Below are positions 1 through 64,000 of a DNA stretch of 64,000 bases, in pieces. Numbering within the stretch: position 1 is the stretch's first letter; each line of letters starts with the position of its first letter. The DNA is from Halichondria panicea (lineage: Eukaryota; Porifera; Demospongiae; Suberitida; Halichondriidae): NCBI RefSeq assembly GCF_963675165.1, contig NC_087380.1, positions 5,030,071 through 5,094,070 of the forward strand. Reading direction: 5' to 3'. The position numbers were made by a program, and so were the translations under genes. A model generated the notes under the pieces. The model was not told the origin of the DNA. It ran no database searches and saw nothing but the letters and a program-made list of their open reading frames with translations.

Positions 1-4355
<4,355 letters not shown>

Positions 4356-4416
4356 TTTCCCGTGATAATTATGCAATACAGAATTTTTATTGTGTGCACT
4401 TTTTAATCAGTCATGT

Positions 4417-4422
4417 AATAAA
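4417..4422 (+). terminator. Poly(A) signal AATAAA of the kinase gene
   Basis: A perfect AATAAA lies 62 bp after the TAA stop at 4355, a normal distance for a 3' UTR poly(A) signal. Confidence 0.6.
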
Positions 4423-5365
4423 TTTTATCAGCATATAAAACGTCAAATCTGTGTCGATTGCACAAGGAAACCATCAAGCACCTGCATGGGGCAGGTTTTT
4501 CTTCTAAAGTGTGCAGGATGAACTATATCATGCAGTTGAAAAGACTGGCATGCACAGTATATAAGCTTTGACTCAATTATAACACCAATAATAATATTAT
4601 TGATGTGTTTATTATATACCTCAATAATTTTGTGACACATTAATTATTGTGGAGTTTTCTATCAGTACATTTAAGCTGCACCAGATGAGCACCATTGCAT
4701 GTGATGGTGAGCATTGTGAACTGAAGCTGCCGTCTTTCTTTGTTTTCAACAACTGCTGCATGAGAGGGGTTGCCATGAACAAACATTGTTTAAACATAAT
4801 GCACTAATGCGAATGCATTCGTAAAAAATACACTGCATGCTTGTGACGGATTGACATTATTATGCGTATGGCTCTCCCCGCTCGCTTGTTCCCCTTCAGT
4901 GCTTTCTCCAGCCAATCTTAGCAACTTTCACATTGCAAAATTAATGTTTTGGTGGCTTAGTATAATTATACATGCATCCAGACTATGTTTACCGTTTACC
5001 ACAAGTCCCATGCAATCATAATTATATAATTGGCTGTTTCAAGTGTGACCATTGTGATAGTATGTATTTACGCAAAATAGTGCTATATTGTGTAAGATAG
5101 TGGCATTTTCTTTAATTGTCTATCGGCTTAATATCCGTTAATTGCCACAAAAACCATAATATAGGGATTGATATCACTGTGTTTATAATGACATTGCTAA
5201 AAATTGGTGCTGTCATCAACTATTCAATCGTCTCCATGGCTGGCAGAATCATGTCAACACTTAATATGAAAGGTGATACAATTTATATCTGAACTTTACT
5301 AATTACTGTTTCTTCAGTGCTATATAAAGACATCACTACTAAAGGCCAATTTAGCACACTTCAAA
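4423..5365. other. Intergenic gap between kinase and adenylyl cyclase
   Basis: About 0.94 kb of AT-rich sequence. No convincing coding exon on either strand. It must hold the adenylyl cyclase promoter and 5' UTR, but no clear core promoter motif could be assigned. Confidence 0.5.
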
Positions 5366-8300
5366 ATGGCTTGGTCAAGGATCAAAGGTGTTGCCTTTTT
5401 CCCCTTTTTATGGCAAACTCTCCTCACAATCATTCTTTGGACGCCTGGAAATCTCTACCTCTCCAATGGTACAAAATGGTTGTACTTTCAGTTTCAAAGC
5501 AAACTTGTGCATACACAAGTTAGCATCATCACTGCAACGCATGTGCCCTTCAATATCGCGTGGACTATTCTTGCTCACTTCGTACTGGATTTCTCTACTC
5601 CATTCATACAACATATGGGTTTAGCTTTTGCTATTTGGAATTTTGTTGTTGTTGTCGTGAGTGTTGCTGTCCAGAAGTTGTATCCGGCAAGTGCTTACAA
5701 GATTCAGTATTTGTTCATCTTTCTTTCATTTGCCACTTCCTTTGAGGTACTCTGTGGAGGGTTGTTTAATGAATTAAACTTTTTCGGTACACAGAGATTT
5801 GGGTCGTTGTTTTATCTCCTTATGGTGAGCACTCTTTTCTTTCAGTGGTCCACATTGCTTACAGTGTTGTGTTGGACATTCTTTGGAGGAGGTTTTGTTT
5901 TCTGGAGTATCTTTGTAGCAAAAAATGTGCCAGAGGTATGAAATTACATAATTATGTTGTGCATCTGGTAATCAGTGATAATGGTATAAATCTAATATTT
6001 AGTAAATGCTTTAATTATACAGGTACTGGCCTCTACATTCATGACTGCTGCTATAACCATTCTTTGCGTGATAGCACACATAGTGGCCAACTACCAGAAG
6101 AAACTAGCCTTCCAAAAAATTGAAAAGAGTGTTACTACAACCTTAGAAGTAGAGAAAGAAAATGCAAAACAGGTTCATAATTCATTCATTCATAGCTTTA
6201 TCAACTTGCCCTGCAGGAAAAACTTCTTCTGTCGATTTTTCCAAAAGAAGTTGCACATGTGGTGCAGAAAGACTTGCGAAATTCAAGAGGTGTTTCTCAA
6301 ATTTCTCAGTTCAGAAAACTTTATGTCCAGAGGTTCAAAAATGTTAGGTAAGCTGTTGTACTAATTATGCCTCGAGGCGTAGCCGCACGAGGGTATGGTA
6401 AAGCTGACTGTGTGTGTGTATTCCAGCTGTAACTGCTCAACGGTTACAATGCGATGAAAACTAACAGCTTTATAGGCTTCTAGCCACGTTCTCTTGGATT
6501 TTGATTCGTGGGTTAGCAAACTAAAGCTTCTTTCTCGAGTTATGGCTAGTTTGACTCACATTGAAGGATGTTGCAGTCTCTTCAGAATCTTTCGTAGCAT
6601 CATTTCTTCGCACAAAGTTTCTGTTGAACTTATGAGTTAGCCTTGCACTAAAGCACTAGCTTTCTATTAGCTACAAAAATCAAAAAAGAGCTGCTGAAGT
6701 TCATAAAAATGCAACACGTACCCTTTTATTACTCATACCCTTGTAGGTTACCACCCGACTGCACCCTCATGACATACAACTTTAACTAACTCTTGTGCAA
6801 ACCATGACGGCTTTAGTTATGAGACATCTATAGAGCCACACCTCAGGCCTCGGGTTTTCTTTAGCTCACTTTGGTCAATCTATGGTTGTTTACTGCATGT
6901 TGCGTAGAATAGAAGCTTTCTTTGAATCGTATTTTAGGCAAATTTGGCACTGAAAAGCTACGGCAAATTGGTAAACCATTGTCCCGATTGTCTGAATAGT
7001 CTGCTACATGAATGTATACTCTCTACTCTTTTAGTTGTCCATGATCGTGTGGAAGCATAATTATAATTTGTTGATAGCTCAAATCACCACCTCTGCTGAA
7101 CATTTTCAGTATGTATACTCCTTACTCTTCTTGTTGCTCAGCCCTCTTTTTGTCGTGGAAGCATATAATTTTTGGTAGCTCAAATTACTACCTTTGCTGA
7201 ACATTTTCAGTATTCTGCACAGCTCTTTACAGGCTGTAAGCACTGTGCCGTGAATTATATCCGAAAATCTCCGAGTCGGAGATAGTTGTTGATTTTGTAC
7301 CTCATTTAATATGGATTCTTCCTGCGTTAATTTGCAGTATCTTATATGCTGACATCAAAGGATTTACGGCTCTTTCTTCAAAGGTTTCGGCCCAGCAACT
7401 TGTGCAGACTCTTAATGAGTTGTTTGCAAGATTTGACTATCTGGCTGAGGTGATCGATCGTGTCTTGTAAAATGTGTACTTGTACGATTAATGTTATTTT
7501 GTTTGTGTAGAACAATTTCTGTCTGCGCATCAAGATCCTTGGTGACTGCTACTACTGTGTGTCCGGGCTTTATGACTCTAGAACAGACCATGCTGTATGT
7601 ACAGTGCAAATGGGGCTCCAGATGATTGAAGTTATCAGGTAAGTTAACTATTAGATCTCGTGTAAACATGTTCTTAACTTATCACAGACATGTGGCTGCT
7701 CAGACAGGATTTGATTTGAATATGCGGGTAGGCATTCATACTGGCTCTGTACTCTGTGGACTGATTGGTTCACACAAGTGGCAGTTTGATGTCTGGTCCA
7801 ACGATGTCACCATAGCCAATGCAATGGAAGCAGGTGGCGTACCTGGGTGAGTGTTCAGACATTTTTGACCCTTGAAAATACCATTGTCAGTGACTTGAGT
7901 CACGGTCTATTTATAACCATGGATGTGGAAAAAAATTAAGAGGTGCCCGTATAATTGTACAGTACATAGATTAATACACCAAAGAGCTGAAGGTGACATA
8001 TTTTCACAGGTAGATTTGTTTGCGTTTTCACTGTTTAGCTCATTTTGCTGGCATTACATTCTGCTAATCAAATCCTTGCTCAAGTTGTGACATTAATGTA
8101 CGTTTCTAATTACTCACAAGTGGTTTTCATTGCAATTTCTAATTATCTGCACACATTTTTGCGTCAGAAATTAATAGCAGAAATTAATGCTCGCAAAAAT
8201 ATGTAGTTAGTTAGTGCATATGTACAACCAGGAGTGCAACATACATGCCCACAATTGCTTTAAAAAATTATACCTGAACTCCTAGTAACTTTTTCATCTA

Positions 8301-11300
8301 GGGAAGTACACATCAGTAAAACTACATTCGATGCACTGCAAGGTGCTTACAACGTTCAGCCAGCTGATGGCAAATCACGAAATAGTCTGCTAGCCAAGTA
8401 CGATGTGGAAACGTTCTTTGTTACCTCCAGGAACAACAACAATTATGTTATGGAGGTAAATGTGTGATAATTAAAATATGCAGATAATTATGGAAGCTTA
8501 TTTTATAACCTGCTGATCAGTCAGTGAAGTTGGCTGTTATTGTAAGTCCTCAATAACACAATTTCACAATTTCTATCAGGGTGAAACAACGAGCCTTCTC
8601 GACGAACTACCTTCAACTTGCTCATCAGATTCTGGTATAGGAATCTTGAATTCTAATTTTGAAAGTAAGTATAGCTCCTTATACATGTAAATCTATATTA
8701 ACTAATTACCGGTAGCTGGAGAGCCGAAAAAGAAGAAAGGACTAAAAGTAAAAGAAAGGAAGCCTAAGATAAGTATTAACAACACAGCTCGTCTCTTTCT
8801 AGGCAACTACGAAGACAGAAAATTTGGAGTAAACGACATCCTAACAACACTAGGAGTTCAGGTATAATTTTTTTAAAGCAATTGTGGGCATGTATATGTT
8901 GTACTTATGCACTAACTATAACTATATAATTATACTTCTCTCAGAATCTGAAAGAGCAAAAGTCTACAAGCAATCCTGATAGTGACTTCGATAAACATCA
9001 CTTTCTGATCCTACTAAAGGAAGCTCTCACTGACACAAGCACTGGTCATCTATGGAAAAACTATGCTATGAGGCTGACAATGCAGTTCAAAGATTACGCT
9101 TTGGAATCAAAGGTGAATATTATTTATGGCAAGAGAGGCATGCAGCACCTTCTAAATACTGCCTGTAACTTGCACCCACAGTTCGCAAGGCAGAAGTTCA
9201 GTGATCTCCAATATTTCTTTGTTGCCCTCCTCTGTATGCAGTGTCTCTTCTACTCCGCCCAAGTCACAGTCCTACCAATGACAAGAATCTCCACACACAT
9301 ATGCTTCTTGTTTAGCATTATATTCATATTTGTGCTTACTTTGATTTCTCTTTCGGACAAAACAAAGGTAGACAAAGGTAGTGTAGTGCCGTGAAGTATT
9401 GTATTAATGTGTATGTGTCTAACTGGTGGTACTTCTGTCTAGCTTGCTCATAATTATGTATAATCATCTCTTGCAATTAAAAACCTCTCTGATATAATAA
9501 TTCTCCTCATGCAGTTCCTGCCGATATCTTCTTTCAAGCAAATAAATCTCTATATTCAGTCATACCGGGCACTACGCTATGCCGTAGTTCTTCTAACCTG
9601 GGTGCTAGCTCTTGTGTGCAGCTATAGCGGATTGGTGGGTACACAATGTCAATCTTTTATCACAGAAACGTGATGAACAATTTTTTCACAGATGGAATGC
9701 ACACCTGATGCCCCTTACTTCAGGATTTTTGAAACGCTCGACCCACAAAACCCTAGATGTGAATATGCACACGTAAGTCATTTGTACATGTATAGTTCAT
9801 TTGTGGGAGCAAATTGCTGAATAAGTTAGGAGAGTGTATAGCATTGTCCTTGTCTTGCTGCAGTACCATGAGGAGCAGTTGAACTTGTACCTTGTGTTCA
9901 TAATAATGCCTCTGACCGACCTACCTGTGGCTGGACAGGTACTTGCTGCAACATTTGGACTTCTCACTTTGTTTGTACTACTTCCCTTTGGTTTCTTCGA
10001 CGCTTTCCTTCACTTCTATGAAGCAAGACAAATCGGAAATTTTGAGTAAGATAGTGCAGAAGGAGTTATTAGCTTTCTACTTGCTCCTGCATGCAAGTAC
10101 ATGCAGTCTATACACTTTGCTGTTACTCTGTAGAGACTCAATGCATGGATATCAATAGCCTCAAATCCAGGTGTCATAGGGGCAGGCTAGACTCGCTTGC
10201 CAGCCCAATCCCTAGGATGGACTGGCCAGCGAGTCTAGGGGCAGGCTAGGATATCAGTATGCTATTCTAACAGATAACATATTTAGCATAACGTGCTAGA
10301 TATAATTTTTATGTGTATATTTTTATGTAGGTATTTATAGTGTGTTTCCTTTAACGCTATCCAAAATGCCTCTAATTTTGCTCATAGCTAGATATACGTA
10401 TACTCATATGCATGCACTATTCAAATTTCAGTGGCGCTTTGTTTGAAATGCTTACAAGCTACCTTTTCCGTATTTTGGTCATTCTCGTCTCCATCCTACT
10501 TGGCATTCTCTTAGCCAGAGAAAACCAATACACTAGAAGAAGCAACTTCCTGCGGCAGATAGATGTGAGTATTATAATAATCATGCAGTGTCTATAATTA
10601 GTATACAGAGTTTGTAGTATTCTTAGCGCACTATCAGGCACTAGATCAATATATATCTGCATGCTGTCTTGATATAATTATATGCAGGCCGAGAAGAAGC
10701 AGCGAGAGATAGAGATCATAGAGTTGTACAATACTAGTCTTCTTAACAACCTCCTCCCAAATCATGTGATAAGCCACTTTCTCAACCCCGATATTACTGC
10801 TGTGGTAAGTTCCTGCGGTAATTTACGCCTATATGCCTCGGGGTGTCTGGTGCATGTGTTAAGTTTCGGATTGTTAGCTTCACACTAGAGCACTATATAG
10901 CTATTTGGTCCATGTAGCTACAAAAGTAAGAAAAGAGCTGCAAGGGTGCACTGCAGAAGCAACCAGCCATTATGAATTTTTGACATCTCCGTGCAGATCC
11001 ACCCCTTTTTACCGCTGGATACTTACCAATTAAAAAAAACCACCAACTCTTGATTTAAGGGCAATAATACGTCCACAAAACACTAAAAAGCTACAGTGTA
11101 CACAAGTCTTTTCCTACAAATGTTTTATTCTCCTCTTCCATGCATAATTACAATGAAGGCATTTAGCACCGTGTTGCTTGGACATTGACTCGTTAATTAT
11201 TGCTGAAACTTCTGATAGTCCACATACTATAATTATGTATCTGTGTATACAAATTATACCAGAGCACAGTATATAATTATTATTGCATTGGGTGCAGGAT

Positions 11301-12388
11301 CTCTACTACGACTTCCACCCTGAGGCCGGAATTCTTTTTGCCTCAATCCCTGACTTTGCTGGCTACTATGAAGAGGAGGAATCTAACAACCAGGGGATAG
11401 AGTGCATGAGACTGCTCAATGAGATATTTGGGGACTTTGATCAACTGTTGACAGACAAGAGATTTCAGTCCATAGAGAAGATTAAGACCATTGGGAGCAC
11501 TTACATGGTGGCGTCCGGAGTAAACCAGAAGACGGTAAGCAAATGCAGTTTTAAGATATAAAACAACACGTACGTTTCCTATGATAACTAACATTTTATA
11601 TAGGGTAAAGTGGTGAAAAACTGGAAGCATTTGGAAGTTCTTCTGGAGTTCTCTTTTGCTCTAAGGGAGAAACTTCAGGCCATAAACAAAGAATCGTGGA
11701 ATGATTTCCAGCTGCGCATTGGCATTAGTCATGGTCCTCTGGTTGCTGGAGTTATTGGAGCTAAAAAACCTCAGTATGATATCTGGGGAGACACTGTGAA
11801 CCTTGCCAGCAGGATGGAGAGCACCGGAGTCAAGGGGAAAACTCAGGTAACTGTATATAGCAGGTAATTTCCGAGGGTCAAAACATTCGTGGTTGAACAA
11901 TAATATTATTTACATAGATAGATTTTGCATGGTTGCTGCTGGTTGCTGCTTGCACTGCCGGTAAAGGTAGTCGACGATCGTTTCATTATAATATTCGTGC
12001 TCAGAAATTGGACCACAAAATGTTTGCCCCTGAAAATTACCCACTATTATGGTATACATGCATGTATAAGTTGACACAGGAGGTAAATTTATAAAGTGGA
12101 GAACTTTTCCTGTTGTCAAAGTGTGTGTATTAAACCATGGGCATGCATGCATGTCCTAGCAACTGTATGGAAGTAGGATATAATATATTTTATGACTGCA
12201 TATTCATGCATGTACATATATGTACACCTGTATAGGTTGTTCAAGAAACACAGGCTCTTTTGTCTACTCGTGGATACATGTTTGACTATCGAGGTGTGGT
12301 GTCGGTTAAAGGGAAAGGCTCACTCATTACGTACTTTGCTCAAGACGTTTCTCCTAAAAAGAAATTGGCACAAAACTACTTGCTCTAA
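5366..12388 (+). CDS. Membrane adenylyl cyclase (class III, ADCY family)
   Basis: Nineteen exons: 5366-5935, 6023-6172, 6217-6347, 7338-7449, 7511-7638, 7688-7846, 8302-8455, 8580-8664, 8716-8861, 8945-9112, 9182-9367, 9515-9634, 9692-9772, 9864-10045, 10432-10564, 10688-10804, 11298-11534, 11604-11846, 12236-12388. All phases close to give 1084 residues, the usual ADCY length. It makes cAMP from ATP at the plasma membrane. The layout is a first six-helix membrane block (exons 1-2), C1 catalytic half (about residues 250-445), C1b linker, second membrane block (exons 11-15) and C2 half (about 860-1075). C1 keeps both metal-binding Asp residues ([10 protein letters not shown] and LGDCYYC) and FDVWSNDV. 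C2 keeps [21 protein letters not shown] and [15 protein letters not shown], the last carrying the adenine-selecting Asp and the transition-state Asn/Arg. No key residue is missing, so it should be active. The start is the first Met before the first membrane block. The vertebrate subtype cannot be assigned. Confidence 0.93.
6365..6870. repeat. Dispersed repeat in an adenylyl cyclase intron, copy 1
   Basis: It begins with a short hairpin-forming GCCTCGAGGCGTAGCC block. Internally it contains a segment (about 6640-6700, GCACTAAAGCACTAGC... then AAAAGAGCTGC) that resembles 10870-10950 in a later intron of the same gene. Borders are approximate. No coding capacity was seen. Confidence 0.45.
7013..7212. 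repeat. Two tandem copies of a ~100 bp unit
   Basis: Units 7013-7111 and 7113-7212 share GTATACTC at the start, GTGGAAGCATA in the middle and GCTGAACATTTTCAGTAT at the end. They lie in the intron before the first C1 metal-site exon of the adenylyl cyclase. Confidence 0.7.
10187..10238. repeat. Short palindromic hairpin in an adenylyl cyclase intron
   Basis: Left arm 10187-10206 (CTAGACTCGCTTGCCAG...) and right arm 10219-10238 (...CTGGCCAGCGAGTCTAG) are inverted copies with few mismatches around a 12-base loop. It looks like a tiny palindromic insertion. Confidence 0.65.
10830..11060. repeat. Dispersed repeat in an adenylyl cyclase intron, copy 2
   Basis: It starts with TATGCCTCGGGG and includes CACTAGAGCACTATATAGC followed by GAAAAGAGCTGC, resembling the 6365 element. 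It lies between the exon ending at 10804 and the first C2 exon at 11298. Borders are approximate. Confidence 0.4.
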
Positions 12389-12633
12389 TACTATTACATG
12401 TTCCAACTACAGTTAACTTAGATATAATATTATAGGTATAGAGACACTATAGCGTGCCTCATGCATATTGTGTACGGTGGACTCTAAAAACCCAGACATT
12501 TTACACACATTCTGTAGCATATTATGCACATACCCAGTATATGTATATCTATAATTTTGAATGCTGTCACATAAAAATTATTGCACAGAGTGATGATCAC
12601 ATGATCACCAGTCAACCAGCTTAGCTAAGTGGC

Positions 12634-12639
12634 AATAAA
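12634..12639 (+). terminator. Possible poly(A) signal of adenylyl cyclase
   Basis: AATAAA lies about 245 bp downstream of the adenylyl cyclase stop. It is plausible but not unique evidence. Confidence 0.4.
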
Positions 12640-12938
12640 TAATTTCAAATTATCTGTACAGTCTTAGAAGGCTTTTCACATCGATTATTTGGCATTGATG
12701 AGCAAGTTACAAACCAATTCTCACATTTCGCTCAATATCAGTGGACCAACAAATACCTCGGATAATAGCTCTCTCATCCCTTTCACGGGCAAAACAGGTT
12801 GATACCATTAATGATTATTATGCACTTTTATCGCTTGTAACATCGAAACTCGAGTATTATGCTGCTCCACTTTGTGCTAATTCCAAAGTCTGTTAACAAC
12901 GTGGCCAAAAATACGGCACAGCAATAATACCACATACA

Positions 12939-13132
12939 CCGTATTACTAGAATATTTTGCTGGTGAAAAACCTTTGTGAATGAGCCAAATCAGCAGAAAA
13001 TTTGACCCTTTGCGATCTAACTATTGCGTTCTGGCAAGGATCGTGTGGTAATAATTTAGGATTTTATTGTTGCGAACCATCGCAAAATTCTAAATTTTTA
13101 ATGCTTGCAAAACATTCTAGTAATAGTTACGG
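12939..13132. mobile_element. TA-flanked ~200 bp MITE, copy A
   Basis: The ends are inverted: CCGTATTACTAGAATATTTT at the left and ...ACATTCTAGTAATAG..CGG at the right, with a small insertion in the right terminus. The body (GTGAATGAGCCAAATCAGC, TTTGACCCTTTGCGATC, GGCAAGGATCGTGTG) is nearly identical to copy B at 60644. There is no coding capacity, so it is a non-autonomous element. It lies in the gap between adenylyl cyclase and SPICE1. Confidence 0.8.
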
Positions 13133-14151
13133 TAATTATAACGGGAAAATAATTATTAGGCGAGAATTATTTATATTTTGCGAATAAGACTGAATTGGCG
13201 TTATTAAATTGGTGTCTCGGGCATGGCTATGGCAATGACATCACATTGACATGCATCTTGACATTTGGTAAAGTTACACAGTAATCATGCTAAAAGAGCT
13301 ACAGGTGCACAGTTCTAACAGGAAGAGTAATATCACAATACGATAGCTATATAATATGGCGACCAAGTACATGAAAAACTTTCTAGCAAGTAAGCTGTTG
13401 CAGGCGTGCCCGCATGTGTGACCTAATGAGTAGAGCTAGTTGGGCGACATCTGCTGTTTTAGTCTCTGCGTGTTGTCTGAGCTGTATCAGCCACTTATCC
13501 CAAAAGCAAATCGTGCCTGCACTGTCATATCGTCCAGAGGAGGTATAACAATTAGCGTGCACTTCAAGTAGCACTGAATTTTGCTGAATCAGCATACTCC
13601 AAAAGCTGTCTCACTGGTCGTCGTCTATCCCTTTCAGCCCAGCTAGCCTCTAGATTCTATCTAAATATGTAGTCTACATCAACACAAGACTCTCTGGACC
13701 ACTCCGGACCACTCACAACAAAGGTCTTTATTGAATACATGTACACAACCTCAGCTTTCTTACATGTATGTGTTGATCATGGAAGCATAACAGCGTCTTT
13801 AGCTTCAATGTCATAAGCCACGGACAAATGAAATACATGAGCGAAGACTTGCACCATAAGTATATAAATTGGGGTAGAAGTCTGTCATGCGCTATAAAAC
13901 CACGCCGAGGGTTCAGCACTTTAGTGCTCTAGTCTATGGAATTATGATATATATACATTCTCGTTTTTCTGCGTACAATGTAAGATTGCATTTACAGTGT
14001 ACAGTAAGTTACATGTTTGGATCAATAGGGCATCAAGGAAGCAATAATTATAATGATGCAATTGTTAGAAATTGAAATAAGTGATAAGGTATGCCGTAAT
14101 AATACACTATATAAATTCAGTGTCATAGTTCATACAATGTGTCTTACTTTG
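13133..14151. other. Gap between adenylyl cyclase and SPICE1 (tail to tail)
   Basis: The two genes converge here. Apart from copy A of the MITE just upstream and a possible reverse AATAAA at 13727, no coding exon or RNA gene was recognised. Confidence 0.5.
13727..13732 (-). terminator. Possible poly(A) signal of SPICE1
   Basis: TTTATT on the + strand (AATAAA on the gene strand) lies about 420 bp past the SPICE1 stop. It implies a longer 3' UTR than the neighbours have, so this is tentative. Confidence 0.35.
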
Positions 14152-17100
14152 TCAATGTTGAGGCACGTGTGAGGTGAGTGCAAACCATCCATTCTGCTTT
14201 AATTGTCCTCTTTGGGGGTGGCTATGTAGCAACATGTTATCACCAACCATCGAATTCTTCACACAAGTCTCCTCTGGGATGAGTGACCCTCGCACAACTG
14301 GTGAGTTTTCCTGCTGCTCAGTGATGGTAGAGAAAAGAGACATAGAGAGATCTGGAGCTTGGAGTCCTTGCTGGGGTGTGGGAAGGCCTTTTAGTGGAGA
14401 CAGTTTAGTAGTGAGTTTAGTAGTGGTGTTAGTAGTCAGGGAAATTTCTGGTTTAACAACATTTACAGATGGTTTTTGCTGAAAAGCTTGCATATTTGGC
14501 AAGGCAGGAGTTGTCGCAGTGCTACTAGTGGGTAGTGGTGGATGATTGGTGATGGCGCTAGTTGTATAAGCGGGGAAAGAGACTTGACTATTTGTCGATA
14601 TCAGTGAAGTGCGACTTGCAGTTTTTCTCGTGTGTGATGAAAACGGAGAACTAGGGGAATATGGTACAAATTCATTTTCTTCAACAGTTCCAAGTTTACC
14701 AAGATCAGTCAAAAATCCAGCTACATCGAACATCAGGTCACTGTTTGTTTTTAAAGAACTCAATGGATCTACGGATGTACGCATTATTTCCGAGGGTGTT
14801 GTAAGAACTGGCACTTGTAGTGCAATACTTAATGGTGGAGGGGGAGGAGCGTAAGAATCGTTAAAGGTGGACATATTGTCATGGGGGGAATCCCCTGCAG
14901 CAAATTCACTCTCTGTAGCAAGAGTGACTTCGAGATCTTTGCTTTCTTTTCTTGAAATAAAACCACTTGATAAGCCACCGCCGTCTAACTTACTAGTAGA
15001 AGTTGTCATGTCATAGCTGAGAGGAGACAGCTGGGCTTGAATGTAAGGGCTTGCGTGACTAGGCTGACCCAGCGTAGGCGTGATGCGGTGAAGGGGAGCT
15101 CGTTGACTTGGAACAGGGTGTGCAATAGGAATAGATTCAAAGGAGGAGACACTGGTAGTAGGACTACGGGACAATACAGTCTGATGCGATGGGTGGTAAA
15201 GCTGTTCAGAAGTACCACACATTCTGTTTGACACACTCGTTTCAACCTCTTTAGGCATTGTATTATCCTTGACTTCACTTTTCGTCGGTGCTACACTCGT
15301 GGATAGGATCTGATGTGAAGGTAAAGTTTGTGATGCTGCTAGCGTTTGTTTGTTGGTCCAAGTTGAGAGCTTCTTGTGAACATCAGACACTTCTCTCTGT
15401 GAAAAACAAACACGGATGTACATGTAAGCACACATGCAGTCCAAACCACTAACTTAAAATATATATATAATTATGTGTGAGGTATTCAATGACCAACTTT
15501 GAACCACAACCGTACCTCCATCGAAAGCAGCTGCTCGGATGTAGTGTGTTGAACTTCTTTCAAAGTTTTCTTCAGTGCCATGCTTTCCTTTTGTAGTTTG
15601 ACGACATCCTGAATGTACATGCACCAGTAAAAAAAAACCATTATTACAAAAGCTCGGGTACAAGCACCACACCTCTTGCCCTTAAATATCTGTTTGATTT
15701 TTCCTGCTGCACATGATTCATTATAGCATTCATCACAAATACCAATCTCACACTCGTGTGGGTAATCCATACCAATTCAGCAAAAATTCGCATGACCCAC
15801 TTGGAATTGGACGAAATTTGGAATGTTCCAAATTTCGTCTAATTCCAAGGGGGTCATGCGAATTTTTGGATGTGTTTGTGGATGTGTTCATGTTCATGAA
15901 GCTACTGAACACTAAAGTGCAGAACCCTCAGCGTTAGTGGGGCCGGGGTTGTATAAAGTTTCATAAATGTTCAAATTCATGAGCAAATGGATGAACTCCA
16001 CGATATATAAAGTGCGCATGACTAGACACTAAGATACATGTAGTTTGACCTCTCAATCGAATCAAAACCGCCTGAAGCTAGCTGTTTTCTACGTGCAGGT
16101 TCAAGCTTCTTACATTGTAGCTTTTGCTCGTTTTATTCAACAACGAAGCTTTGTTGAGAAAATCTGCCAAAAATGTGTGTTATGGCAGCCAGGTGAGCAG
16201 ACTCAGAATACACAGACAGACAGCTGACCTGTCGCCGCGGTGCGGCCTCGGGTTAATAAGACCATCATGATTATGTTGTACGGCAGAACACACTAAAACT
16301 TCAAATGTTCATCTTTAGAAATATTCCTGCAGTCATGGTAACTTCCCCATGTGCTTAAAGCTGATAACACCTAAAAGCGTGCGCAAGCTTGGTATATTGT
16401 ATAGGTTCACCCAGTAAATATTGTAGTGTAGAACTTGACACTGATTCTTCCGAAATCTAACCTCTGACCTTATCAAAAGCTTGTGATAGTTTTGATGGTT
16501 GCATGTTAGGCCCTTACTTATCTACATGTAGGAGCTGTGAATATTTCATATTTTATGTTGGGGCTCCATGTATGTAGTCTTCTCGAACACACATTAGTTA
16601 TACATGTATGCCACAAGAAGTTAATTAACACGATAGTAAATTGTGTCTCTTCGGCATAAGTATTATATACCACAACACCCGTTTGTATTTACAAAGTTAC
16701 CCATATACCATCAATTCAATTTCGAGGGGGCCATGCCCAAATTTTTGCTGAAGTTATATCCAAGGGCCATTACAATGAAAAGGGAATGGATATTCACATC
16801 TCTACTAACTCACAGAGGTTAGAGCATCCATGAGGTTTTGCTGCTCAGCCATAGTCTGCAGCAAATGTTCTCTCACTTCTACTTCTCCTCTCAATTGGGC
16901 CTCGCTCTCTTGAAGATAGCGGGTGATCTTTGTCACTGACGTAAGGAGTGTAGACGTGATGGACATGAGCCGGGTGTTGTTGGTGGAGTGCGGGGGCCTG
17001 ATTGTCGTAGAGTACTCACATTCTTGGAGCTCTTTGTTGAGATTGTGGACAATCTAGAAATAAGTACAGAGAAACGGATTGCTGACATTGAATATAATAG

Positions 17101-20019
17101 TATGTGTGCATGCACGTAGAATAAACTTGAGCATAACTTGGCTGAAGAAGATTTCAGCTACTCTATACAGATCTATACGGTAAATTCATCTTGGAAGAAG
17201 TGATTCACCTTTTCCAGGTCGCCTAGTTCTCCATAAATATTGTCAGTGGCTTTCTTGCCAGGGGTCATCTTATGTGCTACATGAAGGGGGTGCTCCGAGG
17301 GAGGTCTCATCACAGTGCCTGCAGTGGGCATCAAGAAAAAATGAAGATGAGTAAATGACATGTACAATACATGAAGCTTACTAATACTTGACATCATCAT
17401 TAATAAATGCACATATCTGTATTATACATGGTTACACTTCAGTAGTAGAGTAGTACCCTGGACAACAGTAACAGTGACAATTCACCTCGCATAATAACAG
17501 AGGTGTCAGACTCCACAGTGAGGTCCTGCCCTCCCTCAGGTTGAGCCCCCCGGATACTGGAGATGTCACTCAGACCACTTAAACTCTCACTGTCTGCACC
17601 CTCTACTGTTGGCATGGGAACTTGCACACGGAGAGTTGGCCTCGTTTTGATGACCAGTGGATTAGGAGGTGGTAGATTCTTGATATCTTTGTGTGTGTTT
17701 TTATTTTGTGATCTCGAAGTCGAATGCTTGATACCAGTTGTGTCTACTTTATTATCAGGGTTAATTACAGGGGGTGGCTCAATACTCGCAGTTTTTCCAG
17801 TGTGGACATCTTTTGTGTAAATTTTCTCTTCTTTAGCTATAAGTTCCTGAAACCGCTTAAGATCTAGGGATGGCTTGTAGCCACGTCCTTGAGGGGTAGT
17901 GTTGTGGGGGGTGAGTGTGGAGCCCATAGATTGCTCATTGCTGCCTACAAGAGGGTACAAGAAAAACAGCGGTAACTAACATTGTAAACAGTATCACATA
18001 CATTATGTACACGCACTGAAACATAATTATTCATACTCAATGTACTAAGAGCGTACAAAGGCGGGAGAGGGTAGTGAAATTCTTACTTTATCTTCTAACA
18101 TTTTTAGTATCAGTGCTCACGTGAGTCTGTGTCATTCCACGCATTCATGTCTGTTTATGGCATATCCAGTACTTTCACTTGAATTTTACTGAGTACGTTG
18201 CTAGTATGCTGATCGATAGGCTACTAATTGAGTTACTTGCCTCTTCTCCCGCCTACGATAGTTGATACGCATTGCCCTTGCATGAAAAGTATGAATGCCC
18301 ACAACTACTTTAACAGCAGTGTAGCTTATGTACCTTGTGGACTTGGTATCTCATTGAGTGCTGGTTTTCTGGGTGCCAGTTCCTGAATGCTCTCATCCCT
18401 TATCCCCCCTGGAGAAGCAAGGGCTGTAGGGGGTGGTCCATCACGATGGCTCTCCTGCAACGTCCTGGAGGAGGGAGAAGATTTTTTAGTTACTAGCTAC
18501 AACTGGTACGAGTACTGTCAGCTACAGGAATTACTATGTATAGGTACTGTACTCAAATACGGTGTAGTACTTATACATGTACATGTACATGTACGTAGGG
18601 AATTAATGTTTTAATCAGTGGCAGTATCGAGTCTTTGTAGAGGGTGATTGACTACATGTAAGTCAGTAAATTGAATTCCAATATTCGGATAGCCAAAAAT
18701 AATTATTTTGGAAATTGTCCGGGTATAATTGAAACAGATTTTTATAGAGCATGCAAAGTGTTAGAACAAGCACGCAGCTGCATGCGAGTTAGCTAAAACA
18801 GTGTGCGACTGAATAGCTACGTATCTAAAACTAGTTAATCCTCAAAGCTATCTAACAGCATCTCAGCTATCTAACAGCTCTATAAAGCTACGGTGCTTGG
18901 AATGTAACTCAAGCTTTCAAGGTATTGTCCGGATATTAAAGCACTGGAGTGTCCGTTGTATTAGAACAACGAAAGTTGCCCAGAATAGTGTCCAGGATAA
19001 TTAGAAATGTCCGAACTCACCTCTCCAAGTTGGTCTTGTTCTTCACAATGTGGGGGGCCACTGTTACATTAGGCTGACAAGTGTAACGCTGGAGAAATAA
19101 TAAGCACATTGAAGAGTCAGCCTCACTTGGTCAATGAATACATGTACAGTCATATAATTCCAGAAAGTATAGAGTTAGAAACATATCGGCCTGGGAACAC
19201 ACAGCTAATCGAAGCAATGCTGCAATGAGCCTCACCATGGGGTCATCTCCGAACATGTCCTTAACAACCCTGAGGGCTCTATCAGATTCAGCCAACACCT
19301 CATGGAGATCTTTACCTTGCAAAGATCGCAGCAGAGAACCCTCTCTCGTTGCTAATGGTGATGGCCGCAAGTTACCACTGCTGTCCAAGTCGTAGTTCTC
19401 TGAAGGGACAACGATTCGAAAACAATGCTATATTATTCAATAATAAAAAATGTGTATGTAGGTACCTTTCGCTTTCTCATAGAGGTCATGCTTTGCTAAC
19501 TCAGCATTTTTGGACATGTGGGACTTGTGCCTCAACTCCTATAAATGCAATACAAACAGTATACGGACACTTCACAACATAATAAATAACTACGAAAAAC
19601 AAAACATGCCGGCCAAGAAGGCATTGTACTTAAATCAGCTTTTACCACCCCACTCTTTACGATGAATCTCTATAACTTAGATATAGCACGTTGTGTACAT
19701 AGCGGAATCATAGATACTATACACAGGTGGTGCGGTGTGGCAAACGCATGTGGCAGTGCTTACAACTTCCTCTCGAGAAAGCTTGTGAACCGAGAGGTCA
19801 GATACTGTAGCCTGTAGGTATGCAATATTAAGAAATGAAATGACTAATAGCTGTTTTGTAACTATGTGCATGCATCATATCCTTTTGTCGTACATCCCAA
19901 GCTCTCCGGCTTTTTTTTGTTCTTTCTTTATTCTTCTTGACAGAATTTCTCGATGGTCTGGGGAGTTTTTGAGTATTCTGTGTAGAAAATTGCACTCTTC
20001 TTGATCCACTAGACGACAT
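14152..20019 (-). CDS. SPICE1: Spindle and centriole-associated protein 1 (SPICE1/CCDC52)
   Basis: Eleven exons, read right to left: 20019-19894, 19811-19764, 19538-19466, 19399-19236, 19088-19021, 18464-18334, 17944-17486, 17318-17209, 17053-16814, 15608-15516, 15396-14152. Phases close to give 918 residues (human about 855). The N-terminal block matches SPICE1 in order: basic region ending AWD, ATVSDLSVHKLSREEV, ELRHKSHMSKNAELAKH, VLAESDRALRVVKDMFGDD and QPNVTVAP. A coiled-coil stretch spans the exons at 17053, 15608 and 15396. The last exon is long, Ser/Thr/Pro-rich and low-complexity. In vertebrates SPICE1 sits on centrioles and spindles and is needed for centriole duplication and chromosome congression. 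The start is ATG at 20019; a nearby in-frame TTG upstream is not used. The exon 1 donor was placed after AWD because this restores the family alignment. Confidence 0.85.
15781..15868. repeat. Near-perfect 43-bp-arm palindrome in a SPICE1 intron
   Basis: Arms 15781-15823 and 15826-15868 are reverse complements with two mismatches around a 2-base centre. The ends read CAAAAATTCGCATGACCC and its complement. A diverged half-copy (GAGGGGGCCATGCCCAAATT) occurs near 16727 in the same intron. Confidence 0.85.
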
Positions 20020-20132
20020 AGCATGCAAGCAAGAAAAACTGAACGTGTATTTTAAAAAATCAAGGGTAACATAGTGCTAGTGGGCGTTGAAAAGAGTGAG
20101 ACACGGTGTGGGGTGGGGCAGAGAAAAAACGA

Positions 20133-21244
20133 CCCGGTGTCATAAAATTTTGGGCCCCCCCATGTTTAGGTCCCCCCAGGGCCTAGAATTTTAAAATTTT
20201 GGGCCCCCCGGGCCTAGAATGTTAACAGTTTAGGCCCCCCTCTTCTGCTATCCTTTTCTGCACGATAGAACGAAGTCAAAGAGATATAATAATATGGTAA
20301 GGTTAGCTCTATTAGTTGACAAAGCATCAAAGAGACTGCATGCATGCAAAGACTCTGTATCAAAGTAGCAAAAATGTTTGCATTATTATTCTATCATGGA
20401 ATTCAAAGTGAAGGAAGATTTACCTTTCAAGTTATACTCTAGCCTCGAGTTACTCATGCTTATAGCTATAAGAGTTAAATGCTTTGATGCAGCTCTGCAA
20501 TTTTGGATCTGCCTGTAAGATAATCGATGTTGTGCATGCATAGCTATCGCCATATTGGCAACTTCGTGCTTACTTTCTCTGCCAAATTTCAGGACAAAAC
20601 ATGGCGGCGTTATCCCCAAGCGGCTGGCCGCCAAAGGAGGCAAAATTTTGTGAATTCATAAAATTATTATTATAAAGTATAAAGCACACAATTTTCAGCG
20701 CAAAGACAACAATTCATATCTTCCTCCATGTTTGCCTACATAGAAGATGTAAATTGTTGTGGGGATCCGATGCTCCAATAGCATCACTGGCTCAGATCTC
20801 AAGTAATGTGGAATCATAGATAGAAGTCAAGAGAGAAACTGTTGTATCTATGGTGGAATCACAAGCAGTTTCCTTTCAAGACAAGGGTAATCTTGGACAG
20901 TCCAGACTCCTGACCAATTCGGGACAGTTGGCACCTATATGTGCTTTGTGCTGCATGAGGCCTGATTCATAGAATGACATGGTCCAGTGTGATGGCTGTG
21001 AGACCAGTGCCCTGTGGTATACTACTGTACATGCATGAAATGTGTGTGTGTGAGGAGAGCTGCATTCAGTAACTGGCACTGCATAGACTGTGAAGACCAT
21101 AGAAGACTGTATTGGTGTATTTTGAGAATGCACTGTCACATAATGTTACCGCTGTTGCGCTGTTAATGGGGGGCCTAAAATGTTAAAATTCTAGGTCCGG
21201 GGGGGCCCAATCTCATGGGGGGCCTAAAATTTTATGACACCGGG
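20133..21244. mobile_element. 1.1 kb inverted-repeat element with G/C-run termini
   Basis: The left terminus starts CCCGGTGTCATAAAATTTT then GGGCCCCCC. The right terminus is its inverse, ending AAAATTTTATGACACCGGG. The inverted similarity continues about 80-100 bp inward through alternating GGCCCCCC and CTAGAATTTTAAAA blocks (to about 20241, and from about 21161). The interior holds a broken PHD-finger remnant and no intact transposase, so it is a decayed or non-autonomous element. It fills the gap between SPICE1 and the cNMP-binding gene. The target-site duplication could not be fixed. Confidence 0.75.
20938..21098 (+). pseudogene. PHD-finger remnant inside the inverted-repeat element
   Basis: Reading across frames gives CALC, then MVQCDGCET, then a shifted YYCTCMKC and finally NWHCIDC. 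This is the Cys4-His-Cys3 order of a PHD finger. It is broken by a TAG after MRPDS, at least one frameshift between the CDGC part and the YYC part, and further stops. It is not expressed as one frame and is best seen as the relic of a transposon-encoded PHD domain. Confidence 0.6.
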
Positions 21245-21342
21245 CCTAAATTAACGCTGGAGTCGCAAAAAGACGGCCCCCCCGAGAACCAACGGAGTGT
21301 AAAGGGTGGGCTCATGAAAAATGAAACACACTGCCCCCCCCC

Positions 21343-21344
<2 letters not shown>

Positions 21345-21374
<30 letters not shown>
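21345..21374. repeat. CA microsatellite
   Basis: A pure CA run directly beyond the inverted-repeat element. Confidence 0.8.
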
Positions 21375-21387
21375 AGCAGCAGCCTAG

Positions 21388-21492
21388 CCTCGATCCCAGG
21401 CCGCACTTCCCACTTCACTTAGGAAGGCCGGTGAAGGGGGCTAGTAGCCTCGATTCCAAGCCGCTGAGAAAGGGGCTGGAGTCGAGGCTAGG
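21388..21492. repeat. Palindromic GAGGCTAG-bounded small element
   Basis: Left end CTAGCCTCGATCCCAGGCC and right end GGCTGGAGTCGAGGCTAG are inverted copies. A third related block (TAGCCTCGATTCCAAGCC) lies between them. It looks like a nested pair of short palindromic insertions. Confidence 0.55.
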
Positions 21493-21718
21493 GGGCTAGC
21501 AGCAGCCTTAACAGTTTGCTGAGCTAATTGGTGGTAAAATTTTTGCCTTGGAGTTTTTACAATTGTCACTAATCGTTAAATGGTAATTACATGATGTTTG
21601 GTGTGAAGTTGTGTTCTCCTGGCCTGATACATTTTGCCTAGTGCAGAGTTGTGTGTAGATAGTCTATATCAATACAAGATTCACTCGACTCATATGCATG
21701 ATTTACTGAAGCAGTAAA

Positions 21719-24059
21719 ATGATAGCTTCTCAGGCACTTTTTAACAGCTACTTGCAGGGAAAAGAGATCTGCAGTAAAGACCCTGTGCAAAGGACTGAAG
21801 AAGAGTTGATAATATTAGAACAATGGCTTCTTGAAAGATCAAGCCTGTTTAAAACCACAACGAAAGGTACGCTTCTTTTAACAATAAAGGTAATGTTTAC
21901 TCCCTCAAACTCTTACAGATGGTTTCCGCAAAGTTTGCAAGCACGCGTCACTTACAGTGTTCAAACAAGACCAGGTGATATATCAGCAAGAGGATGTTGT
22001 AGTGTGGTGAGTTGTACACATTCACATTTTGCTTACAATTGACTATTGAATACAGCTTCTTTGTTATCCTGAGAGGCTCGGTGTCATTAATGTCTGATTC
22101 GAAGTTTCCAGCTAAAACATGTGCACAATCGAATCAGATGATCCTATCCACAGGAAAAGTGGCAGCAGATCGCAAGATTGTTGCTGCAAGCTTGGGTGCA
22201 GAAGTAGAAGTGCTAAGGCCAGGGAATTATTTTGGTCAGGAGGGTCTGTTGCAAAGAGATGATGTAACATCTTTTTCCGCCATAGCAACGGAATACACTG
22301 AGCTTTTAACGATTGAAGGTTACCTTTTTGAAGAGGTTTTTCTGGCTTTTTTTGAATCCGACTTGTACAACAAAGCTCTCTACTTTGCTAATCTTGATCT
22401 CTTCTCAAAGTGGTCCCCCTATCTTCTTCGACAGCTAGCTCTTTCTGCGAAAGAGGTCGATTTTGAAAATGGTGAATGCCTATTCAGGCAGGGAACAAAA
22501 CTGTCACATGTGCTCGTTATAAAATCAGGCTCAGTCAAATTGTCTGCTGGGAGCATTTCTAAGCCCCCTAGAGAGCTGCTAGAGCAAATTGTTCCACCAA
22601 AAGATTATCTATCTGAAATTTTAGCCGAACCCTCAATTAGCACTATGAAGCCATTCAAGTCCCTGATAAGAAGCCGTACATATAGTGCCTCTCGACCAGG
22701 TCTGCTGAGTGCATCTCCTTCAACTACAAGCAATGCCTTTCTATCGCAGTCACGAGTCTTGCTAAGGCATACAGTGTCTTCTCCTCAGAAAAGAAAAAGT
22801 AAATATTTACCTAAAGCTCCCAAATTCCCAAATCCCAAAATGGGCTTTCGGCTTCAGGAACCAAGGCCACGTTCAACTTATCAGCTGTGCTGCCTTCACC
22901 GGGGGGGAATGCTCAACCACATTGAGACAATTTGTAACGTGAAGCATTCTCTCTTCAATGCTGTTTCATTGTCTGACACAGTGGTGTACACAATAGACAT
23001 CGTCACCTTAATGCAACTCTTGGAAAAGAGGTCGATTCAGAGCCTCCACTTACTTCTTAAGCAAAGTCTTAAACGTGTTCAAGCATGGAATAACAGAAAT
23101 CCATGCATTCTATTGTTTAAACCACTTACGGAAGTTTTACAGCAATCAATGAAGCATCTTCAAACAGGTCTTAACAGTGCACATGGCAGAAAGCTAAATA
23201 TGTCCGTCGTGCATTCTCCAGAGAAACTTGCTTATGTTGCCACAAAAAATCTTGGGAAAAATCTTTCTTCAAACTTTAGGGTTTGTACTGATACATCTCA
23301 AGAAAAATCTACAGATGTCGCTACATCAACATCAGTGAGACGGCAGTTTTTCATTCGTCAACTAACCAGTGAATCGCTTGATACCAGCTATGTTCATGTA
23401 AGCAAAAAGCATACTTCATTTGATGCTCCTCTCCCTAGAAACCATGCTACTACCTACTGTTTTCCAGAAGTTTCGGAGGTTTCCCTTTCAACTAACTCTT
23501 CACAAACCTGTCTCGTGACTATTGAGGAGCATGGCTTACCAACTTGTGAATCTGAAATCAAAATGCCATTGACAAACATTTCTCTGGCTCCAAAAACACA
23601 GCTGGGTTCAATCTCTAATTGTAGCAATATTGAATATCAACCTCTACATGTTGCAGACAATCATTTCAAGTATTGCATGGTGCCTAAAAAGAAAGAACTT
23701 ACTATCGACCAACGTTGTGATGAAACATCACTGTTGAATGCAAGAACTCAACATCACTCTGGATATGGCTCACTACCTAAATCAAAAGCGCCAAAAAGCA
23801 AAGATCCCTGCAGCTCTCTTTTAGGCATTAATGGCCAAAGCTCTTTCAGACATGTCCCAAGTTTACTATCTATGGTAAATTCAAACACTTTCATGCGTCA
23901 TGTGTGTATATTCTTGCATCACTGTAGAGATGTACAATGAAGACCAAACTATGCAAGGATGTTCCTGACCAGATATCCCGAAGGTCAAAGAGGCATGCTC
24001 CCATTCCACGTCACCCACCTGTCAATTTAACACTGACCACAAAACCATACTACACATGA
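21719..24059 (+). CDS. Protein with two cyclic-nucleotide-binding-like domains
   Basis: Four exons: 21719-21866, 21919-22006, 22056-23874, 23928-24059, giving 728 residues. The first CNBD starts with RTEEELIILEQWLLE and has VIYQQEDVVVCFFVILRGSV, LRPGNYFGQEGLL and DVTSFSAIATEYTELLTIEG. The Arg of the canonical phosphate-binding cassette (R-[TS]-A) is replaced (SFSAIA), so cAMP/cGMP binding is doubtful. A second CNBD-like fold begins at NLDLFSKWSPYLLRQLA with VDFENGECLFRQGTKLSHVLVIKSG and is split by a basic Ser-rich insert of about 120 residues. The last 350 residues are low-complexity. The layout recalls the CNBD1/CNBD2 group, but the subfamily is not certain. The last intron (23875-23927, 53 bp) could be retained, giving a stop at 23940. 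I prefer splicing because an AATAAA follows the spliced stop by 12 bp. Confidence 0.75.
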
Positions 24060-24070
24060 TCGATTGCTTT

Positions 24071-24076
24071 AATAAA
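24071..24076 (+). terminator. Poly(A) signal AATAAA of the cNMP-binding gene
   Basis: AATAAA 12 bp after the spliced stop codon at 24057-24059. Confidence 0.6.
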
Positions 24077-24371
24077 GATTTGCTTATTATTTTGTGCAAA
24101 TGACTGCCATTGTACTGCATGAGGACATTTTGACATGAAGGTCATGGACCCACAGGATACAGAGGCCCGATTAGTGCAAGTTACTGCATTCAGTCTGCAT
24201 GGGCTTCTGCAGATGTCCTGCACGTGGAGTTAGCACATGTACAGGGTATCTATGGATACCGGATACAGGCATAGGCACAGCTACTCATCTCAGTATAAAA
24301 TCTCTGCAAACTTGAAGCTATGCCATACCACTTGCTTTTATTCACCAAGAGCTATAGACTAGGAAGTAGTG
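24077..24371. other. Short intergenic gap
   Basis: About 300 bp between two + strand genes. No coding signal; it must hold the promoter of the LPMO-like/DOMON gene. Confidence 0.5.
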
Positions 24372-27300
24372 ATGTACCTTTCAATCATCTCAACCTGTAT
24401 GCTGCTTTTTGCAGCCTTTCAAATCAGCCATGGACATGTTAGACTGACTTTCCCACCAGCAAGATTCCCTGACTATGATTTTCTGGACAATGTGAGAACT
24501 GGAGGTCCTTGTGGAGTACCAGGTAAATATAGCTGGTTAGATCTCTATGGTGATAAAATCAGTAATTTATATCGTAAACAAAAGATGAATTGATATCGGA
24601 TGAATTAATCGACTGAATTGATTTTTTGCAGAAAATCTTGACAGTGAGGTGACTACTTTCCAAGCTGGAGCTACTTTCAACGTATCTTTTCATTTGGCAT
24701 ATTCACACAGGGTACATTTCAGAATACTTCCCTTGAATACAATGCCCACTACAAATTATATACTTTAAACTTTACTATATTTAATATGACGGTGCTGCAT
24801 TAGTGTTTATCTCGTCTCTATAGGGTGGAATCCTACTCAACCTTCTATCTCCAAATGGCACCATTATCCATCCTCTGCTAGGACTCCAGTGGCAAAACTC
24901 TAATGACTCAACGTGAGTTTATATCTACTGAGTCGTCAGTAATTGATTAAGGAGATTTTATTTTTTGACAGTCTCCTGTACCAAGAGGTGACCCTGCCCA
25001 CAGGGTTCTCATGTGAGCGGTGTGTGTTTCAGCTGCTAAGACAAGCTGCAGAGTGGACTGCTGCTGGGGGATACACTTTCTGGTCATGTGCCGATATTGC
25101 TATAGTTGATTCTCCAGGTTAGTGCTCTTCAAAGTGAAACGGAACTTGCCAAAATAATTATAGACATCACCATCTATACAATATAGCGCGTGGATTCTGT
25201 AGCCATGTAATGTTGTAGTCTACAACTAGCCAATGGTATATAACTTTGAAGCAATTTTTATATGAATTTAACTTTTTTAACTTTTTGCAGAGGCTGTATG
25301 CAACAACCAGACCTGTTCAGGAAATGGTGTCTGTTCGAGTGGAGTGTGTGAATGTGAAAGACTCTACAGCGGAAAATTTTGCCAGCAAAAAAGTGAATTA
25401 TGAAAGCAGTTTATGAGCTAGCTGTATATAATTATACACATGTACATACATAGGGTAGTCAGCACTTAGTAATTTTGAGCACCTAGCTATGTAATACGTC
25501 TATCACTCTTTCAGGTGAGTGTGAAGATGACAATGATTGTGGTGGCAGCTCCCGTGGCTCTTGCATTGACTTGGAGACCGTCAGCTTCCCATCAATGATG
25601 TGCTTTTGTGCTGCTGGTTGGCATGGAGACAATTGTTTAAACGGTAAGTTAACAGTGAAATGTCACGTGAAGTATGAGTCTTTGTGTTGTACGTTGTACA
25701 CGGCAGTTTATATTATTTTATTTCTGCAGCATCCAGTCTGACTGATGCCACTATTGACCCTGCTGAATACACACTCACGACGCAACTCAACGAGAGACTG
25801 ACACTTCATGTCAAGATTGTTGGGGTTAGTGACTTTTGGGAGCTACATGTACATGACTATAGACCGCATTATTATGTAGCTGAGTGTCCCATGTTGCACC
25901 CAGAGCAGCTTCAAAGTGCAGTAGAGGCCATTTGCCTCATCCGAAGCCTGTAGTGCATCCGTATTTATTTATAGGTGTTTGTAAATTTAGTTCAAGGAAA
26001 TCGTTATAACAAAGCTTCAGCAGTTCTTTGATACGTGTGTTCACCTAATGGGTTCTGCTACAGTTGAGGTTGGGCTAGCAGCCGGTGTTGGTTCAGCTTG
26101 TACTTGTACACATGTATGTATTCACATAAACAAACTTGATGTCACTAACCCATATTGTCACAGCTCTTTGGGAGCACAGTCAGGCAAAAAAGTTTCCTGT
26201 ACAGGAAACCGGGTGCATTTCCTGTTCCCAGGTCTGCTGTAAACATTGTGGTCTTGCAATAAGAGTCCCTCTGTAGACTAAGAGTAATAAGCGTCCTTAA
26301 TGGTTTCAGTTATGGGTGCTTATGTAGTCTGCGTGTGATCAATAAAGGCTGATAGCAAAACTTGAATAGAAATAGCTACTTGTACATGTATGTAGGATTT
26401 GCTACCTAAAATGCTAACAATTGCAGTGATGTGGCTAGAATTTTCGAAGTAGTGGCTATTTTCAATCCTCACGTAGTAAACTAGGCCTACATGTAAGTGG
26501 TACGTGGTTTTTGTGTCTAGAGGTGGTTAGTACCGACCGCCACCAACCAGTGTGGGCACATTGCAATTAATATTCATAATTATGTGCAGAATGAGATTGA
26601 GATTGCTCTAAAACATAATGGCACTGGATACGTGGCTTTTGGATGGAGACCCACTGGACTGGATGGTAGTTGTCGTGTAGCTTCACCTGGAGCCTACGTT
26701 GTTGGTGAGCCCTTTTATTTATAGCAGGATCAGGAGTGCATGAATAATGAACTCTTGTTCTATCGCAATAGCATTGTGCTGGGAATATCTCTATAGCTAT
26801 AGATTAACATGCTAAGCAAGAATTAGCAAAAGGAAATATGTTTCCTTTCCATTTGCAGGCGCCGATCCTATGTGGCCTGATGGCACACAGTTCCCGGTTC
26901 TTATGGGCGGCTCAGTCGTCTACCAATCACTCGACACGGCATCAGATGCTGGGGATGGTGTGAATGAAGAGGGGGCAAGTGAAGAGGGGGCAAGTGAAGA
27001 GGGGGCAAATGAAGAGGGTGCAAATGAAGAGGCGGCAAATGAAGAGGGTGCAAATGAAGAAGGGGCAAATGAAGAGGGGGCAAGTGAAGAGGGGGCAAAT
27101 GAAGAGGGGGCAAGTGAAGAGGGAGCAAATGAAGAGGGGGCGCCTGAAACAACTGCTGGAGGAGGTACATATTAACTTCAAACATTAAAACAAGCGTATC
27201 AATGACAATGTAACATTTAATTTTTGCCCGTAGGCCCCCTTCATCCTATGGATTGTACCGACATTGTGATTGGCGCTGCCAGAAATGATAGATTCCGAAT

Positions 27301-29686
27301 ATTTGACTACTACACTCGTGACAGGGCCACTCCTCGGAGGGATAGTTTCTATGGTGGCCGTGATGATATAACTGCAGCTGTTGGCAAAGAAGAAGACGGT
27401 ATCACTTCTATTAAGTGGAGGAAGCCTCTAACGTCAAGTAAGGATTCGCATTGATAAACATTTGCAGCAATTATAAAGTTGCACGTTCGTTTTCATAGAA
27501 TACACTTGCATGCATGGATAACATGTGCTTAGAACGTGTGTTCTTTCCTTATCTCATAATTAATCAAACATGTGAAGGAAACAGGAAGTTTTGACACGGA
27601 TTTTTGAAGCAATTATACAACCATACTAGTTTGTGGAGGGGTCACTTTATACATTTTTTTGTTTGGTGTCCTTTGACAGTCATTGTTCTTTCCTTGAAAG
27701 AACCCACAAACGATGCTTCAATCATTCAACACCATGACATGCATGCAGGCATACATTTTGTAAACAAACATGCACCGAACCAAAACATAGACTGACCTTG
27801 ATTGTGAAAAGCCAAAACAATGCACGTTCTATCTAGTCACACAGTAACACGCACACACACACACACACAACAGGTGAACTTGCTGATCATGACATCTCCA
27901 CTCAACTCATGAGTGTTATCTGGTCTTTCGGACAAGTCTACCCTGATTACTTCCATTTCCCTAGCTCTGGAATCGAAGCCGGAACTGTCAGTAACGAACG
28001 TTTCTACAAGCCGGATGAAATCAAATATCATGGCACCCGTAACCGTGGATCGACCAGCATCAACTTTTTCGATGTTGACACGGACAGTGGTGTGGATAGA
28101 TGCAGTGGCAGTGTTAGACGGGACTGTGCCAACATGGATGAAGAGTGTGGCTACCAGGCAAAATGGACACAGCTGGGTGATGTCGTTAGGTTCTCAATCT
28201 CTGCCAGGAAGACAGCTCCTAGAACAGAGTGGCTGGCCATCGGATTCTCCAATGACCAAGATATGGTGAGCACGTGGATGCAACCCGTTAAATATTGGGG
28301 AAGTAAAGTCACACAAGGGGGTTAGATTTTTGCACTGCATTGCTAGGGTACAGCTTTATAATTACAAAAATTGATGTCTCGTTCATCCACACACACACAC
28401 CTAGCGTATGAGTGACATTGTGGTTGGAGCAGCAGATGATTCAGGATTCTTCGTCACTGACAGGTGAGGAAGACTACTAAACTACATTCCTGCACAATTA
28501 TCTATAATTATGTCTGGGTTATGTGTTATGTAAGCCTATAGTTGTTGGGTCCAGCAGCAGCTGTTCCTGCATCCCCCAGGTTTACATCATTGCGTGAGGT
28601 GTTGATGATATTCATAATTCTTTGAGTGGCATCTTTTCAGTATCTCAAGTGTGTGTATTATTGTGGCATTGATAGGTCATACAATTAAACATTCCTGTGT
28701 GTGTGCCAGTCATGCCTGTCTGGGAGGTGGTTAAATCTATTATTTGTTGAGCAATAATTATGTCCCATTTTATTATACTCATAGATGGTACATTGTGAAC
28801 TAGCATTAGTCTATCCACCCATAATGACGGCACTTGGCTATATAATAGCTGATTGATAGAAAATACACTTTATTTCTTGCAGATATGCCACGGCTAAAGC
28901 TCAGCCTCCAATCGATGCTAGTCAGGACATAAGCGACTTTCATGCTTCAGTCAACAATGGTCGAATGTCTCTAACCTTTACCCGCCCCCTGGATGCCACA
29001 GACAGCAATGATATCTCCCTCACTCAGTGCAGGTATTTCCTGCTCGGATGGGGCGGGAGTGCTGATGTGGCAGCCAGGACTATTAGTTACCACTCTCAGA
29101 TACCCATCATACCAAATGAGAGGGTCTGTTTCTTCCCTCCTGAAATATGCCCTGGTAAGTAACTCCAGAATTTGTCACATGATGGCACGACTGTTAAAGC
29201 CTGAAGATATTCCAAGCAAAAGCTTATTTTCTGCCAGTAGCCGTTAATTATCGATTGTACATATACCAACACGAAGCCTTCAATTACATACATGTACTCT
29301 CCCACCCTATCCGTTATCGATTGTACATAATACCAACACGAAGCCTTCAATTACATACATGTACTCTCCCACCCTATCCGTTATCGATTGTACATAATAC
29401 CAACACGAAGCCTTCAATTACATACATGTACTCTCCCACCCTATCCCCTATCCGTTATCGATTGTACATAATACCAACACGAAGCCTTCAATTACATACA
29501 TGTACTCTCCCACCCTAGCCGTTATCGATTGTACATATACCAACACGAAGCCTTCAATTACATACATGTACTCTCCCATATAACACACACACAGCTGATC
29601 GGTTTAGCGGTGCTGGTGCAGTTAGTGCGTCTCTTGTCTCCGTGCTACTTTGCACACTCTTTGCTAAGCTCCTCCTCATATTTTAA
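24372..29686 (+). CDS. Secreted LPMO-like / EGF x2 / DOMON x2 protein, probably GPI-anchored
   Basis: Fourteen exons: 24372-24522, 24632-24711, 24824-24912, 24972-25117, 25291-25392, 25515-25643, 25730-25824, 26590-26704, 26859-27164, 27234-27437, 27874-28265, 28405-28463, 28883-29154, 29595-29686. Phases close to give 743 residues. Residues 1-21 are a signal peptide; cleavage after Ser19 or Gly21 exposes an N-terminal His (HGHVRLTFPPAR). With FHLAYSHRGG (His71/His76) this recalls the copper histidine brace of LPMO and BIM1/X325-type proteins. Two EGF domains follow (about 156-190 and 190-232: CSGNGVC...CECERLYSGKFC, then CFCAAGWHGDNC). DOMON 1 spans about 233-500 and is interrupted by 12 acidic pentamers; DOMON 2 spans about 545-700 (EWLAIGFSNDQDM, DIVVGAADDSGFFV). 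The end, SGAGA plus a hydrophobic tail, fits a GPI-attachment signal. Domain names are by eye; copper, haem and substrate are inference. Confidence 0.72.
26963..27142 (+). repeat. Coding 15-bp minisatellite, 12 x (N/S)EEGA
   Basis: Twelve 15-bp units encode NEEGA, SEEGA and one NEEAA. All six frames are open or nearly so because of the purine bias. It encodes an acidic, probably disordered loop inside DOMON 1, between the strand ending ...VVYQSLDTAS and the HPMDCTDIVIGAA strand. Confidence 0.95.
29242..29577. repeat. 67-bp minisatellite, five copies, in the last intron of the LPMO-like gene
   Basis: The unit starts CCGTTATCGATTGTACATA, contains ACCAACACGAAGCCTTCAA and ends ATGTACTCTCCCACCC. 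The copies are nearly identical. One border has a small CCCCTAT expansion, and the first and last copies lack one AT step. The array fills the intron between 29154 and 29595. Confidence 0.95.
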
Positions 29687-29993
29687 ACTGAAAAATCATA
29701 ATTATTTAACTTTGTTGATGTTATTTTTATTATGAACATTGCATATAGCTTCGAGTGTTGTTGGTATAATTATTATAAACAATTATGTGTATTATGAACT
29801 CAGATGATTGCCATGTGATTGGCCAGAGACTAGCTTGCACACTCCTTGCTAAGCTCCTCATTATTTTAAATCATAATTCAATCATGCATAATTATAATTT
29901 ATTGTTATTGTTATTGTCAACATTGCATATATAATTATAGCTTCAAGTTTTGTTGGTATAAAAAATTTATGCATCTTATGAACCTGTCAGATG
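29650..29993. repeat. Tandem duplication of the terminal exon end plus 3' UTR
   Basis: Copy 1 (29650-29806) contains the last coding bases and UTR of the LPMO-like gene. Copy 2 (29835-29993) repeats TTGCACACTC, GCTAAGCTCCTC, CATTGCATATA and TTGTTGGTATA in the same order. The second copy keeps a recognisable LACTLLAKLL reading. Its right end overlaps the stop codon of the convergent ENPP gene. Confidence 0.75.
29898..29903 (-). terminator. Poly(A) signal of ENPP
   Basis: TTTATT on the + strand (AATAAA on the gene strand), 84 bp beyond the ENPP stop at 29987. Confidence 0.5.
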
Positions 29994-32900
29994 GATATGT
30001 CATGCCAGAGGCTATTAACAATTCTAAGCTCAAGCATGTTTTGATCTTGTACTGAGAGAGAGGGAAAGAAGTTGACACCAGCTATTCTCTCAATGTCTCT
30101 CAGTGGAGTAAGTGCCAGGGTCAGCTTAGTGGTCAGGTCTGACGAGCCCTGCGTGTGTGGGGGTATATACAATCTCTACCATGCATTGTTTGTTTTACAA
30201 GTACTTCATAATTATGAACAAAGGTGCTGGTATCACAGTGAAGCAGGACTATCAGTATACGGGCGTATATAACTGAGTGCATGCACAATAATTATGCATG
30301 TACAAGTCTTAAATATACATGAATGTGTACATCCTAAATATATATACACCCATCCACGTACATACAAAAGTATGACCACATTTAGGGGGACCAGGGTTGT
30401 AAGCAATTTGGATGAGTACGATACAACCAGAATCCCATAAATAGACATGCAATCAACAGTGAATTAAAGGCAAACAATTGATAAATTATCAAAAACTCAC
30501 CCCAGGGGCCAGAGGATGTTCAAACAAGAACCCAATAGTGTCCAGTTGCTCGTACCCACACATGTACGGCTCCAAACCATCGTCGAGACAACGCACAGCT
30601 ATGGCGTAAAACTGTGTTGGTACTGCCAAACTCCTAGTCCCATTAGTCCACCATTGATACTCGCCCTCAGGGTCTCGAAAACCGTCATGGTTTGAGTCCA
30701 ACACTACGCCCAGTATGATGTGAATGGTGCTGTGAAGCTTCGCCCAGTTGGACAGCCGGGAGATAAGAGGCTTCCACACATCTGTGCACGAGAGCAAGGA
30801 CGGGTTTATTACAGTCACCACATGTATGCATACAGGTGTGGGATACTGTAGCATCCGTTTAATTAACTAAATTGTATGTACATGTACACTGGACATTTGC
30901 ATAGAGATATATTATAGCTTACAAAGACTCTACTGTAACAACAGTCTGTACTATTCACAAGGATGGGGATGGTTAAGTGTTCACACAATTATTATCAATA
31001 AACTGAAACACCGTGTTTGAGGCAGATCACCGTCACCATGCAATAATGTTAGACACACCTGTGTTGAACTTTGCACTTTGGGGCAAGATATTACTTAATA
31101 GTGAAGTGGTGAGCTCTTCTATCTCCACTGTGCTAAGACCAGCGGCCATCCTGATAGGACGGAGGGTGGTTTGACTGTATGTGATGTTGGCGACTTCAAC
31201 ATTGAAGGAAGGTGGAGGGCTGTAATCTGTGCAGCTTGCCGAGTTGCTAGGCAAAAGGCGAGGGTCTCGACGTACACAGGTGGTAGTGAAAGGGGAGGTA
31301 GTGAAGTCTTGTACTTGCTATGGTGAAAAAAATGTAGCAGTTACTGACGGTATCATGTGTAAAAAAAGAAGTAGAATGTCATACAGTGAAACCTGTTTAG
31401 TGGTCAGATTCACCCTCGGTACACCTACAATAAAGAGGTGGCCTGCTAACACAGGTTGAAACATAATTATGCTTTGGGGCCCATTAATCTGGCTGTATTA
31501 ATAGAGGGTGACGTGCCTATACATGATGTATGGGTGACCACAATAGCTCCGGGTCATAAAGCACCTCAGGAGACCCGGGTTAGAAGTGGGTTAGCTGTGA
31601 GTAAACAATGCTAAACATAACCATTTATGGGAAGGTGTTTACGCTGTGGGTTTGCACTCCAGAACTAATCTGTGCCCTGACATGACTTGGGGTTTACGCT
31701 GTGGGTTTGCACTCCAGAACTAATCTGTGCCCTGACATGACTTAGGGTTTACGATCAATCTATACATGTACATGTACATGTACCAGCAGCTTTTGTTATT
31801 CTCACCTGTCTGGTAAGCTTGTAGGCGGTCCACAGTGGCAAGTGTAGCTCGTGACTGTAGAGAGAGACATAGTGCTGCTGCACCATGAGACAGGAGTCCA
31901 GCCCCACCCCCACTGTGGGGGGTGCTCCCCAGGGTAGATGATTCGAGATGTATATGGCCGCTATGAGGGAGTTAAGAAATTGACAGTATACATACAGTAA
32001 TGGAGTCCACAGTGACTGTTCGCAAATTATATGCACTGTATTGCCATTAAGATGAAATGTCAATTTCATAAAGACAAAGAACTATTACAAAGTATCATTA
32101 CTTTAGAAGTCTAATACCAGAAAAATAGTACAAAACCCTACATTATACAGTATGAACAATGCAATGTACTGAGTTGACACCAATTTGACCAATTACCAAT
32201 TACCAATTAACCAATTAACCACTTAACCCGATTGCCACCTTGCACAAACAAACAGGTCACCTCTCTAAGAAGGGAACACAATCTCTGTTCACACTCCTAA
32301 AAATTAGCGACGACTTACCAGTAGCATCTGAGATGTCCAGAGCTCTATCAGCACTGACAACGCTCCTGTTGTTCACACCTTCACACCCTACACCATCACC
32401 AGGTATACTGCACACACACTCCTCACAAGATGTGCGGGAGATAAACGTGCTCTCATTGGTCGGAAATAGGCACTTGTCGATGGACCATGGATGTAGTGCA
32501 GGGGTGGTAGGTGGGTAGGCCTGTGTGGGAGGGAGCTGCGAGGCTTGTGAGGGTGTGAGGAAGTCATAGAGAGCACCTCTTGTGCCGTTATTAGGAGCAG
32601 GAGGTATCCCTAGCAACCCTGCACAGTGATAAGAGAGTACAGGGATAAGAGAGATAAGTGTGTGGGCTTAATTAGTACACAATGACACAATGACTCCAGC
32701 TGCAGACCATATAAGGGCATTTGGAAATGGGTTTATTCCCAAATTGCTTCTACAGGATGGCTGGGAAATGTATGGGTGCAGGTGATTGCTTTGTGGTAAA
32801 CTTAGTTGGGTTCTGGACCTGACAATACGTGCTGGGATTGTTTTGTCTGCTTTGGTATTATCCCAAGGTGCCCACATCAAGAGATCGATCCTATGCAATA

Positions 32901-35900
32901 CACCCACTCAACTTTCACAAAATAGAATCAGATCTGTACTACAGTATTAATTACTGCAATGTTTGCGAATGAAAATCCTTTGGGGACGACATAATCAAAT
33001 TTTGACACTTTGCTATCTAGAATCAGGCAAAGATCATGATGTCATATACCAAATACCAAGTACTGTATACTTGTAAGTCTTTGTTATCCATTAGCACTTG
33101 CAAAGTTCGCTAAAATTCGCTAAAATTAGTACCTGTTTGGTATCTCATCATACACGTAAATAAGGTATCTCATCATACACGTACATGTACTGTAATTTCC
33201 TTAATTCCTTCCCTCCATTAGTATACACTACTAGTCTACAATGTGTACTTACGTAACTGCAGTGTAAGATTGTACCACATGCACACTCACCACACATGAG
33301 ATTGTAGAGGTGGATGTTGTCAAATGCTTCTGGCCTGTAATCACTCTTGAAGGCTGGACCATGAGCCTGGAAGATAGCCTAGGGGCAGACTAACATAGTA
33401 CATGCATGCAAGTTAAAACCCAGTTATTGTGCGCTTATATACAGGAGAAGTTGTCGTTAGCTAACAACAGATGTACATGTGGGATGAAGTTTTTTATAGG
33501 ACTTCAACTAATGCTCATGCAATCATCAAAAACTTAGAGGGTAACCGAAATAATTATTCAAAAGAAAGATACTGCCCTAACTTAACCATGTGTAATTGAT
33601 GGCACTTACGTGCACTTCTTCATGAATGTTATCATAGCCATGTTCCCCTTTCGACGGGGTGTAGCAAGAGGGAGGACAGCTGTGGGAGTATCAACGGAGA
33701 TAATGTACAGTATGATGATCAAGGCTTCATTTAGGGGAGGTGCGAGGGGGGTTGCTCCCCCTTCCCCCCCCTGGAAATTGTATTGGGATTAGGCCATAAC
33801 ACACGTATAGTGTTACGACACACCAACAACAAAGAGCTTTGTCTTAATATAACAACAATTACAATAGAGCTTTGTCTATTGATAACAATGAATCACAAAG
33901 CTATTTTAACTGCTCGAAGTGACTATCTGTAAGTACAGGAGGCGATTCAAGAGCCCTAACCCTAACACTGACATAAGCCCTCAGGGCCAGAATGCACCAG
34001 ATGCGATATCAGACAGTCTAAAACAAAAATTTCCTAGGGGGCATGCCCCACACCCCCTGAATGGACATGCTTGCGTACACGGATATCTGGCTCCCCCACC
34101 ACATCTTTTTGAAATGTACACGTTTGCACCCCTGCCAAATTTGTCTGCATGAAGGCCTGATTATTGAATACGTGTAGGTAGACCATTCATTGCCCCCATT
34201 GTTAAGTTAATATACGTATCTATTTAATTACTGCAGTGAGTCAACACATGCTAACGACTTACATGAAGCCTCCGATGTCTCCTAGCAACTGAACTGAACC
34301 GTAGCGTCTGGACAAGAACAATTTAGCATCAACAAACACCCATTTACACTCATTACGTGGAATGCCACAATGCTGACTGTAGTAATGGTACACTGATTGC
34401 ATTTAAAAGGAGCAATATACTTTTCTACAAAGGACAGTACTTACATTCAATAAAATTTACAGAAACATGGACAAAATATTAATCCCATGAATTTCTATTA
34501 TGGCAATGACGGTAAAATGTCGTATCCCACCTTTTTACGGCGACAAAATTTCGCGGGTATTAATTATCATCTGCGAACGAGAGTAAAATTCTAAAAATGT
34601 GTACCCGGATATTGAAATCACTAATTGGAAAGGCTATGAATATCATCACAACTAATACCGATAAATGTACTAAACAGTGAAATTGCAAAGGTCTGTAAAC
34701 ATTCATTTTGTCACATGTGTAATAGCTAAGTTAACTCACTCACTCTCTATGATAGTGACCAGCATGCAGTCTGTACGGCACAGTCTGGGTGAGGTAGAAC
34801 CTCAACGGGAGGTCACTAATGTTGGTAACCAAGGAGTCAAATACCCCCTGCAGAGCATCACTGTCTGTGGAGGGGGAGCAAAATGTAAGCTCTTAGACCC
34901 TAAAGCAGATTTGCTTGGTCAAACACTATGGTAGTTGCAAGCACAAGAGTATACTATCTAGAATAGCACTCAAGAGTCTTCACCAGTGGTGCCAAGGTTA
35001 GCCACAGGGCCGCAGCTTGGGAAGGTGACATTGGAGGAGAGAGAACTGGGCACATGCTGGAGGGGAGGAAATGGCAGAATGAGTTCATGTTGTATGCAAC
35101 CTACACTCGATCCACACACATAATTAGTGAATGTGTGTGGGAGAAATAAATGCAATCATAAAATTATTCGGATTAAGCATTCTAATAATTATACTGGCGC
35201 ATGCATAATAGTCTACATTGTTCCCAACCTTCTATGCTTCTATACTCTTTTCAGTAAACTACATACTTATAATAATTTGACCAGCATGCAAATTATCATA
35301 AGCTGATGTCTATAGGAGCCAAGGCTACATTAATTGTAACAACAAAAGTATCTTGCACACTGCATGTACAATGTACAAAGTTCAACCATCCTTTTAATCA
35401 AGTGCCCCAAAATGCCTCTTCCTACATCACTCATGTATAACAAGATTACCGACCATGACGTGCATCACATTGTCAATTCTATAGTACAACAATCACCTGA
35501 GCCAGATTAACGAGTCGTGATGCGTTGTACTCAGCCATGCCATGGTCTGACACAAAGAGCACGTTGACACAGTCTCTAATTCCCTTCTCCTCTAGCCCTT
35601 GGAACAGAGCCTCAATAGTCTGGTCAACTGTTACCAGGGCACTGTTGACTTGAGCAGAGTCTGGCCCACCTTGGTGACCAGAGTGATCAGGTTCCTCAAT
35701 GTACACTAGCATGAGCTGGGGTCTGTGGGTTGGATGAAATGTATTAAGTGAAATCTGACCACTTGCAAAGATAGACTAAGGACCATCTCTCTCTATTGAG
35801 ACCTCGGAGCACTGCCCCATACAATGCTCCACATCAACTTCAACTGCAACCAAATGTCTAATAAAGCCACAATTTATACATTGGGTCACTATAGACAACT

Positions 35901-38900
35901 TTAGTCACTGTACCGTGCAAGGGACGTACATAATATTATACTATAAAGGAACTGGAACAAACACAAGATATAAACATGAATCCATGTATCTTGGCAGAGA
36001 CAAACTTAGTTGATAAAATCAGTGGGAAGCAAACAGATGTACATTAGAAGCACTACTAAACTCAACTATAGACAACCCTCTATGTCATAACAACCCACCG
36101 GAGTGACTGTGGCAGGTCGAGCCATGTGAGCACGGTCTGGATCCTCTCTTCGAAGCTAGTCTCCTTGTTGTAAGTGTAGTAGTAGTCAGGTCTGCGGCCC
36201 TGGATCTTGGCCTCAGAGCCGGGCCAGAAGTACACTCCTGTTTTTAGGCCATTCTTACCTGCTGTCACCCATATCTATGGAGAAGAGCGAAGAAGCAGTG
36301 TATAGACTTGGGGAGTACATGTACATTTCAGTAGCATACTGAAAATCACACTCATACAAATGTCAAATGTACATGCAGTTCCATGCTATAATTATGCTCT
36401 ACATGTATATGCAGTACTTGATTGGCAGAATGAAATGCATAAAACACATGCACCTCAAGGAAAGGAGTAAGGACACAAGGGCAGGTAAGACATTGTTAAA
36501 GCTGCTTACTGGTTCTCCTTTCCACCATTGTGAGTAGTCCTGATGAGGAGAGCCGATGTAAAAAACGTCTTGGAGCTTTGTGTCATAGAATGCATTGCTC
36601 ACAATCCCGTGGGACTCTGGATACAACCCCTATGGATAGTACATTCATGTATAGTGTGTGTATTTTTGTGCAATGATCCTTTACCACATGCAAAAAGCAC
36701 TGTGCTAAGTGAATGTGACGACCCTTTACCATTCAGCAAGTGGATAATACTACAATGTACATGTATCACAGCGTGAACTCACAGTAACAATGGAGTAGTG
36801 GTTGGGGAAAGTCTTGGTGGGGAACACACTCCTCATGTAGGGAGCCCTCACACCCTCTTTAGCTGTGGGGAGGAGGGGGGAATTTTAATGTTGTACGAGT
36901 GGTTCCAGTATAGCTACAACTTTATATGCGTGCCCATAAAACGACGCTTCAGTACCTGAATAACACTTGAAAATGCACTTAAAATGCACTAGTATACAGG
37001 TAAATATTTCAACAGTGCCATTTAGAGTATTTGAGACAGCTAGGTTTCAACCATAATTATGTGGTCGCTCATGATCTAGTGCATGCATGGTGATAGCAAT
37101 TACATACGCGTAGCCCTGCACCTAGACTGTCCATGAAGGGGGTTAGCTTGCGCTCGAAGTAGGAGGCCCTAAATCCATCCAATGAGATGAGAAGGAGAGG
37201 AGGGTTCTGACAGATCTCTTCCGTCACACCGGATGGGGGTGTGGTGCAGGGGGCTGACGTTGGAGTGGGACCACTGGAATTTGAAGTGGTTCCTGCGAAT
37301 GGAATTGATAGATGGAATATCATGCAAGTGCAAGCATGGGGTAGAGGCCTTCAAGTGCATACACATAATTATACACATAGGGTGACATGTATGCACACAA
37401 TACCAACTATGGGATCTAAGTTTCGTTTTATTTGCTGACAATTTACTGACAGTTAATTTGCATCAACTGTGGGATTACTGGACCTGCAGTAACTATATAC
37501 ATGTATAATGTTATTGTACATGGACGACGGTTACGCTACACAATTCTCTGAAAATGAAACGTAAGGGGAAACACCCTATCTACTGTACAATCAAGGGCGT
37601 ATACAGAGAAGAGGGAATGCAATTCATTATGTACCCTACGTACTCATCCGACTTCGTATCAGAGACCGGATATACTAAAAATAGAATCCAGTATACGGAG
37701 GTAAACAAGTGGGCGGTGTTATTTACGGAGTTATAATTATGGGCGTGTACATCAGAGCTGCCTTTGCTAGCTAGCTAGCTAGCTAGCTAACAGTGCAGTA
37801 TTATTTTAGAGAAGTGTCATGACCAGTCCTAGTCCAGCCAGGTCCAAGACAACCCTTCGAGCAGGAAGTTAAGTGCTGGGCGCATTGTTAAGAGACTCAG
37901 GAAGACAGGTTTATTGTACCTGTCCTAGGTTTCATCTTCTTAGAGTTGTAACTGTTGGATGGTTTGCCTTTGCCTTTGACACTGCTAGTACGAGCCATAC
38001 TGCTGCTGAGAACTAGTTTTACTATGCTGCAATCGAGCTAGATAGCCGGCTAGCATAAAAAAAAGACCTTGATTTGCCTTGTGCGGTCAAAGGTTACGTG
38101 TGGGCGTTTTTGCGGGCAGTTCTAAAAATAGCTCAATACGAAGTCAGATGATTCTGAGAATAGGGTGAGTTGCATGCCCTCTTCTCTGTATACGCCCTTG
38201 GTACAATGTAGTGGTACATGTATTGACGTTGTGAGCATAATTATATAAATTTACTAACCTTCAAAGTGATAAGGGATGGCAAAGTGTCCGATGATGATAC
38301 CAATCACAAATATTGCCATCAACAGTGCCACCTGTTTTAAAATGGTTGTAAATCAGTGAGGAGCAATTTGAAGAAATAAGAACTGTTATCAGCTAATGAA
38401 CAGCAAGCACATTTAGAGGGCAACTAATGTTTAGGCCACCATGTTAAGCTTTTTCTGAGATACTTGTATTTGTTCATGTGAAACTTGTGTACTGGCAAAG
38501 TTTCATCCAGTGGGGGGGAGGGGGGGGCAGGGGTGAACCTTCCCCCAAAATGTTGTAGAATAAGGACATCATCAAATTAGTATGTGCAATATGTAACTAG
38601 ATCTACGTGACGCACAAGCATGTAATAGAGAGTGTGGTCAACAAATGTGGGAGTGGCCAACCATTTTGCCAAACCTTCCCCCCCAAACTTTTAATCCTAG
38701 ATGAACCTGACTGGGGTCACACTAATAAGCATGCCATCCTACAACAGCTCAAGGTCATGCCAATCTATTTAGCAGGCCATATTTAGCAGGTCAATTCTTT
38801 AATATAGCCAACTGTTGGTCTGCATGTACATACACAATACATACATGTAAACCAGTCGGCAACTCACAGCAAATACTATAAAGTACAGCAACTTTCGTCT

Positions 38901-39278
38901 CTTGCCATGTGATACCTGCATACAAACAAACAAACAACAATTACTGAAGTGTATGACACATGGGCAGGTGTCACTTTAGCTCAGTTTAGCTCATGGTTCA
39001 CTTTTACAGGCAAAACGAGGTGGAGAAGGAATTAAGAAACTCTTACATTACAGTGCTAAACTCACTGAAAATGTGAGCTGTTTCCTGCGTCTAATTCCGA
39101 AGTCACTGTCACTGCTCTCCTCCTCAGCCTCAGGGAGGAACTCATCCATAGAGTTATCAGTAAAGTAGACCTGGTCCTGGGAGTACGGGTGTACGTGTGT
39201 GGGTTGTGCATGGTTGAGCTAGCAACAATTATAAACAAAAGAAAGTTAGATTGTCCTGCACAGTCTTACCTCATCCAT
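29987..39278 (-). CDS. Ectonucleotide pyrophosphatase/phosphodiesterase (ENPP1/3 type, no somatomedin B)
   Basis: Nineteen exons, right to left: 39278-39270, 39218-39066, 38915-38868, 38331-38259, 37292-37104, 36862-36783, 36629-36510, 36274-36099, 35722-35497, 35056-34984, 34864-34744, 34307-34263, 33679-33610, 33378-33291, 32618-32319, 31960-31806, 31317-31059, 30781-30501, 30148-29987; 875 residues. It is a type II membrane protein: acidic cytosolic N-terminus, membrane helix (LLYFIVFAVALLMAIFVIG), linker, catalytic domain, nuclease-like domain. All zinc and catalytic residues are present: SLDGFR, PTKTFPNHY (Thr nucleophile), EPDHSGHQGG, VSDHGM and EHGYDN. The nuclease-like domain has the Ca-type loop DSNHDGFRD. 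The extracellular enzyme should cleave nucleotide or related phosphodiesters. The two somatomedin B domains of vertebrate ENPP1-3 are absent; a short Ser/Thr/Pro linker stands in their place. The exon 5 donor (GTAATT) and exon 13 acceptor were chosen by phase and are the least certain borders. Confidence 0.9.
31634..31743. repeat. 54-bp direct tandem duplication in an ENPP intron
   Basis: GGTTTACGCTGTGGGTTTGC ... CCCTGACATGACTT is present twice almost unchanged, and a third partial start (GGGTTTACG) follows. Confidence 0.9.
33690..34255. other. ENPP intron with degenerate C/G-run repeat pieces
   Basis: It contains blocks such as GGGGAGGTGCGAGGGGGGTTG and CACACCCCCTGAATGGACATG that look like diverged pieces of dispersed repeats. 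No exon was recognised. Confidence 0.35.
37592..38200. mobile_element. 609-bp TIR element with 7-bp target duplication in an ENPP intron
   Basis: The terminal inverted repeats start CAAGGGCGTATACAGAGAAG and match over about 34 bp with two mismatches. Further inward, ATCCGACTTCGTAT and its inverse extend the similarity. GTACAAT is present on both sides (37585-37591 and 38201-38207) as a target-site duplication. There is no transposase, so it is non-autonomous. It carries a GCTA microsatellite (about 37766-37789) and a short open exon on the - strand (37920-37998). Confidence 0.88.
37920..37998 (-). CDS. Possible transposon-borne first exon (alternative ENPP start?)
   Basis: On the ENPP strand, ATG at 37998 opens 26 codons (MARTSSVKGKGKPSN...) rich in Lys and Ser. 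It ends at a GT donor (ACAG|GTACAAT) in phase 1. The next ENPP exon (37292) accepts phase 1, so splicing would give a short N-terminus without the membrane helix. It may instead be a remnant of the element's own gene or chance. Expression is unknown. Confidence 0.3.
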
Positions 39279-39503
39279 TATACTGTAACTTGTTGTTATA
39301 TCGAGTCTAGAGCTAAAGATATGTGCACAGCATGCTAGCAGAGAAGACCGAGACAGAGATCAAAGTAGCTGTGGTGCTTGGCTTGTGGGTGTGGTGTAAA
39401 GGTGTAAGATGAAAAGGTCAAAGTACATTGACCCTTCACTTCCAATCTCCAATCTCAACAAAACATAGATCTAGTACCTGTACCTGTAGTCCACACCTGC
39501 ACC
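39279..39503. promoter_or_regulatory. Divergent promoter between ENPP and DBT
   Basis: Only 225 bp separate the two start codons, so the genes share one promoter region. At 39415-39434 AGGTCA and TGACCC half-sites face each other, and CAAAGTACA overlaps them, close to the HNF4-type CAAAGTCCA motif. Which gene it would serve is unknown. Confidence 0.5.
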
Positions 39504-42500
39504 ATGATGAACAGACTAGGTAACAGACTGGGATCACTGGCTGTAGGGGCGTCACAACTGACTCTGGCTAGACCAGTCACCCGGTGGAACCCTCATGTAA
39601 GCTGCCTAAGCACACACAGCTGTCGCATGCATACATATTTCACACCTGTCTTCAGAGGTACCCCTCCTGGAGACCAAGTAGAGGCATTCACACGCACCTG
39701 AGGACAATACACACTGGACGAAGTAAGTTACCATAGGCCATAGGCGTGTATCCCTAGTCGTTTAAATGGGGTCACCTGGTACTTCTATAGATTCCCCTTG
39801 GCCCATTGTTTTGCTAACTGCAGGTCATTACCCTTTGTATGTATCGCAGGTGTATTGGGGGAAGTTCCCTTCCTCCTCCCTGACGTCGGTGAGGGTATAC
39901 AGACGGTGCAGATTATGGAATGGTAAAGGGTGGTTTGTGTGCTAATTCATGTATGTTGCTAATAGGATGTATTGACGAATTAAGTTGGAAATGTGCTGTG
40001 TTAGCATGAACCTCTCTTCTCCTACTTACATATTTTTACAACCCCCCCCCCCTACACAGGCTGGTGAAGGAAGGAGACACCGTTACTATGGGTGATGATG
40101 TCTGCAATGTACAAAGTGACAAGGTAAGTTGTCTTTCAGGCATGGTACGTTTGACAAATTAAAATTCAATTTGTGGCTGTAGGTTCTTAATCTGCAGAAG
40201 AATACTAGTTATACATGTAGAACTGCATATCATCCGTTCCACTAGACAGTAAAGTACATACCCTAACTTAAGGTTACAGTCAACCGTTTGCTCATTAATT
40301 ATTCATGAGCTAGATCTAGTGATCTTGAATGAGCTGGAAGTCCAACTGAAACGCAGTAGTCATTTCATGGCTCAAATAGACATTTTTACTATAAAGCTTA
40401 GGTACAGTCTACTGTAGCTTCACTATATGCAGGGCGGGTCGAAGAGATATTTTGAAAAAAGGCTACTAAAAGCTCACAAGAGGCTGTTTTCCATGGCTCT
40501 GGCCGCCATTTTAAGTGGAGTTAGTCTACATATTATTATTTTGTGAGAGTTTCTTGGCCTGGAAAGAAAAAACGCTTCGACCCGCCCTCCAGAATGGTAA
40601 GAAGTATCATATAAGAGCAAGAACACAGAGCTAGAAGTGTTTTTGGAAGTTTAAAATGACTACTAGTTTGTGTTGTTTCTAGTAACTTGATGATCGCTCA
40701 GAGCTTCCACTGGAAAATGTTTTGAAGACTGATACTTGTCATACAGGATGATACACCAATATTATATTTATCATGTATGTGCTTCAAACTTGTATAGTTT
40801 CACAAAAATCATTATAAGAAAATCATGAATATTCATGAGCAAATTAACTGTTTACCGCAACCATAATATTCATCCATCTTTACCCAAACTCCTCCTATCC
40901 TACAGTCTGCAGTGACCATCTCTGTCCCATATGACGGTGTAGTATCGAAGCTGATGTATGAGGTAGATGACACAGCTGTCAAGGACAAGCCACTCATGAT
41001 CATTGACGTGGATGGAGAGGAAGGTGAGGGAATGGTATCCGGCATAATTATTGCCTTATGGTGGTTTTACGTAATTTATGTAGGAACAACAAAACATAAC
41101 AGCTTTCCTTAATTAATGTGCGCCTGTAACTTGAGTTGTAAGGTCCCATTTCAAGACTATTCAGCTCTAATTATGCGGCTGTCCATAAGCTATTATGCCA
41201 CTGCAATGTACATAATTATGTGGGAGTGCACACTGTTAGAATCTTTGCTCTTCAGGAAGTGCTGTGACTACACCTGTTGAGGAGACCCCACCCATTAGCA
41301 CACCCCCAACAGTATCCTCCCCATTGTTAACCACCCCTGCCGTTCGTAAAATAGCAGCAGAGCAAAGTATTGACCTCAGCCAAGTCAAGGGCACTGGCAA
41401 AGATGGACGAATTTTGAAAGAAGATGTCATGAACTTCACTCAAGTTGTTTCAGGGGGTAAACTTTTGGCAACCCCTGCCGTTAGGGGGATGGCTAGGGAG
41501 GAAGGGGTGGACTTGCGTACAGTGAGGGGGACGGGGGAAGGGGGGCGTATCCTTAAAGAGGACCTCTTGGATTACATTGCTGCCAGTGAGTGACGTACAT
41601 GTCAACTAATGATTGCAAAAACTCAATGGCGTCCTACTCAATGCTGTCTAGGCTCATAAAATCTACTGACTATACCATATTTTTGCAGTGCTGCATCTGT
41701 TATTTGCTTGTAGTTTGTTATCTATAGGTGGCCCGTTGTTTATGTGACGTGGGTACCTGACCTGGCCCCCTATGCTTTTCTTTGGGGTATCCAATAAGAG
41801 AATTTCCTAAAAAAAAAAAAAAAATAAGATCAACTCTACTAAGAGTGATCTTACCCCAGTTATAACATAAAGTGCTCGAAATAGATACCAGTACACAGCG
41901 TGATCACTGGCTGTGTAGTGGAACATAGTTCGAACACTGATTCTCACAACTGGTACCAATGTTAGCAACAAACAGCAATTTTATACTAACGAGTTGACAC
42001 CTGACGTATTTGTGGTTCTTATGGAATTCATTTTTGTCACAAACATTATTCATTACAGCTCCTCCTCTTTATATTTCAAAGACCACGCTCTCACCACAGC
42101 CTCCCATCCATGCACTACCGGAAGACGAGGTGGTTCCTATTCGAGGGATAAAAGCAGTCATGGTTAGGACAATGACAGCATCTGGTGAGCAACACTCAAT
42201 ACATATAGTTATATTCTCTATTGATCATCTCTCGCTAATCGTTAGTGTGTGCTAATTTCTAGTGGGATTTAGTTAGACAAATGCTAGAAACTATATACAG
42301 CACCCATAATTATTAGCTTGCAATTTTTATAATTTTATTATGTCCCTGTGGCAATTAGTTATTGAGTAGTTGCTTACAGTGCATGTACTCTTGTGAGATT
42401 GAATATTAATGTTCTATATTCAGAGGTCATTGTCTCATTTTTTCCGTCCTCCCCTCAGGCCAGATCCCCCAGTTTGGTTACTGTGATGAGGTGGACATGG

Positions 42501-43757
42501 GTCAGTTGGTACAGCTGCGTTCCTCTCTCAAAGACAGATTACTTGAGAAAGGCGTCAAGTTCTCCTACATGCCGCTAATTTTGAAAGCTCTCTCTCTGGC
42601 CCTGTTGGAGTACCCCATGCTCAATGCACACGTGGACCAGGAGTGTACTACAATTACCTACAAGGCTGACCATAATATCGGCATCGCCATGGATACACCA
42701 GATGGACTTATTGTGCCGAATGTCAAGAGAGTGCAGGTAGGTTTGTCCAATTGATGAGTAAAATAGCATATACATAGTGTATACTTTTTTTTATTACTGA
42801 GGGCTGAAGATTCACTCTTAGTACCCAGTAGCCATATGCATACGTAGATAAAATAATACATACACATACCTTTCATCATGTACATTGTCTATTGCATGTA
42901 CATGTACGTCACGGTTGTTTCATGTGATTCTGTGGTTCGTGTGGTCACACTCACTGTGCTACATTGTGCCTCATGCAGACTAAATCAGTATTTGAGATTG
43001 CAGTTGAACTGAACCGTCTCCAAGAGTTGGGCATGTTGGGCAAGTTACCCCCTGCTGACATTGTGGGAGGGACCTTCTCTCTGTCAAACATTGGAGCGGT
43101 GGGTGTAAATGTGTACGCATATACAGTACATGTAGGTTGCTGGGTTTGAATGACATTTTTGGAGCCACAATTAAATATGCGGTTCATGTGTACATGTATG
43201 TACCATAATATTATTCCAATCGCTGGACAAATCTATTGGAAGTGCAGTTTTAGGTTCAAGCATTAAATGCTAATCATGGTGTATGTATATTGCTGCAATG
43301 TACATTGTATACACTATGCACAAATCACCAGGTTGGTGGGACTTATGCAAAACCAATGATCTTGCCTCCTGAAGTAGCCATTGGAGCATTTGGGAAGGTT
43401 CAGGTAAGACAGTGAGTTAATTCCTATATACTCTATACGCATACGATGATACTTTTTATTATAATGTTCACAACACCTACGTAATTTAATGTTACACAAT
43501 TAATTAAGACAGTGTGTTCCTACTCTATACGCATACGATGATACTTTTTTGATCTTCACAACATATAACCTTCCCCACCACCCACACAGGTCCTCCCTCG
43601 TTTTGATCAATCAGATGATCTGGTCCGTGCTCATGTAATGCAAGTGAGCTGGTCAGCTGACCACCGTGTGATCGATGGTGCTACTATCGCTAGATTCTCA
43701 AATTTGTGGAAAAGCTTACTCGAGAACCCAGCCTCAATGATCTTAGACTTGAAGTAG
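39504..43757 (+). CDS. DBT: Lipoamide acyltransferase of the branched-chain 2-oxoacid dehydrogenase complex (E2b), with two E3-binding domains
   Basis: Eleven exons: 39504-39596, 39656-39722, 39850-39922, 40060-40123, 40906-41023, 41256-41585, 42059-42184, 42459-42736, 42979-43098, 43332-43403, 43590-43757; 502 residues (human DBT 482). It is the mitochondrial core enzyme of valine, leucine and isoleucine oxidation, moving acyl groups from lipoate to CoA. The order is a basic Arg-rich targeting segment, a lipoyl domain ([10 protein letters not shown], with the lipoylated Lys in CNVQSDK), a Pro/Thr linker, then two peripheral subunit-binding domains in a row (about residues 164-200 [12 protein letters not shown]...[11 protein letters not shown] and 212-247 [12 protein letters not shown]...[12 protein letters not shown]), and the catalytic domain with [17 protein letters not shown] (His and Asp present). 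CNVQSDK and FSLSNIGA...[17 protein letters not shown] fit DBT better than DLAT or DLST. The family normally has one E3-binding domain, so the tandem pair is unusual. Confidence 0.92.
40272..40862. mobile_element. 591-bp TTAA-flanked MITE, copy 1, in a DBT intron
   Basis: The ends are inverted: GGTTACAGTCAACCGTTTGC at the left and, read inward from the right, GGTTGCGGTAAACAGTTAAT. TTAA precedes the left end (40268-40271); the right flank reads ATAA. No coding capacity. A TTAA target with 5'-GG termini points to a Kolobok- or piggyBac-type mobiliser. It contains a smaller inverted-repeat unit at 40432-40588. Confidence 0.85.
40432..40588. repeat. Nested inverted-repeat unit inside the 591-bp MITE
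   Basis: Bounded by GGGCGGGTCGAAG and its complement CTTCGACCCGCCC. The same unit is nested in copy 2 (53363-53515). Confidence 0.75.
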
Positions 43758-43918
43758 GCTGTCTTGATGACAATAGTGTTTTGTATCGTATATATATGTA
43801 CGTACAGGTTTTTTTTGTCGTTAATTGATAATTTTGTACATTTTCAAAGGTAGAACCAGAAACACGTTACAAATGACTCTATCTGCGGGAAAAAATTATG
43901 TGAAAATTGTTGCACTCA

Positions 43919-46900
43919 CTAGAATGGTTTAGAAGCACTAGCCATTGTTTCTTGGTCCATTGTTATGTAAATTCTCCCTAAGTTCAAATCACGGGTGTTG
44001 AGATAACCCTTCAATGAATCAGTTGCTGGTTCGAACGGTACTGAAATTCCTGTGTCGGCAGTAGTTTGTTGTTGTGTGGAGGCAACAGGTGGGTGGGATA
44101 ACAATTTTTTTGATGTTGAGATTGTTACTTGTGCTTCCTCCAATGGTTGTTCTCTATCCAACGATAATTGAGGGTCGTCCAAAGTGAACTGTTTGTTGGG
44201 TGAAGCCGGGGTAGCCTCTGCAGAGGCATATCCCTCACTAGAGCTCCTGTACGTAGTATTGCTAGAGTAGTCACTTTCTAATACGTATCCACTGCCATTT
44301 TTGATAGATTCGCTGGTTGAAGATGTTGAATAAACTCCACTAGACACTGTGCTTCTCGGGTGAGCTCCATTAGTTTCGCTAGCAAATCGGGTATGAGAAA
44401 TTGATTCATCAAACACAGAATTGTCTTGTGAGAGGGTTTCTGGCAAATCTGTTGCATAACTAGATGCTTGGGAGAGTGAGCGATGAGGTAGAGACGCATC
44501 ACTATTTGATGAAGTATTGTTCAGTCCAGACTCTTGCACATATCTATTACATTCTGGAACTTCTGATGGCAATTTGTACGTTTTTTTATTATCGACATAT
44601 CCTGAGCCAAGAGTAGTGGATGCGAACTGTTGAGACATATCCAAATGTGTACTACAATTATCTTCTCCATCAATAGGTTCCATTTGGTAGCTATGCTGAA
44701 GATTATTCTTCACATAACCTGAGTTAGAAGACACCGAGTCATATGATGTGGTTGCTATTGGATGCGTGGGCACGTCTAGTGGCTTGTCAGCGCTGGTTGC
44801 TTCATACCGAGCAGTGCTTAAATGTTGTAAAATTTCATCATCGGAGATACGATTTTCTAATACGCCGTCATTAGTGAGCGAGTGCATGCTAATAGCATCT
44901 TGACCTGATGTTGACTTGTTTTTCGAGAGATTCGCTACTGCATCTAGTGGAGATGTCTGGAGATGTTTAGCACCAAATCTTGATTCTCTTTTCTGCAAGA
45001 TAGATTCTTGTGAGTTGTCGTGACTAACAGATGGGTCTTCACATTTTTGTTCGCTTTGTATTAGTATCATACTTCCTTCTTTTTTATTTCTCGTCCTCTG
45101 TCGATGTGACTTAGACTTGCAGGGAGAGGAGGTACCATTTTGTCCACAAGAAGCTGTTTCTAGTGCTTGGTGATTGCTACTGATGTCTTCTGTCAAATCG
45201 GGATGTATATCTACTAACGTTTCCACTGATTGCAAACTACCACATGTCAAGTCTGTAGGACCACAATCTTCCTCACTGGGAGCATCACCTTGTTCGACAC
45301 TTTTCAAGTACCCCATCATTCTAGCTTTTTTGACCCATGAGCCAACATCGTCAAGCTGAGTGTGATCGGAGTGTATAGAAGGTGCACCATCAGGGCCTCC
45401 AACTGATACTAAGTCTTCATCAGTTAATTCCTCATTCTGAATGTAAAATAATCAGTATCATCGTTTCACCTTATTGTACTATGTTCGTAACTCACAGAAT
45501 TGTATAAAAGATCCCGCCTGTCAAGTTGTTTATAATCCTCTTTTTTTCTAAAGAAAATTTGCACACTATAATTACACAGAACATTTCAAATTACATGCAC
45601 AGCAGAAATTCTAGTACTAAAAATCACTTACCTGTGCTTCTTTACAAAGTAAACGCACAAAGTCACGCAGATGACGGTCAACACCAAAAGCACCAAAACT
45701 GCACTCCCAGCAGCTACTCCCACTAAAAAGAACACAAGTTGTTAAGAATTGTAGGAGACCAAGTTTACTAAAACTAAAAATTTAACATTCCAAACTATGG
45801 AGTACATTATACGTATCTGAAACTGTGGTGTTGCATTTTTACTTGCGTGATATCACATACATGTATACTACTTACCTATTGTCCATGTTCCCAAAGTTCC
45901 TTGACCTGTGAAGTTTTACATAAAGTTATAAAAGTACATGCATAATTATTTAGCTGCATGAATATGCACAATAATTATTAATACTAAGTGTCATGCTGAA
46001 ATACGTTATGAAACCACACCACTGTGGCAAATCCAATACTTATTTGCTATACACTCACTTTGATCAGTTGTTCGAAAGTGTCCGGTTGCTGCTGGACCAC
46101 AGCCAGCGACAGTACAGGTGCTCACAGACACATCATACCATATACCACCAGTCGGTACATAGTCCTCCAGAGTATACCTATGCTCAGTCACGTTCGACTG
46201 CACATTCTGTCCACTAGATGCAGAAATGCTCACTTTGTAATGAGTGATCTCGCCATTGAAACTGTTTTTTCCAGGTGCTATCCACGAGACGAGTAGCTTC
46301 GAAACTCCGCTTTCTTCAATTGGGTATATAGTCAAGTTCCGCGGAGGTGAGGTAGGCACTCCTACCCTAGTAGTTTGTTGGACAGATTTTAGACTTACAT
46401 TTTCAACGTTTAGAATACTTAAGTGTCCCTCAAAGAAATACTGTGTGCCTCCATTTAGACCAGTGAAGGTGTGAGGCATGTGAGAGTCAGAGTAGCATGG
46501 TTGTGAGTTGGTGGGTGGTGGTGAAATACACACATTGACGGTGTAGGGGTTGTTGTTAAGTAGACACTGTAACGTGTTGTTGACTTGAAGGGACACAGAT
46601 ATCTCATTAGGTGTTACGTTTGTTACTGACAGGGTAGAAAAGTTAGGCAGATCATCTGTGCATGGACAAATAAGTATGTGAATGCAATATTTAATTTTAC
46701 ACGTTTTCTACACAAAAAAGCTCCTAAATCATAATTGATGTTAACTTCACTGCATAAGGAAGGAATTTAGGATAAGGAATGTTATGAACAGGCACCTACA
46801 ATCACATAATTCTATATACACAATTGTTTGAGGCTCAATAAAAAAGTACATAACACGTGAATACCTGCAGTGACTCCAGGCAACACCATTGGACTGCTTT

Positions 46901-49900
46901 CATCGCTCATTCCTTGATCATTACCAAACATCACACTCACGTTCAGGGTCTGCCAACAGAACACCCCACCTAAATCAACATCACAGTGGTAACGACCAGC
47001 AGTCCCAGCGCTGGGTCCTGTGATAAGGTTACACCCAGCCAGTAGCTGCGAAGCTGTCTTGTGGCCAGAGTAGCCTACAATGTAGTATGTTTCCCCACAT
47101 GAAACTTTTCTGGGGGGAAGCTGCACAGAGAACAAAACACATAATATTTTGTTGCATTTTTTCTCACACTACATACCATTGTTACACGTATATAGCCATG
47201 CATCACCAATAAATTATTGTATATAGGCTGACTATTTATTACTTACTGTGAAGTCGATAACAAACTGGCCATTGGAGTTGTCACGTTCAACCGAGTTCAA
47301 CGTAGGGGCCTGAGTGGGACCTACACATTGTACAACACAGTAGAGAGATTGAAAGTCACTTGCTAAAATCAATAAGCTACGTGCAATAATTATTGATAAA
47401 AATTATAAACTCACTAATAGCTGATGTTGTGAATCGTCCTATTGTGTTAGAAGACTTCGTTAAGTCAAGAATAATAAAACTCACAGTCCAGTTGCAGGTA
47501 GTGCAACCAGGCAGAGTATTGCTGACTTTGTACGAGTGTACAATACTTGAAACCTATGTAGAATAAGAACATGTAGCTATTAACACACTAGCCTGCTTAA
47601 CAACAATGTGGAAAAGCAGATTTAATCAAGAGTAACGAATCTGCGCAGACACACCATGCAAATTGAGGGCTTATCATACACTTCCTTGAACATAATCCCT
47701 TACCCAACTACTCTGTGTCTCTGAGCCCTCACACTGCAGTGTGACATTGGTACGGTAGAGGCGTGATGGGTACTTGTCGTTTGAGGGACCTGTCCAAGTC
47801 AATGTTAGACTCCACCCACCTTCAGCACGACTGGGGACTTGCACCAGGTTGGCGGGGCGAGGAGGAACGACTGTATACAAGGTAGACAACATGGTGATGT
47901 AGCTTACATTGTGCTGAGCCAAAAGCACGATCAACTGACTGACTAATTAATGAGAGCTCAACTAAGCCACGTACTACCATTTGTATGGTGTATTTATAGT
48001 TAAGGCCTATCAGAAATATAAGTCTACATACATGTACATAGCACTCAACAGACAGACTCACGCAGATCAATTGCGGTGCCACACTCAGAGCCAGCATAGT
48101 AGGGTTGGTAGTCACTCTCTCCACCAGTTGAGCTCACAATGGCAGCTCTAACATACAAATTCTGTTTCACAGGATTAACAAACGCATCAGCACGAAAGTT
48201 CACCACCTCAACCCCAAGACTTCCTGAGACAGCGCTATAATTACAGGAGCAGTACCGGTAGAAACCATCGCCGGGTCTATAAATGTAGGCCTCAAGGGTG
48301 TATGCTAGCCCCTCGAATGCTATTTGGCTGTGAGGGGGGTTGATCGTTATACTGTACAGGTACGCTGTTGTGGGTCGACTGACATTGAGGTAGGCATCTC
48401 GAACGATAGACACTGAAGATGGTGGGTTGGGTTTGTCTGGAAGGAGCAAACAATGTAAACAGCATAATTATGATTTTGTTATAATTATACATTCTTCGTT
48501 GCAAATGTTTAAGGTGTGGAGAAGAGACAAAAATTGAATGCATAATGTTTTTGTCTGCTCAGGCATAAACGGTATCCCCCCCCACACACTACACATACAT
48601 ACCTTCATATACGAATAGCACAGCTGCAGCACTCCCTCCTCTGTTAGTAGCCAGGCACTGATAACTCCCAAACACCCCACTCCCTGTCACACTCAGCAAA
48701 GGGCCAGTCTGCTGAAAAACCACACCCACTGTGTAGGCACTGCCAGTTATTGGGTTCCCTCTAAAGAACCAGGCAAAAGTCATTTCCGTGCGTTGGCTGA
48801 GATGGTCAGATGTGCAAGCGAGGGAGAGAGTGTGGTTAGCGGAGGGTGAAAGAATGAGCGAGAGGCTGTGGGGCGTGTGACCGGAAACCTGAATAGTAGC
48901 CGAAGTGGGCGGGGCTGAGGTGGAACAAGCAATAACTCTGTAATAAAATTTTACAGTTACATGCACCAGCATATCACATAAAAGCATGTACCTATATATA
49001 TATTTACTCGACGCATGCCCTTCCAATAGTAATGTGTAATGTACAGGCATTTCTAATTTATTGTTTATTGTACACTGTACACATCAATTAACACAGGAAA
49101 TTAGGGAAAGTACAAAATGAAGTATTATTGGTCTGCTTACACAGCACAATCAACTGTGCAGTCATTGTGGAGCTGGCACTGTACACGCAGCTGTACTCCC
49201 CCTTCGCTTCCACGGTGATGTTGCTAAGCACAAGCACCTCATTGTTGTGACCATACACTGTCCAATTGAACTCTGAACCCAAGAGCAGTCCGTCTTTGTA
49301 CCAAGTATTTGAGGCTTTGTTGTTAGTGATACAGTACAGTGAAACCGAAGATCCTAGGACTGCAGTTTGGTTGTTAGGAGCAATAGGATGAGCTTCCCCT
49401 ATAGAGAAAGGTTCATGTGCACACTACAATTAAGAGCAGGCAATAGCATGATGTCATCTATTGGATTAAGGTGCTTATGTGCAGCATCATAATTAGGGAA
49501 TTCTCAGGCTCTTCTCCAACAGGTAACCTGAACCAACTAAAATCGATAATTATAATTATACTGCAAGCTCATATCCTAAAATAATACCCAAACAAGTCCC
49601 CACATTCCACAATGCACACAATGAGAGTCTATTCACGGGCTTTCCAACACAATGCCCTTAGGGACATTCCTAGTACTACAATTCATTACAGCAGATGTGT
49701 GAGCTTCAAAGTCATCTACACCATTGTACATGCAGCTCCATGAATATAACTGTCTTTACTGTGTCTGGTAAACTCTACACCTACATAATTATAACTAATT
49801 AAGATTTGGACGATACCACTATGAGGGAAAAACTTGAGCTTTTATTACATTATCATATAAAACATCAGCCAAAAATATTAGCCTAGCTGTTATGAAAACA

Positions 49901-51739
49901 TGCCAACATAGTTTACAAACTGACTCACCATCAGACATTCTCAGGTTGAACTCTCGAGTCATTTGTGAACAGCTACTGGAGATGACAATACAGCGAAACG
50001 TGACCACCCCTTCAGCAGGTGGATCAAAATCTCTGACCAGCAATCCCCCATTAGGGAGCTTTATGTAGTTAGCATCCAGTGTGGCATTGTTGTTCCTTAG
50101 CCAGATAGTAAACGGGCTTGATAAGGTGGTGTTGGGAGTGCACTCAAGTATTGTGGTTGCTCCTTTAGCAATGGGTAGGTCGATGGTGTTTTCATTGGAG
50201 TAGGTAGACGGTAATAGCGTGTCAATCCACCCATTATCAGAGCAGTCTGTAATAATTCATACATGTAATGGCGTAACACCTACCATCTTTGAAAATACCA
50301 CCATTAAAAATTATATTATGCAGAACTGCATTACAATAAACAATAGGCAGTCCATAACAGGTTCCATTTATAAAATCAATACAGAAAAGGTCACCAGTTA
50401 TCAAGTGTATGATCAAATTAAGAAATTGAAGTTGGTCCTTTCATTAACCTAACCCTACCGTAACCCTAACCTTATTATGACATAAGCAAGATTAAATTCA
50501 GAGAAATGCTAACAGGGGACAGGGGATCAACAAGGTGTAGACTGTAGACTACTGGTGACCACAGTAGGTCAAAGAGAAAGTTAGAGCAACCACATTACCA
50601 CATTCGACTGTGGGCACTATCATAGTACTCAACAATATCCCCTCAGTAATATTCCACTGATAAACACCACATGAACAGCAACAAAAAAACAAGCACATTA
50701 TAAACTATATTTGGAGGTTTTTAACGATTACCCTTTCTGCTGTACTGCCCGACCGACATATAGCTAGATAAAATTACTACGTCGCAAGTAGCTTCAAACA
50801 TATTAATTTTTCCCCCTTCATTTTACTTGAATCCAGTATGTGACTCACCTTCTATTTGTAGATATCCATAGCGACTTGTCATGCTGTATTTGAGCTGCTC
50901 ACTGTTCACAATACACCTGTAGGCACCCTCTGCAGACTTGGTGCTTTGAACTCTCAGTGTACTTGAACCCCCCTCATTGAAAATAAGATTGTTTTCAATC
51001 TCTCTCCCGTTATGTTCCCATGTGAAGTGAGGTTGGTAGCCAGAGACGTAAGTGACTGCACATTCAAAGGTGATGTAACGATCAGTCCTCCCGGTCTCTG
51101 CAAGCTGATTGGACGGCTCAGCAATGAATTGTGGAGGTAAAGACGAAAAGGTTACAGATGGCCGTTGACACACATATGAATTAGAGCTGACGTGTCCACT
51201 TATCTTCCTGCAGTTACTTTCTAGAAAGGGTATGTGAAGTGAAAGGGAATAAAGTGCTGGGAAAAGACCAGCTGAGAGCTACAGCATTGGGAGGCTTCTG
51301 TGTGCACTATCAATGCAAAATCTGAGCACATGGAGGATTCTATCTACTATGATCATTCTCAATTTTATGCTCAAACTGTTTGGGGATATACACAAAAGTG
51401 ATAACTGAGGCTTAGGGGATCTAGTTGAACCATGTGTTAGTTTAAGTCCACAGCTAGCTCAGAAAAACAACAAACACAGCTAGTGTGCTGAGTCTGAATA
51501 GCATTGGCTAGCTATAAACTTTCTACAGTAGACTCTAGAGCACATGGTGTAATAATTATGCAAATGTGTATAGATACACAAGTAACCATTAACTTTAGCA
51601 TGCAGGCAGCACACAGAGTTGCACACAGCTAGCTATAGTGGACAGTACGTTGGTAGAGCTTACCTAGTTGACAGTACTGGGCTGCAGAAACAGCAACAAG
51701 GCAGGCGCTGAGCAATAAGCTGCTTACTACTGGTCCCAT
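43919..51739 (-). CDS. Single-pass Ig/FN3 receptor with long tyrosine-rich cytoplasmic tail
   Basis: Fifteen exons, right to left: 51739-51664, 51220-50849, 50246-49929, 49398-49141, 48935-48603, 48436-48062, 47870-47680, 47553-47415, 47320-47247, 47120-46865, 46655-46059, 45905-45876, 45722-45632, 45547-45496, 45436-43919; 1559 residues. A signal peptide (MGPVVSSLLLSACLVAVSA) is followed by about four Ig-like domains (ITFECAV...GAYRCIV; TILECTP...TFRCIV; VSLYCITN...YSCVYS; LSLACTS...GSYQCLATN), then several FN3-like domains (e.g. SPPRNLTIYPIEESGVSKLLVSWIAPG). A membrane helix lies at about 1010-1032 (VGVAAGSAVLVLLVLTVICV), followed by a basic stop KKHRKKE. The tail of about 520 residues has no kinase or phosphatase domain but has repeated SGYV motifs. 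No named orthologue is recognised; adhesion or signalling is inference. The exon 5 acceptor and exon 7 donor were set by phase. Confidence 0.8.
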
Positions 51740-51970
51740 AATTATCCACAAAGCAAAACAGTAGATCTGTCCAACCACACTAGTACATATAGATTGACGA
51801 ATAGCTAGATTGTGATCTCTGAAACCTTTTTACGGTGCCTCCAAGCTAGGGATTATCCCATGGAGAGCAAAAGGGGGTGGGGCTCATTGAGTTTTGATAA
51901 AATTATGCATAATAATAATCACATATTTATACAGAAATACACAACCCAGAATGGAGGTGATTTTTCATGT

Positions 51971-54900
51971 TCATGATTTGAGTATTTTGTCCACCTCCTC
52001 CCAGTCAATGTCAGTGAGGACACTCCCAGAGGACACACTGCTACCATCGTACACTGTAGACGCCTGAGAAGTATTAAAAACGATAATTTAAATCAGCATT
52101 GTAATGTTCCAGCACAAAGTTCAAAGCTATGAGCTATAATGCAACATCAGCAACAACTGCAGTACATACATTGTGCGTGTGTGTGTGTGTGTGTGGGGGG
52201 GGGGGGGAGCCTCATTAGGCAATGAAGCTAAAAGTGGACGGTAACAAGAGGGGGTTATACAAGGACCTACAGCCTACATACTGTACACTTATAGCAGTGT
52301 TGAACCTATTTCAGATAAAAAGAGTAGTCAAACGTATAATTTATAGAGATCAAGGGATAATTAACGTGTTCGTAGCGTATTGAGTACAAGCGCTTGCCAG
52401 CTTCTAGTGAACTCAAAACTTCCCCGTGCAGTAATCATAATTATTAAAGCTGTACACTTTCCTATGAATGGCTTAGTGTGCAAGCATAATATTATTATGA
52501 AATGTGGGTAAACTTCAACTGTAGCTCAATGATGATTCACACTAAACTGAAAGTTGAAACCACTGGTAAGTACCACACTCCAAGAAATTTCGCTAGTGGC
52601 GCTAGAAATAGAAAACAGCCATTGAATGTTTATCGACCTTCGTTTTGTAGGTCCACTACACTATACGATGTGGTATACAGATAATACACAGAAAGTACTC
52701 TCTTTTATGCCACCGGTTTCGGTAGCAGGATCTTATTCGTACACAGTTACTGAATTAGACAGTAATTAAGTGCCATGTTGACAGTGTGTGTACACTCACC
52801 AAAACATCAGCAATCTGCATCTGCTCCTTTTCTGTTAGCCCTTCAATACTTGACAGTTTTCTGGCAGATGAGTTGGACAATCTCTTGGGAGTTGAGGTGC
52901 CTGGAACAGTCCCTAAAAGAGAAAATAATAATTATGATAAACACAATGCAAAAATATCATAAATGCTACAAGACAATAAAAAGGATCTACTCTTGGAAAC
53001 ACGTGAGTTTGTAACTCCCGGTGGAATCTCCAAACAATGGATGATTAACAATTTGTGATTTTGTTCTTTGTTAAGGTTGCGGTAAACAGTTTGCTCATGA
53101 ATATTCATGATTTTCTTATAATGATTTTTGTGAAACTATAAGTACCATAATAAAAGTTTGAAGCACATAATTATATGTACATGATAAATATATTGGTGTA
53201 TCATCCTGTATGACAAGTATCAGTCTTTAAAACATTTTCCAGTGTAAGCTCTGAGCGATTATCAAGTTACTAGAAACAACACAAACTAGTAGTCATTTTA
53301 AACTTCCAAAAACACTTCTAGCTCTGTGTTCTTGCTCTTATATGATGCTTCTTGCCACTCTGGAGGGCTGGTCGAAGCGGTTTTTTTCTTTCCAGGCCAA
53401 AAAACGCTCATAAAATAATAATATGTAGACTAACTCCACTTAAAATGGCGGTCAGAGCCAAGGCAAACAGCCTCTTGTGAGCTTTCAGTAGCCTTTTTTC
53501 TCTTCGACCCGCCCTGCATAATTATAGTGAAGCTACAGTAGACTGTACACCTAAGCTTTATAGTAAAAATGTCTATTCAAGCCATGAAATGACTACTGCG
53601 TTTCAGCTGGACTTGCAGCTGGAAAAGATCACTAGATCTAGCTCATGAATAATTAATGAGCAAACGGTTTACCGTAAGCTTAAGACGGAAACATCGTCCT
53701 TAGTAGGAGGAGGATTCATACAGTGTCCCTTATTCAGAGAGTCCTTTTCCAGTGTATAATTATATGCACAAGTCTGTCAAGACCAATCCAAACCATTAAT
53801 GAATGATGTCACTACTTGACAGGTAGACTACATGTACAATACACACGTGGCAGGAAGTTTACATCTGATTACGTCTGACACACAAAGCTGGGCGTGAGAC
53901 TATTTGATAACATGTGTGAAAATTGTCTATGCTCCAGGAACTTGAGGTAACATAGTATAAAGCATGTACTATTTGTGCTTACCTTCATGAAGGTTTTTGA
54001 TAAATGTCCCCAGCGGAGTATCAGGACCATTCTCAGTTCGATTTTTTCTGTCTCTAGTACTTGAAGAGCTGTACATTATTGAGGAGGGTTCATTTTTCAG
54101 CCTCTTGTCAGCACTATACTTTTTGCGTGTCAACGAATTCGCAGTTGAAGTTGACTTGGGACTCAAAGATGGCTTTGTTGTGAGCATATCCTGCATCAGC
54201 TCAAAAGCATCATCAATTCTCTTGGCTAAAAACTCCTGTTTCTTGTCTCTGCATCATAATTATACATGTAGACACAAGTTATTATCGTACGGCATGGCAT
54301 GTGCATGACTTAGTATCGAAGGCTCTCCTGATCTTAAGGCTGTGTATGCATAAAGGTATATAGCCCAGGAACAAATCGTGATTTCTAAGCTTAACTTTTA
54401 GCAAAATCAAAGCAGCAATGGCGAAACAAGTTCTCAGTATAACATGATGACCAAAAAGCAAGCTCTTGCTAACTTCAGTAAAAGTGCCCATAAATTAAAG
54501 TACACGTACAGTACGTATGTATAGATAGACATTTATGCTGCAACACAAAACAGGCTGATGATATAAAACTGTATCGTACACATACATGTTATGTAACCAT
54601 TGTACACACCTTTTCTGTCTTTCTATTGGCAGTTTTGTTCCTCCAGGTTTAAACGGGCGTTTCTCTGATTTGAGATGGGTCTCTCTCTGTTCTCTAAACT
54701 CTGCGAGCCTCTCTTTCCTCTTAACCATCATCCATTGTCTCAATTCTTCACGTTTCCAGTTGCCCAGTCTCTGAGGAGCAATAAAAACAGAATATTAGTA
54801 TTGATTTTGCACATAGAACACACAGGAAACATTCTATATAGTAAGCATGCCTGCGTGATCAAACCTTATTAATAGCTTTGGGTGGATTTTTGTTCTCACG

Positions 54901-57900
54901 CTCGGGATCCTTCAACTCTATTGTGCTTATTGGTTGTCTTTGAAACCGTACTAGCTTCTTCTGTTGAAGCGCCTCTACTACTGCATCATCTTTAACAGCC
55001 TCAGTTCTGTGAAGATCAGCTAGCTGTGTTGTGATAGAAGGGAACATGTCTGGTGTGCTGTGTGATTCCGAGTCAGGTGCTGATTCGGCATCGGACATGG
55101 GGTCCACTACATCTTGCAGCTTATCTATAGTATATAGGATCTGTAGCGGATATGAACGTGTGAATGTGAGTCAACATCAGGGTTTTTCCAGCTCATTATT
55201 ATGGGGGGAGGGGATGAGAGAAAACTCTAGAGGGTGAACGCCCACTTCCCTGATGTGTAATGTAAAGTAATGTTCTCCGCACATGGATTGAAAAGTGTCA
55301 CGTACAGTATGACAACATTATGAAGGTCAAACTCAACACAAATGATTTAGTGCTAGTCTCACCTGTTTTGATGATTTGAATTCTCCCTCCACAGTTTTGG
55401 CAGTGTTCTCTATTGCATCTAATTGCTCTTCTAGCTCCTGAAGTCTCTGAAGGGCAGCACTAGTCACAGAATCAGGTTGGGTGTGGGCACCAAGCCAATT
55501 TGAATGAGTTTCTACGCATACTTTGTTAGCAGTCAATAAGGGATCCAAATCCTCTTTTGTAGTAGTTATTTGATGACCAACGTGATTAAGACGTGGCTGA
55601 TTGTGAGTTTCCGCTATTTCCATTGGTTCTTTCTGACTTTCAGTTGTGTGTTTAATTGGAGTTAGAGTGACGGTAGAAGACAAAGAAACCGTTGATATAC
55701 TCAAACTGTCCTGATCGGTTACATTCAGTGCTAGCACTGGTGGACAGTACACCTCATTTGAAGACTTTGGGTAGCATGGTTTAGTCGTTTTATTAACTCT
55801 CTGAAGTTCCACCTTGTGTATAAGGATAGTAGATTCAGGGCTGTTTGGATCAGAAGGTAGTTGTTGACACGGAGACAAGGTAATAGTGATGTCTGTACGA
55901 ATGCTGCTCCTCTCACTAACGTCTACAGATGTATCTGAGAGTTCTGACACATTGGTCCCAGTGCTTGAAGTAGGTAGAGTGTGACCTAGCTGTGACTTAA
56001 GGTTGAGTCTTCTCATTTGCAGACTCTCAAGAGGAATGTCTACTGGGTAACTTCTTTCTTGCAATTTCACAAGACTTGGCCTCCGTGGTTCATATTTTTC
56101 TCTCTGTTTACCTGTGCTGGGTATTGATTGCGCTTGGCTTTTTGGAAGGGACTCTTTTTGCCCAGGCGTCTTCAAAAAGTGCTCTTCATCTTCAATGTGT
56201 GGCTCTGTGTCCAGTGGTTTGTGCTCGTAATGTGCTAGTTTCTGTGTGACTGGTTCTTCAATTTCTTCCCAAGCTACCTTCTGCTTTCTCTTCTTTGGCC
56301 GTTTTCGAAACGTTGACTTCCTTTTCTGGTAGAGACCTGTGTCAGACACTGATGTACTGCTTGGAATGTCACTTTGTCTGAATTCTGGGGGGTTATGGAG
56401 AAGTAGATTTTCCAAATCGCCATTCTCTTTAACTCTTGGTTTAGGATTTTGCTTGTCTACTTTTGTAGGAAGGCTTATCAACTTGGGGTGTTCTGTGCTC
56501 GGAATTTGTAAAAGTTTTAAGCCTGTTTGTCGCGTGACATTTATCGGGTCGTTTGCTTGCAGTAGAGGTGGTACCTTGGCAGGATTTGCTTGAATGAAGG
56601 GCTGTGGCAGCAGTGTGGGCACAAATGGAACAAGTGGTACATTTGGAAGTGTATAAGGAAGTGTATTTGTAACTTGAGGAGGTGTGGGCTTTGAATACAC
56701 TGGGTGAGGATTTCTGTTTGGTGGCTGGGGCGGGAGTGACAACAGCAGTGGTCTGCTATGAGCTGGCGAGTACTTTGCTGCAAAAGTTGGCAATCGATTT
56801 GGAGAGTGTGATGAGCGTGGAGGAAGTGATGAGGGAATTTGAGGGTGCCGATTATTTGGAAAGAATGGAAAGACAGGGGGTGGGTGGTGAGGGTATGAAG
56901 GTTGTGGCACAGTTTGCTGAAGGGGCAATGTCAGTAGTAAAGGCCTCTGAATTAATCTATTCGTCAATGTTTTTGGTGCCTGTGAAGAACTTTGTTGCTG
57001 ATTAAGATCGGCCATTTTGAGAAAAGAAGGACGGACACCAGTACTAGAAACTGAACTTAGGGGGGGTGGAGGAACGATTGAATTTACGTTTTGAGCAAAG
57101 TCGGGGTAGACCATCTCAATTTTTTGTAGGTGAAGTTTTGAATCTTTTTGAGAATCAGATACAGAGGGATAAGGACCCAGTTGCAGTAGGGAAAGGTCAG
57201 CTCCGCTTTTTGTTTGTGCTATACGGGAAAATTGTCCTATAACAGGGGGCGGGATGTGCTCTTTGGATGGTTTTGGAGTGGACACAATCGGATGCTCGGC
57301 ATGTTGACGTTGTTGCTGCAGGCCCATAGTGGTACTGGTGAATTGAGGGAGAGCTGAAACCCCACCTGGACTATCCTTCTTACATGTAGTAAGGTCAGAT
57401 AAAGCAACTTTTGATCCACTAACAAAGTCATCACAAGTTTGGACGTACTGATCTCTACTGAATTTGTTTTGTAGGCTTGAAATGTTTGCACTTGGAGGTG
57501 GATTGGAGTAACTCGTCTCAGATGGTGACTGCAAATCCTCAAGATTCAGCATCTGCACAAAATAAAAAATTATGTTTATAGCCATGGGGTTGAGACAGTG
57601 CTGAATGCAGTCAATCAAGGGTATGACATTTTACGTGTAGGTGGTGAAGTATACTGAGAACTCACCGGCATAGTGTTCTCTACTGGTTGATGCAAAGCTT
57701 TTAGTGCATCCTGTGACTGCTCATAAGATATAGCTGATACTTTGTCTTGAGCGACAAATGGTTTATCCTGAAAATCAATTTGTGTACCGCACTCCGAAGT
57801 TGAGACTTCTTTTTTAGTTTCCATAGCATTCAACATTGATAGAAGACGTTGTTGTCGAAGCTGCAGAATATCTCGAATTTCGGTTTTCACAGCAGTAACG

Positions 57901-60900
57901 ATAGTTTGCTCATCCAACCCACGAGAAACAATACCGCTAACATTTGTGGACTCTGTTTTTTGATCAACGGATATGTTTTGCTGTGCAGTAGTCCCTTGAT
58001 GCATGCATGGATCTTTACCCGGTATATTGCCTTGTATTTGAGTTTGGAGCTCAGGTGTATGATCTTCCTGAGTTAGGAGAGTAGAGTTGTTAATCTCAAG
58101 ACTGTGTACTGATTGTGAAACAGTGATGGTACTTGGAGTCACCGTAAAGGTTTCGCTTCCGCTATCGTCAGAACTACCATTGTTGTCCAAATCTTCATTA
58201 TCAGGAAATTCTATAGTTCTTTCGACATTTTTGACGACACCATTTTCTTCACTAGGTGATCTCATTGTATTCTCTTGGAGCCCACTAGCATGTTGCACTT
58301 CCTTGGCAGACGATTTACTTGGCGGTGTGTTTGGTGTACTCTTACTGGTAGTACCAGAAGTGGGAAGGATAAAGTCATTGAACGTGAGGGTAACATTTTC
58401 ACTGATTTCTGCGAGCGTATCTCCCAGATTGTTATCGTCAGTTTCGGTTACCGCTTTAGATTTTTTCTCCCCAACGCTATAAAACAAAAACCAATTACAT
58501 GTGTTCATGAGCTACGTACATGTACTGTGCATACATGTACTGTACATACATGTATACACTATGCTTACACTTACAAACATATGAGAAACACATTTACTCA
58601 GACTACAAAACGCTTTGAAACAAAAAAAATCGAATCTTAGTTTAAATACAGCAACATATATATACCGCATGTACACACACTGTAAGTACCTGTAAGTGAT
58701 AGCAGAAGGCAGTTCACCTAGTGAAATGCTACTGTTCTGCTCAGTGTCCAGACTGTTAGTGGTGAGGTCTCCCAGCTGACTGATGGAAGAGAGCTTGTTA
58801 ACCAGTTGATCTCCAGATATACGACCCTGAAGGTACACACAATCAAGGGAGCACGATAAGCAGACGTCAAAAACTATAGACTTATAATTAGAGCAGACAA
58901 TAGCCAGGATGAAATACATACATGCAGTTGTTGCTTCTTTGCTTATCCCTAGCCCCAGAACATACCGGGAGCCATATTTCTAAGACTCTAGGTTTCTTTA
59001 CTGACTGACTTTTGCTGTGATCTTAGTCATGTACATGTACTAAAGGTGTAACGGTATAGCATTATTATCAATCAATACGATACGTGTCAAAATGTGCATG
59101 CAAACGTACATATACAAAATATACCTTCAGTGTTCCCAGGGGTAGTTGAATAAGCTGAGGGGGTCCAGAGACTGAGGTATCAGCTAAAATAGTAATACCA
59201 TCAGTTTCATCTGTTTTCTGAACACTAAATCCTTCTTCAACTAAGGAATTGGATGAAATGTTCATTTCCTCCTTTGCAACAGTTTTTGAATTATAATCAT
59301 GAGCTTTAATAGTCAAAGAAGCACCCCGTGATTTTCTCAGATATTCTTCTTCCCTCTGCTTAATACTATTTATCACAAGTTTTGGAGAAATGTTTACTTT
59401 CAGAGAAGCAATTGCTTTACGGCTTGACTTATTCTGTAGCTTCTTCTTGCTCTTAGATTTCATTTTGTCATGAGAGGAGGTTGTAAGCGACCCAGCAGAG
59501 GAGGTCCATGTGTGGAGATACTCAATTAAAGGAAGAACTTGCTCCCAACAAGAATAGTCTTTTCTAACAGAGCCCAGAAACTGTGACAAGAGTGGTGTGT
59601 TGCTCTTATTATCGGTTAAATTGGAGGATTGATGAAGCTGAGATAGACTACCTCTGGCTTTCTCGGGTAAAATAACTGAAAGAACACTGTCTATAAGCTT
59701 AATGTAGTCAGAGTCGTATTCAAAAAGGAAACTGCCAACTCCTTGAGCATCATTCTCAACTAGATAATTGGAATCTTCCATTAAGACAAGCTCGCAAAAC
59801 TTTCCTTGGCTAGCCCCAAGTTTTTCCCGTTGTGAGAGAGTTTCCTGACTCTTGGTAAGATAGTGAACAGACAGTGGAATGGAGTTTTGCCCTTGGACTG
59901 ATCTCAGATGTGAAATAAGTCGGTCTAGTTTTCCATCTGTTGTTTGTGTGTCATTTCCTGCAGGAAAACAATACGCTAGAATATCAGCAAGGAAGGTGTT
60001 AGCCTCTAGCTCTGAGAAAATGGTGAGGGCGGCTCCTTCGGCGAGATTATGGGATGAACTCGACATGTTTTCAAGAAGTGAGGTAAACTGAAGAAGCCTG
60101 GCACTCCACAGTGATGCCTTCTGAACTATAGTTGCAGGAGCTCTTTCCTATATGGATGGGTATAATTATTGATCACAAACAGCAAGCAAACTAATTACAC
60201 TTTAGCTTATATTTATTGTAGATGGCAAAAAAGAGATATGCGTTGGCCGGGAGTCGAACCCGGATCTATTGCTTGGAAGGCAACAATGCTGACCGTTACA
60301 CCACCAACGCTTCACACAGAGACAAGGCATGGACGTATTAAACTGTGCAGTGTTTTACACAACATAGATGACATTAAGGCTACCGTGGGGACATGGTACT
60401 GTACACTTGTAGGGAGGGCTACACTGTACATGTATGTTGAAATAACTGACCTTTAAAGGTGAGGGTTGCAGTACTCTGAGATATTTGCTGAGTTGGTCTC
60501 TAACATGTAAGAACCACAACAACCCACAGAGCTCTCTGAAAGCACTGAGCAGCACCTTCACCGTACCACCATCTGCAAAATACATAAAAACAGTAATCAC
60601 ATTCACTTTTTTTATTACCTAAATGTATACATAATTAATACTACCGTATTACTAGAATATTTTGCGGGTGAAAAAGCTTTGCGAATGAGCCAAATCAGCA
60701 GAAAATTTGACCCTTTGCGATCTAACGATTGCGTTCTGGCAAGGATCGTGTGTAGTAATAATTTGCGGATTTTATTGTTGCGAATTGATCAACCATCGCA
60801 AAGTTCGCAAATGTTTGATGCTCGCAAAACATTCTAGTAATACGGTATGCAGATTATCTCATTAGTGAAAATACAAATTTGACATGTGTATATATACATG

Positions 60901-63900
60901 ACGTACCGGGAACAAAACCATTGTATTGTAGTGAGTGTATTTTGTACAGTCATACGTACGTAAGTCACAAAAGAAATTAACTTAACTGACAATCACGCAC
61001 GACTGACTGCCATTCGTATACCAACCAAATACTGCCATATACTACAAAACATATACCATACAATACCCATGCTGCTATGGCCAGCATAACTTAATTGAAC
61101 GTATACTAAACTACTGTATATGAGAGTATTAAATTATGTACGTACCTTCAATACTGAATTGAGGCTGCCCATTATCCTGAGCTAATTCAGCCAAGCCCTG
61201 AGGCAGTTTACAGGAGCTATATCCAGGTGGATGGAGAGAGGGACCACTGCTGTGCAGCTGCTCTAGTTGACAGCTGTACCAACGAGCACAGGGCAGTAGT
61301 GTGTGAGAGGAGGTAAGAATGAAAACCAGGGATCGAATGAGAGTAGATAGTTTGCCTCTCAGTCTGTACTCCAGTGGACACTGAAGGAAATCCTGGGATA
61401 ATCGATAGGAAGTGAGATTAACTAACTTATATTGTATGTATTATATATACACGTTTGTACAGGTCATGTAGAAAATGTAACCACTAATCGGTCGCTAGTG
61501 TGGTTGATAATGCGTGTAATATAGAATGACAAGACATAACAATTCCTACCAATCTTCCAGTTATTATATATACATACTACATGTGCATACTGTACGTATT
61601 ACTAGTACGTTTTTACATAAGCGAATTTTGCGAGTGGTTACGTCACAAAACTATTGGTACTGCAGGTATAGCGCACGATCCTTGCCGGAACGCAATACTT
61701 ACATGCAGATTGCAAAGAGGCTAATATATTCTGCTGATTTAGCTCATTCGCAAAGGTTTTTCACCAGCTAGAAAAGCGGTACTGGCCGGTATATACATGT
61801 AACAGAACGATTATTATCAGTGCATATACAATGTAGCAGGAGTACATGAATGTAGTTATAACTATAAAATGTTACAGTATTACATGTAGTGTAAATGCAA
61901 GAGGAAGCAGATTCTATTTACCTCATTTGGCACTGCTGGTTGAGGGCAGAACAGAGGAGGGGCAGGTAGGTAGATTGCTGAAGGCACCTCTAAAGGGAGT
62001 TCTTTGCAGCAGTGAGTCATCTCTGAAACCAGACTGGATACGAGCGTTAGCAGCAAACCGTCCAGTTTTGCGCATGCACATACTCTGAGACAATCGGACA
62101 CGAAACTGATAATGGCTGTTTGTTGCAAGTGTGAGTCATTGATACCAGGTAAGCGAGAAAGTCTTAACTTTGTAGTGGCCGCAGTGGGAAACTTCAACTG
62201 AAACCCAATGATCTGCAGAACATTCTCTACAGCAAGCTGATGTGAAAGGATGTTCAATTCAGCATATTCCAATCCCATAAGCCTGCTGTGACGAACAATC
62301 ACGGTCGCCAGCAAAAATGCTTTCTTCCAGTCCCCAACTTGTTGTAAGAATGAGCAAGCCTCAATCCAGAACTGAGACATAATGAGGAGCTCTAGAGTGT
62401 GATCAAGGGTCCAGAACTTCGCTACTGGGTCCTTTTGAACAGCCTCCGATAATTTTGTTCTAGAAAGAATGGCTTCATGGGGTGTGTGTGATGGAATAAG
62501 AATAAACTGAGCCCCCTCACAAAAGAATGATGTCATTACTTTACATAGAACGAGAATAACTGGTTTAAATCGTTTCGATAATTTGAAGGGTACCAGTTCT
62601 GACTCAACAGCCTCACTGTAGTTTATGAGGGAGTGCACATACTGTAATGCTCCTTGTATATCGTACTGCTCTAGTTTAGAAATCAGTACAGACACTTTTC
62701 TTTGTTTTTTTGGAAAGTTTGAAGTGATCGGGTTGCCAATTTGCATTTGGGTTGACGAAATCCATCTAATCTGTGTGTTGACGTACTGTATTGTAACTAA
62801 AGCACTATTCAAACATTCTGATAGCTTGTTATAAAGAACACTCATTTCTGTAGCTTGATTTCGACTTTCTCCAACAGCAGAAGTAATCTGTTTCTTGACT
62901 ATCTGTTCGCAAGTGTTGACATCTTGATGAAACCTTTGTGAAACTTTGAGCAGCCAGAAACATGCTGGGGCTAGTGCACTTATTGTGCTAGAAAGATGAT
63001 TTCTGCTTCTATTTCCAAGGAAATTAGGAGAATAAAAACAGTTTGATCCATCGTTAACAGGCCTCAAGCTGTATGTGTTTTCAATAATGGCAGTGAGTGA
63101 GTCTAGAAGGTCTGAAATTTCAGAAATATTGTTGTTCATGCTGTTGATATAGTCGATCATTTTGTTTCCCTGCTTTAGTGGTAAAAAAGTATTGTAGAAT
63201 CTCGTCAATCTTGCTACTAGAATTTCATTAGCTAGTGTAGCTGCAGTACTGAGGTGGCTTTGAGCAATGGAGTCAAATGGCAAAAGACTGAACAAAACAT
63301 TGATGAAAATCACAGCATCATTTTGTCTGTCATCCTGGATTTGCAAGACATCGAGAATAGATCTTATCAAAAGCATTGTAGCATTTGTCATATCATTTTG
63401 ACTTGATTGAAGGCTACTTGAATCATTAGTAACAACTGTCGGACAGCAGGTCAGCACCAGCCCCCAAGCACAGAGAAGATTCGTTACTGCATCTTCAAAA
63501 TGATTACCCACTGGAGCAGGAAACTCAAGAGTTGAGCCTAGTCCAGCGAAGTGTATTCCACCAATGTCCACGCCACTCAGTGCAGGCATGTATCCACCAA
63601 TAGCAGAAGTGTCCACACTATTAGCAAGGGTATCACCCAATCCAGTGCTTTCTGAAAAACTAGCGGCTACATTGAGAAGGTCAATAGATTCTGTTTGCTT
63701 AGTCGGATCGGAGTGCGAAAAAACTGAACTTTTCAAAGGTGCTATTGATTGCAGACCTAGCATTTTACGTACATTGCAGACAATGGTCGAGAGGAGAGAC
63801 GGTAGTGAGAGTGTGGGGAGTTTGAGGACTGTGAGAGAATAGCCATCAGAACAGAGAATAATTGGTAGGTTGGGATGAGTGGCCACTGAGAATCTTTGAC

Positions 63901-63962
63901 GAAGGGTGTCCCTCTCGGAAGACTCAGAAGTCTCGTGACCGGTAACCTTCCGCGATACACCA
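51971..63962 (-). CDS. CPLANE1: CPLANE1 (JBTS17/C5orf42), 5' end beyond the window
   Basis: Twelve exons, right to left: 63962-61922, 61392-61146, 60572-60451, 60147-59125, 58826-58690, 58476-57666, 57552-55363, 55140-54865, 54770-54610, 54248-53983, 52912-52800, 52063-51971. Phases close; 2492 residues are in the window (human protein about 3200, so roughly 700 N-terminal residues are missing). CPLANE1 landmarks occur in order: LRQRFSVATHPNLP with SDGYSLTVL (end of the beta-propeller-like part), LELL...GDWKKAFLL, IYLPAPPLFCPQPAVP, FRELCGLLWFLHVRDQLS, YDSDYIKLIDSVLSVIL, and a basic helical block ending in a Ser-rich C-terminus. In vertebrates this is a ciliogenesis and planar-polarity effector at the cilium base, working with INTU, FUZ and WDPCP to recruit intraflagellar transport proteins; it is mutated in Joubert syndrome. 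The middle (55363-58476) is long, Ser/Pro-rich and poorly conserved. Confidence 0.92.
53075..53679. mobile_element. 605-bp TTAA-flanked MITE, copy 2, in a CPLANE1 intron
   Basis: It is the inverted counterpart of the copy at 40272-40862, highly similar along its full length. The ends are GGTTGCGGTAAACAGTTTGC at the left and GCAAACGGTTTACCGTAAGC at the right. TTAA flanks both sides (53071-53074 and 53680-53683). The nested GTCGAAG-bounded unit lies at about 53363-53515. Confidence 0.88.
60239..60310 (-). tRNA. tRNA-Gly (anticodon TCC)
   Basis: The - strand folds as a complete cloverleaf: acceptor GCGTTGG pairs with CCAACGC, D arm GTGTAACGGTCAGCAT, anticodon arm TTGCC-TTCCAAG-GCAA region with TCC in the loop, T arm with GGTTCGACTCC (a good B box), discriminator A, 72 nt and no intron. 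It lies inside a CPLANE1 intron (60148-60450), on the same strand as the host gene. Confidence 0.96.
60644..60845. mobile_element. TA-flanked 202-bp MITE, copy B, in a CPLANE1 intron
   Basis: The terminal inverted repeats are nearly perfect over 22 bp (CCGTATTACTAGAATATTTT at the left, ACATTCTAGTAATACGG at the right). TA lies directly outside each end, as expected for a Tc1/mariner-type mobiliser. No coding capacity. This is the best-preserved copy in the window. Confidence 0.9.
61595..61784. mobile_element. Degraded third copy (C) of the ~200 bp MITE, inverted
   Basis: The sequence GATTTAGCTCATTCGCAAAGG followed by TTTTTCACCAGCTAGAAAA is the reverse complement of the left part of copy B. 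GCGCACGATCCTTGCC...GAACGCAAT matches its middle. The left terminus still reads CGTATTACTAG. It lies in the first CPLANE1 intron of the window. Confidence 0.7.
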
Positions 63963-64000
63963 CTGGAAGTTGAAGAAATAATTATAGTTATTACTACAGG

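Follow-up and report, generated by a model that had tools for sequence, protein, structure and literature searches.

A sponge gene model joining a putative histidine-brace copper domain to EGF-like and DOMON domains on one chain

Gene model and domain order

The window analyzed was a 64,000-nucleotide stretch of Halichondria panicea DNA. It holds a gene on the plus strand at 24372-29686, with the ATG at 24372 and a stop codon ending at 29686, exactly as given in an earlier note on this DNA. A predicted model of 14 exons, with GT-AG borders at 13/13 introns, gives one open frame of 743 aa. The encoded chain consists of a signal peptide, a copper-brace domain, two EGF domains, two DOMON domains, and a hydrophobic tail, in this order. 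The observation of the earlier note as a whole was confirmed, and its interpretation was only partly supported. The features are as follows.

24372..24434, plus strand: signal peptide, 21 aa, predicted cleavage between ...SHG and HVRL (gene model; (-3,-1) rule)
24372-24522, 24632-24711, 24824-24912, 24972-25117, plus strand: exons 1-4 (gene model)
24435..25117, plus strand: histidine-brace (LPMO-like) domain (N-domain), mature residues 1-134, exons 1-4 (LPMO_10, BIM1-like, and NF043005 profiles; fold matches)
24435..24437, plus strand: His1 of the mature chain (protein residue 22), putative first brace ligand (bacterial alignment)
24706..24708, plus strand: His55 (protein residue 76), putative second brace ligand (bacterial alignment; aligns with His91 of 5msz)
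25291..25643, plus strand: two EGF-like domains, exons 5-6 (EGF_2 33.4 bits, EGF 32.0 bits, two stretches each)
25730..28076, plus strand: DOMON1, running from exon 7 into the beginning of exon 11 and carrying a long insertion (PF03351, 56.2 bits in two stretches, cut-off 32.7; putative right border)
26963..27141, plus strand: in-frame 15-bp tandem repeat within DOMON1, 11.9 copies, coding (S/N)EEGA (frame from gene model)
27248-27250, plus strand: Met410 of DOMON1, candidate haem-site Met
28077..29154, plus strand: DOMON2, exons 11-13 (PF03351, 88.6 bits, cut-off 32.7; putative left border)
28263-28265, plus strand: Met603 of DOMON2, presumed haem Met
29091-29093, plus strand: His693 of DOMON2, late His, lying 20 residues beyond the Pfam match (563-673)
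29595..29686, plus strand: last exon, encoding a short spacer followed by the hydrophobic C-terminal tail (gene model; GPI-type by eye)

The two EGF and two DOMON domains proposed earlier were borne out by Pfam matches, and DOMON (PF03351) reached 1.3e-40 over the whole protein. The Pfam scan of the whole chain (E up to 5) gave nine families; none was a flavin, cyt b561, or Cu2 monooxygenase (DBH-type) domain. One cyt b561 match was found in the genome, on a contig other than that of the gene. The homology of the first domain continues over the exon boundaries within it, in support of the modelled splicing. The 13 introns led to rejection of bacterial contamination as the origin of the gene.

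The simple (-3,-1) rule for signal peptide cleavage was applied to 14 sites, and two fitted: S19-H20-G21/H22 and L12-F13-A14/A15. H22 follows one of these two cuts, which supports the exposure of an N-terminal His by cleavage. Of the two mature starts suggested earlier, HVRL is likely and HGHVRL was not upheld. The residue before the first-column His in the 85 aligned bacterial relatives is Ala in 81, Gly in 3, and Leu in 1. At the other end, the hydrophobic C-terminus of the model agrees with the anchored-type tail described before, judged GPI-type by eye. This tail hangs on one predicted intron; without the last exon, the chain would end in ...EICPGK and be unanchored. The protein is probably secreted and GPI-anchored at the animal cell surface.

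The genome was searched for further copies. Besides the gene, the protein search gave only two places, at E 0.36 and 0.55. The PF03067 search returned the gene itself (E 0.39) and one other place (E 7.1), and the PF20238 and NF043005 searches returned nothing, missing the gene itself too. The exon-wise search is therefore blind here, and its result does not imply absence of copies.

Homology, fold, and brace residues of the N-domain

Fungi and insects break down resistant sugars with copper domains of the LPMO kind. Pfam LPMO_10 matched the N-domain alone at 8.2e-6 (27.1 bits) and residues 1-232 at 25.2 bits, both over the cut-off of 23; in the whole-protein scan it reached only 20.2 bits, under that cut-off. 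The strongest match was the NCBIfam family NF043005 of SCE4755 polysaccharide monooxygenase-like proteins (2.6e-9, 37.3 bits), yet this is under its cut-off of 75. The N-domain scored 41.6 bits with a profile built from 43 bacterial relatives. The best of 5000 shuffles with His1 kept, 3159 of which were reported, scored 6.2 bits, so the homology of this domain is beyond chance. A ten-sequence profile of the N-domain and nine bacterial relatives matched AA15 5msz in the PDB at 1.2e-10. Sequence searches with the N-domain gave no close relatives in viral contigs and bacterial genomes, and two non-significant matches (E 2 and 8) in plasmids.

The three-dimensional structure of the N-domain was modelled with low confidence (pLDDT 57; residues 1-35 under 50). 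The best fold match of the model was AA15 5msz, with Z 11.9 and rmsd 3.2 over 133/134 residues; unrelated beta folds first appeared in the list at Z 8.2 and 8.0. LPMOs by title made up 42 of the 50 Foldseek matches listed for this weak model. The model thus matches the LPMO beta-sandwich, with moderate weight at this pLDDT. A single-sequence prediction (pLDDT 45.5) was set aside for fold claims. Structural alignments begin about five residues past the N-terminal His, and residue 1 of the model pairs with residue 6 of 5msz. At pLDDT 57 and with this pairing, the model does not place His1 reliably or show the brace.

The brace residues were examined in the bacterial alignment. His occupies both the His1 and the His55 column in 85/85 aligned full-length relatives. 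Part of this set was chosen by a pattern demanding His; among the 42 relatives not picked by pattern, both columns are His in 42/42. Ten columns are invariant in 85/85, and the same ten in 42/42. The N-domain keeps nine of them, among them both brace His and the four Cys; at the tenth, it has Phe122 where the bacterial relatives have Tyr. Four near-fixed bacterial columns are changed: Glu51 (84/85) to Leu, Lys22 (83/85) to Thr, Arg60 (81/85) to Leu, and Met111 (84/85) to Ala. In the FHLAYSH motif noted earlier, the final His (His55) alone corresponds to the second brace His. The supposed CxxP-type Cys was not found: the domain has no CxxP, and its four Cys sit in PCG, CERC, and CADI.

In the profile alignment, His55 falls on His91 and position 122 on axial Tyr184 of AA15 5msz, which supports a second brace His at the sequence level. 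An excerpt of PMC5823890 gives His1 and His91 as the copper ligands of TdAA15A and Tyr184 as axial and non-coordinating; it also reports that three Thermobia LPMOs have Phe in the axial position, like the majority of chitin-active AA10s. The results suggested that the N-domain likely binds copper.

This copper could serve acquisition of the fungal Bim1 type, in which the brace would capture surface Cu(II), the DOMON haem would reduce it, and Cu(I) would pass to a CTR-type transporter. The possibility is regarded as somewhat unlikely. It agrees with the BIM1-like domain (PF20238), which matched the N-domain alone at 23.0 bits, just under the cut-off of 27, over the whole domain from His1; 3/9 bacterial relatives scanned exceeded that cut-off. 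LaX325 was among the fold matches of the model (Z 8.8), and Bim1 is described as GPI-anchored and acting with Ctr1 in extracts of PMC10952591, PMC7924993, and PMC9258870. The His1-His55 spacing is also short, 54 residues versus 90 in TdAA15A, so the N-domain may lack the loops that build the flat surface for polysaccharide in LPMOs. In LaX325 and modelled Bim1, according to an excerpt of PMC7529816, a Gly-rich loop carries an Asp ligand at a place that LPMOs leave free. However, residues 36-83 of the N-domain, taken by position along its own chain, contain no Asp or Glu, which leans toward an open, LPMO-like site. AA15 was the better match by both sequence profile and fold, LaX325 was absent among the 16 sequence-profile matches in the PDB, and the axial residue is Phe. 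The LPMO-like fold suggested earlier stood; the nearest relatives were SCE4755 and animal AA15, not BIM1/X325 itself.

Haem ligands of the DOMON domains

The earlier note described a Met in each DOMON domain and, for DOMON2, a late His; these were recovered (Met410; Met603 and His693). The candidate late His of DOMON1 is 500 or 525, both beyond the Pfam match (409-492). An excerpt of PMC10691727 reports SXDXXM within a conserved motif around the presumed haem Met of animal CYBDOMs. SNDQDM of DOMON2 fits this part; after the Met, DOMON2 reads RMSD where the published motif has GXD. DOMON2 thus carries most, not all, of the published haem motif; the departure from GXD and the position of His693 past the Pfam match count against haem. 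Its Met-to-His spacing is 90, versus 93 for CG8399 in the same excerpt. The CDH-cyt profile gave 17.5 bits with DOMON2, under the cut-off of 27.

The other DOMON loci of the genome were compared. The Met is present in 8/8 and a late YH in 6/8, and a Cu2_monoox_C match lies 2-8 kb downstream at 7/8, so these seven loci look DBH-like. Met and His alone are no proof of haem, because both occur in other, mostly DBH-like, DOMON loci of this genome.

The DOMON domains could accordingly be haem-free and hold a sugar or small ligand, in a variant of the DBH plan with the brace domain replacing the DBH copper domains. Besides the neighbouring Cu2_monoox_C matches, this agrees with the YHGxxNRGxxSxN end of DOMON1, as in the DBH-like genes of the genome; DOMON1 looks nearer to the DOMONs of those genes. 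In the PDB, DOMON2 also matched DBH best by sequence, at a non-significant E of 0.31. However, in this weak match the Met of DOMON2 faces a Leu of DBH, DBH is reported without Met and His in the PMC10691727 excerpt, and DOMON2 has the SxDxxM motif. Haem-free DOMONs are considered unlikely, and DOMON2 is a putative haem-binding domain. PorK matches of DOMON1 (E 0.05-0.06) were treated as chance.

Proposed function and comparison with known systems

The homology of the N-domain, the two His, the four Cys, and the domain order are observed in the sequence; the fold is weaker. As a whole, the best explanation, held tentatively, is a secreted and anchored brace-copper protein with DOMON haem as the electron source. 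The N-domain would form a mononuclear histidine-brace copper site on an LPMO-like beta-sandwich, with copper held by the amine and side chain of His1 and by His55, and with Phe122 in the axial place. The two EGF domains would act as spacers toward the two DOMON domains. At least DOMON2 would bind b-type haem through Met603 and His693. This haem might be reduced by a donor outside the cell, for example ascorbate or superoxide, or by a neighbouring membrane reductase and would then hand one electron to Cu(II) of the N-domain. Close to the cell surface, the resulting Cu(I) would react with O2 or H2O2, possibly on a matrix glycan or another substrate there. By analogy with cellobiose dehydrogenase and LPMOs, an electron relay from haem to copper within the chain is plausible; oxidation of a glycan of the matrix, or of another surface substrate, is a guess. 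A copper-free N-domain, serving as a structural or binding relic, is very improbable: the four changed near-fixed columns would fit such a relic, but the two brace His and the four Cys have been retained, and an aromatic residue stands in the axial place.

One chain might both supply and spend electrons. A natural one-chain fusion of a haem donor and its brace copper oxygenase, with a copper domain common to a bacterial family, is a rather doubtful reading. If the relay is true, a single animal chain does the work that fungi divide between two secreted proteins, CDH and its LPMO, which are separate chains, and a defined system for measuring haem-to-copper transfer would be at hand. With this protein one could also ask whether early animals turned oxidative copper chemistry on their own matrix. 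A 2019 paper on the LPMO tree names the same three domains together in one sentence (section 9 in an extract of PMC6950343). Among open-licence PMC papers, no functional work was found on the LPMO-EGF-DOMON architecture or on the SCE4755-like bacterial family.

The CDH cytochrome domain and CYBDOM ferric reductases share with this chain the DOMON Met and late His and the idea of electron delivery; unlike them, it showed no flavin or cyt b561 domain in the Pfam scan. BIM1/X325 proteins share the small size and the weak full-length profile match from His1, and Bim1 is GPI-anchored in the extracts cited above, as this chain may be through its tail. The N-domain differs from them in staying under the profile cut-off and in lacking a candidate Asp at 36-83. 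AA15 (TdAA15A, 5msz) was the best sequence-profile and VIA fold match, with the His91 and Tyr184 positions lining up; the N-domain has 134 residues versus about 195 and is shorter between the two His.

The SCE4755 (NF043005) relatives found here are in the phylum of a Myxococcales record. Copper or chitin/cellulose families were absent from the best 25 of 82 families near the bacterial relatives, each of these 25 occurring in at most 4 of the 59 neighbour frames (from L001-L037, by length and codon-position G+C). MYXO-CTERM matched the tails of 6/7 bacterial relatives scanned at E 0.022 or better, two over the cut-off. The sponge protein differs from SCE4755 in its score (37.3 bits versus 75), Phe122 for Tyr, the changes at Glu51, Lys22, Arg60, and Met111, and the fusion to EGF and DOMON domains. 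SCE4755 proteins share His1, His55, PCG, CxxC, CADI, and small size with the N-domain, and many have a C-terminal anchor like the predicted tail. The N-domain ties this uncharacterized bacterial family, with both brace His in 85/85, to LPMOs and Bim1.

Gene model and surroundings

The window protein was predicted from the following gene model.

24372-29686, + strand: 14-exon gene model, 743 codons, all introns GT-AG
Exons 1-4, + strand: signal peptide and domain 1 (the N-terminal domain, numbered from His1 of the mature chain)
Exons 5-6, + strand: two EGF domains
Exons 7-11, + strand: DOMON1
Exons 11-13, + strand: DOMON2
Exon 14, + strand: hydrophobic tail

Signal cleavage and GPI anchoring were assigned by rule and by eye. 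An open frame with cyclic-nucleotide-binding matches (PF00027, 4.5e-14) lies directly upstream on the same strand (22003-23940, +). A 67-bp minisatellite (29248-29578; about 4.9 copies, 93% matches) occupies much of the last intron. An in-frame 15-bp minisatellite (26963-27141; 11.9 copies) encodes an acidic (S/N)EEGA run within DOMON1, preceding the strand with the Met; at a guess, it may differ in length between individuals. No functional study of this domain architecture was found in the open-licence PMC literature, and a term search of the main text of PMC12537917 gave no mention of DOMON, EGF or X325.

Fold and family of domain 1

The LPMO-like fold proposed in the earlier note was supported by structure prediction and fold search, with AA15 outstanding among the matches. 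The prediction for domain 1 had a pLDDT of 45.5 from the single sequence and 57.0 with seven bacterial rows (pTM 0.51; residues 1-35 below 50). In Foldseek against the PDB, 42 of the best 50 of 1436 rows (E up to 10) were LPMOs by title; among these 50, only 4oy7 (best, 3.3e-4) and the AA15 enzyme TdAA15A (5msz, 7.4e-4) were below 0.001. VIA-align ranked 5msz first (Z 11.9, rmsd 3.2, 133 aligned), followed by AA10, AA9 and AA11 near Z 9 and the copper protein LaX325 at 8.8; the first unrelated rows had Z 8.2 and 8.0. In both 5msz and LaX325, model residue 1 paired with residue 6, and in other structures with one about five past the N-terminal His; thus His1 is not at the brace place in the model.

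Domain 1 alone exceeded the LPMO_10 cut-off (27.1 bits; cut-off 23), and LPMO_10 in the whole-protein scan fell below it (20.2 bits). Matches to BIM1-like_dom (23.0 bits, cut-off 27, beginning at His1) and NCBIfam sce4755_fam (37.3 bits, E 2.6e-9, cut-off 75) were below cut-off. A profile from 43 pattern-picked bacterial relatives gave 41.6 bits, against 6.2 bits for the best of 5000 shuffled sequences with His1 fixed. The closest bacterial member by identity was L076 (34.5% across 110 aligned residues). By its profile matches, the uncharacterised bacterial family SCE4755 bridges LPMO_10 and BIM1-like.

Two probe proteins (one tested, 129.9 bits against the family model) led to seven real SCE4755 loci. 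The model matched in 68 of 377 genomes drawn from the phylum of locus L004 (Myxococcales; 65 above cut-off, starting genome included) and in 1 of 148 drawn from the phylum of L007, the starting genome itself. The bacterial set comprised 88 loci, with 85 full-length domains aligned (84 distinct); L084, L086 and L087 were excluded because the family model covers each only in part, and all three have His at the start by eye. Nine members were scanned, and scores were above cut-off in six for LPMO_10 and in three for BIM1-like. No recurring partner appeared among the 25 of 82 neighbour families listed.

Ten columns were identical in 85/85: His1, Cys26, Gly27, Gly42, His55, Pro95, Cys100, Cys103, Tyr122 and Cys125 (mature window numbering), both brace histidines thus being invariant. 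Since 43 of the 85 members were chosen by a pattern requiring several of these residues, conservation is more fairly judged on the remaining 42, in which each column was 42/42. The window protein retained nine of the ten, with Phe at 122, and differed at four columns near-fixed in bacteria (22, 51, 60 and 111).

Probable copper site and surface location

His55 fell on residue 91 of 5msz in phmmer (E 4.5, not significant) and in a profile from the ten-row alignment A4, which has the window domain among its rows (E 1.2e-10); the profile also placed position 122 on residue 184. In TdAA15A, copper is coordinated by His1 and His91, and Tyr184 is axial and non-coordinating (PMC5823890).

The favoured reading is that the window protein may be a one-electron relay, in which one electron would pass from DOMON haem to brace copper. 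The main rival is a putative copper-acquisition protein. Bim1 is GPI-anchored (PMC10952591, PMC7924993, PMC9258870). Among the bacterial relatives, 69 of 85 had an AxA signal-peptidase-like triplet directly before His1, and 73 of 85 had at least one Cys in the last 45 and at least two Lys/Arg in the last 10 residues (a crude count without control). Six of seven C-termini scanned, a subset of ten, matched MYXO-CTERM at E 0.022 or better, and the seventh at 1.8; two were above cut-off. These signal triplets and C-terminal matches, with GPI-anchored Bim1, point to a probable surface copper site as the common thread. Bim1, modelled on LaX325, has a Gly-rich loop that supplies an Asp ligand at a place left free in LPMOs (PMC7529816), whereas the mature window chain has no Asp or Glu between 36 and 83. 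The predicted site may thus lean towards an LPMO-like, open form.

DOMON domains and possible haem

Up to its Met, SNDQDM-RMSD in DOMON2 fitted the motif SXDXXMGXD of animal CYBDOMs (PMC10691727), with SXDXXM matched and the subsequent GXD not. Its His693 lies 90 residues past Met603 and 20 beyond the Pfam match end; the CG8399 pair is Met286/His379 (PMC10691727), and the candidate HYP1 pair is Met90/His174 (PMC10784544). DOMON1 has Met410, with His500 and His525 as candidate late histidines. His525 lies within YHGTRNRGSTSIN, resembling YHG.QNRG..S.N of DBH-like genes (DOMON plus Cu2_monoox_C) in the same genome.

The second rival is a putative DBH-like ligand-binding role for the window DOMONs. 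The genome (131 Mb, 39 contigs) yielded eight further DOMON loci: the Met was kept in all eight, YH then NRG occurred in six, and Cu2_monoox_C matches lay 2-8 kb downstream of seven (exception C1:17664615). Met plus His is therefore not haem-specific. Of the features noted earlier, the Met in both domains and the late His in DOMON2 stood. Haem would be likelier in DOMON2 than in DOMON1.

The DBH-like clusters lie on contig C1 at about 14.86-14.92 Mb and 17.66 Mb and on C12 at about 176-183 kb; in these, Cu2_monoox_C matches come after the DOMON, the 17.66 Mb locus being the one exception. One cytochrome b561 match (C2:1456422-1456808, 2.0e-21) was found by an exon-wise search, which others may have escaped; this locus is a possible separate membrane electron donor.

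Phe occupies the axial place in three of Thermobia's LPMOs and in most chitin-active AA10s (PMC5823890). Compared with the bacterial SCE4755 family, the window domain has Phe122 where the bacteria have Tyr.
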